DNA of 38,272 nucleotides from IMG/VR virus record IMGVR_UViG_3300046723_000342, positions 1 to 38,272 of that record; one strand, given 5' to 3'. Shown here piece after piece: positions 1-38,272 of this stretch; positions within the stretch are counted from its first letter, which is position 1, and each line of letters begins with the position of its first letter. Position numbers and translations under genes: made by a program. The DNA is from a virus. Under the pieces are notes generated by a model. That model made no database searches. It had not been told where the DNA came from and saw only the letters and a program-made list of their open reading frames with translations.

Positions 1-60
1 CTCGCGACAGTCGCCCTCGATTTTTGGGTGGCTGGGTGAGGCGTAACCCATGGGTCTGGC

Positions 61-96
61 TTGACCCGGGTACGAATTAGCAGTAAAAGCCTGGAA
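61..96 (+). promoter_or_regulatory. Putative leaderless late promoter
   Basis: TTGACC (61-66), a 17-nt spacer (67-83), TAAAAG (84-89), then 7 nt to the ATG at 97. There is no Shine-Dalgarno sequence before that ATG, so the transcript would start at or next to the start codon. The same geometry recurs at 27193 and 32317 and nearly at 32903. It would drive the packaging/structural operon. The TAAAAG -10 matches consensus at 4 of 6 positions; the call rests mainly on the repeated geometry. Confidence 0.5.
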
Positions 97-627
97 ATGG
101 CGTCGTACACGCTGGAAGACCGCGAAAGGGTGCTCGCCGACATCGCCGCCGGCGCCACGATCAAGGGCACGGCGCGGCGCTACGGGCTTGCGGCCGTTAC
201 GGTTCGAGCCTGGATCGCCGGTCGAGGGACTCGGCGGATGGCTGCGGCGAGGCAACCGGCCAAGCCCCTGGTGCGACCGCCCAAGCCGCCGATGCCGATT
301 GCTGACACGCTACGGCCCCTAGGCGCGCCCCGGACGCCAGCCGCCGTCCTGGACAGCCTGGACAGCCTCGAGCCCTTTGCTGGGCTCGCCAGGGCGGCTC
401 TCGTGGCCGCACTGTCCGAACCCACAACCCGCATCCGGGCGGCTTGCGAAATCCTGGACCGGCTCGGCGAGACGCGGCGAGCGGCGGAGCTCCGGATCGC
501 GATGGAGCGGGTCGGGCCCGCGACGGCCGAGGCGCAGGCGCCGGTCGACGTGGACGCCATGCCCGAGGACGAAGCTCGAGAGCTCTACGCACGCCTCGCC
601 GGGCAGCAGCCGGGAGCCGTGCAATGA
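97..627 (+). CDS. Small terminase-like HTH protein
   Basis: A 176-residue protein. Residues about 4-42 form a helix-turn-helix of the type seen in terminase small subunits and transposase N-termini (IAAGATIKGTARRYG then VTVRAWI). A Pro/Ala-rich linker follows, then a helical part containing RAACEILDRLGETRRAAELR, like the AREILDR segment of many phage small terminases. It is the first gene of the late operon, three genes ahead of TerL, which fits a DNA-recognition subunit for packaging. An in-frame TTG at 61 would add 12 residues, but that TTG is the putative -35 box, so ATG 97 is chosen. No enzymatic motif is seen. The TerS assignment is by position and the HTH. Confidence 0.55.
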   Translation: MASYTLEDRERVLADIAAGATIKGTARRYGLAAVTVRAWIAGRGTRRMAAARQPAKPLVRPPKPPMPIADTLRPLGAPRTPAAVLDSLDSLEPFAGLARAALVAALSEPTTRIRAACEILDRLGETRRAAELRIAMERVGPATAEAQAPVDVDAMPEDEARELYARLAGQQPGAVQ

Positions 628-968
628 AAACGGCGCTCGGCTCGACGGTCCCCGTGCAGACCTCGCCGCGGGCGGTTTCCGTCGCGCCGAAGCTGCTCTC
701 GCCCGCGCAGGTCGCGAAGCTGCGCGAAGAGGGCTCGACGCCCCAATGCCGATGCGGGCAGCCGTTGCGAAGCGATGCGGTCCGGTACTGCCTCGCCGAG
801 CACGCGCAGCCTATTTTCGCCGTCGACCTCGAATCCCTCGCCCGCCGCTACAACGGCGACCTGGATCTGGTGTGCGCGGACCTCGGCGTCTCGCGCGCCG
901 AGCTGGACCGGCAAGTGAAGGCCGATGACAACCTGCGCCACGCGCTGCGTGAAGGCATGGCGGGTTGA
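624..968 (+). CDS. Hypothetical protein in packaging operon
   Basis: A 114-residue protein whose ATG overlaps the previous stop (ATGA), so it is probably translationally coupled. It has a Cys cluster near residues 40-55 (CRCG, then a C in VRYCLAEH) that could bind zinc, and a C-terminal helical part (CADLGVSRAELDRQVKADDN) that resembles a small helix-turn-helix. It may be a second DNA-binding component of packaging, but I do not recognise the family. The next gene begins 3 nt after its stop. Confidence 0.6.
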   Translation: MKTALGSTVPVQTSPRAVSVAPKLLSPAQVAKLREEGSTPQCRCGQPLRSDAVRYCLAEHAQPIFAVDLESLARRYNGDLDLVCADLGVSRAELDRQVKADDNLRHALREGMAG

Positions 969-971
969 GCG

Positions 972-1400
972 ATGGACGTCGTCGTCCGCGCCTCGCGCCC
1001 GTCGGATGAGCCGCTGATTTTTTCGTCGTGGACGAAGGGCGCGTACCAGTGCGCGCCGGCGCATTGGGTGCCGCGCGACATCTTCATTCCGCGGCAGACC
1101 GCGCACGTCCGCCGTTGCCTCGATGCATGCGGCGCGCGCGTCGCCGTGCATCCCGACGACGACGCCGAGATCGTTGGATGGGCCTGCACGACGGAGTTCC
1201 CCGGCCTCATGGTCATCCATTGGGCATACGTGAAGCAGCTCTTTCGCCGGCTCGGCGTGGGGGCTCATCTCATCGGTTGGGCAGACGCGTACGCCGTCAC
1301 ACAAGCCTCGAAGTACCTCGGCACATTCGTCAAAGAGAAGCGCGTGCTCTTCGATCCGTATTTCTGGGATCGGTGGAGTGAGGCGAGGGCGGCCGCGTGA
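972..1400 (+). CDS. GNAT-family acetyltransferase-like protein
   Basis: A 142-residue protein. It opens with VVVRASRPSDEPLIFSSW, the usual first strand and helix of GNAT folds, and carries FRRLGVGAHLI near residues 88-98, matching the acetyl-CoA-binding motif A (R/Q-x-x-G-x-G/A). The length suits a single GNAT domain. GNAT folds transfer an acetyl group from acetyl-CoA to an amine; the substrate here is unknown. It lies between the small terminase-like genes and TerL and overlaps TerL by GTGA, so it is expressed late. It could modify a virion or host protein. Catalytic residues cannot be confirmed by eye. Confidence 0.6.
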   Translation: MDVVVRASRPSDEPLIFSSWTKGAYQCAPAHWVPRDIFIPRQTAHVRRCLDACGARVAVHPDDDAEIVGWACTTEFPGLMVIHWAYVKQLFRRLGVGAHLIGWADAYAVTQASKYLGTFVKEKRVLFDPYFWDRWSEARAAA

Positions 1401-2905
1401 ACGCGCAAGACGCCATCCTCGCAAAGCTCAGGGCGCGCTTCGAGCGCAAGCCGATCCCCGAAACGTACGGCTTCGAAGAGCAGATCACCTACGTGCGATC
1501 GCCCGCGAAGCGAAAGGCGGCATTCACGCCGCGCCGCTCGGGCAAGAGCAACAGCTTCGCGCTCGAGCTGCTCGAGGACGCCTTCGTCTTTCCGCGCCGA
1601 AAGCAGCTCTACATCGGGCTTTCGAAGGACTCGGCGGAGAACGCGATTTGGCGTGACTGCCTCGAATCGATCCTGATGCAGGTACTCAAGCCCGAGCAGT
1701 ACCACTATGGAACGGTCAAGCGCCGGCTCGAGCTCTGGAACGGGAGCGTGATTCAGCTCGCCGGCATGGACTCGAGCCCGCAGGACATGAAGAGGATCCT
1801 CGGGGGCAAGTATCACCGAGCGATCGTCGACGAGTGCCAGGACTACACGCAGGATCTCGAGTCCCTCGTCGAGGGCTGCTTGTGGCCCGCCGTGAAGGAC
1901 TGGAGCAACAAGGGGGGGGGCTTTCTCGAGCTCGGCGGCGTGCCCGGAACCCAAATGGGCGAGCACTATTGGTACCGCGTGACGAAGCAGAAGCCCGATG
2001 GCTCGCCCGCGGCGGACCGTATGCCCGGATGGGATGTCCATTCGTGGACGATGGCCGACAATCCCTACATGCGGCTCGAGTTCCAGCAGGAGCTCGAGCG
2101 GCGCGAGCGGGAGCGAGGGCCGGCGCATGCGCAGGATCCAATCTTCCGGCGTGAGTGGCTCGGGCAGTGGGTGCTCGATGAAACCGACGTCGTGTACAAA
2201 TTCTCGGCGAACGCGAACACCATCGGCGCGTCGAGCCAGACGGCGCTGTCGCTTCTGTCCGGCCGCGGCTGGACGTACATCATGGGGCTCGACCTCGGAT
2301 GGGAAGACGCGACCGCATTTGTTGTCTGCGCGTACCGCCGAGACGATCCGCATTTTTACGTCGTCGAGAGCAAGAAGGTTTCGCACACCACCATCTCGCT
2401 CATCGGTGCCGAGATCGTTGGGTACCGCTCGCGCTACCCAATCGAGACGATCTTCGTCGACAGCGGGAGCGGCACCGGGAAGCTCGTCGCGAAGACGCTC
2501 GCGGGCGAGTTCACCCTTCCCGTGCAGCCCGCCGAGAAGCGCGAGAAGGAAACCGCGATCGCGCGGATGAACTCCGACTTTCTCGCGGGCAAGGTGCTCG
2601 CGATCGATTCGCTGAATCGAGAGCTCGCGGCCGAATGGTCGGCGCTCGTCGTCGACCGGCGCGCGCGCTCGAAAGGGATCTTTCTCGAGAGCGAGCGCCA
2701 CCAAAATCACCTCGCCGATGCAGCGCTCTACGCGCATCGGCATTCAGTGCACCAATTTCAGCGCGAGAAGCCTCCCGCGCCGCCGCAGGATTTCCGCGAG
2801 CAGTACGAAACCGCGTTGCGCCGACGAGCCTCGCGCGAAGACGACCCTTATGCCGATTTCGACGCGATGCGCGAGGCTCGGCAACTCGTTGGAGGGATGC
2901 GATGA
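1397..2905 (+). CDS. terL: Terminase large subunit (ATPase/nuclease)
   Basis: A 502-residue DNA-packaging motor. The ATPase domain has a Walker A-like TPRRSGKS at 44-51 and a Walker B IVDE at 143-146. The RNase H-like nuclease domain shows the expected acidic residues: D299 in MGLDLGWEDA, D355 in IFVDSGSG and D441 in NHLADAALYAH. It docks on the portal and cuts and translocates DNA into the prohead. The GTG start overlaps the preceding TGA; no better start is seen. A run of nine G at 1912-1920 lies inside the gene, but the frame is intact on both sides (NKGGGFLE). This is a standard phage TerL. Confidence 0.95.
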   Translation: MNAQDAILAKLRARFERKPIPETYGFEEQITYVRSPAKRKAAFTPRRSGKSNSFALELLEDAFVFPRRKQLYIGLSKDSAENAIWRDCLESILMQVLKPEQYHYGTVKRRLELWNGSVIQLAGMDSSPQDMKRILGGKYHRAIVDECQDYTQDLESLVEGCLWPAVKDWSNKGGGFLELGGVPGTQMGEHYWYRVTKQKPDGSPAADRMPGWDVHSWTMADNPYMRLEFQQELERRERERGPAHAQDPIFRREWLGQWVLDETDVVYKFSANANTIGASSQTALSLLSGRGWTYIMGLDLGWEDATAFVVCAYRRDDPHFYVVESKKVSHTTISLIGAEIVGYRSRYPIETIFVDSGSGTGKLVAKTLAGEFTLPVQPAEKREKETAIARMNSDFLAGKVLAIDSLNRELAAEWSALVVDRRARSKGIFLESERHQNHLADAALYAHRHSVHQFQREKPPAPPQDFREQYETALRRRASREDDPYADFDAMREARQLVGGMR

Positions 2906-3138
2906 ACGACGCAGCGACCTATTACGAGCTGCTCGAAAAGACCATGGCGCTGATGGTCAAGCATGGCGTGACAGAAGTTGAATTCGGCGACATGAAGGTC
3001 AAGCGCCCGCTCGTCATCGCGCCGCCCGCGAAAGAAGAGCGGCCGAAGATGCCCGCGAGCCTCGACGAGATGATCGAAGGCGATGACGGATTCAAGGCTT
3101 TCGAGCGCGGCGGCTTGCCGCTCGGCTCGTCGAGGTAG
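2902..3138 (+). CDS. Hypothetical small protein between TerL and portal
   Basis: A 78-residue protein starting at an ATGA overlap with terL. It begins with a helical stretch (YYELLEKTMALMVKHGVTEVEFGDMKVKR) followed by a Pro/Glu-rich, probably flexible half. Small accessory proteins of unknown role are common at this position. No motif is recognised. Confidence 0.65.
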   Translation: MNDAATYYELLEKTMALMVKHGVTEVEFGDMKVKRPLVIAPPAKEERPKMPASLDEMIEGDDGFKAFERGGLPLGSSR

Positions 3139-3142
3139 CGCC

Positions 3143-5050
3143 ATGCCTGTACTCGCAGACCGTTCGAAGATCGAAGACCGCCGGCGCAACGGGCGCGAGT
3201 CCGTTCGATGGTGGGTCGAAGAGGGCGAGCAGCTCTACGAATCGATCCAGACCGTTGCCGATCGGATTCACGAGAACATGTCGCAGCGTCGGAGGCAAAA
3301 CTACCTCTACGCCATGACCTACAACGATATCGATCTCGTAGGCCACTACGCCGCGACCGACTACTCAGAGCGTTCCTCGGCATGGGGATCGAACGGGCGG
3401 ATCACGCTCAACATCGTGCAAAACGCGATCGATACCGCATGCTCGATGGTGGCGAAGAATCGCCCGAAGCCGCTCTTTCTCGGCGACGGCGCCGACTACC
3501 AGACGTTTCAGAAGGCCGAGAAGCTCACGCGCTACGTCGCCGGAGTCATCGAGGACACCGAGCTTTACGAGATCGGCGAGAAGGTCTTCCGCGACGCATG
3601 CGTGTACGGAACGGGCGCGCTGAAGCTGCTCGTCGACGAAGACGAGAAGCGCGTACGCGCAGAATGGGTATGGATTGGGGAAATCCTCGTCGATGACCTC
3701 GAGGGAATGCGCGAGCTCCCCACGCAGATCCATCAGCGTACGTGGCGCTCTCGCGACGAGTTGATCGAGCTCTATCCCGACTGCAAGGAAGAGATCCTCA
3801 AGGCGAACACCGACAGCGGCGGAGCGATGTCGCAATCGGTCGCCGACGTCATCCCCGTGATTGAGTCGTGGCACCTGAAGAGCGGCGCTCGCGCGAAGGA
3901 CGGCCGCCACGTCATCAGCATCGAAACGGCTGCGCTCCTCGACGAGGAATATAAAAAGGACTACTACCCTATCTTCTTCTTCCGCTGGTATCACCAGACG
4001 CTCGGCTTCTGGGGCCGCGGCATCGCGCAAGAGATCCTCAATCTTCAGCGCGACATCAACGACACGTTGCGCGACATTCGCACGGCACAGCGTCGCGTCT
4101 GCGCGTCCGTCTGCTTCGTGCCGACGGGCTCGAACGTCGTCGAAGACCACCTTGCGAGCAATGAGATCGGCCGCCTCGTGTACTTCGCGGGCGAGACGCC
4201 GCCGCAGTACGGGACGCCGCCGGGCATGTCGCCCGAAGTGTACTCCCACCTATGGCAGCTCGTGCAGCAGGCCTACCAGATCATCGGCATCAATCAGAGC
4301 ATGGCTCAAGGGCAGAAGCAGCCCGGGCTCGAAAGCGGGGCGGCGATTCGCGAGGCGACCGACATCGCAAGCGGTCGCTTTCAGATCATCGGCCAGCGAT
4401 GGGAAGGCTTCTTCGTCCGGCTCGCCAAGGCCATCGTCGACCTTTCGAAGGATCTCTACTCATCGGATGAGGATCTTTCCGTCATCGTCAAGGACAGCTA
4501 CGGCGACGGGCTCAAGCGCGTGCAGTGGTCGGACGTCGACATGGACGATGACCGCTTCAAGATCTTCGTCTACCCCGTCTCCGGGTTGCCGAGCACGCCG
4601 GCGGGGCGGCTGCAAACGATCACGGAATGGGCCGCAAACGGCTGGATTCCCAAGGAAGTGATGATGTCGCTTCTCGAGATCCCCGACTTGAAGAGGTTCG
4701 CGAACCTCGAGACGGCTTCGGCCGATCTCGTGCAGGCGACGATCGGGCGGATCAAGGACGAAGACCGCTACGACATCGACTGGAAGCCCGTTCCGCAGAT
4801 GAATCTCGCGCTCGCCATGCAAGTCGCGGCGCAAGAAGTGGTTCTTGCGCGGCTGCAAGGCTGCTCGGAAAGCGTGCTTTCGAAGCTCGCCCTGTACGCG
4901 CAGGACATCGATTTCGTGATGAAGCAGCAGCAGCAAGCCGCTGCGCCGCCGCCCGCGCCCCCCGGCGCCATGGGCGTACCGCAGGGCCCGACGGGCGGCA
5001 TGGCGCCGCCGCCCTCGCCGCCCCAGCAACCCTTTCAGAACGCCGCATAG
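3143..5050 (+). CDS. Portal protein
   Basis: A 635-residue head-tail portal. The central part has features of podovirus portals: NLQRDINDTLRDIRTAQRR in the clip/stem region, then IIGINQSMAQGQKQPGLESG followed by AIREATDIASGRFQIIGQ. The C-terminus is Gln- and Pro-rich (MKQQQQAAAPPPAPPG), probably a disordered tail. It forms the dodecameric ring through which DNA passes and on which TerL docks. The ATG at 3143 follows GAGGTAG; in-frame upstream codons overlap the previous gene and are less likely. It sits between terL and the scaffold, the classic order. Confidence 0.9.
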   Translation: MPVLADRSKIEDRRRNGRESVRWWVEEGEQLYESIQTVADRIHENMSQRRRQNYLYAMTYNDIDLVGHYAATDYSERSSAWGSNGRITLNIVQNAIDTACSMVAKNRPKPLFLGDGADYQTFQKAEKLTRYVAGVIEDTELYEIGEKVFRDACVYGTGALKLLVDEDEKRVRAEWVWIGEILVDDLEGMRELPTQIHQRTWRSRDELIELYPDCKEEILKANTDSGGAMSQSVADVIPVIESWHLKSGARAKDGRHVISIETAALLDEEYKKDYYPIFFFRWYHQTLGFWGRGIAQEILNLQRDINDTLRDIRTAQRRVCASVCFVPTGSNVVEDHLASNEIGRLVYFAGETPPQYGTPPGMSPEVYSHLWQLVQQAYQIIGINQSMAQGQKQPGLESGAAIREATDIASGRFQIIGQRWEGFFVRLAKAIVDLSKDLYSSDEDLSVIVKDSYGDGLKRVQWSDVDMDDDRFKIFVYPVSGLPSTPAGRLQTITEWAANGWIPKEVMMSLLEIPDLKRFANLETASADLVQATIGRIKDEDRYDIDWKPVPQMNLALAMQVAAQEVVLARLQGCSESVLSKLALYAQDIDFVMKQQQQAAAPPPAPPGAMGVPQGPTGGMAPPPSPPQQPFQNAA

Positions 5051-5061
5051 GAGCTCCTCCC

Positions 5062-6021
5062 ATGGCCGAAGCAGCACCCGCAGCAGTCGCAGCACCCGAA
5101 GCAGCCGCCACCCCGGCCGAGGCTCCCGCAACCCCCATTGCGGCGCACGGCGACGGCATCGACGCCATCATCGCGAAGATCGAAGCGCAGGAGAGCGGCG
5201 AAGCGCCGGCGGAAGCAGCAGCCCCCGCCGAAGCGCCCGCCGAGGCCGAGAAGAGCCGACTCGAGCTCCGCCGTGAGTTCCTCGCCGCCGGCAAGGCCAA
5301 GCGCAAGGCCGATGAATCGATGAAGCAGGCGCGCGAGATGAACGACCGCGCGACCAAGTTCGGGCAGGTGTCCGGGCAATGGAAAGAGGACCCCGTAGGG
5401 CTCCTACGGGCCGCCGGAATCGATGAAAAGCAGTACTTCCAAGCTCTTACGCATCACGCCTTGAAGGACGTGGGCGCGCCCATCGACCCCATCGTCGACC
5501 ACGGGCGCCGCGTCGAGGCGCTCGAGCAGCAGCTTGCGCAGGAGCGCAACGCTCGGGCGCAGTACGAGACGCAGGCGATGCGGTCGCAGGCGCTCGGCAC
5601 GGTCGGGAGCGTCTTCGCGGGCCCCGGCGCGGATGCGCACGAAGCCCTGCTCGCATACCACGACGGCGACCCGCGCGCGGCGAGCGCGTACGTGCTCGAC
5701 GCCATCGAGAGCCATTGGCGCGAGAGCGGCGAGATCATTCAGCCGGCGGAAGCAGCGCGTCAGCTCGAAGAGCACCACGCCAAGGCCTTCGAGGCCGCTT
5801 TGGCCAGGCTCGAAAAGACCAAGAAGTTTGCGGCGCGCTTCCGCGCGGCGCAGGCGGCGGCTGACACGGCGGCGAAGCAGGGCGCGCGCGGCGTGGCAAA
5901 GACGCTCTCGAACCGCTCCCACCCCGGCGCGGGAGCGGCGCAAAACGGCGTAAGGCCTACGAAACCCGGCGACCGAGACGCAGACGTTGATGATGTGTTG
6001 CGAAAGTTGGGGATTGCGTGA
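5062..6021 (+). CDS. Capsid assembly scaffolding protein
   Basis: A 319-residue protein. Residues 1-60 are Ala/Pro/Glu-rich and look disordered; 60-110 and 140-170 are charged coiled coil (SRLELRREFLAAGKAKRKAD; RRVEALEQQLAQERNARAQY); the C-terminus is basic and helical. This composition and the place between portal and capsid fit a scaffolding protein that guides prohead assembly and leaves before packaging. AGGAG at 5049-5053, eight nt before the ATG, supports the start. The final residues (DVDDVLRKLGIA) may be the capsid-binding helix, by analogy with other scaffolds. Confidence 0.8.
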   Translation: MAEAAPAAVAAPEAAATPAEAPATPIAAHGDGIDAIIAKIEAQESGEAPAEAAAPAEAPAEAEKSRLELRREFLAAGKAKRKADESMKQAREMNDRATKFGQVSGQWKEDPVGLLRAAGIDEKQYFQALTHHALKDVGAPIDPIVDHGRRVEALEQQLAQERNARAQYETQAMRSQALGTVGSVFAGPGADAHEALLAYHDGDPRAASAYVLDAIESHWRESGEIIQPAEAARQLEEHHAKAFEAALARLEKTKKFAARFRAAQAAADTAAKQGARGVAKTLSNRSHPGAGAAQNGVRPTKPGDRDADVDDVLRKLGIA

Positions 6022-6042
6022 ATAATTGCCTTGACCATTGAA

Positions 6043-6062
6043 GTTTGCCGGAAACGGCAAAC
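6043..6062 (+). promoter_or_regulatory. GNRA-capped hairpin in capsid mRNA leader
   Basis: GTTTGCCG-GAAA-CGGCAAAC, a perfect 8-bp stem with a GAAA tetraloop, in the 170-nt gap between scaffold and capsid genes. No U-tract follows, so it is not a classical terminator. A TTGACC at 6031-6036 lies just upstream but I see no convincing -10 box. It may be an RNA processing or stability element that sets capsid expression. Confidence 0.5.
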
Positions 6063-6128
6063 ATCTCGACCCATCGACGACTAACGCGCAAACGATCAAC
6101 GCGCACACGGGACGAGAGCGACGCAGGC

Positions 6129-6157
6129 GCCCGCTTCGAGCTTCGAAGCTCGCGGGC
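6129..6157 (+). promoter_or_regulatory. Second stem-loop in capsid mRNA leader
   Basis: GCCCGC (6129-6134) pairs with GCGGGC (6152-6157), enclosing a 14-bp palindrome GAGCTTCGAAGCTC (6138-6151). It ends 34 nt before the capsid ATG. The palindrome could alternatively be a protein-binding DNA site. Confidence 0.45.
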
Positions 6158-6191
6158 ATGACCTCAACGCTCAACCCGCGAGTTGATCCAA

Positions 6192-7472
6192 ATGACTATC
6201 GGAAATACCAGCTCTTCGCTCAGCGCGATGCTGAAAGAGCTCTACAGCGACGATCGCGTTGCGAATGCGATCTACAAGAAAAACGCGCTCCTCGGCATGG
6301 TGCCGAAGGACGAGAAAATCGAAGGCAAGTACTTCGTGCAACCCATCGTCTACGGCGCTGGGCAGAGCCGGAGTGCTTCCTTCTCAACTGCGCAATCCAT
6401 GTCGGCCAAGAGCGGCGAGCTCATGGCGGACTACATCGTGCAGTACGTCGAGAACCACGACGATGCGACGGTTGCCACGAAGCTAATGGCGATGTCGACG
6501 AGCGACAAGGGCGCGTTTTTGCGCGCCATCAAGCTCATTCCCGACAATCACATGCAGAACTTCGGCAACGACATCGCCGTGTCGATGTATCGCGACTCAA
6601 GCGGCTTCCGCGGCCGGATCTCGAGCGACACCACGCTCGCGAGCTCGACGCTCAAGCTCGCGCAGGCGGCGGATGCCACGAACTTTGAAGTGGGGATGCA
6701 GCTCGACGTCGCACAGACCCAATCGAGCGCATCGACGCGCGCGTACGGCTCGGCCTCGCACGGTCTCTACGTGTCGGCCGTCAACGTGACGGCGGGCACG
6801 CTCACCGTCGCGACGACCCCGGTTCCCGGCGGAACGCCGTGCAACATCACCGACTCGACCGACGGCGTGCCGACGGCCGACCACGGCGATTACCTCTACG
6901 TTACGGGCGACCGGAACGCGAAGTTCCAAGGCCTCTCCGGCTGGATTCCGTACGGCGGCCCGACGGGCGGCGACAGCTTCTACAACGTCGACCGAACCGT
7001 GATGCCGACCCGCCTCGCGGGCACGTACATCGACGGGACGAGCGGCTCGAGCATCTCGAGCGTCATCGAGGACGCGATCGCGCAGACGAACTTGATCGGC
7101 GGCGATCCTGACTACTGCTTCATGCCCTTCAAGAAGTTCGCCGCGCTCTCGAAGGAGCTCGGCTCGAAGGCGCAGATCGTCAACGTGCAGAGCACGGCGC
7201 AGGTCGGCTACGAGGGCATCAAGGTCGCGGGCTCCGGCTCCGTCGTGACCTGCCTCGCAGACCGTTCCTGCCCCGCAAACAGCATGTTCCTCGTCAAAAT
7301 GGACACGCTGAAGCTCCGCTCATGGGGGCAGATCGTTCGCTTGTGGGACCTCGATGGAAACATTTGGCTTCGCACGCCGAGTGATTCGGGCATGGAGATC
7401 CGCTTCTACTCGCTTGGAGCGTTCACCGTGCAGGAGCCCATGCACTGCTGCAACATCCGGGTGAACCCGTAA
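6192..7472 (+). CDS. Major capsid protein
   Basis: A 426-residue protein directly after the scaffold gene. The N-terminal part (MLKELYSDDRVANAIYKKNA, then KYFVQPIVYGAGQSRSASF) and the C-terminal strands (KLRSWGQIVRLWDLDGNIWL, GMEIRFYSLGAFTVQEPMHC) are typical of HK97-fold capsid proteins of podo- and siphophages. Residues about 150-240 are Ser/Thr/Gly-rich and may be an inserted surface domain. The start is ATG 6192, with only a weak GAG at 6180; a TTG at 6183 would add three residues. Fold and position support the call; I did not verify it by alignment. Confidence 0.8.
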   Translation: MTIGNTSSSLSAMLKELYSDDRVANAIYKKNALLGMVPKDEKIEGKYFVQPIVYGAGQSRSASFSTAQSMSAKSGELMADYIVQYVENHDDATVATKLMAMSTSDKGAFLRAIKLIPDNHMQNFGNDIAVSMYRDSSGFRGRISSDTTLASSTLKLAQAADATNFEVGMQLDVAQTQSSASTRAYGSASHGLYVSAVNVTAGTLTVATTPVPGGTPCNITDSTDGVPTADHGDYLYVTGDRNAKFQGLSGWIPYGGPTGGDSFYNVDRTVMPTRLAGTYIDGTSGSSISSVIEDAIAQTNLIGGDPDYCFMPFKKFAALSKELGSKAQIVNVQSTAQVGYEGIKVAGSGSVVTCLADRSCPANSMFLVKMDTLKLRSWGQIVRLWDLDGNIWLRTPSDSGMEIRFYSLGAFTVQEPMHCCNIRVNP

Positions 7473-7482
7473 GGGGGCAACG

Positions 7483-8238
7483 ATGGCCAGCGTACGCGGC
7501 TTTCAGTTCACCAAATACCTGCACCCCGAGATCTTCATTGTCACGGGGCGACTGCTCACGGATTCGAATGGAGACGTGACGAACATCAACGACGGGACCG
7601 TGAAGGATCAAGACGGAGACGTCTTGTATCTGCCGCGCGGCATCACGTCGGTCGCACACCCCTCGACGGGAAAGTACGTGTTCACGCTCGATGACGCTTG
7701 GTTCAAGTTGAAGGCGTGGACGGCACAGGCCGAGCAGCCCAAGGCCTTCGGCACGAAGATCGGAACGGCCGATCTTACGGCGCTCACGCTCTCGGCCCTG
7801 AACGGCGAAACGCTCTTGCTGACGGCCTCGGCCGGCGGCGAGAAAACGACGACGTTCACGACGCCTTCGAGCGTGGCGGACATCGCCGCGCAGATCAACA
7901 CGGCGGAAGGCGGCTCTGCGGTCGCCTCGATTCTCGGCGGGAAGTACCTCCGGATCATCGATCCGGTCGCCGGGTCAACCTCGTCGATCGCGATGAACAC
8001 GAGCTCGACTGCGAAGACGAACCTCGGGCTTTCTACCACGGCGAACGTGGGGCTCGAGCTCGAGGGGCAGTTCAACCTCTGGCAGTACAACACGCGCGGA
8101 CAACTGCTCACCACGGCGACCGACGACATCGCGGCGCAGACCATCACGCTTCTCTACACGCAGGATGGACTGCTCGCGAACATCGTCTCGAGCGGCTTCG
8201 CGTTCTCCTTCACGTTCCAGAATTTGAAGGAGGATTGA
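7483..8238 (+). CDS. Putative virion (decoration/tail-associated) protein
   Basis: A 251-residue protein preceded by a strong AAGGGGG. Residues about 95-190 resemble the repeat found in flagellar hook and cap proteins: an opening strand, then SVADIAAQINTAEGGSAVAS, then GGKYLRIID, then TNLGLST. Such beta-rich domains also occur in phage decoration and tail proteins. It follows the capsid gene, so it is probably a head- or tail-surface protein. The exact role is unknown. Confidence 0.6.
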   Translation: MASVRGFQFTKYLHPEIFIVTGRLLTDSNGDVTNINDGTVKDQDGDVLYLPRGITSVAHPSTGKYVFTLDDAWFKLKAWTAQAEQPKAFGTKIGTADLTALTLSALNGETLLLTASAGGEKTTTFTTPSSVADIAAQINTAEGGSAVASILGGKYLRIIDPVAGSTSSIAMNTSSTAKTNLGLSTTANVGLELEGQFNLWQYNTRGQLLTTATDDIAAQTITLLYTQDGLLANIVSSGFAFSFTFQNLKED

Positions 8239-8239
8239 G

Positions 8240-8458
8240 ATGTCCAACGCGCTGATCATCGGGATGGGCAAGCCGAAGCTCCACTCGCCCGACCACTCCG
8301 ACGACGCTCCCGACAGCGAAGACGGCAAGGGCGAGGGCGACGGGATGGACATGAAGTCTGCCATGCAGGATTTCATGGACGCGGTGAAGGGCGGCGACGT
8401 CGACGCCGCTACCGAAGCGTTCTCGCAGCTCTGCGACATGCACGGCGACGAGTACTGA
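8240..8458 (+). CDS. Small acidic protein
   Basis: A 72-residue protein with a strong AAGGAGGA embedded in the end of the previous gene. The first half is acidic (SPDHSDDAPDSEDGKGEGDG). The second half (MQDFMDAVKGGDVDAATEAF) resembles a short C-terminal helix pair found in many small phage proteins beside the head genes. Function unknown. Confidence 0.65.
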   Translation: MSNALIIGMGKPKLHSPDHSDDAPDSEDGKGEGDGMDMKSAMQDFMDAVKGGDVDAATEAFSQLCDMHGDEY

Positions 8459-8460
8459 CC

Positions 8461-9159
8461 ATGACGAAGCTTTCGGATCTCGTGGCGACCGTGCGGGAGC
8501 GCACCGACAAGGTGAACTCGCAATTCGTCACGGATCCGGAGCTCGTCTCGTGGTTGAACTCATCGCTCGCCGAGCTCTACGATCTGCTTGCGACCACGTA
8601 CGAGGACTACCAGCTTTCGGTATCCACCCCGATCGTGGTCGCGGGCGGCTCGAGCTTCCCGCTTCCCGCCGACTTCTACAAGCTCCGCGGCGTCGACCGG
8701 GAGATCGGCAGCCGATGGGTGACGCTGTTTCCCTACTCGATGCAGCAGCGAAACCGGTTTGCGTTTCCGTTCGTCAACGTCGCATACGGCTACCTCGACA
8801 TCTTCTACCGGCTGCAAGGCAACGTCGTGCAGCTCATCCCGACGCAGAATGCGAGCGCCGTGTACCAGCTCTGGTACACGGCGAAGTTTGCGCCGCTCGC
8901 GAGTGGCGACGACTTGCCGAGCTACCTCGACACGAACGCATGGCACGAGTACGCGGTCGCGGACTGCTGCGCGAAAGTGAAGGTGAAGGAAGACCTCGAC
9001 CCTTCGATCTTCCTCGTGCAGAAGCAGGCGCTCGGAAAGCGGATCGTGGACTCGGCGAGGCCACGCGACGCGGGCCCGCCGAAGCACGCCGAGGACACCC
9101 GCGACAACAATCAGTTCTGGCCCGGAGGCTACGGGCGCGGGGGCGGCGGATGGCTCTGA
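8461..9159 (+). CDS. Putative head-tail adaptor/connector protein
   Basis: A 232-residue protein. The N-terminus (LSDLVATVRERTDKVNSQFV, then SWLNSSLAELYDLL) is a helical opening like those of phage adaptor proteins of the P22 gp4/gp6-like type that bind beneath the portal. A beta-rich middle and helical segments (HEYAVADCCAKVKVKEDL) follow, then a Gly-rich tail ending GGYGRGGGGWL. It starts 2 nt after the previous stop. Position between capsid-proximal and tail genes supports the adaptor role; family assignment is by resemblance only. Confidence 0.55.
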   Translation: MTKLSDLVATVRERTDKVNSQFVTDPELVSWLNSSLAELYDLLATTYEDYQLSVSTPIVVAGGSSFPLPADFYKLRGVDREIGSRWVTLFPYSMQQRNRFAFPFVNVAYGYLDIFYRLQGNVVQLIPTQNASAVYQLWYTAKFAPLASGDDLPSYLDTNAWHEYAVADCCAKVKVKEDLDPSIFLVQKQALGKRIVDSARPRDAGPPKHAEDTRDNNQFWPGGYGRGGGGWL

Positions 9160-9467
9160 GGCGCTTTCAATCCGTCAACACGCAGGACCGCGTGCTTCAA
9201 CGCATCCAAGCGAACGTCTCTGACGTGCTGGACCCGCTCGCGAAGAGCCCAACGGCCGATGCGCTCTTGCTCGAAGGCGTCGTGCTGAAGAGCGGGAAGA
9301 CGAACCACGTGCCGCACAAGCTCGGGCGCAAGCTCGTCGGATGGCACCCCGCACGCGTGCGTGCGCAGGCCACGCTATGGGATTCGCAGGACTCGAACGC
9401 CTCGCCCGAGCGAACGATTGACCTTCACACGTCGGCCGATGTCACGGCGGATTTGGTGGTGTTCTGA
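9150..9467 (+). CDS. Small virion protein, HGLGR-like type
   Basis: A 105-residue protein overlapping the previous gene by 10 nt. The core NHVPHKLGRKLVGWHPARV matches a recurring phage pattern (N-x-IPHGLGR-x-x-x-GW). The end (ERTIDLHTSADVTADLVVF) closes with the beta strands typical of that group. These are small structural proteins of tails; the exact place in the particle is not known. Confidence 0.6.
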   Translation: MALRRFQSVNTQDRVLQRIQANVSDVLDPLAKSPTADALLLEGVVLKSGKTNHVPHKLGRKLVGWHPARVRAQATLWDSQDSNASPERTIDLHTSADVTADLVVF

Positions 9468-10846
9468 TGCCTGTCGATCCGAATATGGGTTTCACGAATC
9501 CGGTCGCCCTCAGCACGGTCGAGCCGGACGCCGCGCAGGACGTGTCGAACGCGCTCACGACGATCGGCGGGCACACGCACACGGGCGCGCCGACCGATGG
9601 AAAGAAGCTGCCGGCGGCAGCGCTCGCCATCGACGGCGACGTGTCGTTCAAGGACTCGCTCGCGGTGAGCCACAACGTCGTCGACCTTCGCACGTCGCGA
9701 TACACCGACCAGGGAAGCACGCTCTCGGCCTCGGGAGACGTGGACTGCGTCTACTTCGTCGGCGGCGACATGTACGCGAACGACGGGAGCGGCACGGCCA
9801 TCAAGCTGACGAGCGGCGGCGCCGTGAATGTCACGACGGGCCCCACGACGTGGAAGGCGCTTGCGGTCTCGAGCTCGCCGACGATTCTCGCGAGCGACAC
9901 GTACACGCTCTACCTCGTCGACACGGGCGGAGCGCGCACGATCACGATGCCCGCAGCGGGCGCCGTCACGGCGGGGCGTCTGTACGTTTTCCTCGATAAG
10001 AGCGGCACGGCGCAGACGCATCCATTCACGATCCTGCGCGCGGGCGCCGACACCATCGCGGGCGCGACGAGCTACGTCGTTTCCGCCGCGTGGGGCGGCG
10101 TCATGCTGCTCTCGGATGGCTCGTCGAAGTGGGTTGCGATCTCGGTCTACAACGCCGAGCAGGGCAACATCACGACGGGCGCAGCGCCCGCCCTCACGGG
10201 AGCGATCGCGCTCTCGAAGGTGTCCGCAATCAAGGCGCGGAACAATGCCGGGGCGGCGGACATTTCGCTTGTCGCGACCGATTCGAGCGACAACATCACG
10301 ATCGGCGACGCGACGAATGCGGTGGCTATTTCGGCGGTGTGCTCCGGCAACCTGACGTTGCAGCCGACGGGGTTCCTCGCCGTCAAGGTGAGCGCGAGCG
10401 GGGTAACGAATCTCAAGGTCGAGCACCTTACGTCGAGCTCCGTCCCGCGAACGCATGTAATCGCCGATGTTCCCGTTTTCTTCGGCGACGGGAGCACTAC
10501 GGGAAACGGGCTCGTCATCGACGATGTTGGCTCTGGCGGATGGGTGCATGTGCTCATCGGTACCGGAGGAAACTTCATCGTCGAAACCACCTACAACGGA
10601 GACGCTGCCTTTGCTGCCCACGTTTCAGGGCTCGTTGCGACGTGGGAAGCCGCCAACGACATTCAGATTTACTCGAACTCAGGGAAATACGGCTTCGGCG
10701 TGACACCCGTCACCCCTGCCACCTACACCACGACGAACCACAGCACGTCGCGATCGCTCGACGAAACCGGCGCGACTACGGCGCAAGTGGCCCACGTGCT
10801 CGGCACTCTGCTCGCCGATCTCAAGCTTCTGGGGCTCACGCAATGA
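9467..10846 (+). CDS. Putative tail fibre-like structural protein
   Basis: A 459-residue protein, rich in Gly, Ala, Ser and Thr, starting at a 1-nt overlap (TGATG). The N-terminus GGHTHTGAPTDGKKLPAAAL is the HTH-type segment seen in phage fibre proteins. Many beta strands follow (ARTITMPAAGAVTAGRLYVF, TNLKVEHLTSSSVPRTHVIA). It ends in a helical segment (QVAHVLGTLLADLKLLGL) typical of trimerising fibre C-termini. No chaperone or enzymatic domain is seen. It may be a fibre or a tail-surface protein. Confidence 0.6.
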   Translation: MPVDPNMGFTNPVALSTVEPDAAQDVSNALTTIGGHTHTGAPTDGKKLPAAALAIDGDVSFKDSLAVSHNVVDLRTSRYTDQGSTLSASGDVDCVYFVGGDMYANDGSGTAIKLTSGGAVNVTTGPTTWKALAVSSSPTILASDTYTLYLVDTGGARTITMPAAGAVTAGRLYVFLDKSGTAQTHPFTILRAGADTIAGATSYVVSAAWGGVMLLSDGSSKWVAISVYNAEQGNITTGAAPALTGAIALSKVSAIKARNNAGAADISLVATDSSDNITIGDATNAVAISAVCSGNLTLQPTGFLAVKVSASGVTNLKVEHLTSSSVPRTHVIADVPVFFGDGSTTGNGLVIDDVGSGGWVHVLIGTGGNFIVETTYNGDAAFAAHVSGLVATWEAANDIQIYSNSGKYGFGVTPVTPATYTTTNHSTSRSLDETGATTAQVAHVLGTLLADLKLLGLTQ

Positions 10847-13842
10847 GTCTCGAGCCGCAGCTCGTTCCCATCCCCTTCTCGGGCGGTATCGACACGAAGA
10901 CCGACCCGGCGCAGGTGCTCGCTGGCAAGCTGCTCGCGCTCGAAAATGGGCAATTCACGCGCGGCGGGCAGATCACGAAGCGCTTCGGCTACGACACGTT
11001 CTCGACGAGCGTCGAGGGCGGTGGAGCAGTGCAGGCCGCGCAGGCCATCGCATCGCACGAGAACGAGCTTCTTCTATTCGACGGGAAGCACGCCTATTCG
11101 CACGTCGAGGCGACGGGCAATTGGCTCAACCGTGGGAACGCCGTGAGCATCATCGCGACCGACAGCACGATCGTGCGCATCACCGGCGCGCAGCAGCTTA
11201 ACCCCGACGTCGCGATCCTCAAAGGGATCGAGGTGTACGCGTGGGAAGACTCGGGCGGCGGCGTACGCTACTCCGTCGTCGATGCGACCACGCGAGCCTT
11301 TGCCGTGAGCAATGCGCTCGTCGACGTCGCCGGCGTCCAGCCGAAGGTCATCGCCTTCGCCGGCAAGATCGTGATCCTCTTCAGCAACGGAACGGAAAGT
11401 CTCTACTACCGCACGATCAATCCACTGAACCCCACGGTCATTGGTGCGAAGACCACGATCTTCACAGATGGCTTTGCGGCCTTCGGCTACGACGTGGCGG
11501 TAATCGGGGCAAAGCTTGCAATCGGCTACCTCTCGTCATCGACCGTGACGGGCGCGATCCAGCTGATGACGCTCGACCAAACGCTGGCCGTGAATCCTGC
11601 CGCGCCCGTCATCGTCGAGAATACGGTCAACAAGGCAATCACCGGCGGAAAGCTCTCGGTCCTCTCCGTTGTCGGCGACAGCGTGCAGAACATCTGGATC
11701 GGATGGGCGACCGGCGCTGATGTGCGCGTTGCCGTCTACACCTACAACCTCGTCGCCGTGCTCGCCGATACGGTCGTCGACGCCTCGGCGGAGTCGCTCG
11801 CGCTCACCATGGTCGAATCGCCGACCACGGCGCTCAAGATGCAGATCGTCTATGAGGTCAAGGCGAGCGCGACCTACAACCACCTCTCGAAGCTCAAGAC
11901 CACGACGAGCGGCGGGACGGTTGCCACGGTCGGAACGCTTCGAAGCGTCGGGCTCGCCGCGAAAGCCTTCACGCAAGACGGGCAGAGCTACGCGACCTTC
12001 GCGCACGAGTCGCCGCTTCAAAGCACCTACTTCACGGCCGAGCTCTCGAGCACGTTCCCCATCGTCGCGAAGATCGGCGCCGACGTCGGCGGGGGCCTTC
12101 GCACGAACGGGATGCTTTCGGAGTGCTCGCTCGCCGACACGGGTACGTGGCTGTGGGCGAACTTGACGAAGGGCAAGATCATCACGGAAGCGAACACCCT
12201 TTTCGCTCTCCTCGGCGTCTCGTCGACGCGTTTCGACTTCGCGCACCCGAACCGGTTTCTCGCGGCGACGAGCGCGCGGCAGCTCCTTTTCGTCGGCGGC
12301 ATCTTGCAGAGCTACGACGGCTCTGCGGCCGTAGAGCACGGCTTCCACCTCGACCCCGAGCACTTCACGGCAAGCGCCAGCGGGAGCGATGGGAGCCTTT
12401 CTACGGGCTCCTATCAATACGTCATCGTGTGGGAATGGACGGACAACCACGGGCAGATCCACCGCTCCGGAACGAGCAAGCCCGTCACGGTTTCTGTTAC
12501 GGCGACGAATCACGTAACGCTTACGATCTCGACGCTCCGGCTCACGGCCAAGAGCAACGTCGCCGTCGCGATCTATCGGACCGCGGTCAACGACGTGACC
12601 TTTCATCGCATCACCTCGCAGCTCGGCTCGGGCTCGCTTCTGAACGACCCGACGAACGACACCGTGACTTTCACGGACAAGCTCGCCGACGCCGACATCG
12701 CGGCGGACGAGCTGCTCTACACGACGGGCGGCGTACTGGACAACGCGGCGCCGCCCGCATGCTCGCTCATCTCGCTCTATCAGGGGCGCGTGATTGTCGC
12801 CGGGCTCGAAGATCCGAACCTTCTTTGGTACTCGAAGAATCGATTCGACAACACGAACTTCAACACGATTCCCGTCGAGTTCTCAGCTTCGCTCACGCTC
12901 GGGTGCGACCCGCGAGGCGGCGCCATCACGGCGCTCGGGTTGATGGATGACAAGCTTATCATCTTCAAGCGCTCGGCGATCTTCGTTCTCTCGGGCGACG
13001 GGCCCAACGATACGGGCGACGGGCAGACGTTCCCCGACCCACAGTACGTGACAACCGACGTCGGCTGCTCGAACCCTAACAGCGTTGTCTCTACGCCCGA
13101 CGGGCTCATGTTTCAGACCGACAAGGGGATCTATCAGCTCGACCGCTCGATGAATGCCACGTACATCGGCGCGCCGGTCGAGAGGTACAACGACCTCGAG
13201 ATCACTTCGTCGACGCTCGATCAAGACGCCAATCAAGTGATCTTCACGACGTCGAGCGGGCCCGCGCTCGTCTTCGACTACTACTACGACCAATGGAGCA
13301 CGTGGACGAACCACGATGCGCAGGATTCCGATTCCTTCGGAGCCCGCTTCGTGTTCGTGAAGGCCTCCGGAATCGTCTACGCGCAGAACCGGGCAAAGTT
13401 CACGGATGGCGGCTCGCCCGTCTATCTCTCGTGGACGACGCCGCATCTCGCGTTCAATCAACTGAACGGGTTTCAGCGCGTCTACCAGGCTTGGATCCTC
13501 GGCGCGTACAAGAGCCCGCATAGCCTGCGCGTGCAGGTGGCCTACGACTACGCGAACGTCTACAGCGATGAGGGAACGATCGACGCGTCGCAGAACATCA
13601 CGACATGGGGATCCGGCGGCGGAACGTGGGGATCCGGCGGCGGCGTTTGGGGCGGCAGCTACACCCCGTATCAGTTCCGCATCGATTTCAAGCGCCAGCG
13701 GTGCACCGCAATCTCACTCAAGGTGAGCGACACGCAGCAGGCGCCCTACGGCGAGGGCTACGCGATCTCGGCGTTGACGTTTCGAGTAGGCGCGCTCAAG
13801 GGAGCACAACTGCCGGCAACGGCAATTACGGGGACCCAATGA
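10843..13842 (+). CDS. Tail nozzle/hub protein, beta-propeller type
   Basis: A 999-residue protein starting at an ATGA overlap. The N-terminus (PFSGGIDTKTDPAQVLAGKL, then LENGQFTRGGQITKRFGYDT) is the opening of the T7 gp12/P22 gp10-type tail proteins. The central part has propeller-like blades with WYSKNRFDNTNFN, then LGLMDDKLIIFKRSAIFVLS and LMFQTDKGIYQLDRS. It ends with TWGSGGGTWGSGGGVWGG and an RQRCTAISLKVSD strand before a VGALKG terminus. In podoviruses these form the nozzle at the end of the short tail. This gene is the main reason to call the phage a podovirus. Confidence 0.75.
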   Translation: MSLEPQLVPIPFSGGIDTKTDPAQVLAGKLLALENGQFTRGGQITKRFGYDTFSTSVEGGGAVQAAQAIASHENELLLFDGKHAYSHVEATGNWLNRGNAVSIIATDSTIVRITGAQQLNPDVAILKGIEVYAWEDSGGGVRYSVVDATTRAFAVSNALVDVAGVQPKVIAFAGKIVILFSNGTESLYYRTINPLNPTVIGAKTTIFTDGFAAFGYDVAVIGAKLAIGYLSSSTVTGAIQLMTLDQTLAVNPAAPVIVENTVNKAITGGKLSVLSVVGDSVQNIWIGWATGADVRVAVYTYNLVAVLADTVVDASAESLALTMVESPTTALKMQIVYEVKASATYNHLSKLKTTTSGGTVATVGTLRSVGLAAKAFTQDGQSYATFAHESPLQSTYFTAELSSTFPIVAKIGADVGGGLRTNGMLSECSLADTGTWLWANLTKGKIITEANTLFALLGVSSTRFDFAHPNRFLAATSARQLLFVGGILQSYDGSAAVEHGFHLDPEHFTASASGSDGSLSTGSYQYVIVWEWTDNHGQIHRSGTSKPVTVSVTATNHVTLTISTLRLTAKSNVAVAIYRTAVNDVTFHRITSQLGSGSLLNDPTNDTVTFTDKLADADIAADELLYTTGGVLDNAAPPACSLISLYQGRVIVAGLEDPNLLWYSKNRFDNTNFNTIPVEFSASLTLGCDPRGGAITALGLMDDKLIIFKRSAIFVLSGDGPNDTGDGQTFPDPQYVTTDVGCSNPNSVVSTPDGLMFQTDKGIYQLDRSMNATYIGAPVERYNDLEITSSTLDQDANQVIFTTSSGPALVFDYYYDQWSTWTNHDAQDSDSFGARFVFVKASGIVYAQNRAKFTDGGSPVYLSWTTPHLAFNQLNGFQRVYQAWILGAYKSPHSLRVQVAYDYANVYSDEGTIDASQNITTWGSGGGTWGSGGGVWGGSYTPYQFRIDFKRQRCTAISLKVSDTQQAPYGEGYAISALTFRVGALKGAQLPATAITGTQ

Positions 13843-15053
13843 CCTCTCAAGCTCCCGATCCTGGCTACGTCGCGCCGCGCCTCACGAACGGCGCGCAGCA
13901 GTACGGCTCGGGCCCGGGCTCCTGGTATACGAGCTCCGACCTAACGGCGCACAATGCGCGCGATTCGCAGCCGACATCGGGGGCTGTGGTCGCATCTCCG
14001 TCCATCGGCGGCTTCATGTACGCGAACGGGCAGGCCTTCGACGATCCAAATTCGAAGGCGGTCTACGGCGCGATTCAGAACGGGATGAACACCCGGACGG
14101 ATCAATCCGCGCCCATGGCCCAAATGACCCAAATGGGGCTCTCGTCGCTCTATGGCGGCGCGCAGGCGGCGCCCGCGATGATGACGAGCGGCGCACAGCT
14201 CGGCACGGCGCAGGATCAGCAGCTCGCAGCGGCGCAGGCGAAGCAAGCAAACCTTCTCGCCGCGCAGGCGACGGGACAGGGCCCGAGCGTCGCCGAGCAG
14301 CAGGCGCGGCAGCAGGCGGCGCAGATCACGGCGGCGCAGATGGCTGCCCTTGGATCGCAGCGTGGCGCCTCGAACCCCGCACTCGCGCAACGGCAGGCGG
14401 CGACACAGGGCGCGGCGGCGCAACAGCAGATGGCGCAGACCGCAGCGCTCGGCCGCTCGCAAGAAGCCATGGCGGCGCAGCAGCAGCTCACGGGCGCGCT
14501 CGGCGGGCTCCGTGGACAGTCGCAAACGACCTCGCAAACGCAGGCGCAGCTCGCGCAGCAGGCGGGGCTCGCAAACCAGTCGACGGCCGCGCAGTACGCG
14601 CTCGCCAATCAACAGGCGATGCAGCAGGCGCAACTCGCCAATCAGAGCGGCATCAATCAGTTCGCCCTCCAGCAGGGCACCATGAACCAAGCGACGAGCA
14701 TGGCAAACCTGCAATCGCAGACGGCGCAAAACCAGCTCAACGATCAGGAATACGCCGCCTACCTCCAGGCGATGATGGGCCAAAACCAGCAGGATATTGC
14801 GAACCAAATCGCATATCAGCAGCTCTTCGGACAGGAGCAGATGAGCCTTGCTTCGACCGACATGGGGCAGGCCATCAACTCGCAGAACAACGCGATGGGG
14901 ATGACCGGTGCAGCAATGCAAGCAGTTGGAACGGGAGTCGCGGTGGGAGCCGGCCTCTTTTCCGATCGGCGTCTCAAGACGGAGATCCGCTCCGGCGAGC
15001 GCGATGTGCGTTCGTTCCTCTCGGCATTGATCGGAGGCAGCGATGCCCGTTGA
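13839..15053 (+). CDS. Gln/Ala-rich virion protein with S74-like C-terminal motif
   Basis: A 404-residue protein. Residues about 115-345 are a long Gln/Ala-rich helical stretch, probably coiled coil, as in internal (ejection) virion proteins. A hydrophobic patch (MTGAAMQAVGTGVAVGAGL) precedes a C-terminal SDRRLKTEIRSGERDVR at S375, the opening of the peptidase S74 intramolecular chaperone, but the protein ends 30 residues later, so the domain is truncated. Two following genes repeat this motif. The start context GGGACCC-A-ATGACCTCTCAA is nearly repeated at 15421. It is probably structural. Confidence 0.65.
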   Translation: MTSQAPDPGYVAPRLTNGAQQYGSGPGSWYTSSDLTAHNARDSQPTSGAVVASPSIGGFMYANGQAFDDPNSKAVYGAIQNGMNTRTDQSAPMAQMTQMGLSSLYGGAQAAPAMMTSGAQLGTAQDQQLAAAQAKQANLLAAQATGQGPSVAEQQARQQAAQITAAQMAALGSQRGASNPALAQRQAATQGAAAQQQMAQTAALGRSQEAMAAQQQLTGALGGLRGQSQTTSQTQAQLAQQAGLANQSTAAQYALANQQAMQQAQLANQSGINQFALQQGTMNQATSMANLQSQTAQNQLNDQEYAAYLQAMMGQNQQDIANQIAYQQLFGQEQMSLASTDMGQAINSQNNAMGMTGAAMQAVGTGVAVGAGLFSDRRLKTEIRSGERDVRSFLSALIGGSDAR

Positions 15054-15432
15054 TAGCTCGATTTCGTACGACGCTCCGCCCGAGCCCGATGCGCAGGAGC
15101 TCTCGGCGGAGTCACCGATTCCGGGGCAACTCGCGAGCGGCATCGGCGCAGGGGCTCAGAAGTTCGGTCAGGGAACGATGACCTCCGCCGCCAGCGCGAA
15201 TGCCAGCGCGCCGGGGTCGCATCAACCGGACATCTTCGACAAGCTCTACGGTTCGAGCCCGCTCCAGAAGCAGGCGGCGCCGAATTTTGCCCCGGCCATC
15301 AACGTCATGCCGGCGACCGCGATCGGGCAGCCGATGCAGCAGATGAGCGACCGGCGCGCGAAGACGGAGATCCGCTCCGGCGAGCGTGACGTGCGCGAGC
15401 TTCTTGCCGTGCTCGCAAGGGGGACCCGATGA
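15043..15432 (+). CDS. Small protein ending in truncated S74 motif
   Basis: A 129-residue protein overlapping the previous gene by 11 nt. It is low-complexity (Ala, Ser, Pro, Gln) until SDRRAKTEIRSGERDVRELL at S102, nearly identical to the end of the preceding gene. The DNA is identical for 26 bp (14976-15001 and 15361-15386), which shows recent or conserved duplication. Only the first ~28 residues of an S74 domain are present. It may be a degenerate paralogue or a small virion component. Confidence 0.6.
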   Translation: MPVDSSISYDAPPEPDAQELSAESPIPGQLASGIGAGAQKFGQGTMTSAASANASAPGSHQPDIFDKLYGSSPLQKQAAPNFAPAINVMPATAIGQPMQQMSDRRAKTEIRSGERDVRELLAVLARGTR

Positions 15433-16451
15433 GCTCTCAAGGACCTTGGATGCCGCCGGGGCAAGGGCCGCAGCAGCAAAGCCCGATTCGCTTGCCCACG
15501 ACTCCGGCGCAGTCCGCGCCGGGGCCGCAGTACAACGCGCAGGCGCAGCCGATGCCGTCGATGCAGTCGAGCGCGTACGTGCCCACGCAGCCGATGCAGC
15601 AGCAGGCCAATCAGCAGCAGAGCATCGAGCAGCAAGCGCTTGCCGGCGGCAGCAACGCGCAGCAAACGCAGAACTTTCTCCGAGCTCTGACGGCCGCGGG
15701 CGCGGGCAACAACAACAACTTCATGCAGTCGGCTGCACCCGCAGCGCAGTCGGCTGCCCCTCTTCTCGGGCCCCTCTCGGGCTACGGCGGCGGCGGCCCG
15801 CGAGTCTCCTACGATCCGGCCCTCGGAGCGCGCGAGAACAACGGCGGGGCCACCTATCCGCTCCTGAATGGCGCGGGAAATGCGCCGCCTCCGAAGCCTC
15901 TTCCCGGCTCTCCGGGTGGGCCGCCCATTGACTTCAGCAACATGCTCAATCCGGCGGTCCCGCCGCCCGATCCCCGAAACAACTTTGCGCAGGGCTCGAC
16001 GCCGCAAATGGGGAATTCGTTTCAACGCCCCGCGAACGATCCTTTCAACATCGGCGGGATGAACTTTCCGGGGCTCTCCCCCCCGCCGCCGCCTCCGGAT
16101 CCACGGAACAATTTGATCGCGGGTGGCGGGATGCAGCTCGTAAGCGACGAGCGCGCGAAGACTTCGATCGAACCGGCCGAACGCGACGTGCGCGCGATGC
16201 TCGGCGAGCTCGGCGTCCACTCCTACCGCTACAAGGATCCGGCGGACGGCGCCGGGCGCTACGTGTCGCCGATGGCGCAGGAGCTCGAGAAGACCCCGAT
16301 CGGCAAGTCGGCGGTCATCGAAACCCCACGCGGCAAGATGGTCGACTATGGGCGCCTCGGCGGCATCACGCTCGCCGCGGCGGCCCTGCACGAAAAGCGG
16401 ATCGCCGAGATCGAAAAGGCGCTGCGCCTGAAAGGGGGCTCCCGTGGCTGA
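15429..16451 (+). CDS. Virion protein with complete S74-type chaperone domain
   Basis: A 340-residue protein. Residues 1-238 are Gln/Pro/Gly-rich and probably disordered. Residues 239-340 form an apparently complete peptidase S74 (endosialidase intramolecular chaperone) domain: SDERAKTSIEPAERDVRAML, then VHSYRYKDPADGAGRYVSPM, then MAQELEKT and MVDYGRLGGITLAAAALHEK. In the family, S74 domains drive trimerisation of the upstream part and self-cleave just before the Ser of SDER (here S239). The upstream partner is unusually disordered rather than a beta-helix. It starts at an ATGA overlap. Confidence 0.7.
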   Translation: MSSQGPWMPPGQGPQQQSPIRLPTTPAQSAPGPQYNAQAQPMPSMQSSAYVPTQPMQQQANQQQSIEQQALAGGSNAQQTQNFLRALTAAGAGNNNNFMQSAAPAAQSAAPLLGPLSGYGGGGPRVSYDPALGARENNGGATYPLLNGAGNAPPPKPLPGSPGGPPIDFSNMLNPAVPPPDPRNNFAQGSTPQMGNSFQRPANDPFNIGGMNFPGLSPPPPPPDPRNNLIAGGGMQLVSDERAKTSIEPAERDVRAMLGELGVHSYRYKDPADGAGRYVSPMAQELEKTPIGKSAVIETPRGKMVDYGRLGGITLAAAALHEKRIAEIEKALRLKGGSRG

Positions 16452-17271
16452 TCCCGCAGGCCTCACGCCCGCGCAGCTCGCCGCCCTGAAGAGGGCGGGA
16501 TGGATGGCGCCGCAAGATCGCGCCGAGCTTCCGGGGCATCCTGGCTTCTTCGTGAAGGCATGGAAGCCGCCCGAGGGGAGCGAATACCACCGCTCTCTGC
16601 CGCAAGAGCAGAGCAGTTATGATCGGTGGCTGCTGTCGCGGCAGCAGCGCGGCGCCAAGCTCAACGCGACCGACGCCGCGCAGGCCGGGCAAGTGACGCC
16701 AGCCACGGCGGCCGCGTTTCAGCAGGAGCAAGCCGCGAGTCGCGCAGCCGCGCAACCGTGGGCCCTGCCCCAGGGCAGCGCCTATGCCGCGCGCAAGGAT
16801 CTGCCGCAAGACCAGAGCAGTTATCAGGGATGGCTCATTCGGCATGAGGGCGAAGGGCTCAACGCGGCCGATGCCGCGGCGGCGAAGGTTATCCCAACGG
16901 AGTTTCGGGCCGAGGACGCGAAGGACAATGCGAAGTACCAGGCCGCTCTTGCGCGCGACAAGCAAGCGGCCGCGTCCGCTGCCATTCAGCAGACCGCGCA
17001 GCGATCCGCAGCAGCGGTATCGCCGCCGGCAGCCACGGGAATCACGGGCGGCATCGGTGCAGCGGCAGCGCCGCCCGCCCCGCCGATGGTCGTTGCGGCG
17101 CCCGCAAGCGCCGTAGCGCCTGCGCCTCCTCTACCGCCGGGGGCCGGCGCGCCGCCCCCTGCGCCATCGGCGACGCCTCCGACGGCCGCGGCTGAACCGG
17201 CAGCCGTCACGCCGACGGCTGCGCCCGCGCCGACGATCTACGACCAACTCGCGAAGTGGTGGAGCTCGTAA
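16444..17271 (+). CDS. Repeat-containing Ala/Pro-rich virion protein
   Basis: A 275-residue protein with a GTG start overlapping the previous gene by 8 nt. It holds two copies of a roughly 40-residue unit: residues about 46-80 (SLPQEQSSYDRWLLSRQQ, then LNATDAAQAG) and about 118-147 (DLPQDQSSYQGWLIRHEGEG, then LNAADAAAA). The C-terminal third is Ala/Pro-rich and ends IYDQLAKWWSS. It lies among the internal virion genes and is probably structural. No known family is recognised. Confidence 0.6.
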   Translation: MADPAGLTPAQLAALKRAGWMAPQDRAELPGHPGFFVKAWKPPEGSEYHRSLPQEQSSYDRWLLSRQQRGAKLNATDAAQAGQVTPATAAAFQQEQAASRAAAQPWALPQGSAYAARKDLPQDQSSYQGWLIRHEGEGLNAADAAAAKVIPTEFRAEDAKDNAKYQAALARDKQAAASAAIQQTAQRSAAAVSPPAATGITGGIGAAAAPPAPPMVVAAPASAVAPAPPLPPGAGAPPPAPSATPPTAAAEPAAVTPTAAPAPTIYDQLAKWWSS

Positions 17272-17274
17272 GCC

Positions 17275-19113
17275 ATGGCCGATCCTACTCCGCAGGCGAT
17301 CTCGCAGCAGCTCGCAGCCCTCGACGCGCAGACGCGCGCAAAGCTGCAAGCGGGTGGCTATCTGCCGCAAGGCTTCGGCGCTCCGCAGCAGATCGATCTT
17401 GCGCCCGTGGCCATCAATTCGGCCCTTCCGCCGGCCCAGCAAGCGCCCGTAGACACGACTCCGACGGGGGACGCAAACGGCTTCGCGTGGGTCGGACGCG
17501 GAGCTCCTACGGGCACCCCGGGCGGCCCCGGATGGGTTCGCACGGGCGGCCCCAACGTCGCTCCGAACGATGTAGCCCCGGTTCTCTCTGCTCCGCCGTC
17601 GACCGGCGGCGGCGGCGGGCCGCAAGAGGCAAATGCCGCGGTCGCAGCGGCGCCGAGAATCAAGGAAGAGATCCCGCTCCCGAAGGTAGAGCACGCCGAC
17701 GTGAAGGCGGCGCCCGTCGCCGGCGTAGCGGCGCCCGGCTTCGATCCTGGCTTTGCTCCGCGCCCCACGGGCGGCGGCGGACTCGGCGCCGCGCAGAAGG
17801 GTTTGCTTGGGCAGCTCGACGCGGCCGACAAGACCACAATCGCGGCGAACGAGGGCCTACAAACGAAGCTCGGCGGCGCATCGCAGACCGCCGAAGATCT
17901 CGCATGGCGGACGCAAGCGGCGCATGCGAACGCGGTCGCAGAATACGGCGCCCTCGCACAGCAGCAGCTCGAGCACAACCAACGCGCCACCGATTCTGCA
18001 TCGAAGGCATGGGACGACGCACGCGCGCAAGCCGCATCGCTCAAAGACATCGACCCCGATCACTATTGGCACGAGAAGGGGACGGCGGGGCGCATCGGCG
18101 CCGCGATTGCCGTCGCCCTCGGCGCCTTCGGCGCGGCGATGCCGCACAGTGGAGCCGGCGGCCGAAACTACGCGCAGGAGATCATCAACAGCGCCGTGGA
18201 AAACGACATCAAGGCGCAGCAGATGAACCTCGACAAGAAGTGGAAAGAGGCGACGGTAGGGCACGAAATCGCGAACAACAAGCTCGCGCGATCGCAGTGG
18301 GAGAGCGACCAATACGACAAGGCGAAGCTGCTCGCGGGCGAGAAGGCGCGCCTCGAGATCGCAGGCGCGGCGGCGCAGTACACGGGCGCCGAGCAGCAGG
18401 CGAAGCTCGGCGAGATGGACGCGGGCATCGTTGCGAAGAACGACGAGATCAAGAAGGGCATGGAGCTCCGCCGCTTCCAGGCGTTGCAGCAAGCCGCGGC
18501 GGGCGCGGGCGGTGATGCGCAGCTTCGCGCCGGCGTGAAGAAGGCGGCCGATGCATTCTTTGAAGAGCGCGTGAAGAACGGCGGCCCCCCCCCTACGGCG
18601 CAAGAGCTCTCGGCGGCGTACGCGGGCCGCGGCGTGGTTGGCGGCTCGTCGCCGAGCGCGGATCCGCTCGGAGGCCTCCCGAAGGCATCGCGCGAAGCGG
18701 GGCAGAAGGACCTCGACAAGCTCACGGCGCAAAAGACGGATCTCGCATCTCTCGAACGTGTGGGCGAGGGCCTGCAAGGGAATCGCCCGACGGAGCATCC
18801 GCTTGACTATCTATTCGCCGGTCTCGCCGATACGGAAGGCGCGAAGAAGAAGGAGCGGATCGAGGCATACAACGGGCAGATCCTTTCGCTCTTGAAGAAG
18901 GACGAAGGGCTTCGGCTAAACCCGACCGTGCTCGAGCAGGTGGCAAAGCCGATGCTGCTCGATGAGACCGCATCGCAGCCGACGATCGATCGCGCGAAGG
19001 AGCGCGCGAAGGCGCACTTCGCATCGGTGCCGCAAACGCCCACGCTCAGCGCATACGGGAAGGGGCCCCCCCCGCCGCCGCAAGGAATCCCCGGCCTGAA
19101 GGCTCTGCCATGA
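17275..19113 (+). CDS. Putative internal virion (ejection) protein
   Basis: A 612-residue protein. The first ~190 residues are low-complexity Ala/Pro/Gly. Then comes a long helical part with a hydrophobic Gly/Ala patch near 262-280 (RIGAAIAVALGAFGAAMPHS) followed by AQEIINSAVENDIKAQQMNL, a pattern seen in large podovirus structural proteins. Charged coiled coil follows. The C-terminus is Pro-rich. Hydrophobic patch plus long helices suit a protein ejected into the host envelope with the DNA. The neighbour downstream overlaps by ATGA and has similar properties. Confidence 0.55.
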   Translation: MADPTPQAISQQLAALDAQTRAKLQAGGYLPQGFGAPQQIDLAPVAINSALPPAQQAPVDTTPTGDANGFAWVGRGAPTGTPGGPGWVRTGGPNVAPNDVAPVLSAPPSTGGGGGPQEANAAVAAAPRIKEEIPLPKVEHADVKAAPVAGVAAPGFDPGFAPRPTGGGGLGAAQKGLLGQLDAADKTTIAANEGLQTKLGGASQTAEDLAWRTQAAHANAVAEYGALAQQQLEHNQRATDSASKAWDDARAQAASLKDIDPDHYWHEKGTAGRIGAAIAVALGAFGAAMPHSGAGGRNYAQEIINSAVENDIKAQQMNLDKKWKEATVGHEIANNKLARSQWESDQYDKAKLLAGEKARLEIAGAAAQYTGAEQQAKLGEMDAGIVAKNDEIKKGMELRRFQALQQAAAGAGGDAQLRAGVKKAADAFFEERVKNGGPPPTAQELSAAYAGRGVVGGSSPSADPLGGLPKASREAGQKDLDKLTAQKTDLASLERVGEGLQGNRPTEHPLDYLFAGLADTEGAKKKERIEAYNGQILSLLKKDEGLRLNPTVLEQVAKPMLLDETASQPTIDRAKERAKAHFASVPQTPTLSAYGKGPPPPPQGIPGLKALP

Positions 19114-21467
19114 CCGAGCCCGCCGCCACGCCGCAGCCTGTCTACGACTCCGCCTACGCGCGGCTCGTCGACGCTCCGCCCGAGGCCCTCGAGCAGGATC
19201 CGCAGCGCTACCAGCCTGTCGGCGAACAGCGCGTGGTGATGCAGGATGCGGCGGGCAAAAAATACGAGCTTCCCGCTTCATCGGCGCAGCTTGCGCTCGG
19301 GCAAGGCCTCTCGTTTTTGCCGCACGAGGACGCCGCGCGCGAAGTGCAAGTAGAGGCATGGCGCAAGGTCAACGATTCGGCGGCGACGGCGGCGACTACC
19401 AGCGCCATGAATCAACTCGCGTTCGGCGTGCCGGACATCATCCGGCAGCACGACCAGAGCGCGAGCGCGGAGGGCGAGCGGCGCGCGCAGGCGCAGCACG
19501 GGACGGCGAGCTTCATCGGCGGCGCTGCCGGCCTCGCCGCGAACGTCGCTCTGACCGCCGGCCTCGGCGCCGAGGCGCAGGGCGCCGCGCGCGGGGCGCA
19601 GGCGCTCGACGCGGCGGCCCCTGGAATCGCCTCGAGGGTGTTCACTCGAGCGGCCCTCGGCGCCGGCGAGGGCGCCGCCTACGCGGCCCCGCAAGCGCTC
19701 GCGCATGCGGCGTACGGCGACACGCACGAGGCCGCAGAATCCATTCTCTGGGGCGCTGGGCTAGGCGGCATCATCGGCCTCGGCTCGGGCGCCCTATCCG
19801 AGGGCGTGCGCGCCGCAAAGGGCGCTGCCCGGGACGCGATGCTTGCCCATGGCGTGCTCGATGAAGCGGGGCAAGTCGACCACGGCCGCATTCGCGAGCT
19901 CATGGGCACGGCGGCGCCGGAAGCCTTGCAGGGCAAGACGCGCGCAGAGCTCCTCGCCATGAAGCAAGGCGTAACGGACGCCATGAGCGAGCACGCGGCG
20001 ACCCTCGACGCGGCGATCGCAAAGGCTCCGCCCGAGCTCGGCGAGCGGCTCGGCATCAAGCCGACGGAACTCGCCTCGAAGATCCAGGGCGACGTCATGG
20101 CGACGCGCCCCGCGCTGGGAACGAGCATGTACACGGCCGAGGCGCGCGAGCTTTCGAGCATCACCGATCGCATCGCCGCCAAGGGGCCCGAACCGGTTTC
20201 TTTTCAGAGCCTCGATTCGCTCACGGGAATCAAGGGGCTCGACAGCCTACTCGACAAGGCCCCGGGCGAGCTCTCGGGCAAAGAGAAGATCGCGCGGCAA
20301 GTCGCGGGAATCGTCGAGAGCGAGAAGCAACGGGCCATGAACGAGGCCTTCAACGCGCTCGGCCTCTCGACGAGCTACGGCGATTTTCTCGCGCAGAAAG
20401 AGCAGCTCGCGCAGATCGGTCAAGCGCTCTCGCTCCCGCCGACCACGGCGGCGAGCCTGCTCGCCTCGAAGGGCGTGGGCCTGGTCTCGAAGGGCATCGC
20501 GGGCGCCGTCGGCGGCATCGCTGGGCACGCGATCGGCGGCCCTCTCGGCGGCATCGTGGGATATGGCGCGGTCAAGGGCATCGCGACGAAGCTGCTCGAC
20601 AATGCAATCGGCGGCAAAGCGCTTGCCCTCTCGACCCGAGCCCTCAAGGCGTTCACGGATCGGCCGGAAACGATCGGTTGGCTCGGCTCCGCGTTTGCGA
20701 AGGACACCACGCAGGCGGCCGCGAAGGCCTTTGCATCCATCCCGTCGATTCTCACGCGTGAAGCCGTCGCGGCGAAGCAGGCCTCGGCGGATCCATTCAA
20801 GGCCACGCTCGGGCCGCAAGCCAACGGGCTCAGCAAGGGGCAGCAATTCGATCGCGTGGCCGAAGCGCTCGACAATCCGCAGCGCGTGCAGAGCGAGCTC
20901 GAAGCGCAGACGCATCTCTACGCCAAGGACCCCGAGCTTTCGGCCGCCGTGCAGCAAGCGCACGAACGGGCCGTGGGCTACCTCGCCGGCGCCGTCCCGA
21001 AGAACCCCAATCCGGCCAAGCCCTTCGAAACCAGGCCTTGGGCGCCGACGCCCGAGCAGATCCGCGGCTTCGGGCAGCGGCTCGAGATCGTCAACAATCC
21101 CATGGCGGTGATGGAGCACATTGCCGCGGGAGATCTAACGCCGGCGCACGTCGAGGCGCTTGGCGCGGTCTACCCGACGCTACGCGATCGCATGGTCGAG
21201 CAGGTCGCGATGATGGCGCACGATCCGAGGCTCGCGGGCAAGGTGGGCGCGGGCGCAAAGCTCGGCCTGTCGATGATGACTGGAATCAACTTCGACTCGA
21301 CCAACTACCAGCAGGCCTATCCGCCGGGAGGCTCGGCGGGCCCGCAAGGCGCGCCGCAAGCGAAGAAGCAGAAGGGGCCCGGCTCGAGCCGCGCGCACCT
21401 GAAAGACACCCCAGGTCTCGCGACCCAAACGACCCGAATCGAGTTCAAAGGACAGCAGGTGCTCTGA
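19110..21467 (+). CDS. Large internal virion protein with glycine-rich hydrophobic segments
   Basis: A 785-residue protein. The N-terminus has RVVMQDAAGKKYELPASSAQ, a strand-turn-strand motif common at the start of very long phage internal proteins. Hydrophobic Gly/Ala stretches near 132-152 (FIGGAAGLAANVALTAGLGA), 213-230 and 450-495 (GIAGAVGGIAGHAIGGPLGG) could insert in membrane. Charged helices fill the rest. I see no lysozyme motif. It is a candidate ejection protein forming the channel for genome entry together with the preceding gene. Confidence 0.55.
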   Translation: MTEPAATPQPVYDSAYARLVDAPPEALEQDPQRYQPVGEQRVVMQDAAGKKYELPASSAQLALGQGLSFLPHEDAAREVQVEAWRKVNDSAATAATTSAMNQLAFGVPDIIRQHDQSASAEGERRAQAQHGTASFIGGAAGLAANVALTAGLGAEAQGAARGAQALDAAAPGIASRVFTRAALGAGEGAAYAAPQALAHAAYGDTHEAAESILWGAGLGGIIGLGSGALSEGVRAAKGAARDAMLAHGVLDEAGQVDHGRIRELMGTAAPEALQGKTRAELLAMKQGVTDAMSEHAATLDAAIAKAPPELGERLGIKPTELASKIQGDVMATRPALGTSMYTAEARELSSITDRIAAKGPEPVSFQSLDSLTGIKGLDSLLDKAPGELSGKEKIARQVAGIVESEKQRAMNEAFNALGLSTSYGDFLAQKEQLAQIGQALSLPPTTAASLLASKGVGLVSKGIAGAVGGIAGHAIGGPLGGIVGYGAVKGIATKLLDNAIGGKALALSTRALKAFTDRPETIGWLGSAFAKDTTQAAAKAFASIPSILTREAVAAKQASADPFKATLGPQANGLSKGQQFDRVAEALDNPQRVQSELEAQTHLYAKDPELSAAVQQAHERAVGYLAGAVPKNPNPAKPFETRPWAPTPEQIRGFGQRLEIVNNPMAVMEHIAAGDLTPAHVEALGAVYPTLRDRMVEQVAMMAHDPRLAGKVGAGAKLGLSMMTGINFDSTNYQQAYPPGGSAGPQGAPQAKKQKGPGSSRAHLKDTPGLATQTTRIEFKGQQVL

Positions 21468-21916
21468 TGCGTACCGTTACGGCATACCTTCAATCCCAGT
21501 CTTCGGACGGCGCAAGCCAGGATCCGGCCTCCCCGTGGAACGCGATCGTTCTCAACTCCACGAAAAAGAGCGCCGGCTTCTACATGGGAGACGCGAGGCT
21601 CTTTTCGGTCAACATTCAATGCCCGGCGACCGGTACACCATCCGGAACGCTCACGCTCGAAGCGTGCAACGACATGTCGCGAGGCCTGGACGAAAGGCCC
21701 GATCCTGACGTCGGCGGCGGCTCAGATGTCCGATGGGTCGCCGTGAAGTTCCTCGATGCATCCGATGCACTTGTGGCGAGCATCGTGGTTTCCGGCGCCT
21801 CGTCGGTCATGATGCAGGTGCGCGATTGCACCTACAGGTGGTTGAGGGTTGTTTGGACCAATAGCAGCGGGTCGGCGACGATCACGGCTACCGCGCAGAA
21901 GAAGGGATGGGTGTGA
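21467..21916 (+). CDS. Small beta-rich structural protein
   Basis: A 149-residue protein starting at TGATG. The pattern FSVNIQCPATGTPSGTLTLE, then RWLRVVWTNSSGSATITATA and KKGW, is shared by a group of small virion proteins that sit just before the fibre or spike gene. It is likely a beta-sandwich. The role could be spike attachment; this is inferred from position only. Confidence 0.55.
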   Translation: MRTVTAYLQSQSSDGASQDPASPWNAIVLNSTKKSAGFYMGDARLFSVNIQCPATGTPSGTLTLEACNDMSRGLDERPDPDVGGGSDVRWVAVKFLDASDALVASIVVSGASSVMMQVRDCTYRWLRVVWTNSSGSATITATAQKKGWV

Positions 21917-21918
21917 CC

Positions 21919-23814
21919 ATGAGCCTCGATATTGAACGCGTGGAGATTACCAGCAGTGAAGTTCTCGTGATTTCGAGCGCCACCGGTGCAGATGATGGCG
22001 CGCGCCTCTTTGCCGCTGGCGGCCCTGCCGAAATCGCATCGAATGAAGGGAAGACCCTGCACCTGCTCGGGTCTTCCTTCAAGTGGAATACCGTTGTAAC
22101 CCCGACCTCGAACATGGAGGTCAAATGCCAGCCCGGGGCAACCATCAAGTCAGTCCTCACTCCGCTGAGTGCATTCCCCGGGAACTACCCATTTTACGTC
22201 GACGCCCCGAGCGCGATCGGAAGCGGAACCCTCGCATCCACCCCGGCCATCGGGGCCTCGTCTCTTTCGATCTCCATCACCGGAAAGCCGGCCGTTGGGC
22301 AATTCGTTCAGATCTCCCACGGCGTTTCGTCCGTGCTCTACAAGGTCACGGCCTCGAATAGTTCTAGCTCGCCATGGACGGTAACGATCGACAAGCCAAT
22401 CAACCAGCCTTGGGTTAGCACCGACACTGTGGCCGTCTACGCTTCGCGGCCCGAGCGGATTACATGGTCGGGCGGCAAGATGACGGGGTCAGGGGACCAG
22501 CTCGGCGAGGTGGCGCGGTGCGATGGGTTCACGTTTCGCGACGTTGTGCAGACCGCGGACAGCGGAATCCCTCGGTCGGCCGTGCTTGGGCTCGACAATA
22601 GCTGTCGAAATGGGCTCGTCGAAGGGTGTCGATGTGATCTCACGGGAGCAACGTCAAGCCTGGGCCTGAACGGCTTCTACGCGCAATCTAACGACAATTC
22701 CACCTTTCGCCGTTGCTATGTGGCCAACGCCTACTCGGCAGGGATTACGCTCTTCGACTGCTTCTCTTGCACGATCGACGACTGTCATGCCGATTCATGC
22801 GTAGGGATCGGGCTCGCGATCTCGAGCCTCGGCCAAGGGCCGGACACTAACTATTCGCTCGGCTCTTACGACTGCGTGATCTCGGGAGGCAGCGCGGTCA
22901 ACTGCGCAACCGGCGCGGCAGTCGCCTATGTGGGGCCGAGCTACAACTGCGCCGTGCTCGATTTTGCGGCCGTTGCCTGTACGAGCTACGGAATTCTCGT
23001 CAACGCTGGCGCCCATGGTGTGGCGGCGGGAACGAGGATCGAACGCTGCGACGTCCGAAATAGCGTTGTCGGCGTGCAGGTTGCTTCTGGAGCGCTTGGG
23101 ACGCGGATCGTCGCCCTCAAGGCCGACAACTGCACCTACGCCGTGCAGAGCGCGGCCGATCTCGACCTCGTAGGGCTCGAGTGCACGACGACGACGGCAA
23201 CCAACGGGGTCGTTTCGCTATCGGGTACCGGAACGTGGAGGATGCGAGCGCTTACCATCGCGAACGCCGACGCGACCGGATACGGCGTCTACGTCGGCGG
23301 CGCGGGGCGACTCGAGCTCGACGGCGCGAAGATCACGGGTGTTTGCACGGCAGGCGTCTACGTCAACGCGGCCGCTACGGTCGTGCTCCGAAACGTCAGG
23401 GTAACGCAGGCAACCTACGGCGTGATCGTCGGCGCAAGCTCGACGGTCATCATTGGCGAGGGGTGCGACTTCACCGGATGTGGAACGCCGATCTCCATCA
23501 CCGGAACGTGCATCGTCGAGCAGAGCGGGGGGATCAAGGCCATCCCGACCACGGGTGGGACGACCACGCTCGTGCCGCTCGACGTCACCCAAAACTCCAC
23601 GCTTGAGATTTCAGGGGCTCTCGGAAGCAACGCAACGATCAACGTCCCAAATATCCCTGGTGCGCGCTTTGTCGTGTCGAACCAAACGACGGGTGCGCAA
23701 ACGGTAACCATTCAAGCGACCGGCGGAAGTGGCTCGACCATCACGCAGACCAAGCGCGCCACGGGGTATGTGGACGCCTCGTCTACGTGGCGATGGGATA
23801 GCACCGAAAGGTGA
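21919..23814 (+). CDS. Tailspike, right-handed beta-helix
   Basis: A 631-residue receptor-binding protein. After an N-terminal part of about 170 residues (DIERVEITSSEVLVISSATG), a long run of short repeated strands forms a parallel beta-helix: TFRRCYVANAYSAGITLFDC, CTIDDCHADSCVGIGLAIS, RIERCDVRNSVVGVQVASGA. Such spikes bind and often cleave surface polysaccharides; no catalytic pair can be assigned by eye. The C-terminus is a beta domain ending SSTWRWDSTER. ATG 21919 is preferred over an in-frame ATG at 21907 inside the previous gene. Many Cys residues in the helix are unusual and could stabilise the fold. Confidence 0.75.
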   Translation: MSLDIERVEITSSEVLVISSATGADDGARLFAAGGPAEIASNEGKTLHLLGSSFKWNTVVTPTSNMEVKCQPGATIKSVLTPLSAFPGNYPFYVDAPSAIGSGTLASTPAIGASSLSISITGKPAVGQFVQISHGVSSVLYKVTASNSSSSPWTVTIDKPINQPWVSTDTVAVYASRPERITWSGGKMTGSGDQLGEVARCDGFTFRDVVQTADSGIPRSAVLGLDNSCRNGLVEGCRCDLTGATSSLGLNGFYAQSNDNSTFRRCYVANAYSAGITLFDCFSCTIDDCHADSCVGIGLAISSLGQGPDTNYSLGSYDCVISGGSAVNCATGAAVAYVGPSYNCAVLDFAAVACTSYGILVNAGAHGVAAGTRIERCDVRNSVVGVQVASGALGTRIVALKADNCTYAVQSAADLDLVGLECTTTTATNGVVSLSGTGTWRMRALTIANADATGYGVYVGGAGRLELDGAKITGVCTAGVYVNAAATVVLRNVRVTQATYGVIVGASSTVIIGEGCDFTGCGTPISITGTCIVEQSGGIKAIPTTGGTTTLVPLDVTQNSTLEISGALGSNATINVPNIPGARFVVSNQTTGAQTVTIQATGGSGSTITQTKRATGYVDASSTWRWDSTER

Positions 23815-23817
23815 GAA

Positions 23818-24315
23818 ATGAACGGGGATCTCGTCTCGCTCAAGGATAGGCGTCGAGCGGAGGTCGACGACGCTCTTGACGCCGGCGACGTCGCCGGCGC
23901 CGTGCGCGCGCTTGCGGGGCACGTCGAGGAGCTCGACGGGACCTGCGCGCGTGCGGCCATCGCGGCCGAATCCGCATGCGAGGCATCCGAGCAGACACGC
24001 ACCGACATTGCGAAGATCCGCCAAGCGCTCGAAGCTCGCGCGCGCCGCTCAGCCTCGGACGTTGACGCGCAGGCGCTCGGCCGTGAGGTCGAAGCGCTGC
24101 ATGCGCAGTATCGCGGCGACATCGAGGCGATGACTCGAAGCTTCGGGCGGCTCGAGCGGGTTGTGGGCGCTGCCCCAAACGCCGTGATGGGCGTCGAGGG
24201 GTCGGGGCTCTGGAAAGAGCTCCATCGGTTGCAACGCCTGCTCGTCGTCGCCTTCGTCGCCTCGACCGTCATCGGCAAGGGAGCCGAACTCCTAGTCACC
24301 CATCTTTTGAAGTGA
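23818..24315 (+). CDS. Coiled-coil protein with C-terminal membrane segment
   Basis: A 165-residue protein preceded by AAAGGTGAG. Residues about 10-115 are charged helix (TDIAKIRQALEARARRSASD). Residues 141-153 (LLVVAFVASTVIG) are hydrophobic, followed by KGAELLVTHLLK. It lies just before the holin-like gene, so it may belong to the lysis cassette as a regulator, spanin-like protein or anchor. The family is not recognised. Confidence 0.6.
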   Translation: MNGDLVSLKDRRRAEVDDALDAGDVAGAVRALAGHVEELDGTCARAAIAAESACEASEQTRTDIAKIRQALEARARRSASDVDAQALGREVEALHAQYRGDIEAMTRSFGRLERVVGAAPNAVMGVEGSGLWKELHRLQRLLVVAFVASTVIGKGAELLVTHLLK

Positions 24316-24322
24316 GGTACTC

Positions 24323-24937
24323 ATGAATTCGCTTTTCAAGCTCATCCGCCGAGAGCCCGTGGTGCTCGTGCAAGCCGTAACCCTCGCCCTCGGCGTCGCC
24401 GTCGCCTTTGGGCTGCATCTGACGGACAAGCAAGACGCTGCGATCGTCGGCCTCGTGGCCTTCCTTGGCGCCATCTTCGCGCGTGGCAAGGTGACGCCCG
24501 TCGTCGAAGCCGAACCGCCGAAGCAGGGGCCATACCGCGTCGCGCCGCCTCCCGCGAACGATGCTGCTCCGCCCACCCCTAAGACGGCCGCTCGCGTCGC
24601 CATGACGTGCGCCGCCGGTCTCGCGCTCTGCTGCTCCGCCGCGCTCCTCGAAGCGGCCTGCACCCCCGCCGAGCAGCAGGAAGCGGCAAAGATCATCGAT
24701 GGGGCCGAAGCGTTCTGCGCGCTGGTGCTCGACGTGGCGGACCCCTCGAGGGAGCCGCTTTGCGTCCAGGGGCAAGAGCTCGCCGATGCCGGCTTGAAGT
24801 ATGTCGAGACGAGGACGACGCCCGACGCTACGCCGGCGCTCGCGGTGGACTCGAGCTGCTACAGCAAGCTAGCGGCGAATCCGAAGGTCAAGGCGCGCCA
24901 CAAGAAGGTCGCTTCGGCCGATGCGGGCACCCCGTGA
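24323..24937 (+). CDS. Holin-like protein with a possible internal second product
   Basis: A 204-residue protein. Residues 13-54 (VVLVQAVTLALGVAVAFGLH, then AIVGLVAFLGAIFARGKVTP) form two membrane segments like those of small holins, which open the inner membrane to lytic enzymes. A Pro-rich linker follows. Residues 94-113 (MTCAAGLALCCSAALLEAAC) are a third hydrophobic segment that looks like a signal peptide ending at Cys113; residue -3 is Glu, which is atypical for a lipobox. An in-frame ATG at 24602 could start that segment. Either it is a holin fused to a spanin-like part, or two products come from one frame. The next gene overlaps by GTGA. Confidence 0.6.
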   Translation: MNSLFKLIRREPVVLVQAVTLALGVAVAFGLHLTDKQDAAIVGLVAFLGAIFARGKVTPVVEAEPPKQGPYRVAPPPANDAAPPTPKTAARVAMTCAAGLALCCSAALLEAACTPAEQQEAAKIIDGAEAFCALVLDVADPSREPLCVQGQELADAGLKYVETRTTPDATPALAVDSSCYSKLAANPKVKARHKKVASADAGTP

Positions 24938-25398
24938 GCCCCTTGCTCTTCGCGCTCCTCCTCGCCCTCGTTCCCCCGCGCGGCGGCATCGAGCGCTACC
25001 ACGCCGATGCGGTGCGCTACGCGTCGATCGCCGACGACGTCGTCGCCGAGGTCCACGAGTCGGGGCCCATCAACGGGCTCTCGGAATGGGAAACGGCGCT
25101 GCTCCTCGTCTCGATTGCGGTGCACGAGTCCGGCCTTCGCGCCGACGTCGACGAGGGGCGCGTGCGGGGCGGGGGGCGAGACGGCTGCCTTCTCCAGATC
25201 CGCGGCTTCCACGGCTCCGACCGAAGGGCGTGCCTCAAGCGCGGGCTCGAGCTCGCGCGGGCGTCGTGGTGGGCCTGCCCGCGCGAGCGCCTTGCGGCGT
25301 ACGCCTCGGGCTCCTGCTCGGCGGGGCTGCCCGAATCGCGGGCGATGGTCGACGCTTGGCAGAGGTGGCGCGTGCGCTACCCGGGGCCCGTGCAGTGA
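24934..25398 (+). CDS. Putative lytic transglycosylase endolysin
   Basis: A 154-residue enzyme with a GTG start. Residues 2-13 (SPLLFALLLALV) are a hydrophobic signal or signal-anchor. The SLT-like core has HESGLRADVDEG with candidate catalytic E65, GCLLQIRGF as the G-x-L-Q-I motif, and LAAYASGS as the A-Y-x-x-G motif. It would cut the glycan strands of peptidoglycan. Six or so Cys residues suit a protein exported to the periplasm. Next to it is a second lytic gene. The short length matches minimal phage transglycosylases. Confidence 0.7.
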   Translation: MSPLLFALLLALVPPRGGIERYHADAVRYASIADDVVAEVHESGPINGLSEWETALLLVSIAVHESGLRADVDEGRVRGGGRDGCLLQIRGFHGSDRRACLKRGLELARASWWACPRERLAAYASGSCSAGLPESRAMVDAWQRWRVRYPGPVQ

Positions 25399-25931
25399 TC
25401 TCGACGCCGATCCGCGACAACATGATTCGGCTTGCGCTGTCGTACGACGGCTGCAACGCCTCGACCGATCGCGATCGCTACCTCGACCTCATCGCGCCCG
25501 ACGAGACACCCGAGATGCGCGCTGCGATGGCATCGATGAGCTCGTGCGCCCTCACCGTGCGGGGCTTCTGGCGCCGTCTCGGCCTCGTTCACCCGAGGCT
25601 CGCGGCGCCGTACCGAATTGGCGATGCCGTCGATGACGTGGTTTCGATTGCTCGCGAGCGCGGAGCCTGGAGGGAGCCGCACCCGGACGCCTCTCCGACA
25701 CCAGGGGATGCCGTCCTCGTCGCCACGCCGGAGCACGTTTACACGATCGTCGAGGAGCTCGGGCCGATGGCATGGGGCAGCATCGACGGCGGGCAAAGGT
25801 TGCCGACCGGCGCCGAGATGATCGGGCGGGCAACGCGGCGCTGGGTTTGGGGCGGGTCGGTGCTCTTCGACCGCGGCGTGATGACGAGGGTCGTGCGCGG
25901 GTGGGTCGACCTCGACGCGCTATTTGCGTGA
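25395..25931 (+). CDS. Putative cysteine peptidase/amidase (CHAP or NlpC/P60-like)
   Basis: A 178-residue protein with a GTG start overlapping the previous stop. The layout suits a papain-fold peptidoglycan hydrolase: Cys51 in MSSCALTVRGFWRRLG as nucleophile, then PGDAVLVATPEHVYTIVEEL with His114 as general base, and D131 as a possible third residue. No signal peptide is visible. It could act on the peptide cross-links while the transglycosylase cuts glycan, or it could process virion parts. It is the last gene of the late operon, ending 12 nt into the convergent accessory operon. Confidence 0.6.
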   Translation: MISTPIRDNMIRLALSYDGCNASTDRDRYLDLIAPDETPEMRAAMASMSSCALTVRGFWRRLGLVHPRLAAPYRIGDAVDDVVSIARERGAWREPHPDASPTPGDAVLVATPEHVYTIVEELGPMAWGSIDGGQRLPTGAEMIGRATRRWVWGGSVLFDRGVMTRVVRGWVDLDALFA

Positions 25932-26171
25932 TCGCAGCGCCGCGCCAGTGAATGCGCGTTCGACCGCTCGGGGCACGCCAACGGGACACGACCAGGTGCA
26001 ATGGTGTCGCAGGAGCGTTTCGAGTACTTCCGAGCGACTCATTTCGCCTACCTCGGCAAGCGCGGCGAGGTACTCCATCGCCTCGCGCGAGAGCGTCAAT
26101 TGGATGCCCGGGCGCTTGCGGGCAGCCCGCGCCATCGAGCGGTACGGGCTGCCCTTCGGATTGCTGCTCAC
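25920..26171 (-). CDS. Ribbon-helix-helix-like protein
   Basis: An 83-residue protein, GTG start coupled (GTGA) to the upstream gene. The core RPGIQLTLSREAMEYLAALA followed by GEMSRSEVLETLLRHH fits the ribbon-helix-helix DNA-binding fold: one strand, helix, turn, helix with the SRSEVLE motif. It could be a small transcription regulator. An internal ATG at 26135 is an alternative start that keeps the domain. It is the last gene of the leftward accessory operon and convergent with the lysis genes. Confidence 0.65.
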   Translation of the reverse strand: MSSNPKGSPYRSMARAARKRPGIQLTLSREAMEYLAALAEVGEMSRSEVLETLLRHHCTWSCPVGVPRAVERAFTGAALRSRK

Positions 26172-26461
26172 GGGCGACCGGCGGCCGCCGCTGCCGCCTC
26201 CTCGATATCCGTGCGGGCGCGGATGTCGTCCTCTTGGGCGTCGCTCCAACGCACCAGCTCGGAGCTCATCCAATTGCTCCGCTCGCCCCACGATTCGTAA
26301 TGGCTGCGCCCGTCGGCAGCGGGGAGTAGCGTGACCCCTCCCGAGCACACGATGTCGCCATCGGCGCCGTAGACGTCCACGTCCACGTCCACGCCGCGCT
26401 CCACGCCAGTCGTGGTGGGGCGAGGGTGCGAGGCCTCGACCGTGTAGGTAGGCGCGCTCAT
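26168..26461 (-). CDS. Hypothetical accessory protein
   Basis: A 97-residue protein coupled by ATGA to its upstream neighbour and by GTGA to the next. It has an acidic beta-rich part (RGVDVDVDVYGADGDIVCSG) and a helical end (SSELVRWSDAQEDDIRARTD) with an Ala run. No family is recognised. Confidence 0.6.
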   Translation of the reverse strand: MSAPTYTVEASHPRPTTTGVERGVDVDVDVYGADGDIVCSGGVTLLPAADGRSHYESWGERSNWMSSELVRWSDAQEDDIRARTDIEEAAAAAAGRP

Positions 26462-26670
26462 GACCGCACCGCCTGTTCGCACGCTTCTCGCGCGAGGGCA
26501 CCGGCGCCTACGTGCTCCGGGATGATCCCACGGGTCTCGAGCTCGCGGCGGATTTCGCTCGCGAGGGTTTCTTCGTAGAAATCGCCGTCGAAGCCTAGCG
26601 CGATATCGCAAATCGCGACCTGCAGCATGGCCTCGCGGCGGAGCGCCTTGATTTCGTCGTCGGTGATCAT
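26458..26670 (-). CDS. Hypothetical small helical protein
   Basis: A 70-residue protein beginning MITDDEIKALRREAMLQVAI, mostly helix and acidic. AGAGG lies about 7 nt before the ATG at 26670, which supports this start rather than upstream in-frame codons. It is the first of three coupled genes. The family is not recognised. Confidence 0.6.
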   Translation of the reverse strand: MITDDEIKALRREAMLQVAICDIALGFDGDFYEETLASEIRRELETRGIIPEHVGAGALAREACEQAVRS

Positions 26671-26747
26671 GATTCGCCTCTTCGATTGCGTCGTACGCGG
26701 ATTCGCCAAGAGCTGCCAAGCATGCTCGTTCGAATGCAAGCGCCAGT

Positions 26748-27026
26748 TTACGTCCCCCAGCGGGCTAGCAAAAGGCGACGAGCGACGAGCCAATCGCGGT
26801 TAAATTCATCAAGTGATCCGCCATAGTTAAAGCGCCGCCAAATGTCCCATGCCTCGCTGTATTGAGCCTCGATCGCGTCATCGCCGGACTCCCACCCGGC
26901 TGCCCGGAGCCCATCGAGAGACCACGGATTCCCCCCGTGTTCCAGGATAGTGTCGCGGATATTCTGCGAGATCTCGTCCACCACCGCCTCCACATCGATG
27001 TGCGCGATCCAGCTATTCGTAGCCAT
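26748..27026 (-). CDS. Hypothetical accessory protein
   Basis: A 92-residue protein (MATNSWIAHIDVEAVVDEIS, then WSLDGLRAAGWESGDDAIEA). AAGGAG sits 6 nt before ATG 27026; an ATG 6 nt upstream would have no spacing, so 27026 is chosen. It is followed by 77 nt without a gene before the next ORF. No recognised family. Confidence 0.6.
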   Translation of the reverse strand: MATNSWIAHIDVEAVVDEISQNIRDTILEHGGNPWSLDGLRAAGWESGDDAIEAQYSEAWDIWRRFNYGGSLDEFNRDWLVARRLLLARWGT

Positions 27027-27037
27027 GGTCATCTCCT

Positions 27038-27193
27038 TCACTTCCCCGCCAGTTCTTTTGCCGCCGCGATCGCCTCGGCGGGAGTCGCCGCGATCCCGCG
27101 GTACAGCCGGGCGCCGTCGGCCAGCATCACCGTGATTTCGCAGCACCATCCGCCCACCACCATCGTCAGCACCTTGCTCGTCGTCTTGCTCAT
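27038..27193 (-). CDS. Hypothetical small protein, leaderless
   Basis: A 51-residue protein (MSKTTSKVLTMVVGGWCCEI, then ARLYRGIAATPAEAIAAAKE). It has no Shine-Dalgarno sequence. A good promoter lies such that transcription would start at the ATG. The C-terminal half resembles short DNA- or protein-binding helices, but I do not recognise a family. Confidence 0.55.
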   Translation of the reverse strand: MSKTTSKVLTMVVGGWCCEITVMLADGARLYRGIAATPAEAIAAAKELAGK

Positions 27194-27229
27194 GAGACAC
27201 AGTATGGGCACTGCGCGCGCAGTGGTCAA
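27194..27229 (-). promoter_or_regulatory. Leaderless promoter with palindromic operator
   Basis: On the minus strand, TTGACC (27224-27229), a 17-nt spacer, CATACT (27201-27206) and 7 nt to the ATG at 27193. A perfect 16-bp palindrome CACTGCGCGCGCAGTG (27209-27224) fills the spacer, the ideal place for a repressor site. It would give the distal accessory genes their own control. Confidence 0.6.
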
Positions 27230-27242
27230 GCCCCTTGGTGAA

Positions 27243-27482
27243 CTATTTCGACGGTTCGCCCTTTCCGCGCAGCGCCAGCCAGGCGCGGATCGCGGGCGCG
27301 TTGTCTCGCTGATAGCAGCGCGAATCCGCGTGATCGTCGCAGTAGAATCCACCTCCACCGAGACCTTGCGTAGCAATCGCGGGGCAGAGGTCGCATGTCT
27401 CGCAGGTCTCCTCGATCACCCGCTCCGCCGCCTCAAGCCTGGCGCGCACGCGGGCATCCTTCCTCGCCCGCGGGGACATCAT
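27243..27482 (-). CDS. Putative zinc-binding small protein
   Basis: A 79-residue protein. ETCETCDLCPA, followed about 14 residues later by FYCDDHADSRC, gives C-x2-C-x2-C and C-x2-H patterns suited to zinc. The start is uncertain: two adjacent ATGs at 27482 and 27479 overlap the upstream gene by about 50 nt, and a GTG at 27449 is an alternative. Function unknown. Confidence 0.5.
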   Translation of the reverse strand: MMSPRARKDARVRARLEAAERVIEETCETCDLCPAIATQGLGGGGFYCDDHADSRCYQRDNAPAIRAWLALRGKGEPSK

Positions 27483-27612
27483 CGAGCGCTCTCTTGAGGA
27501 ACCCCCAGGCGCACACCGAGCAAACGAGCCACTTGCGAAGTGTGCGTAGTTCCGCCGACTTGTCGTCGCAGTTTCCAGCACGCATCAGCGGGATGTGCGC
27601 AGGCATGGTCAT
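27433..27612 (-). CDS. Hypothetical small protein with CxxC
   Basis: A 59-residue protein coupled by ATGA to the upstream gene. CSVC and an earlier Cys could bind zinc. The C-terminal PAGEEG is encoded by an 18-bp sequence repeated at 27957-27974 in another gene of this operon. Function unknown. Confidence 0.5.
   Translation of the reverse strand: MTMPAHIPLMRAGNCDDKSAELRTLRKWLVCSVCAWGFLKRALDDVPAGEEGCPRARQA
27458..27475. repeat. 18-bp direct repeat, copy 1
   Basis: CCTTCCTCGCCCGCGGGG, identical to 27957-27974. In both places it codes PAGEEG near a C-terminus. It suggests short-homology recombination among the accessory genes. Confidence 0.6.
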
Positions 27613-27947
27613 TTGGCCTCGGGTGCGGGGCCGGGAACCTCGCGCAGCTCGTCCTCGATCTCCGTCGCGCCGATTGCCTCGACGATTCGCCGGATCGTCT
27701 GCTTCTCGTTCCCGTCGGGATCGCAGACGAGAACTTGGATCTTTCCGTTGCTCCGGAAGACCTCGACGAGGAGCGCCCGCGTGTCCGCCGCGCGGATCGC
27801 CGCCTTCGCGACCTTCTTGATGCGGTCGCGCGATTCCTCGGCTTCGGCGACCCACGTGCGGACCGCGGTCGAGCTCATGATGCTGAAGCCGGCGGCTTCG
27901 AGCTTCGCCAAGGCTTCGGCGCCGATGATGTCCTGAGGCTGCGTCAC
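27609..27947 (-). CDS. Hypothetical accessory protein
   Basis: A 112-residue protein with a GTG start overlapping the previous TGA. It starts with a helical part (IIGAEALAKLEAAGFSIMSS) and has TRALLVEVFRSNGKIQVLVC and DPDGNEKQTIRRIVEAIGAT, a mixed alpha/beta pattern. I do not recognise the family. Its end is coupled to the following gene. Confidence 0.6.
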   Translation of the reverse strand: MTQPQDIIGAEALAKLEAAGFSIMSSTAVRTWVAEAEESRDRIKKVAKAAIRAADTRALLVEVFRSNGKIQVLVCDPDGNEKQTIRRIVEAIGATEIEDELREVPGPAPEAK

Positions 27948-28198
27948 TTCTCCCGCCCTTCCTCGCCCGCGGGGGCGTGCATGAGCTCCACGAATCGATC
28001 CCACGGGATGGCGATGGTGCGCAGCGGCGCGCCTCTGCATACGGTACACGTCACCGTCTCGCCCATCTCCCGATAGAGGCCACCCCGCACGCGCCTCGTG
28101 TTCTTGCAGTTCTCGCAATCGTTCGGCACCTGCACGAGCACCGCGATCGGCTTGAACGCCCCTCCGCTGTCCCTATCGCTGGGCTTTTGCTTGTCCAT
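27944..28198 (-). CDS. Putative zinc-ribbon protein
   Basis: An 84-residue protein. CENC and CTVC, about 20 residues apart, form a C-x2-C...C-x2-C zinc-ribbon pattern. ATG 28198 is preferred to an upstream TTG. It begins MDKQKPSD, nearly the same as MNEQKPSD of the upstream gene, from a 17-bp repeated DNA stretch. It overlaps that gene by 26 nt. Nucleic-acid binding is likely, but no role can be assigned. Confidence 0.55.
   Translation of the reverse strand: MDKQKPSDRDSGGAFKPIAVLVQVPNDCENCKNTRRVRGGLYREMGETVTCTVCRGAPLRTIAIPWDRFVELMHAPAGEEGREK
27957..27974. repeat. 18-bp direct repeat, copy 2
   Basis: Second copy of CCTTCCTCGCCCGCGGGG; first copy at 27458-27475. Confidence 0.6.
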
Positions 28199-28448
28199 CG
28201 TCGTGGCCTTCTTGCGCAAGAAGCTCGTCTGCCATCACATACGCCATTTCGATGATTTCGTCGGAGGCCTCTTTCCCCGATGCGAGCATGGCGACAACGA
28301 AGGATTGCGCGATCATGAGCCGGCGGCGCTGCGTCAACGACTTCTCGAGCGAGGCAAAAGCGGTCTCCAATCCACGTAGCCGCTCGAACACGTCGGGGGC
28401 GCCACGCTCGTTCTCCGTTGCCCCATCGCTGGGCTTTTGCTCATTCAT
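28173..28448 (-). CDS. Hypothetical helical protein
   Basis: A 91-residue helical protein (VFERLRGLETAFASLEKSLT, then RRRLMIAQSFVVAMLASGKE). GAGAGGAG about 9 nt before the ATG gives a clear start. It is the first accessory gene after the integrase. Function unknown. Confidence 0.6.
   Translation of the reverse strand: MNEQKPSDGATENERGAPDVFERLRGLETAFASLEKSLTQRRRLMIAQSFVVAMLASGKEASDEIIEMAYVMADELLAQEGHDDGQAKAQR
28175..28191. repeat. 17-bp direct repeat, copy 1
   Basis: ATCGCTGGGCTTTTGCT, identical to 28425-28441. Both copies code the N-terminal QKPSD of successive genes, suggesting a duplicated translation-initiation region. Confidence 0.6.
28425..28441. repeat. 17-bp direct repeat, copy 2
   Basis: Second copy of ATCGCTGGGCTTTTGCT. 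Confidence 0.6.
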
Positions 28449-28493
28449 GTTCTCGACTCCTCTCCCGCACGAAGCGGTTTCAGCTACCGAAGG

Positions 28494-29774
28494 TCACCCG
28501 GCCGCCTTGCGTTGGCACGCCGGCGTCACACGGGCGCCGGCGCGATCGCGTTTTGCACTGGATCGCTCGTCGTATTCGCGACGCGACGCGCGGATTGAAA
28601 ATCCTCGTGTGGGCGGTTCGATTCCGTCCCTGGGCACCAGATCCGCATGAATTGAAGCGCTTTCCGATGCGGCCGCGTTTCCACTGCTCGCACCGCTTGC
28701 ACCGAAACCGCGACCCTCTGGCACACCGGTGTCACACGCACCCGGCGACGACTTCATCACCTGGTGATGATCTTCCCCGAGCCGGGCCCGGAGCAACGCC
28801 CCGAGCGCGTCGGGAGCGATGCGCCCGTAGACGCGCTCGACCATCCTCGAGTCGCGGTGACGCAGCACGCCGGCGAGGAGGGAAGGCTCGACGCCCTGCG
28901 CTCGGAGCCACGTCGCGCACGTGCGCCGCAAGTCGTTCGGGGTGAGCGGCTCGAGCCCGATGCCGCGGCACGCGTCGGGGAGCTCCCGGCCTACGTTGCC
29001 CCACCCGCGGAACATCGGCCCCGAGTCGGGCGTCACGTCGACGACCATCCGCAGGATCGTGATCTGCCACCACACGAGGGGAATCGTCGCCGCCGCGCCC
29101 GCCGTCTTGGTCCCGCGGATGCGCACCATGCCGCCCTCGAGGTCGATATCCGCTTTGCGAGCGCGCACGCTCTCGGCGTACCGCGCGCCGGTCGCGAGCA
29201 TGAATGCCATGTGCGCCGCCCGGTCGGGGAGTAGGGCGTCGACGAGCCTTTGCAGGTCCGCCGCCCGCCGAAGCACCCGGGCGCGCGGCTTGTAGCCCAC
29301 GGCCCAGCCAACCGGCATGATCGCGTCCACGTCGACGACGAGCTCCCCACGGCGCTTCGCGAGCTTGAGCGCGACCCGTAGCGTGGTGAGCTCCTTCCCG
29401 ATGGTCGTCCTCTCCGCGCCCTCCGACGTCCTCATCGCGATGAAGTGATCGACCATCGCCGCGGTGAGCTCCCCGAGGCGGGTGTCACGCCCGAGGACAC
29501 GAACGAGGTGCGCGGCCTTCGTTTGGTACATGCGCACCGTCCCCGCCGCGCGCCCGCGCTGCGCCCGGTCGGCGAGCATGTGCGTCAGGGCGCTGTCGAG
29601 CGTGGTCGCGTACGCGGCCGAATGTCGGGGATCTGCAGCTTCTCGCTCGAGACGAGCCGCAACGGTTTCGGCCGCTCGTCGGTCGGTGCATCGGGTGGAC
29701 ACGCGGTGTCGGCGCTTGCTCGCGTCGTAGAACGTCGCCCACCACGTTTCGCCGCGCTTGTAGAGTCGTGCCAT
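28494..29774 (-). CDS. int: Tyrosine integrase with attP inside its 3' end
   Basis: A 426-residue tyrosine recombinase. N-terminal arm-binding strands (MARLYKRGETWWATFYD), a core-binding helical part (60-160), then the catalytic residues R198 (ATGARYAES), K223 (GTKTAGA), R283 (NDLRRT, with Asn280 where His is usual), H306 (LRHRDS) and nucleophile Y316 (VERVYGRI). The catalytic domain ends near 335. A further ~90 residues read through the attachment region; residues 379-395 (LVPRDGIEPPTRGFSIR) are the antisense of a tRNA 3' half. After integration the last ~31 codons would come from the host. AGGAACCGGG before the ATG supports the start. Confidence 0.9.
   Translation of the reverse strand: MARLYKRGETWWATFYDASKRRHRVSTRCTDRRAAETVAARLEREAADPRHSAAYATTLDSALTHMLADRAQRGRAAGTVRMYQTKAAHLVRVLGRDTRLGELTAAMVDHFIAMRTSEGAERTTIGKELTTLRVALKLAKRRGELVVDVDAIMPVGWAVGYKPRARVLRRAADLQRLVDALLPDRAAHMAFMLATGARYAESVRARKADIDLEGGMVRIRGTKTAGAAATIPLVWWQITILRMVVDVTPDSGPMFRGWGNVGRELPDACRGIGLEPLTPNDLRRTCATWLRAQGVEPSLLAGVLRHRDSRMVERVYGRIAPDALGALLRARLGEDHHQVMKSSPGACDTGVPEGRGFGASGASSGNAAASESASIHADLVPRDGIEPPTRGFSIRASRREYDERSSAKRDRAGARVTPACQRKAAG
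28513..28532. repeat. Putative integrase arm site 1
   Basis: TGGCACGCCGGCGTCACACG. It matches 18 of 20 bases at 28719-28738 in the same orientation, though the two copies are read in different frames of int, so DNA rather than protein is conserved. It lies 58 nt from the att core. Confidence 0.6.
28591..28639. other. attP: attP core: 3' half of tRNA-Phe(GAA)
   Basis: On the plus strand the anticodon loop TTGAAAA with 3' stem TCCTC, variable GTGTG, T-arm GGCGG-TTCGATT-CCGTC and acceptor CCTGGGC-ACCA match the 3' half of tRNA-Phe. The 5' half is absent: no D-arm, and the 5' anticodon stem mispairs once. This is how phages that use a tRNA as attB restore it on integration. Phage genes lie on both sides, so it reads as attP rather than a prophage end. 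Confidence 0.8.
28719..28738. repeat. Putative integrase arm site 2
   Basis: TGGCACACCGGTGTCACACG, direct repeat of 28513-28532, on the other side of the att core (79 nt away). Each copy also contains a 10-bp palindrome (ACACCGGTGT or ACGCCGGCGT). Confidence 0.6.
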
Positions 29775-29941
29775 CCCGGTTCCTCGATTCGTCGAAGGTA
29801 CGCGTCAAGCGCTCGCCGTGTCACCCGCACCGATCGGCCGCTCACCAGGTGCGGGATCTCCCGCATGATTTCGTAAGCCCGCGAGAGCGACACCTTGAGC
29901 TCGGCCGCGACGTCAGTTGCGGTGAGTACGAGGGAGCTCAC
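29585..29941 (-). CDS. Excisionase-like HTH protein overlapping int
   Basis: A 118-residue protein with a GTG start coupled to the upstream gene. Residues 6-55 (LTATDVAAELKVSLSRAYEI, then VSGRSVRVTRRALDAYLRRI) form the excisionase/MerR-like winged helix that binds DNA and steers integrase. The remaining ~60 residues are low-complexity and basic and overlap int by 190 nt in another frame. The overlap is unusual; the C-terminal part may have little constraint of its own. It is a good Xis candidate by fold and place. Confidence 0.7.
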   Translation of the reverse strand: MSSLVLTATDVAAELKVSLSRAYEIMREIPHLVSGRSVRVTRRALDAYLRRIEEPGWHDSTSAAKRGGRRSTTRASADTACPPDAPTDERPKPLRLVSSEKLQIPDIRPRTRPRSTAP

Positions 29942-30378
29942 ACCAGGCTCATAACAAAGGCCACGAGCGCAGGAACCGGGCGAAACCATTCGCCACGAAG
30001 GCGCGCCTCCGCAGACCGTAGATGAAACCGCTGTTCGGTGGCCCTGTCGGCGTTTTCTAAAAACCCGACGAGATGACACTCGACATGGTTACCGGTTTGG
30101 TTTTGAGCGAATCGCTTAGCGATGTTGGATGCGACACCGATTTTGATAGGCCCAGCCGTCCCGGCTTGGATGAAGTACACGCCAGGGAAAGCAGGCGGGT
30201 CGAGCGGCCGAAGGTATTCAGAGAATAGGCCAAGGACATCCGATTCATTGATGCGCCACTGCCGGCCGAGCTTCTGCGCGCCGGGAATGCGGCCTTGGCG
30301 GCAGAGCTGCGAGACCGTCGAGATCGGCAGCTGCAAGAGCTCGGCTGCTTGTTCCGCGGTGAGAACGCGATCGGTCAT
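29938..30378 (-). CDS. HTH/GIY-YIG fusion protein
   Basis: A 146-residue protein. Residues 5-50 (LTAEQAAELLQLPISTVSQL, then QKLGRQWRINESDVLGLF) form an excisionase-type helix-turn-helix. Residues 64-133 (PGVYFIQAGTAGPIKIGVAS, then IAKRFAQNQTGN and RLRGEWFRP) match the GIY-YIG fold of the T5orf172/MUG113 type, which cleaves DNA in several families. A GTG at 30411 would add 11 residues and overlaps the previous stop; ATG 30378 with a G-rich site is preferred. The GIY-YIG half is visibly AT-richer than its neighbours, suggesting a later acquisition. It may be a nuclease targeted by its HTH to a site near att or the operators. Confidence 0.7.
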   Translation of the reverse strand: MTDRVLTAEQAAELLQLPISTVSQLCRQGRIPGAQKLGRQWRINESDVLGLFSEYLRPLDPPAFPGVYFIQAGTAGPIKIGVASNIAKRFAQNQTGNHVECHLVGFLENADRATEQRFHLRSAEARLRGEWFRPVPALVAFVMSLV

Positions 30379-30407
30379 GGTCCCCCCCGTTGGGCGCGTG
30401 GGGGCAG

Positions 30408-31976
30408 TCACGATGCCTCCTCCAGCTCCCCCGGGATGTATACGTTGCTCACGACGTCGGGATAGACCTCGCGTGCGAGCTCGGCGGCGGCGCGCCATCG
30501 CAGCATCGTCCGCGGGCCCTTCTGCCATTGCGTCGGCTTGCCGCTGTTCGACTTGCGGGTGTAGCCCGCGACGTCGGCGTCCTTCATCGTAAAGGACTCC
30601 TTCCGTTCCTTCCGCGCGCCGACTCGCTTGGTCTCCCACGTCGCGCGCTCGTCCGTCGACTCGATGCACTCGAAGTATTCGGCGAGGCCCGATCGCAGCA
30701 CCATCCCGACCATGAGCGCCGCCGAGATCTGCGGCTTGCCCTCGATAATGTGCATGCCCCTCAAGCTAGTGAGCGCGTCGAGCCCCATCGTGCGGCCCGT
30801 CATAATCACGGCGAAGATCGAATCCGGGTTGCTGTGCGCGCGAAAGAGGCCCGAGTTGTAGAGGTGTTTCGCGAGGGTGTATGCGTTGCTCACGTTGCTC
30901 GGCTCGAGGGCGAGGGCGAAGCGCTCATGCCTCACCGTGGCAAGAGCCGTAGAAGTGCCCGGCTCTTCGGCCACTCCGGCCGGGCTCGGAGGGGCTGCCC
31001 CTTGCGGTTGCGATGGTGTCGCGTGCAGGGGTAGAGCCGAAGCTTGCGGAGGCGCCGGCTCCGTGTCGGCCTCCTCCTCGAATTCTGCGTCTGAGAAAGT
31101 GCCCGGCTCATCGGCCCCACGGCCGGGCTGCGTGTGAGAGGTCTGTTGGGTCCCCTCGCCAGCTGCGAAGCCGGCCGAAGTCTCGTGCTCCTTCTCGAGC
31201 GCCGTGCAGTCGATGGGCGCATCGGTCCGAAGCGTAATCAGCTTGCGAGCGAGTGCGAAGATGTCCGCCGAAGCAATCAGCGAATCACGCACCGAAGGCG
31301 GCTCGATTGCCCATTTGCCGTCCTTCTTCTCGTCGAGCGCGCCCCACAACTTCGAGGCGGTCCCATACTTCGCGAGCAGGCGTTGCGCGTGCTTCGCGCC
31401 GACCTTCTCGACGCCGCGCACGTTGTCGCTCGAGTCACCTACGAGCGCGAGGAAGTCGACCATTTGCGCCGGCGTCACGCCGTAGCGCGCTTCGACCTCG
31501 ACGGGTCCGCCGAGCTTGCCGCTCTGAGGGTCGAGCGCGAGCGTCCCGTTGCCGTTCGAGTCGTTCCACCAAACAAGCTGCAACATGTCCTTGTCGCGGC
31601 TCGCAATGTGAACCTCGCCATGCGATGGGCCCTTCTGCCAGAACCACTCCACGCACGTGGCGATGATGTCGTCCGCTTCGAAGCCGGGCGCCTCGAACAT
31701 GGTGAAGCCTCGCCGCGCGAGCTCCTTCTTCACGCTGTCGAGCTGCTCGATGGCTTCTGTGTCATGCGGCGGCCGGTTGCCCTTGTAGTCGGGGTAGATC
31801 TCGCGACGCCACGACGTGCCCGCGTCGCAGCATACCGCTACGCGTGCGTAGCCCTCGGCGAGCTGAATCACCTTGCCGAGCGTCCTCTCGTAGGGCGCCT
31901 CGCGGCTCTGACTCGCCGAGCCGTGCCAGAGCCACCAGAAGATCGCGCTGAGATCAACGAGGAGGAGAGCCTTCAC
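30408..31976 (-). CDS. FEN/PolA-type 5'-3' exonuclease fused to RecT-like annealase
   Basis: A 522-residue protein; the GTG start overlaps the upstream TGA. Residues 1-255 form a 5'-3' exonuclease of the PolA/T5 FEN family: D8 (LLLVDLSA), D51 (VCCDAGTSWRREIYPDYKGN), E100 and D102-103 (FEADDI), D128 and D130 (SRDKDM), D181 and D184 (GDSSDN) and an H3TH motif (VEKVGAKHAQRLLAKYG). A Pro/Ala/Glu linker (about 262-350) leads to a RecT-like domain: LYNSGLFRAHSNPDSIFAVI, MTGRTMGLDALTSLRGMHII, EGKPQISAALMVGMVLRSG, then TWETKRVGARKERKESFTM and RAAAELAREVYPDV. The chain would chew 5' ends and anneal the exposed strand. Exonuclease and annealase are normally separate genes (lambda Exo/Beta). Confidence 0.85.
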   Translation of the reverse strand: MKALLLVDLSAIFWWLWHGSASQSREAPYERTLGKVIQLAEGYARVAVCCDAGTSWRREIYPDYKGNRPPHDTEAIEQLDSVKKELARRGFTMFEAPGFEADDIIATCVEWFWQKGPSHGEVHIASRDKDMLQLVWWNDSNGNGTLALDPQSGKLGGPVEVEARYGVTPAQMVDFLALVGDSSDNVRGVEKVGAKHAQRLLAKYGTASKLWGALDEKKDGKWAIEPPSVRDSLIASADIFALARKLITLRTDAPIDCTALEKEHETSAGFAAGEGTQQTSHTQPGRGADEPGTFSDAEFEEEADTEPAPPQASALPLHATPSQPQGAAPPSPAGVAEEPGTSTALATVRHERFALALEPSNVSNAYTLAKHLYNSGLFRAHSNPDSIFAVIMTGRTMGLDALTSLRGMHIIEGKPQISAALMVGMVLRSGLAEYFECIESTDERATWETKRVGARKERKESFTMKDADVAGYTRKSNSGKPTQWQKGPRTMLRWRAAAELAREVYPDVVSNVYIPGELEEAS

Positions 31977-32317
31977 GCCGTCACCTGCTTCCATGCACGC
32001 GACATCGCCTCGGCGACCGCAGCGCCGTCGACATCATCCGGCCACAGCCACGCGCCCGGCCCCTCTCGCTTCACCCGACGAGCCTGGATCGCCTGCTCGA
32101 CCGTCTCGCGAATCCCGAAAGAGGAGCCGACCTCTTCGCGCAACGAGACGACGTGCAGGACATTTCGCGCGAGCTCCTGCGCCCAATCCGTGGGCAGGAA
32201 GCGCGCGGCCGCTTCGGTAAGCACGGCCACACGAAGCGCGAGCTTCGCGGGGATCCCTCGCGTGGCGAGGACGGAGAGAGCGAGCGAGGCGTGGAGGGCG
32301 GATCCGCTGTCGTTCAT
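31973..32317 (-). CDS. Hypothetical first gene of the left operon, leaderless
   Basis: A 114-residue helical protein (LALSVLATRGIPAKLALRVA, then WAQELARNVLHVVSLREEVG, ending WPDDVDGAAVAEAMSRAWKQ). ATG 32317 sits 7 nt after a -10 box, with no Shine-Dalgarno, so it is chosen over ATG 32338. It is the first gene expressed from the repressed left promoter and lies immediately before the recombination protein, so it may assist recombination or antagonise the repressor. Family not recognised. Confidence 0.6.
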   Translation of the reverse strand: MNDSGSALHASLALSVLATRGIPAKLALRVAVLTEAAARFLPTDWAQELARNVLHVVSLREEVGSSFGIRETVEQAIQARRVKREGPGAWLWPDDVDGAAVAEAMSRAWKQVTA

Positions 32318-32363
32318 CGGCCCGATGATGATGGCCATCGACAGCGATGTCAATGGACATCGC
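32318..32363 (-). promoter_or_regulatory. Left promoter with operator OL
   Basis: Minus strand: TTGACA (32348-32353), 17 nt, CATCAT (32325-32330), 7 nt, ATG 32317. A perfect inverted repeat GCGATGTC-CATT-GACATCGC (32344-32363) contains the -35 box, so a bound repressor would block it. A second, weaker site (TCGATGGCCAT) follows. Confidence 0.75.
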
Positions 32364-32373
32364 AACGGGGAAC

Positions 32374-32401
32374 AAAAAAAGGCTCGGGAGAACCCCGAAC
32401 C
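32374..32401 (-). terminator. Rho-independent terminator of the repressor gene
   Basis: Minus strand: GGTTCGGG pairs with CCCGAGCC (one G-U), loop GTTCT, followed by seven T. It begins 6 nt after the repressor stop codon and separates it from the left promoter. Confidence 0.75.
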
Positions 32402-32407
32402 CTGACA

Positions 32408-32788
32408 TTAGCGTCGTGGTCCGGGCCGCCCCGTCAACCGTTTGACAGCAGCCATCTCGCCCGAGTCGTGCTCCTTCTTGCCCTGCGATTCGTTCGCCGG
32501 CTCCTCCATCAACCCCGTCCCCTCGGCCAGCCACTCGAACCGAATGCGCAGCGCCGCCGCATATTCAAGCAGGGTGTCGTAGGACACGGGACGCGGCCGT
32601 TTCCCGGTCGTAAGGCGCGACGTCTGCCCGATGCCCTGGCCCATCATCCGGTCAAGCTCGTTCGCTCCGAGCTCCCGCATCTTCATCGCGAACGCGATTC
32701 TCATCACGATCGCGGCTTGACGTTTTCGTGAACGTTCAGCGCGCATCCTCTGGATAGGAGTCACGCTTTTGACGATGTCCTTTGACAT
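32408..32788 (-). CDS. CI-like repressor (XRE-type HTH)
   Basis: A 126-residue protein. Residues about 27-92 (IVMRIAFAMKMRELGANELD, then MMGQGIGQTSRLTTGKRPRP and YDTLLEYAAALRIRFEWLAE) form an XRE-family helix-turn-helix. The C-terminus is short and lacks a LexA-like Ser-Lys protease domain, so induction would not be by RecA-driven self-cleavage. ATG 32788 lies within operator O1, so the gene is probably autoregulated; a weak TATTGC upstream hints at a leaderless transcript as for lambda cI from PRM. ATG 32746 is an alternative start. It is divergent from the Cro-like gene and has its own terminator. Confidence 0.75.
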   Translation of the reverse strand: MSKDIVKSVTPIQRMRAERSRKRQAAIVMRIAFAMKMRELGANELDRMMGQGIGQTSRLTTGKRPRPVSYDTLLEYAAALRIRFEWLAEGTGLMEEPANESQGKKEHDSGEMAAVKRLTGRPGPRR

Positions 32789-32795
32789 CGTCAAA
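32768..32795. promoter_or_regulatory. Operator O1 at the repressor start
   Basis: TTTGACGATGTC-CTTT-GACATCGTCAAA: perfect 12-bp arms with a 4-nt spacer, the longest of three related sites (half-site GATGTC/GACATC). It covers the repressor initiation codon. Confidence 0.8.
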
Positions 32796-32855
32796 GGCAA
32801 TAGGGATGGACCGGAACCTTTCCGACCCATGGGCAGATGTTCATCGCCATCGCTG

Positions 32856-32902
32856 TCGATGGCCATTGACATCGCATTCGTTTCGGGCACACTCGCCGAA
32901 CC
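32856..32902 (+). promoter_or_regulatory. Right promoter with operator O2
   Basis: Operator TCGATGGC-CATT-GACATCGC (32856-32875) contains TTGACA (32866-32871). About 16-17 nt later CACACTC (32888-32894) can serve as a -10, and the ATG of the Cro-like gene follows 8-9 nt further with no Shine-Dalgarno. A degenerate GATGTTCATC site lies just upstream at 32836-32845. Confidence 0.7.
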
Positions 32903-33127
32903 ATGAGATTTCGAAACGAGGGTGCGCGGCTGCTCGCCGCTGCGATGGGTCGGCTTGGGCTCTCGCAGGCCGACGTAGCGCGGCGCGCAGGCGTGGCTAG
33001 TGGCGTGGTTTCGCGGTGGCTCGGCGGCGCGAAGGCGCCGAGCCTCGACTCCGCGCTCGCGCTTGACCGCGAATTCGAGATCGCCCCCGCGACGTGGCGA
33101 GAGCCCGCTCACCGGAAGGCGGGATAG
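32903..33127 (+). CDS. Cro-like HTH protein
   Basis: A 74-residue XRE-family protein: LSQADVARRAGVASGVVSRW followed by LGGAKAPSLDSALALDREFE covers all helices of the HTH. It is short and single-domain, as Cro proteins are. It is the first gene of the right operon and divergent from the repressor. It would bind the same operators with different preference and favour lytic growth. Confidence 0.75.
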   Translation: MRFRNEGARLLAAAMGRLGLSQADVARRAGVASGVVSRWLGGAKAPSLDSALALDREFEIAPATWREPAHRKAG

Positions 33128-33197
33128 GCCCATGCGATCACCTACGTCAACGCGTTGGCGGTCTATTCCCGCCGGCTGACTTTTCGAGAGGAGCGGC

Positions 33198-33290
33198 GTG
33201 GACGCAATCGGTCTCGTCGGATGGGGTCTCGTTCTTTGGCTTCTGTGGTGGGCGACAACTCCGCCCCCAGAAAGGCGGCGTGGAAAGTGA
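33198..33290 (+). CDS. 30-residue single-span membrane peptide
   Basis: GTG start with AGAGGAG four nt upstream. The protein begins VDAIGLVGWGLVLWLLWWAT, a Trp/Leu-rich membrane span, then ends with a basic Pro/Arg tail (PPPERRRGK). Its stop overlaps the next GTG (GTGA), which supports both genes. It could be a small early toxin-like or exclusion peptide. No family is recognised. Confidence 0.65.
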   Translation: MDAIGLVGWGLVLWLLWWATTPPPERRRGK

Positions 33291-33586
33291 GCGCGATTGG
33301 GTATTTCAAGACTCTGCGGCCGGTGGCGAGGACGATCGAACGCGATGCATACCTCCGCCGCGCTCCGCGTCGCCATGACGAGGAGGGCTTCAAGCTCCCC
33401 GTGGGCGCGGGCTCTCCCGACGATTGCTTTCCATTCTCTGCCGACCCGAAGAGCGTCGAGCACGCGTTGCGCGATGCGCACGACAGGCTCGACGTCGCGG
33501 CGGCACAGGACGGTCGGATCGTCCTCTACGGCAAGCTTCCGCCGGGCGCCGCCTCGCACTTCCAACGCGTGCCGAGGGGCTGGTGA
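33287..33586 (+). CDS. Hypothetical early protein
   Basis: A 99-residue protein starting at a GTGA overlap with the membrane peptide and ending at a GTGA overlap with the RusA gene. It has a basic N-terminal part (TLRPVARTIERDAYLRRAPR) and an acidic helical part (SVEHALRDAHDRLDVAAAQD). Longer upstream frames overlap the membrane peptide and are unlikely. Function unknown. Confidence 0.6.
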   Translation: MSAIGYFKTLRPVARTIERDAYLRRAPRRHDEEGFKLPVGAGSPDDCFPFSADPKSVEHALRDAHDRLDVAAAQDGRIVLYGKLPPGAASHFQRVPRGW

Positions 33587-33960
33587 TTTCCTTCGAGCTG
33601 CCCCTCACCACGCCGTCGCTCGCGAATGCGCGCATGCACTGGGCCCGCAAGGCCAAGCTCGTCAAGTCGCAGCGCTGGACGGCGGGCATCATCACGCGCA
33701 GCAAGCTCGAGCAGGTGCGCGAATCGCCGCCCTTCGTTGTGATGCTCGTGCGCGTCGCACCGCGTGAGCTCGACGATGACAACCTGCGCGGCGCGCTGAA
33801 AGGCGTGCGTGATGGCATCGCCGATGCGTTCGGCATCAATGACCGCGACCCAATGGTCAAGTGGGACTATGGGCAAGAGAAGCGCACCAAAGCGCCCGCC
33901 GGCGTCCGCATCACCATCATGTCGCAGGCGAGGCTCAGCACCTCATGGGGCGAGGCATGA
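33583..33960 (+). CDS. RusA-family Holliday junction resolvase
   Basis: A 125-residue endonuclease, the usual RusA length. The signature RELDDDNLRGALKGVRDGIA with D64-D66 and N67, D77, then DAFGINDRDPMVKWDYG with D88, matches the family's metal-binding residues. RusA dimers cut four-way junctions made during phage recombination and replication. GTG start, coupled on both sides. It complements the exonuclease-annealase encoded in the left operon. Confidence 0.9.
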   Translation: MISFELPLTTPSLANARMHWARKAKLVKSQRWTAGIITRSKLEQVRESPPFVVMLVRVAPRELDDDNLRGALKGVRDGIADAFGINDRDPMVKWDYGQEKRTKAPAGVRITIMSQARLSTSWGEA

Positions 33961-34232
33961 GCGTCGGAACCATGTTCGACAAGGCTCGCCCCAACGGCGG
34001 GCGGGCGCGCATGCGCATCTGCGAGACATCCGAGGGGCACGGCCGCGGCGTGATCATCGAGCGGCTCGACGAACTCGGCGCCCGCATCGCTTCGCAGTTC
34101 GTGCCCGCCGATGAGCTGGACGATCTCGCCGCCGCAATCAAGGGCGCGCGGCTGCTCCTGCTCGGCGTGCCCGGGCCGCATGAGCTCGCGGCGAGGCCGA
34201 AGGAAGTGCACGGAAAGAAGGCGCCACGATGA
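33957..34232 (+). CDS. Hypothetical early protein
   Basis: A 91-residue protein coupled by ATGA. A basic N-terminal part, then a helical segment (LGARIASQFVPADELDDLAA) and GARLLLLGVPGPHELAARPK. No family is recognised. Its stop overlaps an ATG at 34229 that opens a 33-codon frame (see the region 34229-34330). Confidence 0.6.
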   Translation: MSVGTMFDKARPNGGRARMRICETSEGHGRGVIIERLDELGARIASQFVPADELDDLAAAIKGARLLLLGVPGPHELAARPKEVHGKKAPR

Positions 34233-34330
34233 ATGAGGAGATCTTTTGGTGCGCAGGTCTGCCCTGTCTGGAACGACGAGCCGCCGCACACCGACGACGA
34301 TGCGCCCGGCGGCTGGCGGCCGCGAGTTGA
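34229..34330 (+). other. Short coupled ORF, possible gene remnant
   Basis: A 33-codon frame whose ATG overlaps the previous stop. It begins MNEEIFWCAGLPCL, resembling MSDEEIFGCGALTL of the gene at 34494, and then runs into the 58-bp repeat in a frame that gives only basic low-complexity sequence. It may be a broken copy of that gene's start, frame-disrupted by the repeat. Confidence 0.4.
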
Positions 34331-34497
34331 CCGCCGCCGAGGAGGTCGTCGTCGAGCTGTTCCTTGGGACGCTGGACCCGACTCTCACCCTCTCGTCTGC
34401 GCTGCTCCTGGCCGAAGAGGAGGTCCAACTTTCACGTCTTTCGCGCCCCGCCGCGCGCCGCATCGGAACGGAGATCCGAAGGAGGTTTGCACGATGA
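34249..34497 (+). CDS. Hypothetical protein downstream of the 58-bp repeat
   Basis: An 82-residue protein from GTG 34249, which has GAGGAG eight nt upstream; ATG 34300 is an alternative. The first part crosses the repeat; the remainder (RELTAAEEVVVELFLGTLDP, then LTLSSALLLAEEEVQLSRLS) is a convincing helical protein with a basic end. Coupled by ATGA to the next gene. Function unknown. Confidence 0.5.
   Translation: MRRSALSGTTSRRTPTTMRPAAGGRELTAAEEVVVELFLGTLDPTLTLSSALLLAEEEVQLSRLSRPAARRIGTEIRRRFAR
34267..34324. repeat. 58-bp direct repeat, copy 1
   Basis: Identical over 58 bp to 36408-36465. The second copy codes WNDEPPHTDDDAPGGWRPR at the start of the helicase. Here the same frame codes the same peptide from ATG 34233 but then runs into unlikely sequence, while the presumed genes use other frames. 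A mark of recombination or duplication. Confidence 0.8.
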
Positions 34498-34739
34498 GCG
34501 ACGAAGAGATCTTTGGGTGTGGTGCTCTCACGCTGAGGGCGCGCGGTGACTTGCTCCAGCCCTCTCTCCCGGGGTCTGGCGATCGAACGACACTTGATGT
34601 CGACGACGCCGAGCGGCTCGCAATCGCGCTCCTCGGTTGGGCAGCGTCGGCTCGCGGGGCGAGCCCAGACGATGTGGCGGACCTGCACGTCATCTACGCC
34701 GAGTGGGCGGAGCGGCAGGCGAAGGCAGCGGCCCGATGA
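34494..34739 (+). CDS. Hypothetical early protein
   Basis: An 81-residue protein with a strong AAGGAGG before the ATG. An acidic N-terminus (MSDEEIFGCGALTLRARGDL), then helical segments (DDAERLAIALLGWAASARGA, DDVADLHVIYAEWAERQAKA). No family is recognised. Coupled to the next gene by ATGA. Confidence 0.6.
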   Translation: MSDEEIFGCGALTLRARGDLLQPSLPGSGDRTTLDVDDAERLAIALLGWAASARGASPDDVADLHVIYAEWAERQAKAAAR

Positions 34740-35287
34740 GTGCGGCGGCCCCCATGGACAACCCGCACCTCGCCGCCTGCCCCTCGTGCGGCCACGCCGA
34801 GGCGCTGCGGCGCGCGCTCAACAGCACCCGGTGGGAGATCTGCGGCATCCAGCGGCTCGGCGGCACCGCCATGCTCCAGTTCACGCACGCCGTTTGCCAG
34901 CGGAGCTACTCGGTGGAGCTCGAGCACGCGCGCGCCGAGGTCCCGCGGCTCGCCGCGCACCTCCGTGCGTTCTTCCTCGAGGCCGCGTTCGCCGCCGGCG
35001 CGCTGGCGTTCGTGCTCACGACCGAGATGTACGACGCGCGCCGCGCCGCGGAGACCGGCGACTCGCAGCGCCCGTCGGTTCCTCAGCGCGCCGCCCTCAT
35101 CGAGCGGTCCCGCGAGGCCCTGCTGGACCAGCTCCGGCACCTCACGGACGACGAAGTGCCGCACGATGAACTCCGCGCCGCCGCGCGCTTGCTCGACGCG
35201 TTGCTTCGGTCTCGAATCGCGACGCCGCACGAGATCGATGACTTCGCCGTTTCGCTGAAGCGTTGGACGGAGGAGCTCACGCCATGA
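34736..35287 (+). CDS. Hypothetical zinc-motif protein
   Basis: A 183-residue protein. CPSCGH near residue 15, with further Cys at 36 and 54 (EICGIQ, HAVCQR), could form a zinc site. Helices follow (RLAAHLRAFFLEAAFAAGAL and SREALLDQLRHLTDDEVPHD). Length and composition fit a nucleic-acid-associated phage protein, but the family is not recognised. Coupled on both sides. Confidence 0.6.
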   Translation: MSAAAPMDNPHLAACPSCGHAEALRRALNSTRWEICGIQRLGGTAMLQFTHAVCQRSYSVELEHARAEVPRLAAHLRAFFLEAAFAAGALAFVLTTEMYDARRAAETGDSQRPSVPQRAALIERSREALLDQLRHLTDDEVPHDELRAAARLLDALLRSRIATPHEIDDFAVSLKRWTEELTP

Positions 35288-35472
35288 CCGAGATTGAGCG
35301 CATCAACGACGAGATCCGAGCACTGCCGGTCCACGAGCAGATCCGCCTCGCGGCGGAGCTGCTCGAGGCGAAGCGGCCTGAACTCGCGCACGCGATTCTC
35401 GACCGGGTGACGACCGAGCTTGGGGCCTGGTTGGCGCTGCGAAAACTCCGAGAAATGGAGAGCAAACGATGA
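35284..35472 (+). CDS. Hypothetical small helical protein
   Basis: A 62-residue, almost wholly helical protein (MTEIERINDEIRALPVHEQI, then LAAELLEAKRPELAHAILDR). ATG overlaps the previous stop. Function unknown. Confidence 0.6.
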   Translation: MTEIERINDEIRALPVHEQIRLAAELLEAKRPELAHAILDRVTTELGAWLALRKLREMESKR

Positions 35473-35561
35473 TTCGCGAAGACCCCGCCGGCTTCATTCT
35501 TCTGGTGCTCGTCATCTTCACGGGCACCCTGCTCGCGCTTTCGGAGGTGCTCAGGCCATGA
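35469..35561 (+). CDS. 30-residue single-span membrane peptide
   Basis: MIREDPAGFILLVLVIFTGT followed by LLALSEVLRP: one membrane span with an acidic N-terminus. ATGA overlaps join it to the genes on both sides, which is strong support for expression. It has the same length as the membrane peptide at 33198 but no sequence similarity. It is a candidate exclusion or host-membrane factor. Confidence 0.7.
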   Translation: MIREDPAGFILLVLVIFTGTLLALSEVLRP

Positions 35562-35932
35562 AGGACGCGCGCCACCACCTTGAGACGCTCTACTGGATGG
35601 TCAGGCTTCAGCGCGAGCAGTCCGCATCCATCGATGATTCGCTCATGAAAAGGCGCCTGCTAGATCGCGCCCTCGAAGAGGCTCGGAACTTTCTCGAGAC
35701 CGAGAAGAGCGCGCCACAGCAAACGATTTTCGGGCCGGCGGCTTCCGCGAGAAACTCTACGCCGGTCGAGGCAACGCATACGGCGCCCGCCTCGCCCCCC
35801 GCTTCGGCGGGGGTGCCGGGAAGGGTTCCTTGTTGGTGCGGCCATTCGATGCAGGCGCATCTGCCTGATTGCGTCTTCTGCTGGCACGCCAATAAAATGT
35901 GTTTGGGGTTCAACCCGAGGGACAACGCGTGA
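35558..35932 (+). CDS. Hypothetical protein with C-terminal Cys/His cluster
   Basis: A 124-residue protein. A helical N-terminal half (HHLETLYWMVRLQREQSASI, then RLLDRALEEARNFLETEKSA), a Pro/Ala linker, and CWCGHSMQAHLPDCVFCWHA followed by NKMC, which resembles a zinc-binding knuckle. Coupled on both sides. Nucleic-acid or protein binding is possible. Confidence 0.6.
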   Translation: MKDARHHLETLYWMVRLQREQSASIDDSLMKRRLLDRALEEARNFLETEKSAPQQTIFGPAASARNSTPVEATHTAPASPPASAGVPGRVPCWCGHSMQAHLPDCVFCWHANKMCLGFNPRDNA

Positions 35933-36093
35933 AAGAGCAACGCACGCCGCCCGCGCATCCCGTCGAATGGCACTTCATCGGGCCCACGGGGACTCGTTGC
36001 GCCGTCTTCTCCAAGTCGTGGTTCGAGGCGAGGCAGAAGGCTGCTGCGTTCTTCGGCTGCCATCCGGATGAGCTGGTAGAGGTGAAGCAATGA
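35929..36093 (+). CDS. Hypothetical small protein
   Basis: A 54-residue protein, GTG start at a GTGA overlap. HPVEWHFIGPTGTRCAVFSK and WFEARQKAAAFFGCHPDELV form an alpha/beta pattern. The C-terminal part resembles small phage proteins that bind DNA, but I cannot name the family. Confidence 0.55.
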   Translation: MKEQRTPPAHPVEWHFIGPTGTRCAVFSKSWFEARQKAAAFFGCHPDELVEVKQ

Positions 36094-36386
36094 ACGACGA
36101 CCGCAAGCCTCTGTCGATGGATGAATGCTACCAACTCGGTGACACAATGTTCGCATCGCTCTGGTATCCGCGCAGCAGCGAGAAGAAGTACATTGAGGTG
36201 GATCTCATCGATGTCCGCGCCGCCGACGGGATTCGCATCTCGTACGACTTCGACCGAGATGGCTACGTCATCGAGCAAGCATCCGACTTCGGGCCGTGGG
36301 AACTCGGCGAGGAGAGCGATCCAGATTGGCAAGAGGTCGCCTTCGTCAAGGCTTGGGCTCGAGAAAAGAAGCGCGGCGAGCCGTGA
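36090..36386 (+). CDS. Hypothetical acidic early protein
   Basis: A 98-residue acidic protein (KKYIEVDLIDVRAADGIRIS, then YVIEQASDFGPWELGEESDP). Coupled by ATGA, and its stop overlaps the helicase start. No motif is recognised; acidic DNA-mimic roles are possible but speculative. Confidence 0.6.
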   Translation: MNDDRKPLSMDECYQLGDTMFASLWYPRSSEKKYIEVDLIDVRAADGIRISYDFDRDGYVIEQASDFGPWELGEESDPDWQEVAFVKAWAREKKRGEP

Positions 36387-37591
36387 TGCAAGCCGAGCCG
36401 CCCGACTTCTGGAACGACGAGCCGCCGCACACCGACGACGATGCGCCCGGCGGCTGGCGGCCGCGCATCGTCGACAACGACGTCGAGCGCTCGGCCATCG
36501 CCGAGGAGCCCGCAAAGCCTCCGGCGCCGCTTACCGTGCTCGACGTGCTCGAGCAATGGCGCAAGGAAGGGCCGCTCGTCCACGAGCCGACAGGCATCGC
36601 AAAGCTCGACGATCTCACCGGCGGCGGACCCGTCTACGGCTCGCGCATCTATCTCCTCGGCGCGCCCGACGCGGGCAAGACTGGCCTGCTCGTCCAGCTC
36701 CTCCACACGTGGGCGCAGCGCGGCATCATGGTCGGCATCCTCGCCGTCGATGAAGAGCCGAGCGACATCGTAACCCGCATCGCGCAACGCGCCGGATGGC
36801 AGCGCTCGCAATGCGAGGTACGCGATTCGATGGACATCGACGCGATGGCCGATGCACTACGCGACTTGCCCGTCGAGCTCTATTCGCACGGCTGGACAAT
36901 CGAGAGTGCTTCCAAAGACTTAGCCGACCGAGCGAAGGCCGAAAACAGGCGCGCCGTGTTCCTCGTCGACAGCGTTCAGTCCGTTGCGTCCTACCTCGCT
37001 GCTGCGGCCGAGAGCCCGCGCGAGGTGGTGAGCGCGAACGTCGCAGCGCTGCGTGCCTGCGCCTCGGCCTACAAGCTGATTGCCATCGCTACGAGTGAAA
37101 TGAGCCGCGGCGCGTATCGCTCTGTTCAGAGCGCCGAGCAGACCGACGACATGGCCGCGGGCAAAGAGAGCGGCGCCATCGAGTACAGCGCTCGCATCAT
37201 GCTCGCGCTCCGCAGCGTGAAGGGTGATGGCGAGAAGGTCCACGTCAAGATCGCCAAGAACAAGCATGGGCCCACGGGAGAGCTCTGGATGGCGCTCGAC
37301 CGGCGCGCGATGACGTTCACCGAATGCGCCAAGCCCGAAGAGCAGAGCGACGAAGAGCGAGAGGAAGCGAAGACGGCCGTCCGCGAGGCGAAGCTCGAGC
37401 GGCTCATGGTCGAGCTTGAGAAGGCGCTCGTTCGAGCGAAGAACCCTCCCACCACGCGCCAAGCTCTCAAGGGCCTGATCAGCGGCCGAAACGATGACAT
37501 CGAGGCCGCAATCAGTCGCCTCCAGCGAGACGAGCGCATCGAAGGCGGCAAAGGCGCGCCGTTCCGCGTCGTCAATACGGGCAGCTCGTAG
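36386..37591 (+). CDS. DnaB/RecA-fold replicative helicase-like ATPase
   Basis: A 401-residue protein. Residues 1-60 are flexible and begin with the peptide coded by the 58-bp repeat. The RecA-like core has a Walker A GAPDAGKTG (92-100), catalytic DEE (122-124), Walker B VFLVDSVQ (D195), a sensor IAIATSEMSRG and the DnaB-type KNKHGPTGEL. The C-terminal ~85 residues are charged helix plus a winged-helix-like end (LISGRNDDIEAAISRLQRDE). It lacks a DnaB N-terminal domain. It is probably the phage replication helicase or a RepA-like ATPase; no phage DNA polymerase is found, so host polymerase would be used. Confidence 0.75.
   Translation: MQAEPPDFWNDEPPHTDDDAPGGWRPRIVDNDVERSAIAEEPAKPPAPLTVLDVLEQWRKEGPLVHEPTGIAKLDDLTGGGPVYGSRIYLLGAPDAGKTGLLVQLLHTWAQRGIMVGILAVDEEPSDIVTRIAQRAGWQRSQCEVRDSMDIDAMADALRDLPVELYSHGWTIESASKDLADRAKAENRRAVFLVDSVQSVASYLAAAAESPREVVSANVAALRACASAYKLIAIATSEMSRGAYRSVQSAEQTDDMAAGKESGAIEYSARIMLALRSVKGDGEKVHVKIAKNKHGPTGELWMALDRRAMTFTECAKPEEQSDEEREEAKTAVREAKLERLMVELEKALVRAKNPPTTRQALKGLISGRNDDIEAAISRLQRDERIEGGKGAPFRVVNTGSS
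36408..36465. repeat. 58-bp direct repeat, copy 2
   Basis: Identical to 34267-34324, here in frame at the N-terminus of the helicase gene. Confidence 0.8.
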
Positions 37592-37946
37592 CGCCCTTCG
37601 CTGCCGCCGAGCACGCGAGCGAGGCCGCAGGGTCGCAGCGCGACGCATGCGCTTTCGCCGTGCAGTCGATCCAGCTCGCGTAAAAGTCGCCCATCCCCTG
37701 CTGCTTCTCGACCTTCCAGCTCACGAGGCAATCGCTCACATGTTGCGCCATCGACCCCGGCGCGCCGCAAGTGACCTCCGTCTTCGCCCACGCCTTGCAA
37801 ATGCCCTCGATGGCCACGAGCCTGCACGAGCTGCCCAAGGCCTCCTCCGCCTCCCCGGTGACCTCTGGCGACCCTTCCGATTCGACAGGCATGGCGCAAG
37901 CGGCGAGGAGGAGAGCGGCGAGGAAGGCGGCAAGGCGAGTCAGCAT
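37572..37946 (-). CDS. Cys-rich lipoprotein, probable moron
   Basis: A 124-residue exported lipoprotein. The signal peptide MLTRLAAFLAALLLAAC has a textbook lipobox with lipidated Cys17. The mature part starts acidic (EVTGEAEEALGSS), in the style of many myxobacterial lipoproteins, and has eight further Cys that may form disulfides. AGGAG seven nt before the ATG. It is on the opposite strand, overlaps the helicase end by 20 nt, and would be expressed on its own. Lysogenic conversion or superinfection exclusion is plausible by analogy with phage-encoded lipoproteins. Confidence 0.75.
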   Translation of the reverse strand: MLTRLAAFLAALLLAACAMPVESEGSPEVTGEAEEALGSSCRLVAIEGICKAWAKTEVTCGAPGSMAQHVSDCLVSWKVEKQQGMGDFYASWIDCTAKAHASRCDPAASLACSAAAKGATSCPY

Positions 37947-38077
37947 CGATGGCTCCTACGCGGCAGCCAACCACCTCATTCCAACGGCGGGAATGTGGCC
38001 AGCTTGACACGGTCGAAACGACCGAGTCGGAGGCCAATAAACTAACCCTATGGGTTGCAGGTAGGTCAGTGCTCCCA

Positions 38078-38105
38078 CCACTCCCGGAGCGCTCCCCGGG
38101 AGTGG
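38078..38105. repeat. Inverted repeat IR1
   Basis: CCACTCCCGG and CCGGGAGTGG, perfect 10-bp arms with an 8-nt loop. Confidence 0.8.
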
Positions 38106-38111
38106 CTCCCA

Positions 38112-38156
38112 CCACTCCCGCTCCCACCCTCCTATAGGGGTGGGAGCGGGGAGTGG
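38112..38156. repeat. Inverted repeat IR2
   Basis: GCTCCCACCC (38120-38129) pairs with GGGTGGGAGC (38138-38147) around an 8-nt loop; the outer CCACTCCC and GGGAGTGG extend the stem with one extra G. Confidence 0.8.
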
Positions 38157-38272
38157 GGAGCAGTGCCTACGGGAGGGCGACCACTCCCAACGGGAGCACG
38201 AGCCCGTAAATACCCCCCACCCCCCTCCACGGGTACCCCCCGTCGGGCGTCACCCCGAATGCACTTGCGAGG

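Follow-up and report, generated by a model that had tools for sequence, protein, structure and literature searches.

Can one gene of a phage carry both the nuclease and the annealing protein of a recombination system, and if so, what would the joined protein do? The question was raised by a minus-strand gene in the IMG/VR virus record IMGVR_UViG_3300046723_000342, of which we analysed positions 1 to 38,272 (the window, 38,272 nucleotides in full). The lambda Exo/Red-beta and RecE/RecT systems (SynExo, EATR) likewise combine one 5'-3' exonuclease with one single-strand annealing protein. However, lambda Red and RecET consist of two separate interacting polypeptides with a nuclease of the lambda-exo/YqaJ/RecE type, whereas the window has one continuous frame and a nuclease of the FEN/PolA family. 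We found that the product of this gene is one chain, composed of a PolA/T5-type 5'-3' exonuclease (FEN), a disordered linker and a RecT/Red-beta annealase core (Table 1).

Our frame check of the window showed that the gene is a single uninterrupted ORF. The mechanical ORF runs six codons further upstream, to an ATG, than the GTG start that we prefer. The 522-aa product is the likelier protein, because its GTG overlaps the stop of the upstream ORF (GTGA) and aligns with the ATG start of a near-identical gene in another contig, L003. The upstream ORF and the fusion are probably translationally coupled, judging from this overlap. Residue numbers of the fusion protein follow the 528-aa version. 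Production of a free RecT from an internal start was also considered and is unlikely: internal in-frame GTGs lie at residues 335 and 348 (522-aa numbering) and there is no ATG before residue 392, and no candidate had a well-spaced Shine-Dalgarno sequence.

Table 1. Positions of the fusion gene, its parts and neighbours in the window, and of related fusions in other contigs.
Feature	Position	Strand	Remarks
FEN-RecT fusion gene	30408..31976	minus	522 aa from GTG 31976; 528 aa with ATG 31994
FEN / PolA-type 5'-3' exonuclease domain	31188..31976	minus	residues 7-269; Pfam, PHROG, model, folds
Low-complexity linker	30930..31187	minus	residues 270-355; rich in P, A, E, S, T
RecT/Red-beta annealase core	30411..30929	minus	residues 356-527; protein ends without C-terminal tail
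Small upstream ORF	31973..32365	minus	no confident family match; stop overlaps GTG start of fusion
Downstream gene	29938..30381	minus	excisionase-like HTH_17 + MUG113/T5orf172 (GIY-YIG-like); directly downstream of fusion
Tyrosine integrase	28494..29774	minus	phrog_1, E 5.8e-47; PF00589
FEN-phrog_3290 fusions	L067:5911-7719, L200:3998-5728, L201:1-1782, L207:2719-4584		

A reading made from the sequence alone had proposed a FEN-type exonuclease in the N-terminal half, and Pfam, PHROGs, the AlphaFold model and fold matches all bore this out. The Pfam domains 5_3_exonuc_N (residues 41-141, E 1.9e-24, 86.6 bits against a cut-off of 34.3) and 5_3_exonuc (residues 173-265, E 7.9e-22, 78 bits against a cut-off of 40) were both found, and the half matched the exonuclease family phrog_107 (E 1.2e-32). 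Its pLDDT was mostly above 90, and the closest solved folds were plastid exonuclease 1, ExoIX, mycobacterial FEN, T5 FEN and Taq. The T5 D15 FEN, the 5' nuclease of Taq and E. coli PolA, and E. coli ExoIX (Xni) have the same resolvase-like and H3TH/SAM architecture and share with the fusion all nine carboxylates (D14, D57, E106, D108, D109, D134, D136, D187 and D190). These residues and the arch residues K71 and R74, which we take from established knowledge of the family to be equivalent to those of T5 and PolA, were identical in all fusion proteins covering them (58/58). Between the window and L003, the FEN half has a dN of 0.027 and a dS of 0.293, and it is therefore under purifying selection.

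The RecT-like annealase proposed for the C-terminal half was likewise recovered. Pfam RecT (PF03837) covered residues 380-524 (E 2.9e-7) and scored 30.7 bits, with a cut-off of 24; both halves thus exceeded the curated Pfam cut-offs. The RecT-like phrog_4171 was matched with an E-value of 1.1e-19. In a fold search with the whole model, only FEN relatives were among the matches listed, and the RecT half was therefore modelled separately. Modelled alone with 38 relatives, it reached a pLDDT of 92 and a pTM of 0.84, and AlphaFold thus modelled both halves well. The best solved fold was 7ujl, the annealing domain (NTD) of Red-beta on annealed DNA (Foldseek E 3.6e-5, TM 0.61), whose Z of 9.6 (rmsd 3.4 over 134 residues) clearly exceeded that of the rows that followed; this annealing fold is common to Red-beta and the fusion. 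RAD52 and Listeria phage RecT were weaker fold matches (Z ~6.5). The RecT half alone, searched with phmmer, had no match among PDB sequences, whereas a profile reached Red-beta. Both the fold and the conserved core residues of an annealase are retained in this half. In the Foldseek search with the core at 30411-30914, the matches that followed Red-beta were chains of the phage anti-CBASS protein Acb4, which were weak (E ~0.07).

Between the halves, where about 90 residues of Pro/Ala linker had been noted, we found a disordered Pro/Ala/Glu linker of ~85 residues, with pLDDT below 50 over the region 273-361 of the AlphaFold model. All of the fusions have such a linker (38-201 aa, biased composition). 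We looked for a missing RecT match and for a break in the linker, and neither occurred. The linker of the window also contains a degenerate 33-bp direct repeat (GRGADEPGTF / AGVAEEPGTS in the protein), detected with blastn, which may mark a duplication or a recombination seam. The second copy of the repeat sits at the border of linker and RecT, where the window and L003 diverge.

To find relatives, IMG/VR was scanned with protein and alignment queries, and the matches were classified by profiles built from the fusions. The RecT half as a single-protein query gave no match; two-row and fusion-only alignments recovered the fusions. In 55 contigs, the window among them, one frame encodes both FEN and RecT (47 first analysed and eight later). 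The first 47 correspond to 42 non-redundant records at 90% identity, and their median pairwise identity was 47% for FEN and 50% for RecT. Four further contigs join a FEN of this lineage to an annealase of a different family, phrog_3290 (Table 1). The fusion is therefore not one protein; it recurs as a family in about 60 contigs from uncultured phages, and many of the records are fragments. A relative of the window's terminase was present in only 5/43 fusion records; thus the gene has spread over several phage lineages. Although the window comes from a metagenome and has no cultured relative, we rejected an assembly chimera, a frameshift or a chance ORF as having practically no likelihood, because 58 other contigs have FEN-annealase fusions (54 of the identical FEN-RecT type, from many metagenomes, and the four with phrog_3290), the dN is low against the dS and the catalytic residues are invariant. 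The view that the continuous frame is not an assembly artefact proved correct; that the fusion forms a family could not be seen from the one sequence.

We then compared the two halves between fusions. The FEN halves of the window and L003 are 98% identical and the RecT halves 61%, with a break in the DNA at the end of the linker, while L064 and L066 are 52% identical in FEN and 96% in RecT. The exchanged RecT module occupies 30411-30929 in the window and L003:6066-6563. In L067, the annealase half matches phrog_3290 with an E-value of 3.1e-49; a sequence search for a solved relative of this annealase found none. Annealing proteins of phrog_3290 are stand-alone in cultured phages (mycobacteriophages, Streptomyces phage ZL12) and were not found in the window; their homologue replaces RecT in the four contigs. 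Some of these fusions have a linker that is rich in E, R, Q and H, unusually charged and helical in appearance.

The trees were made quickly and some branches are long; what is robust in them is that the fused FENs group together and that their clade has mixed partners. In the FEN tree, all fusions fell into a single clade (SH-aLRT 99), to which neither PolA nor other phage FENs belonged, and the fusion further differs from PolA, T5 FEN and ExoIX in its linker-joined annealase and in having no polymerase domain. The phrog_3290 fusions were nested among the RecT fusions in this tree, and the AU test rejected the RecT fusions as a single clade (p 0.004); the sample thus contains at least two replacements of the annealase. 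On the tree with unfused relatives, the fused RecTs need two changes, and a single origin of the fused RecTs is possible. Taken together, these comparisons indicate that the annealase half was exchanged at the linker several times.

If the exonuclease is attached to the annealase, a surface for recruiting it may be lost. The stand-alone RecTs (L025 and L034; Gordonia, Streptomyces and Salinibacter phages) have an annealase core homologous to that of the fusion, but they are encoded by a separate gene and have a tail. This tail extends at least 76 aa past the core in 28/28 complete unfused relatives, whereas the fused RecTs ended at most 12 residues past it in 47/47 analysed (Fisher p 3e-21, kinship ignored), and the eight later ones were also tailless. 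In Red-beta, annealing requires no more than residues 1-177, and residues 178-261 bind lambda Exo and SSB (PMC9512822). By analogy with this C-terminal docking domain, which the annealase of the fusion does not have, the tail would be dispensable because the exonuclease is covalently attached.

The usual partner exonuclease showed a similar difference. YqaJ was found in 0/42 fusion records and in 8/24 records with an unfused RecT, where it lies elsewhere in the record (p 1.3e-4), and the DUF3799 exonuclease was also found in none of the 42 fusion records, window included. However, YqaJ was not seen in the other 16/24 unfused-RecT records either, and a second, unrecognised exonuclease may be present elsewhere in the fusion phages. 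The absence of YqaJ is thus supportive, not decisive, evidence that FEN replaces the partner exonuclease. The earlier suggestion of such a replacement gains from the missing YqaJ and DUF3799, the lost tail and the exchanged annealase half together. The FEN-N domain (5_3_exonuc_N) was found in 0/24 records with an unfused RecT. A split pair, that is, a separate FEN gene beside an unfused RecT, was also looked for, and none occurred among these 24 records.

We consider it likely that the protein is a temperate-phage recombinase that unites exonuclease and annealase in a single chain, and we infer its nuclease activity, annealing and oligomerisation and the feeding of annealing by resection. The FEN half would bind a 5' end at a double-strand break, nick or flap and remove the 5' strand. 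The RecT half would then oligomerise on the exposed 3' strand and anneal it to complementary single-stranded DNA; a replication fork is one place where this could happen. The flexible linker would tether the halves at 1:1 stoichiometry and would leave the FEN domain free to move during the assembly of RecT subunits on DNA. One polypeptide could thereby do the job of lambda Exo and Red-beta, with a nuclease of another family. T5 exonuclease, a FEN, makes 3' overhangs on linear DNA in DNA assembly (PMC11825038), and thus the polarity of a FEN fits that of lambda Exo.

The main rival to resection is that annealing comes first and trimming follows: RecT would anneal at forks, FEN would mainly mature the joints by removing the resulting 5' flaps or RNA primers, and the host would resect. 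Since FEN enzymes also act as flap endonucleases, the substrate of the fusion could be a flap and not a duplex end. Every motif marks the FEN half as a true FEN; the flap endonuclease Xni and PolA are among its nearest curated models, and DNA-bound ExoIX is among its best solved folds. A DNA polymerase A domain (PF00476) was found in 0/42 fusion records, window included, so primer or flap removal by such a phage would rely on the FEN domain or the host. However, flap removal is normally supplied by the host's own PolA, and the missing partner exonuclease of other RecT phages suggests that FEN fills that role. We regard this order of events as unlikely when taken alone, and both roles could hold together.

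It is much less probable that the protein serves replication, with FEN mainly processing Okazaki fragments and RecT only tethering it to single-stranded DNA. In bacteria, the FEN domain forms part of DNA polymerase I, and the nearest relatives of the FEN half outside the fusions include PolA N-termini. Nevertheless, the polymerase domain is missing from the fusion records, the annealase fold and core residues are kept, and the annealase was exchanged only for another annealase, so that annealing as the selected function fits better.

Resection coupled to annealing, the reading that we prefer, makes the fusion resemble a self-contained and little-known form of the phage recombination systems that use two proteins. 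We searched for FEN-annealase fusions outside IMG/VR and found none in 50,697 GenBank phage records and none in 72,556 plasmids. In 398 Pseudomonadota genomes, an alignment search gave only PolA-length frames among the matches listed (best 216 bits). A genome scan with the whole protein, seeded by short peptide patterns through which prophage copies may escape, found none, and the corresponding scan with RecT found one stand-alone Thiobacillus RecT. No description of a FEN-RecT fusion was found in the open literature searched; two classical surveys of phage annealing proteins lie outside it, and an earlier mention is possible. On balance, we lean slightly towards the view that these are previously undescribed natural single-chain recombinases, in which one FEN lineage carries interchangeable annealases on a linker and would by itself both resect and anneal in many lineages.

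For lambda Red, it is listed as an open question how the trimeric exonuclease and the oligomeric annealase assemble into a 1:1 complex and pass DNA from one to the other (PMC7496540). Here the annealase is joined naturally and covalently, 1:1, to a monomer-type nuclease, and the hand-over becomes directly testable. The fusion would also extend the FEN nucleases to phage annealing recombination, with the linker as a modular joint at which annealases get exchanged in nature. It is a one-gene candidate for double-stranded-DNA recombineering in hosts where two-gene systems fail.

In L003, a tandem array of ~220 bp (L003:4701-4920, 6-bp/57-bp unit, CGCCTA-like) lies just upstream of the fusion gene; it was not reported in the window, despite the near-identical FEN half. 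The window has a repressor-like gene beside the integrase and the excisionase-like gene, and the integrase points to a temperate phage context for the fusion gene. A tyrosine integrase was also present in at least 16/42 fusion records.
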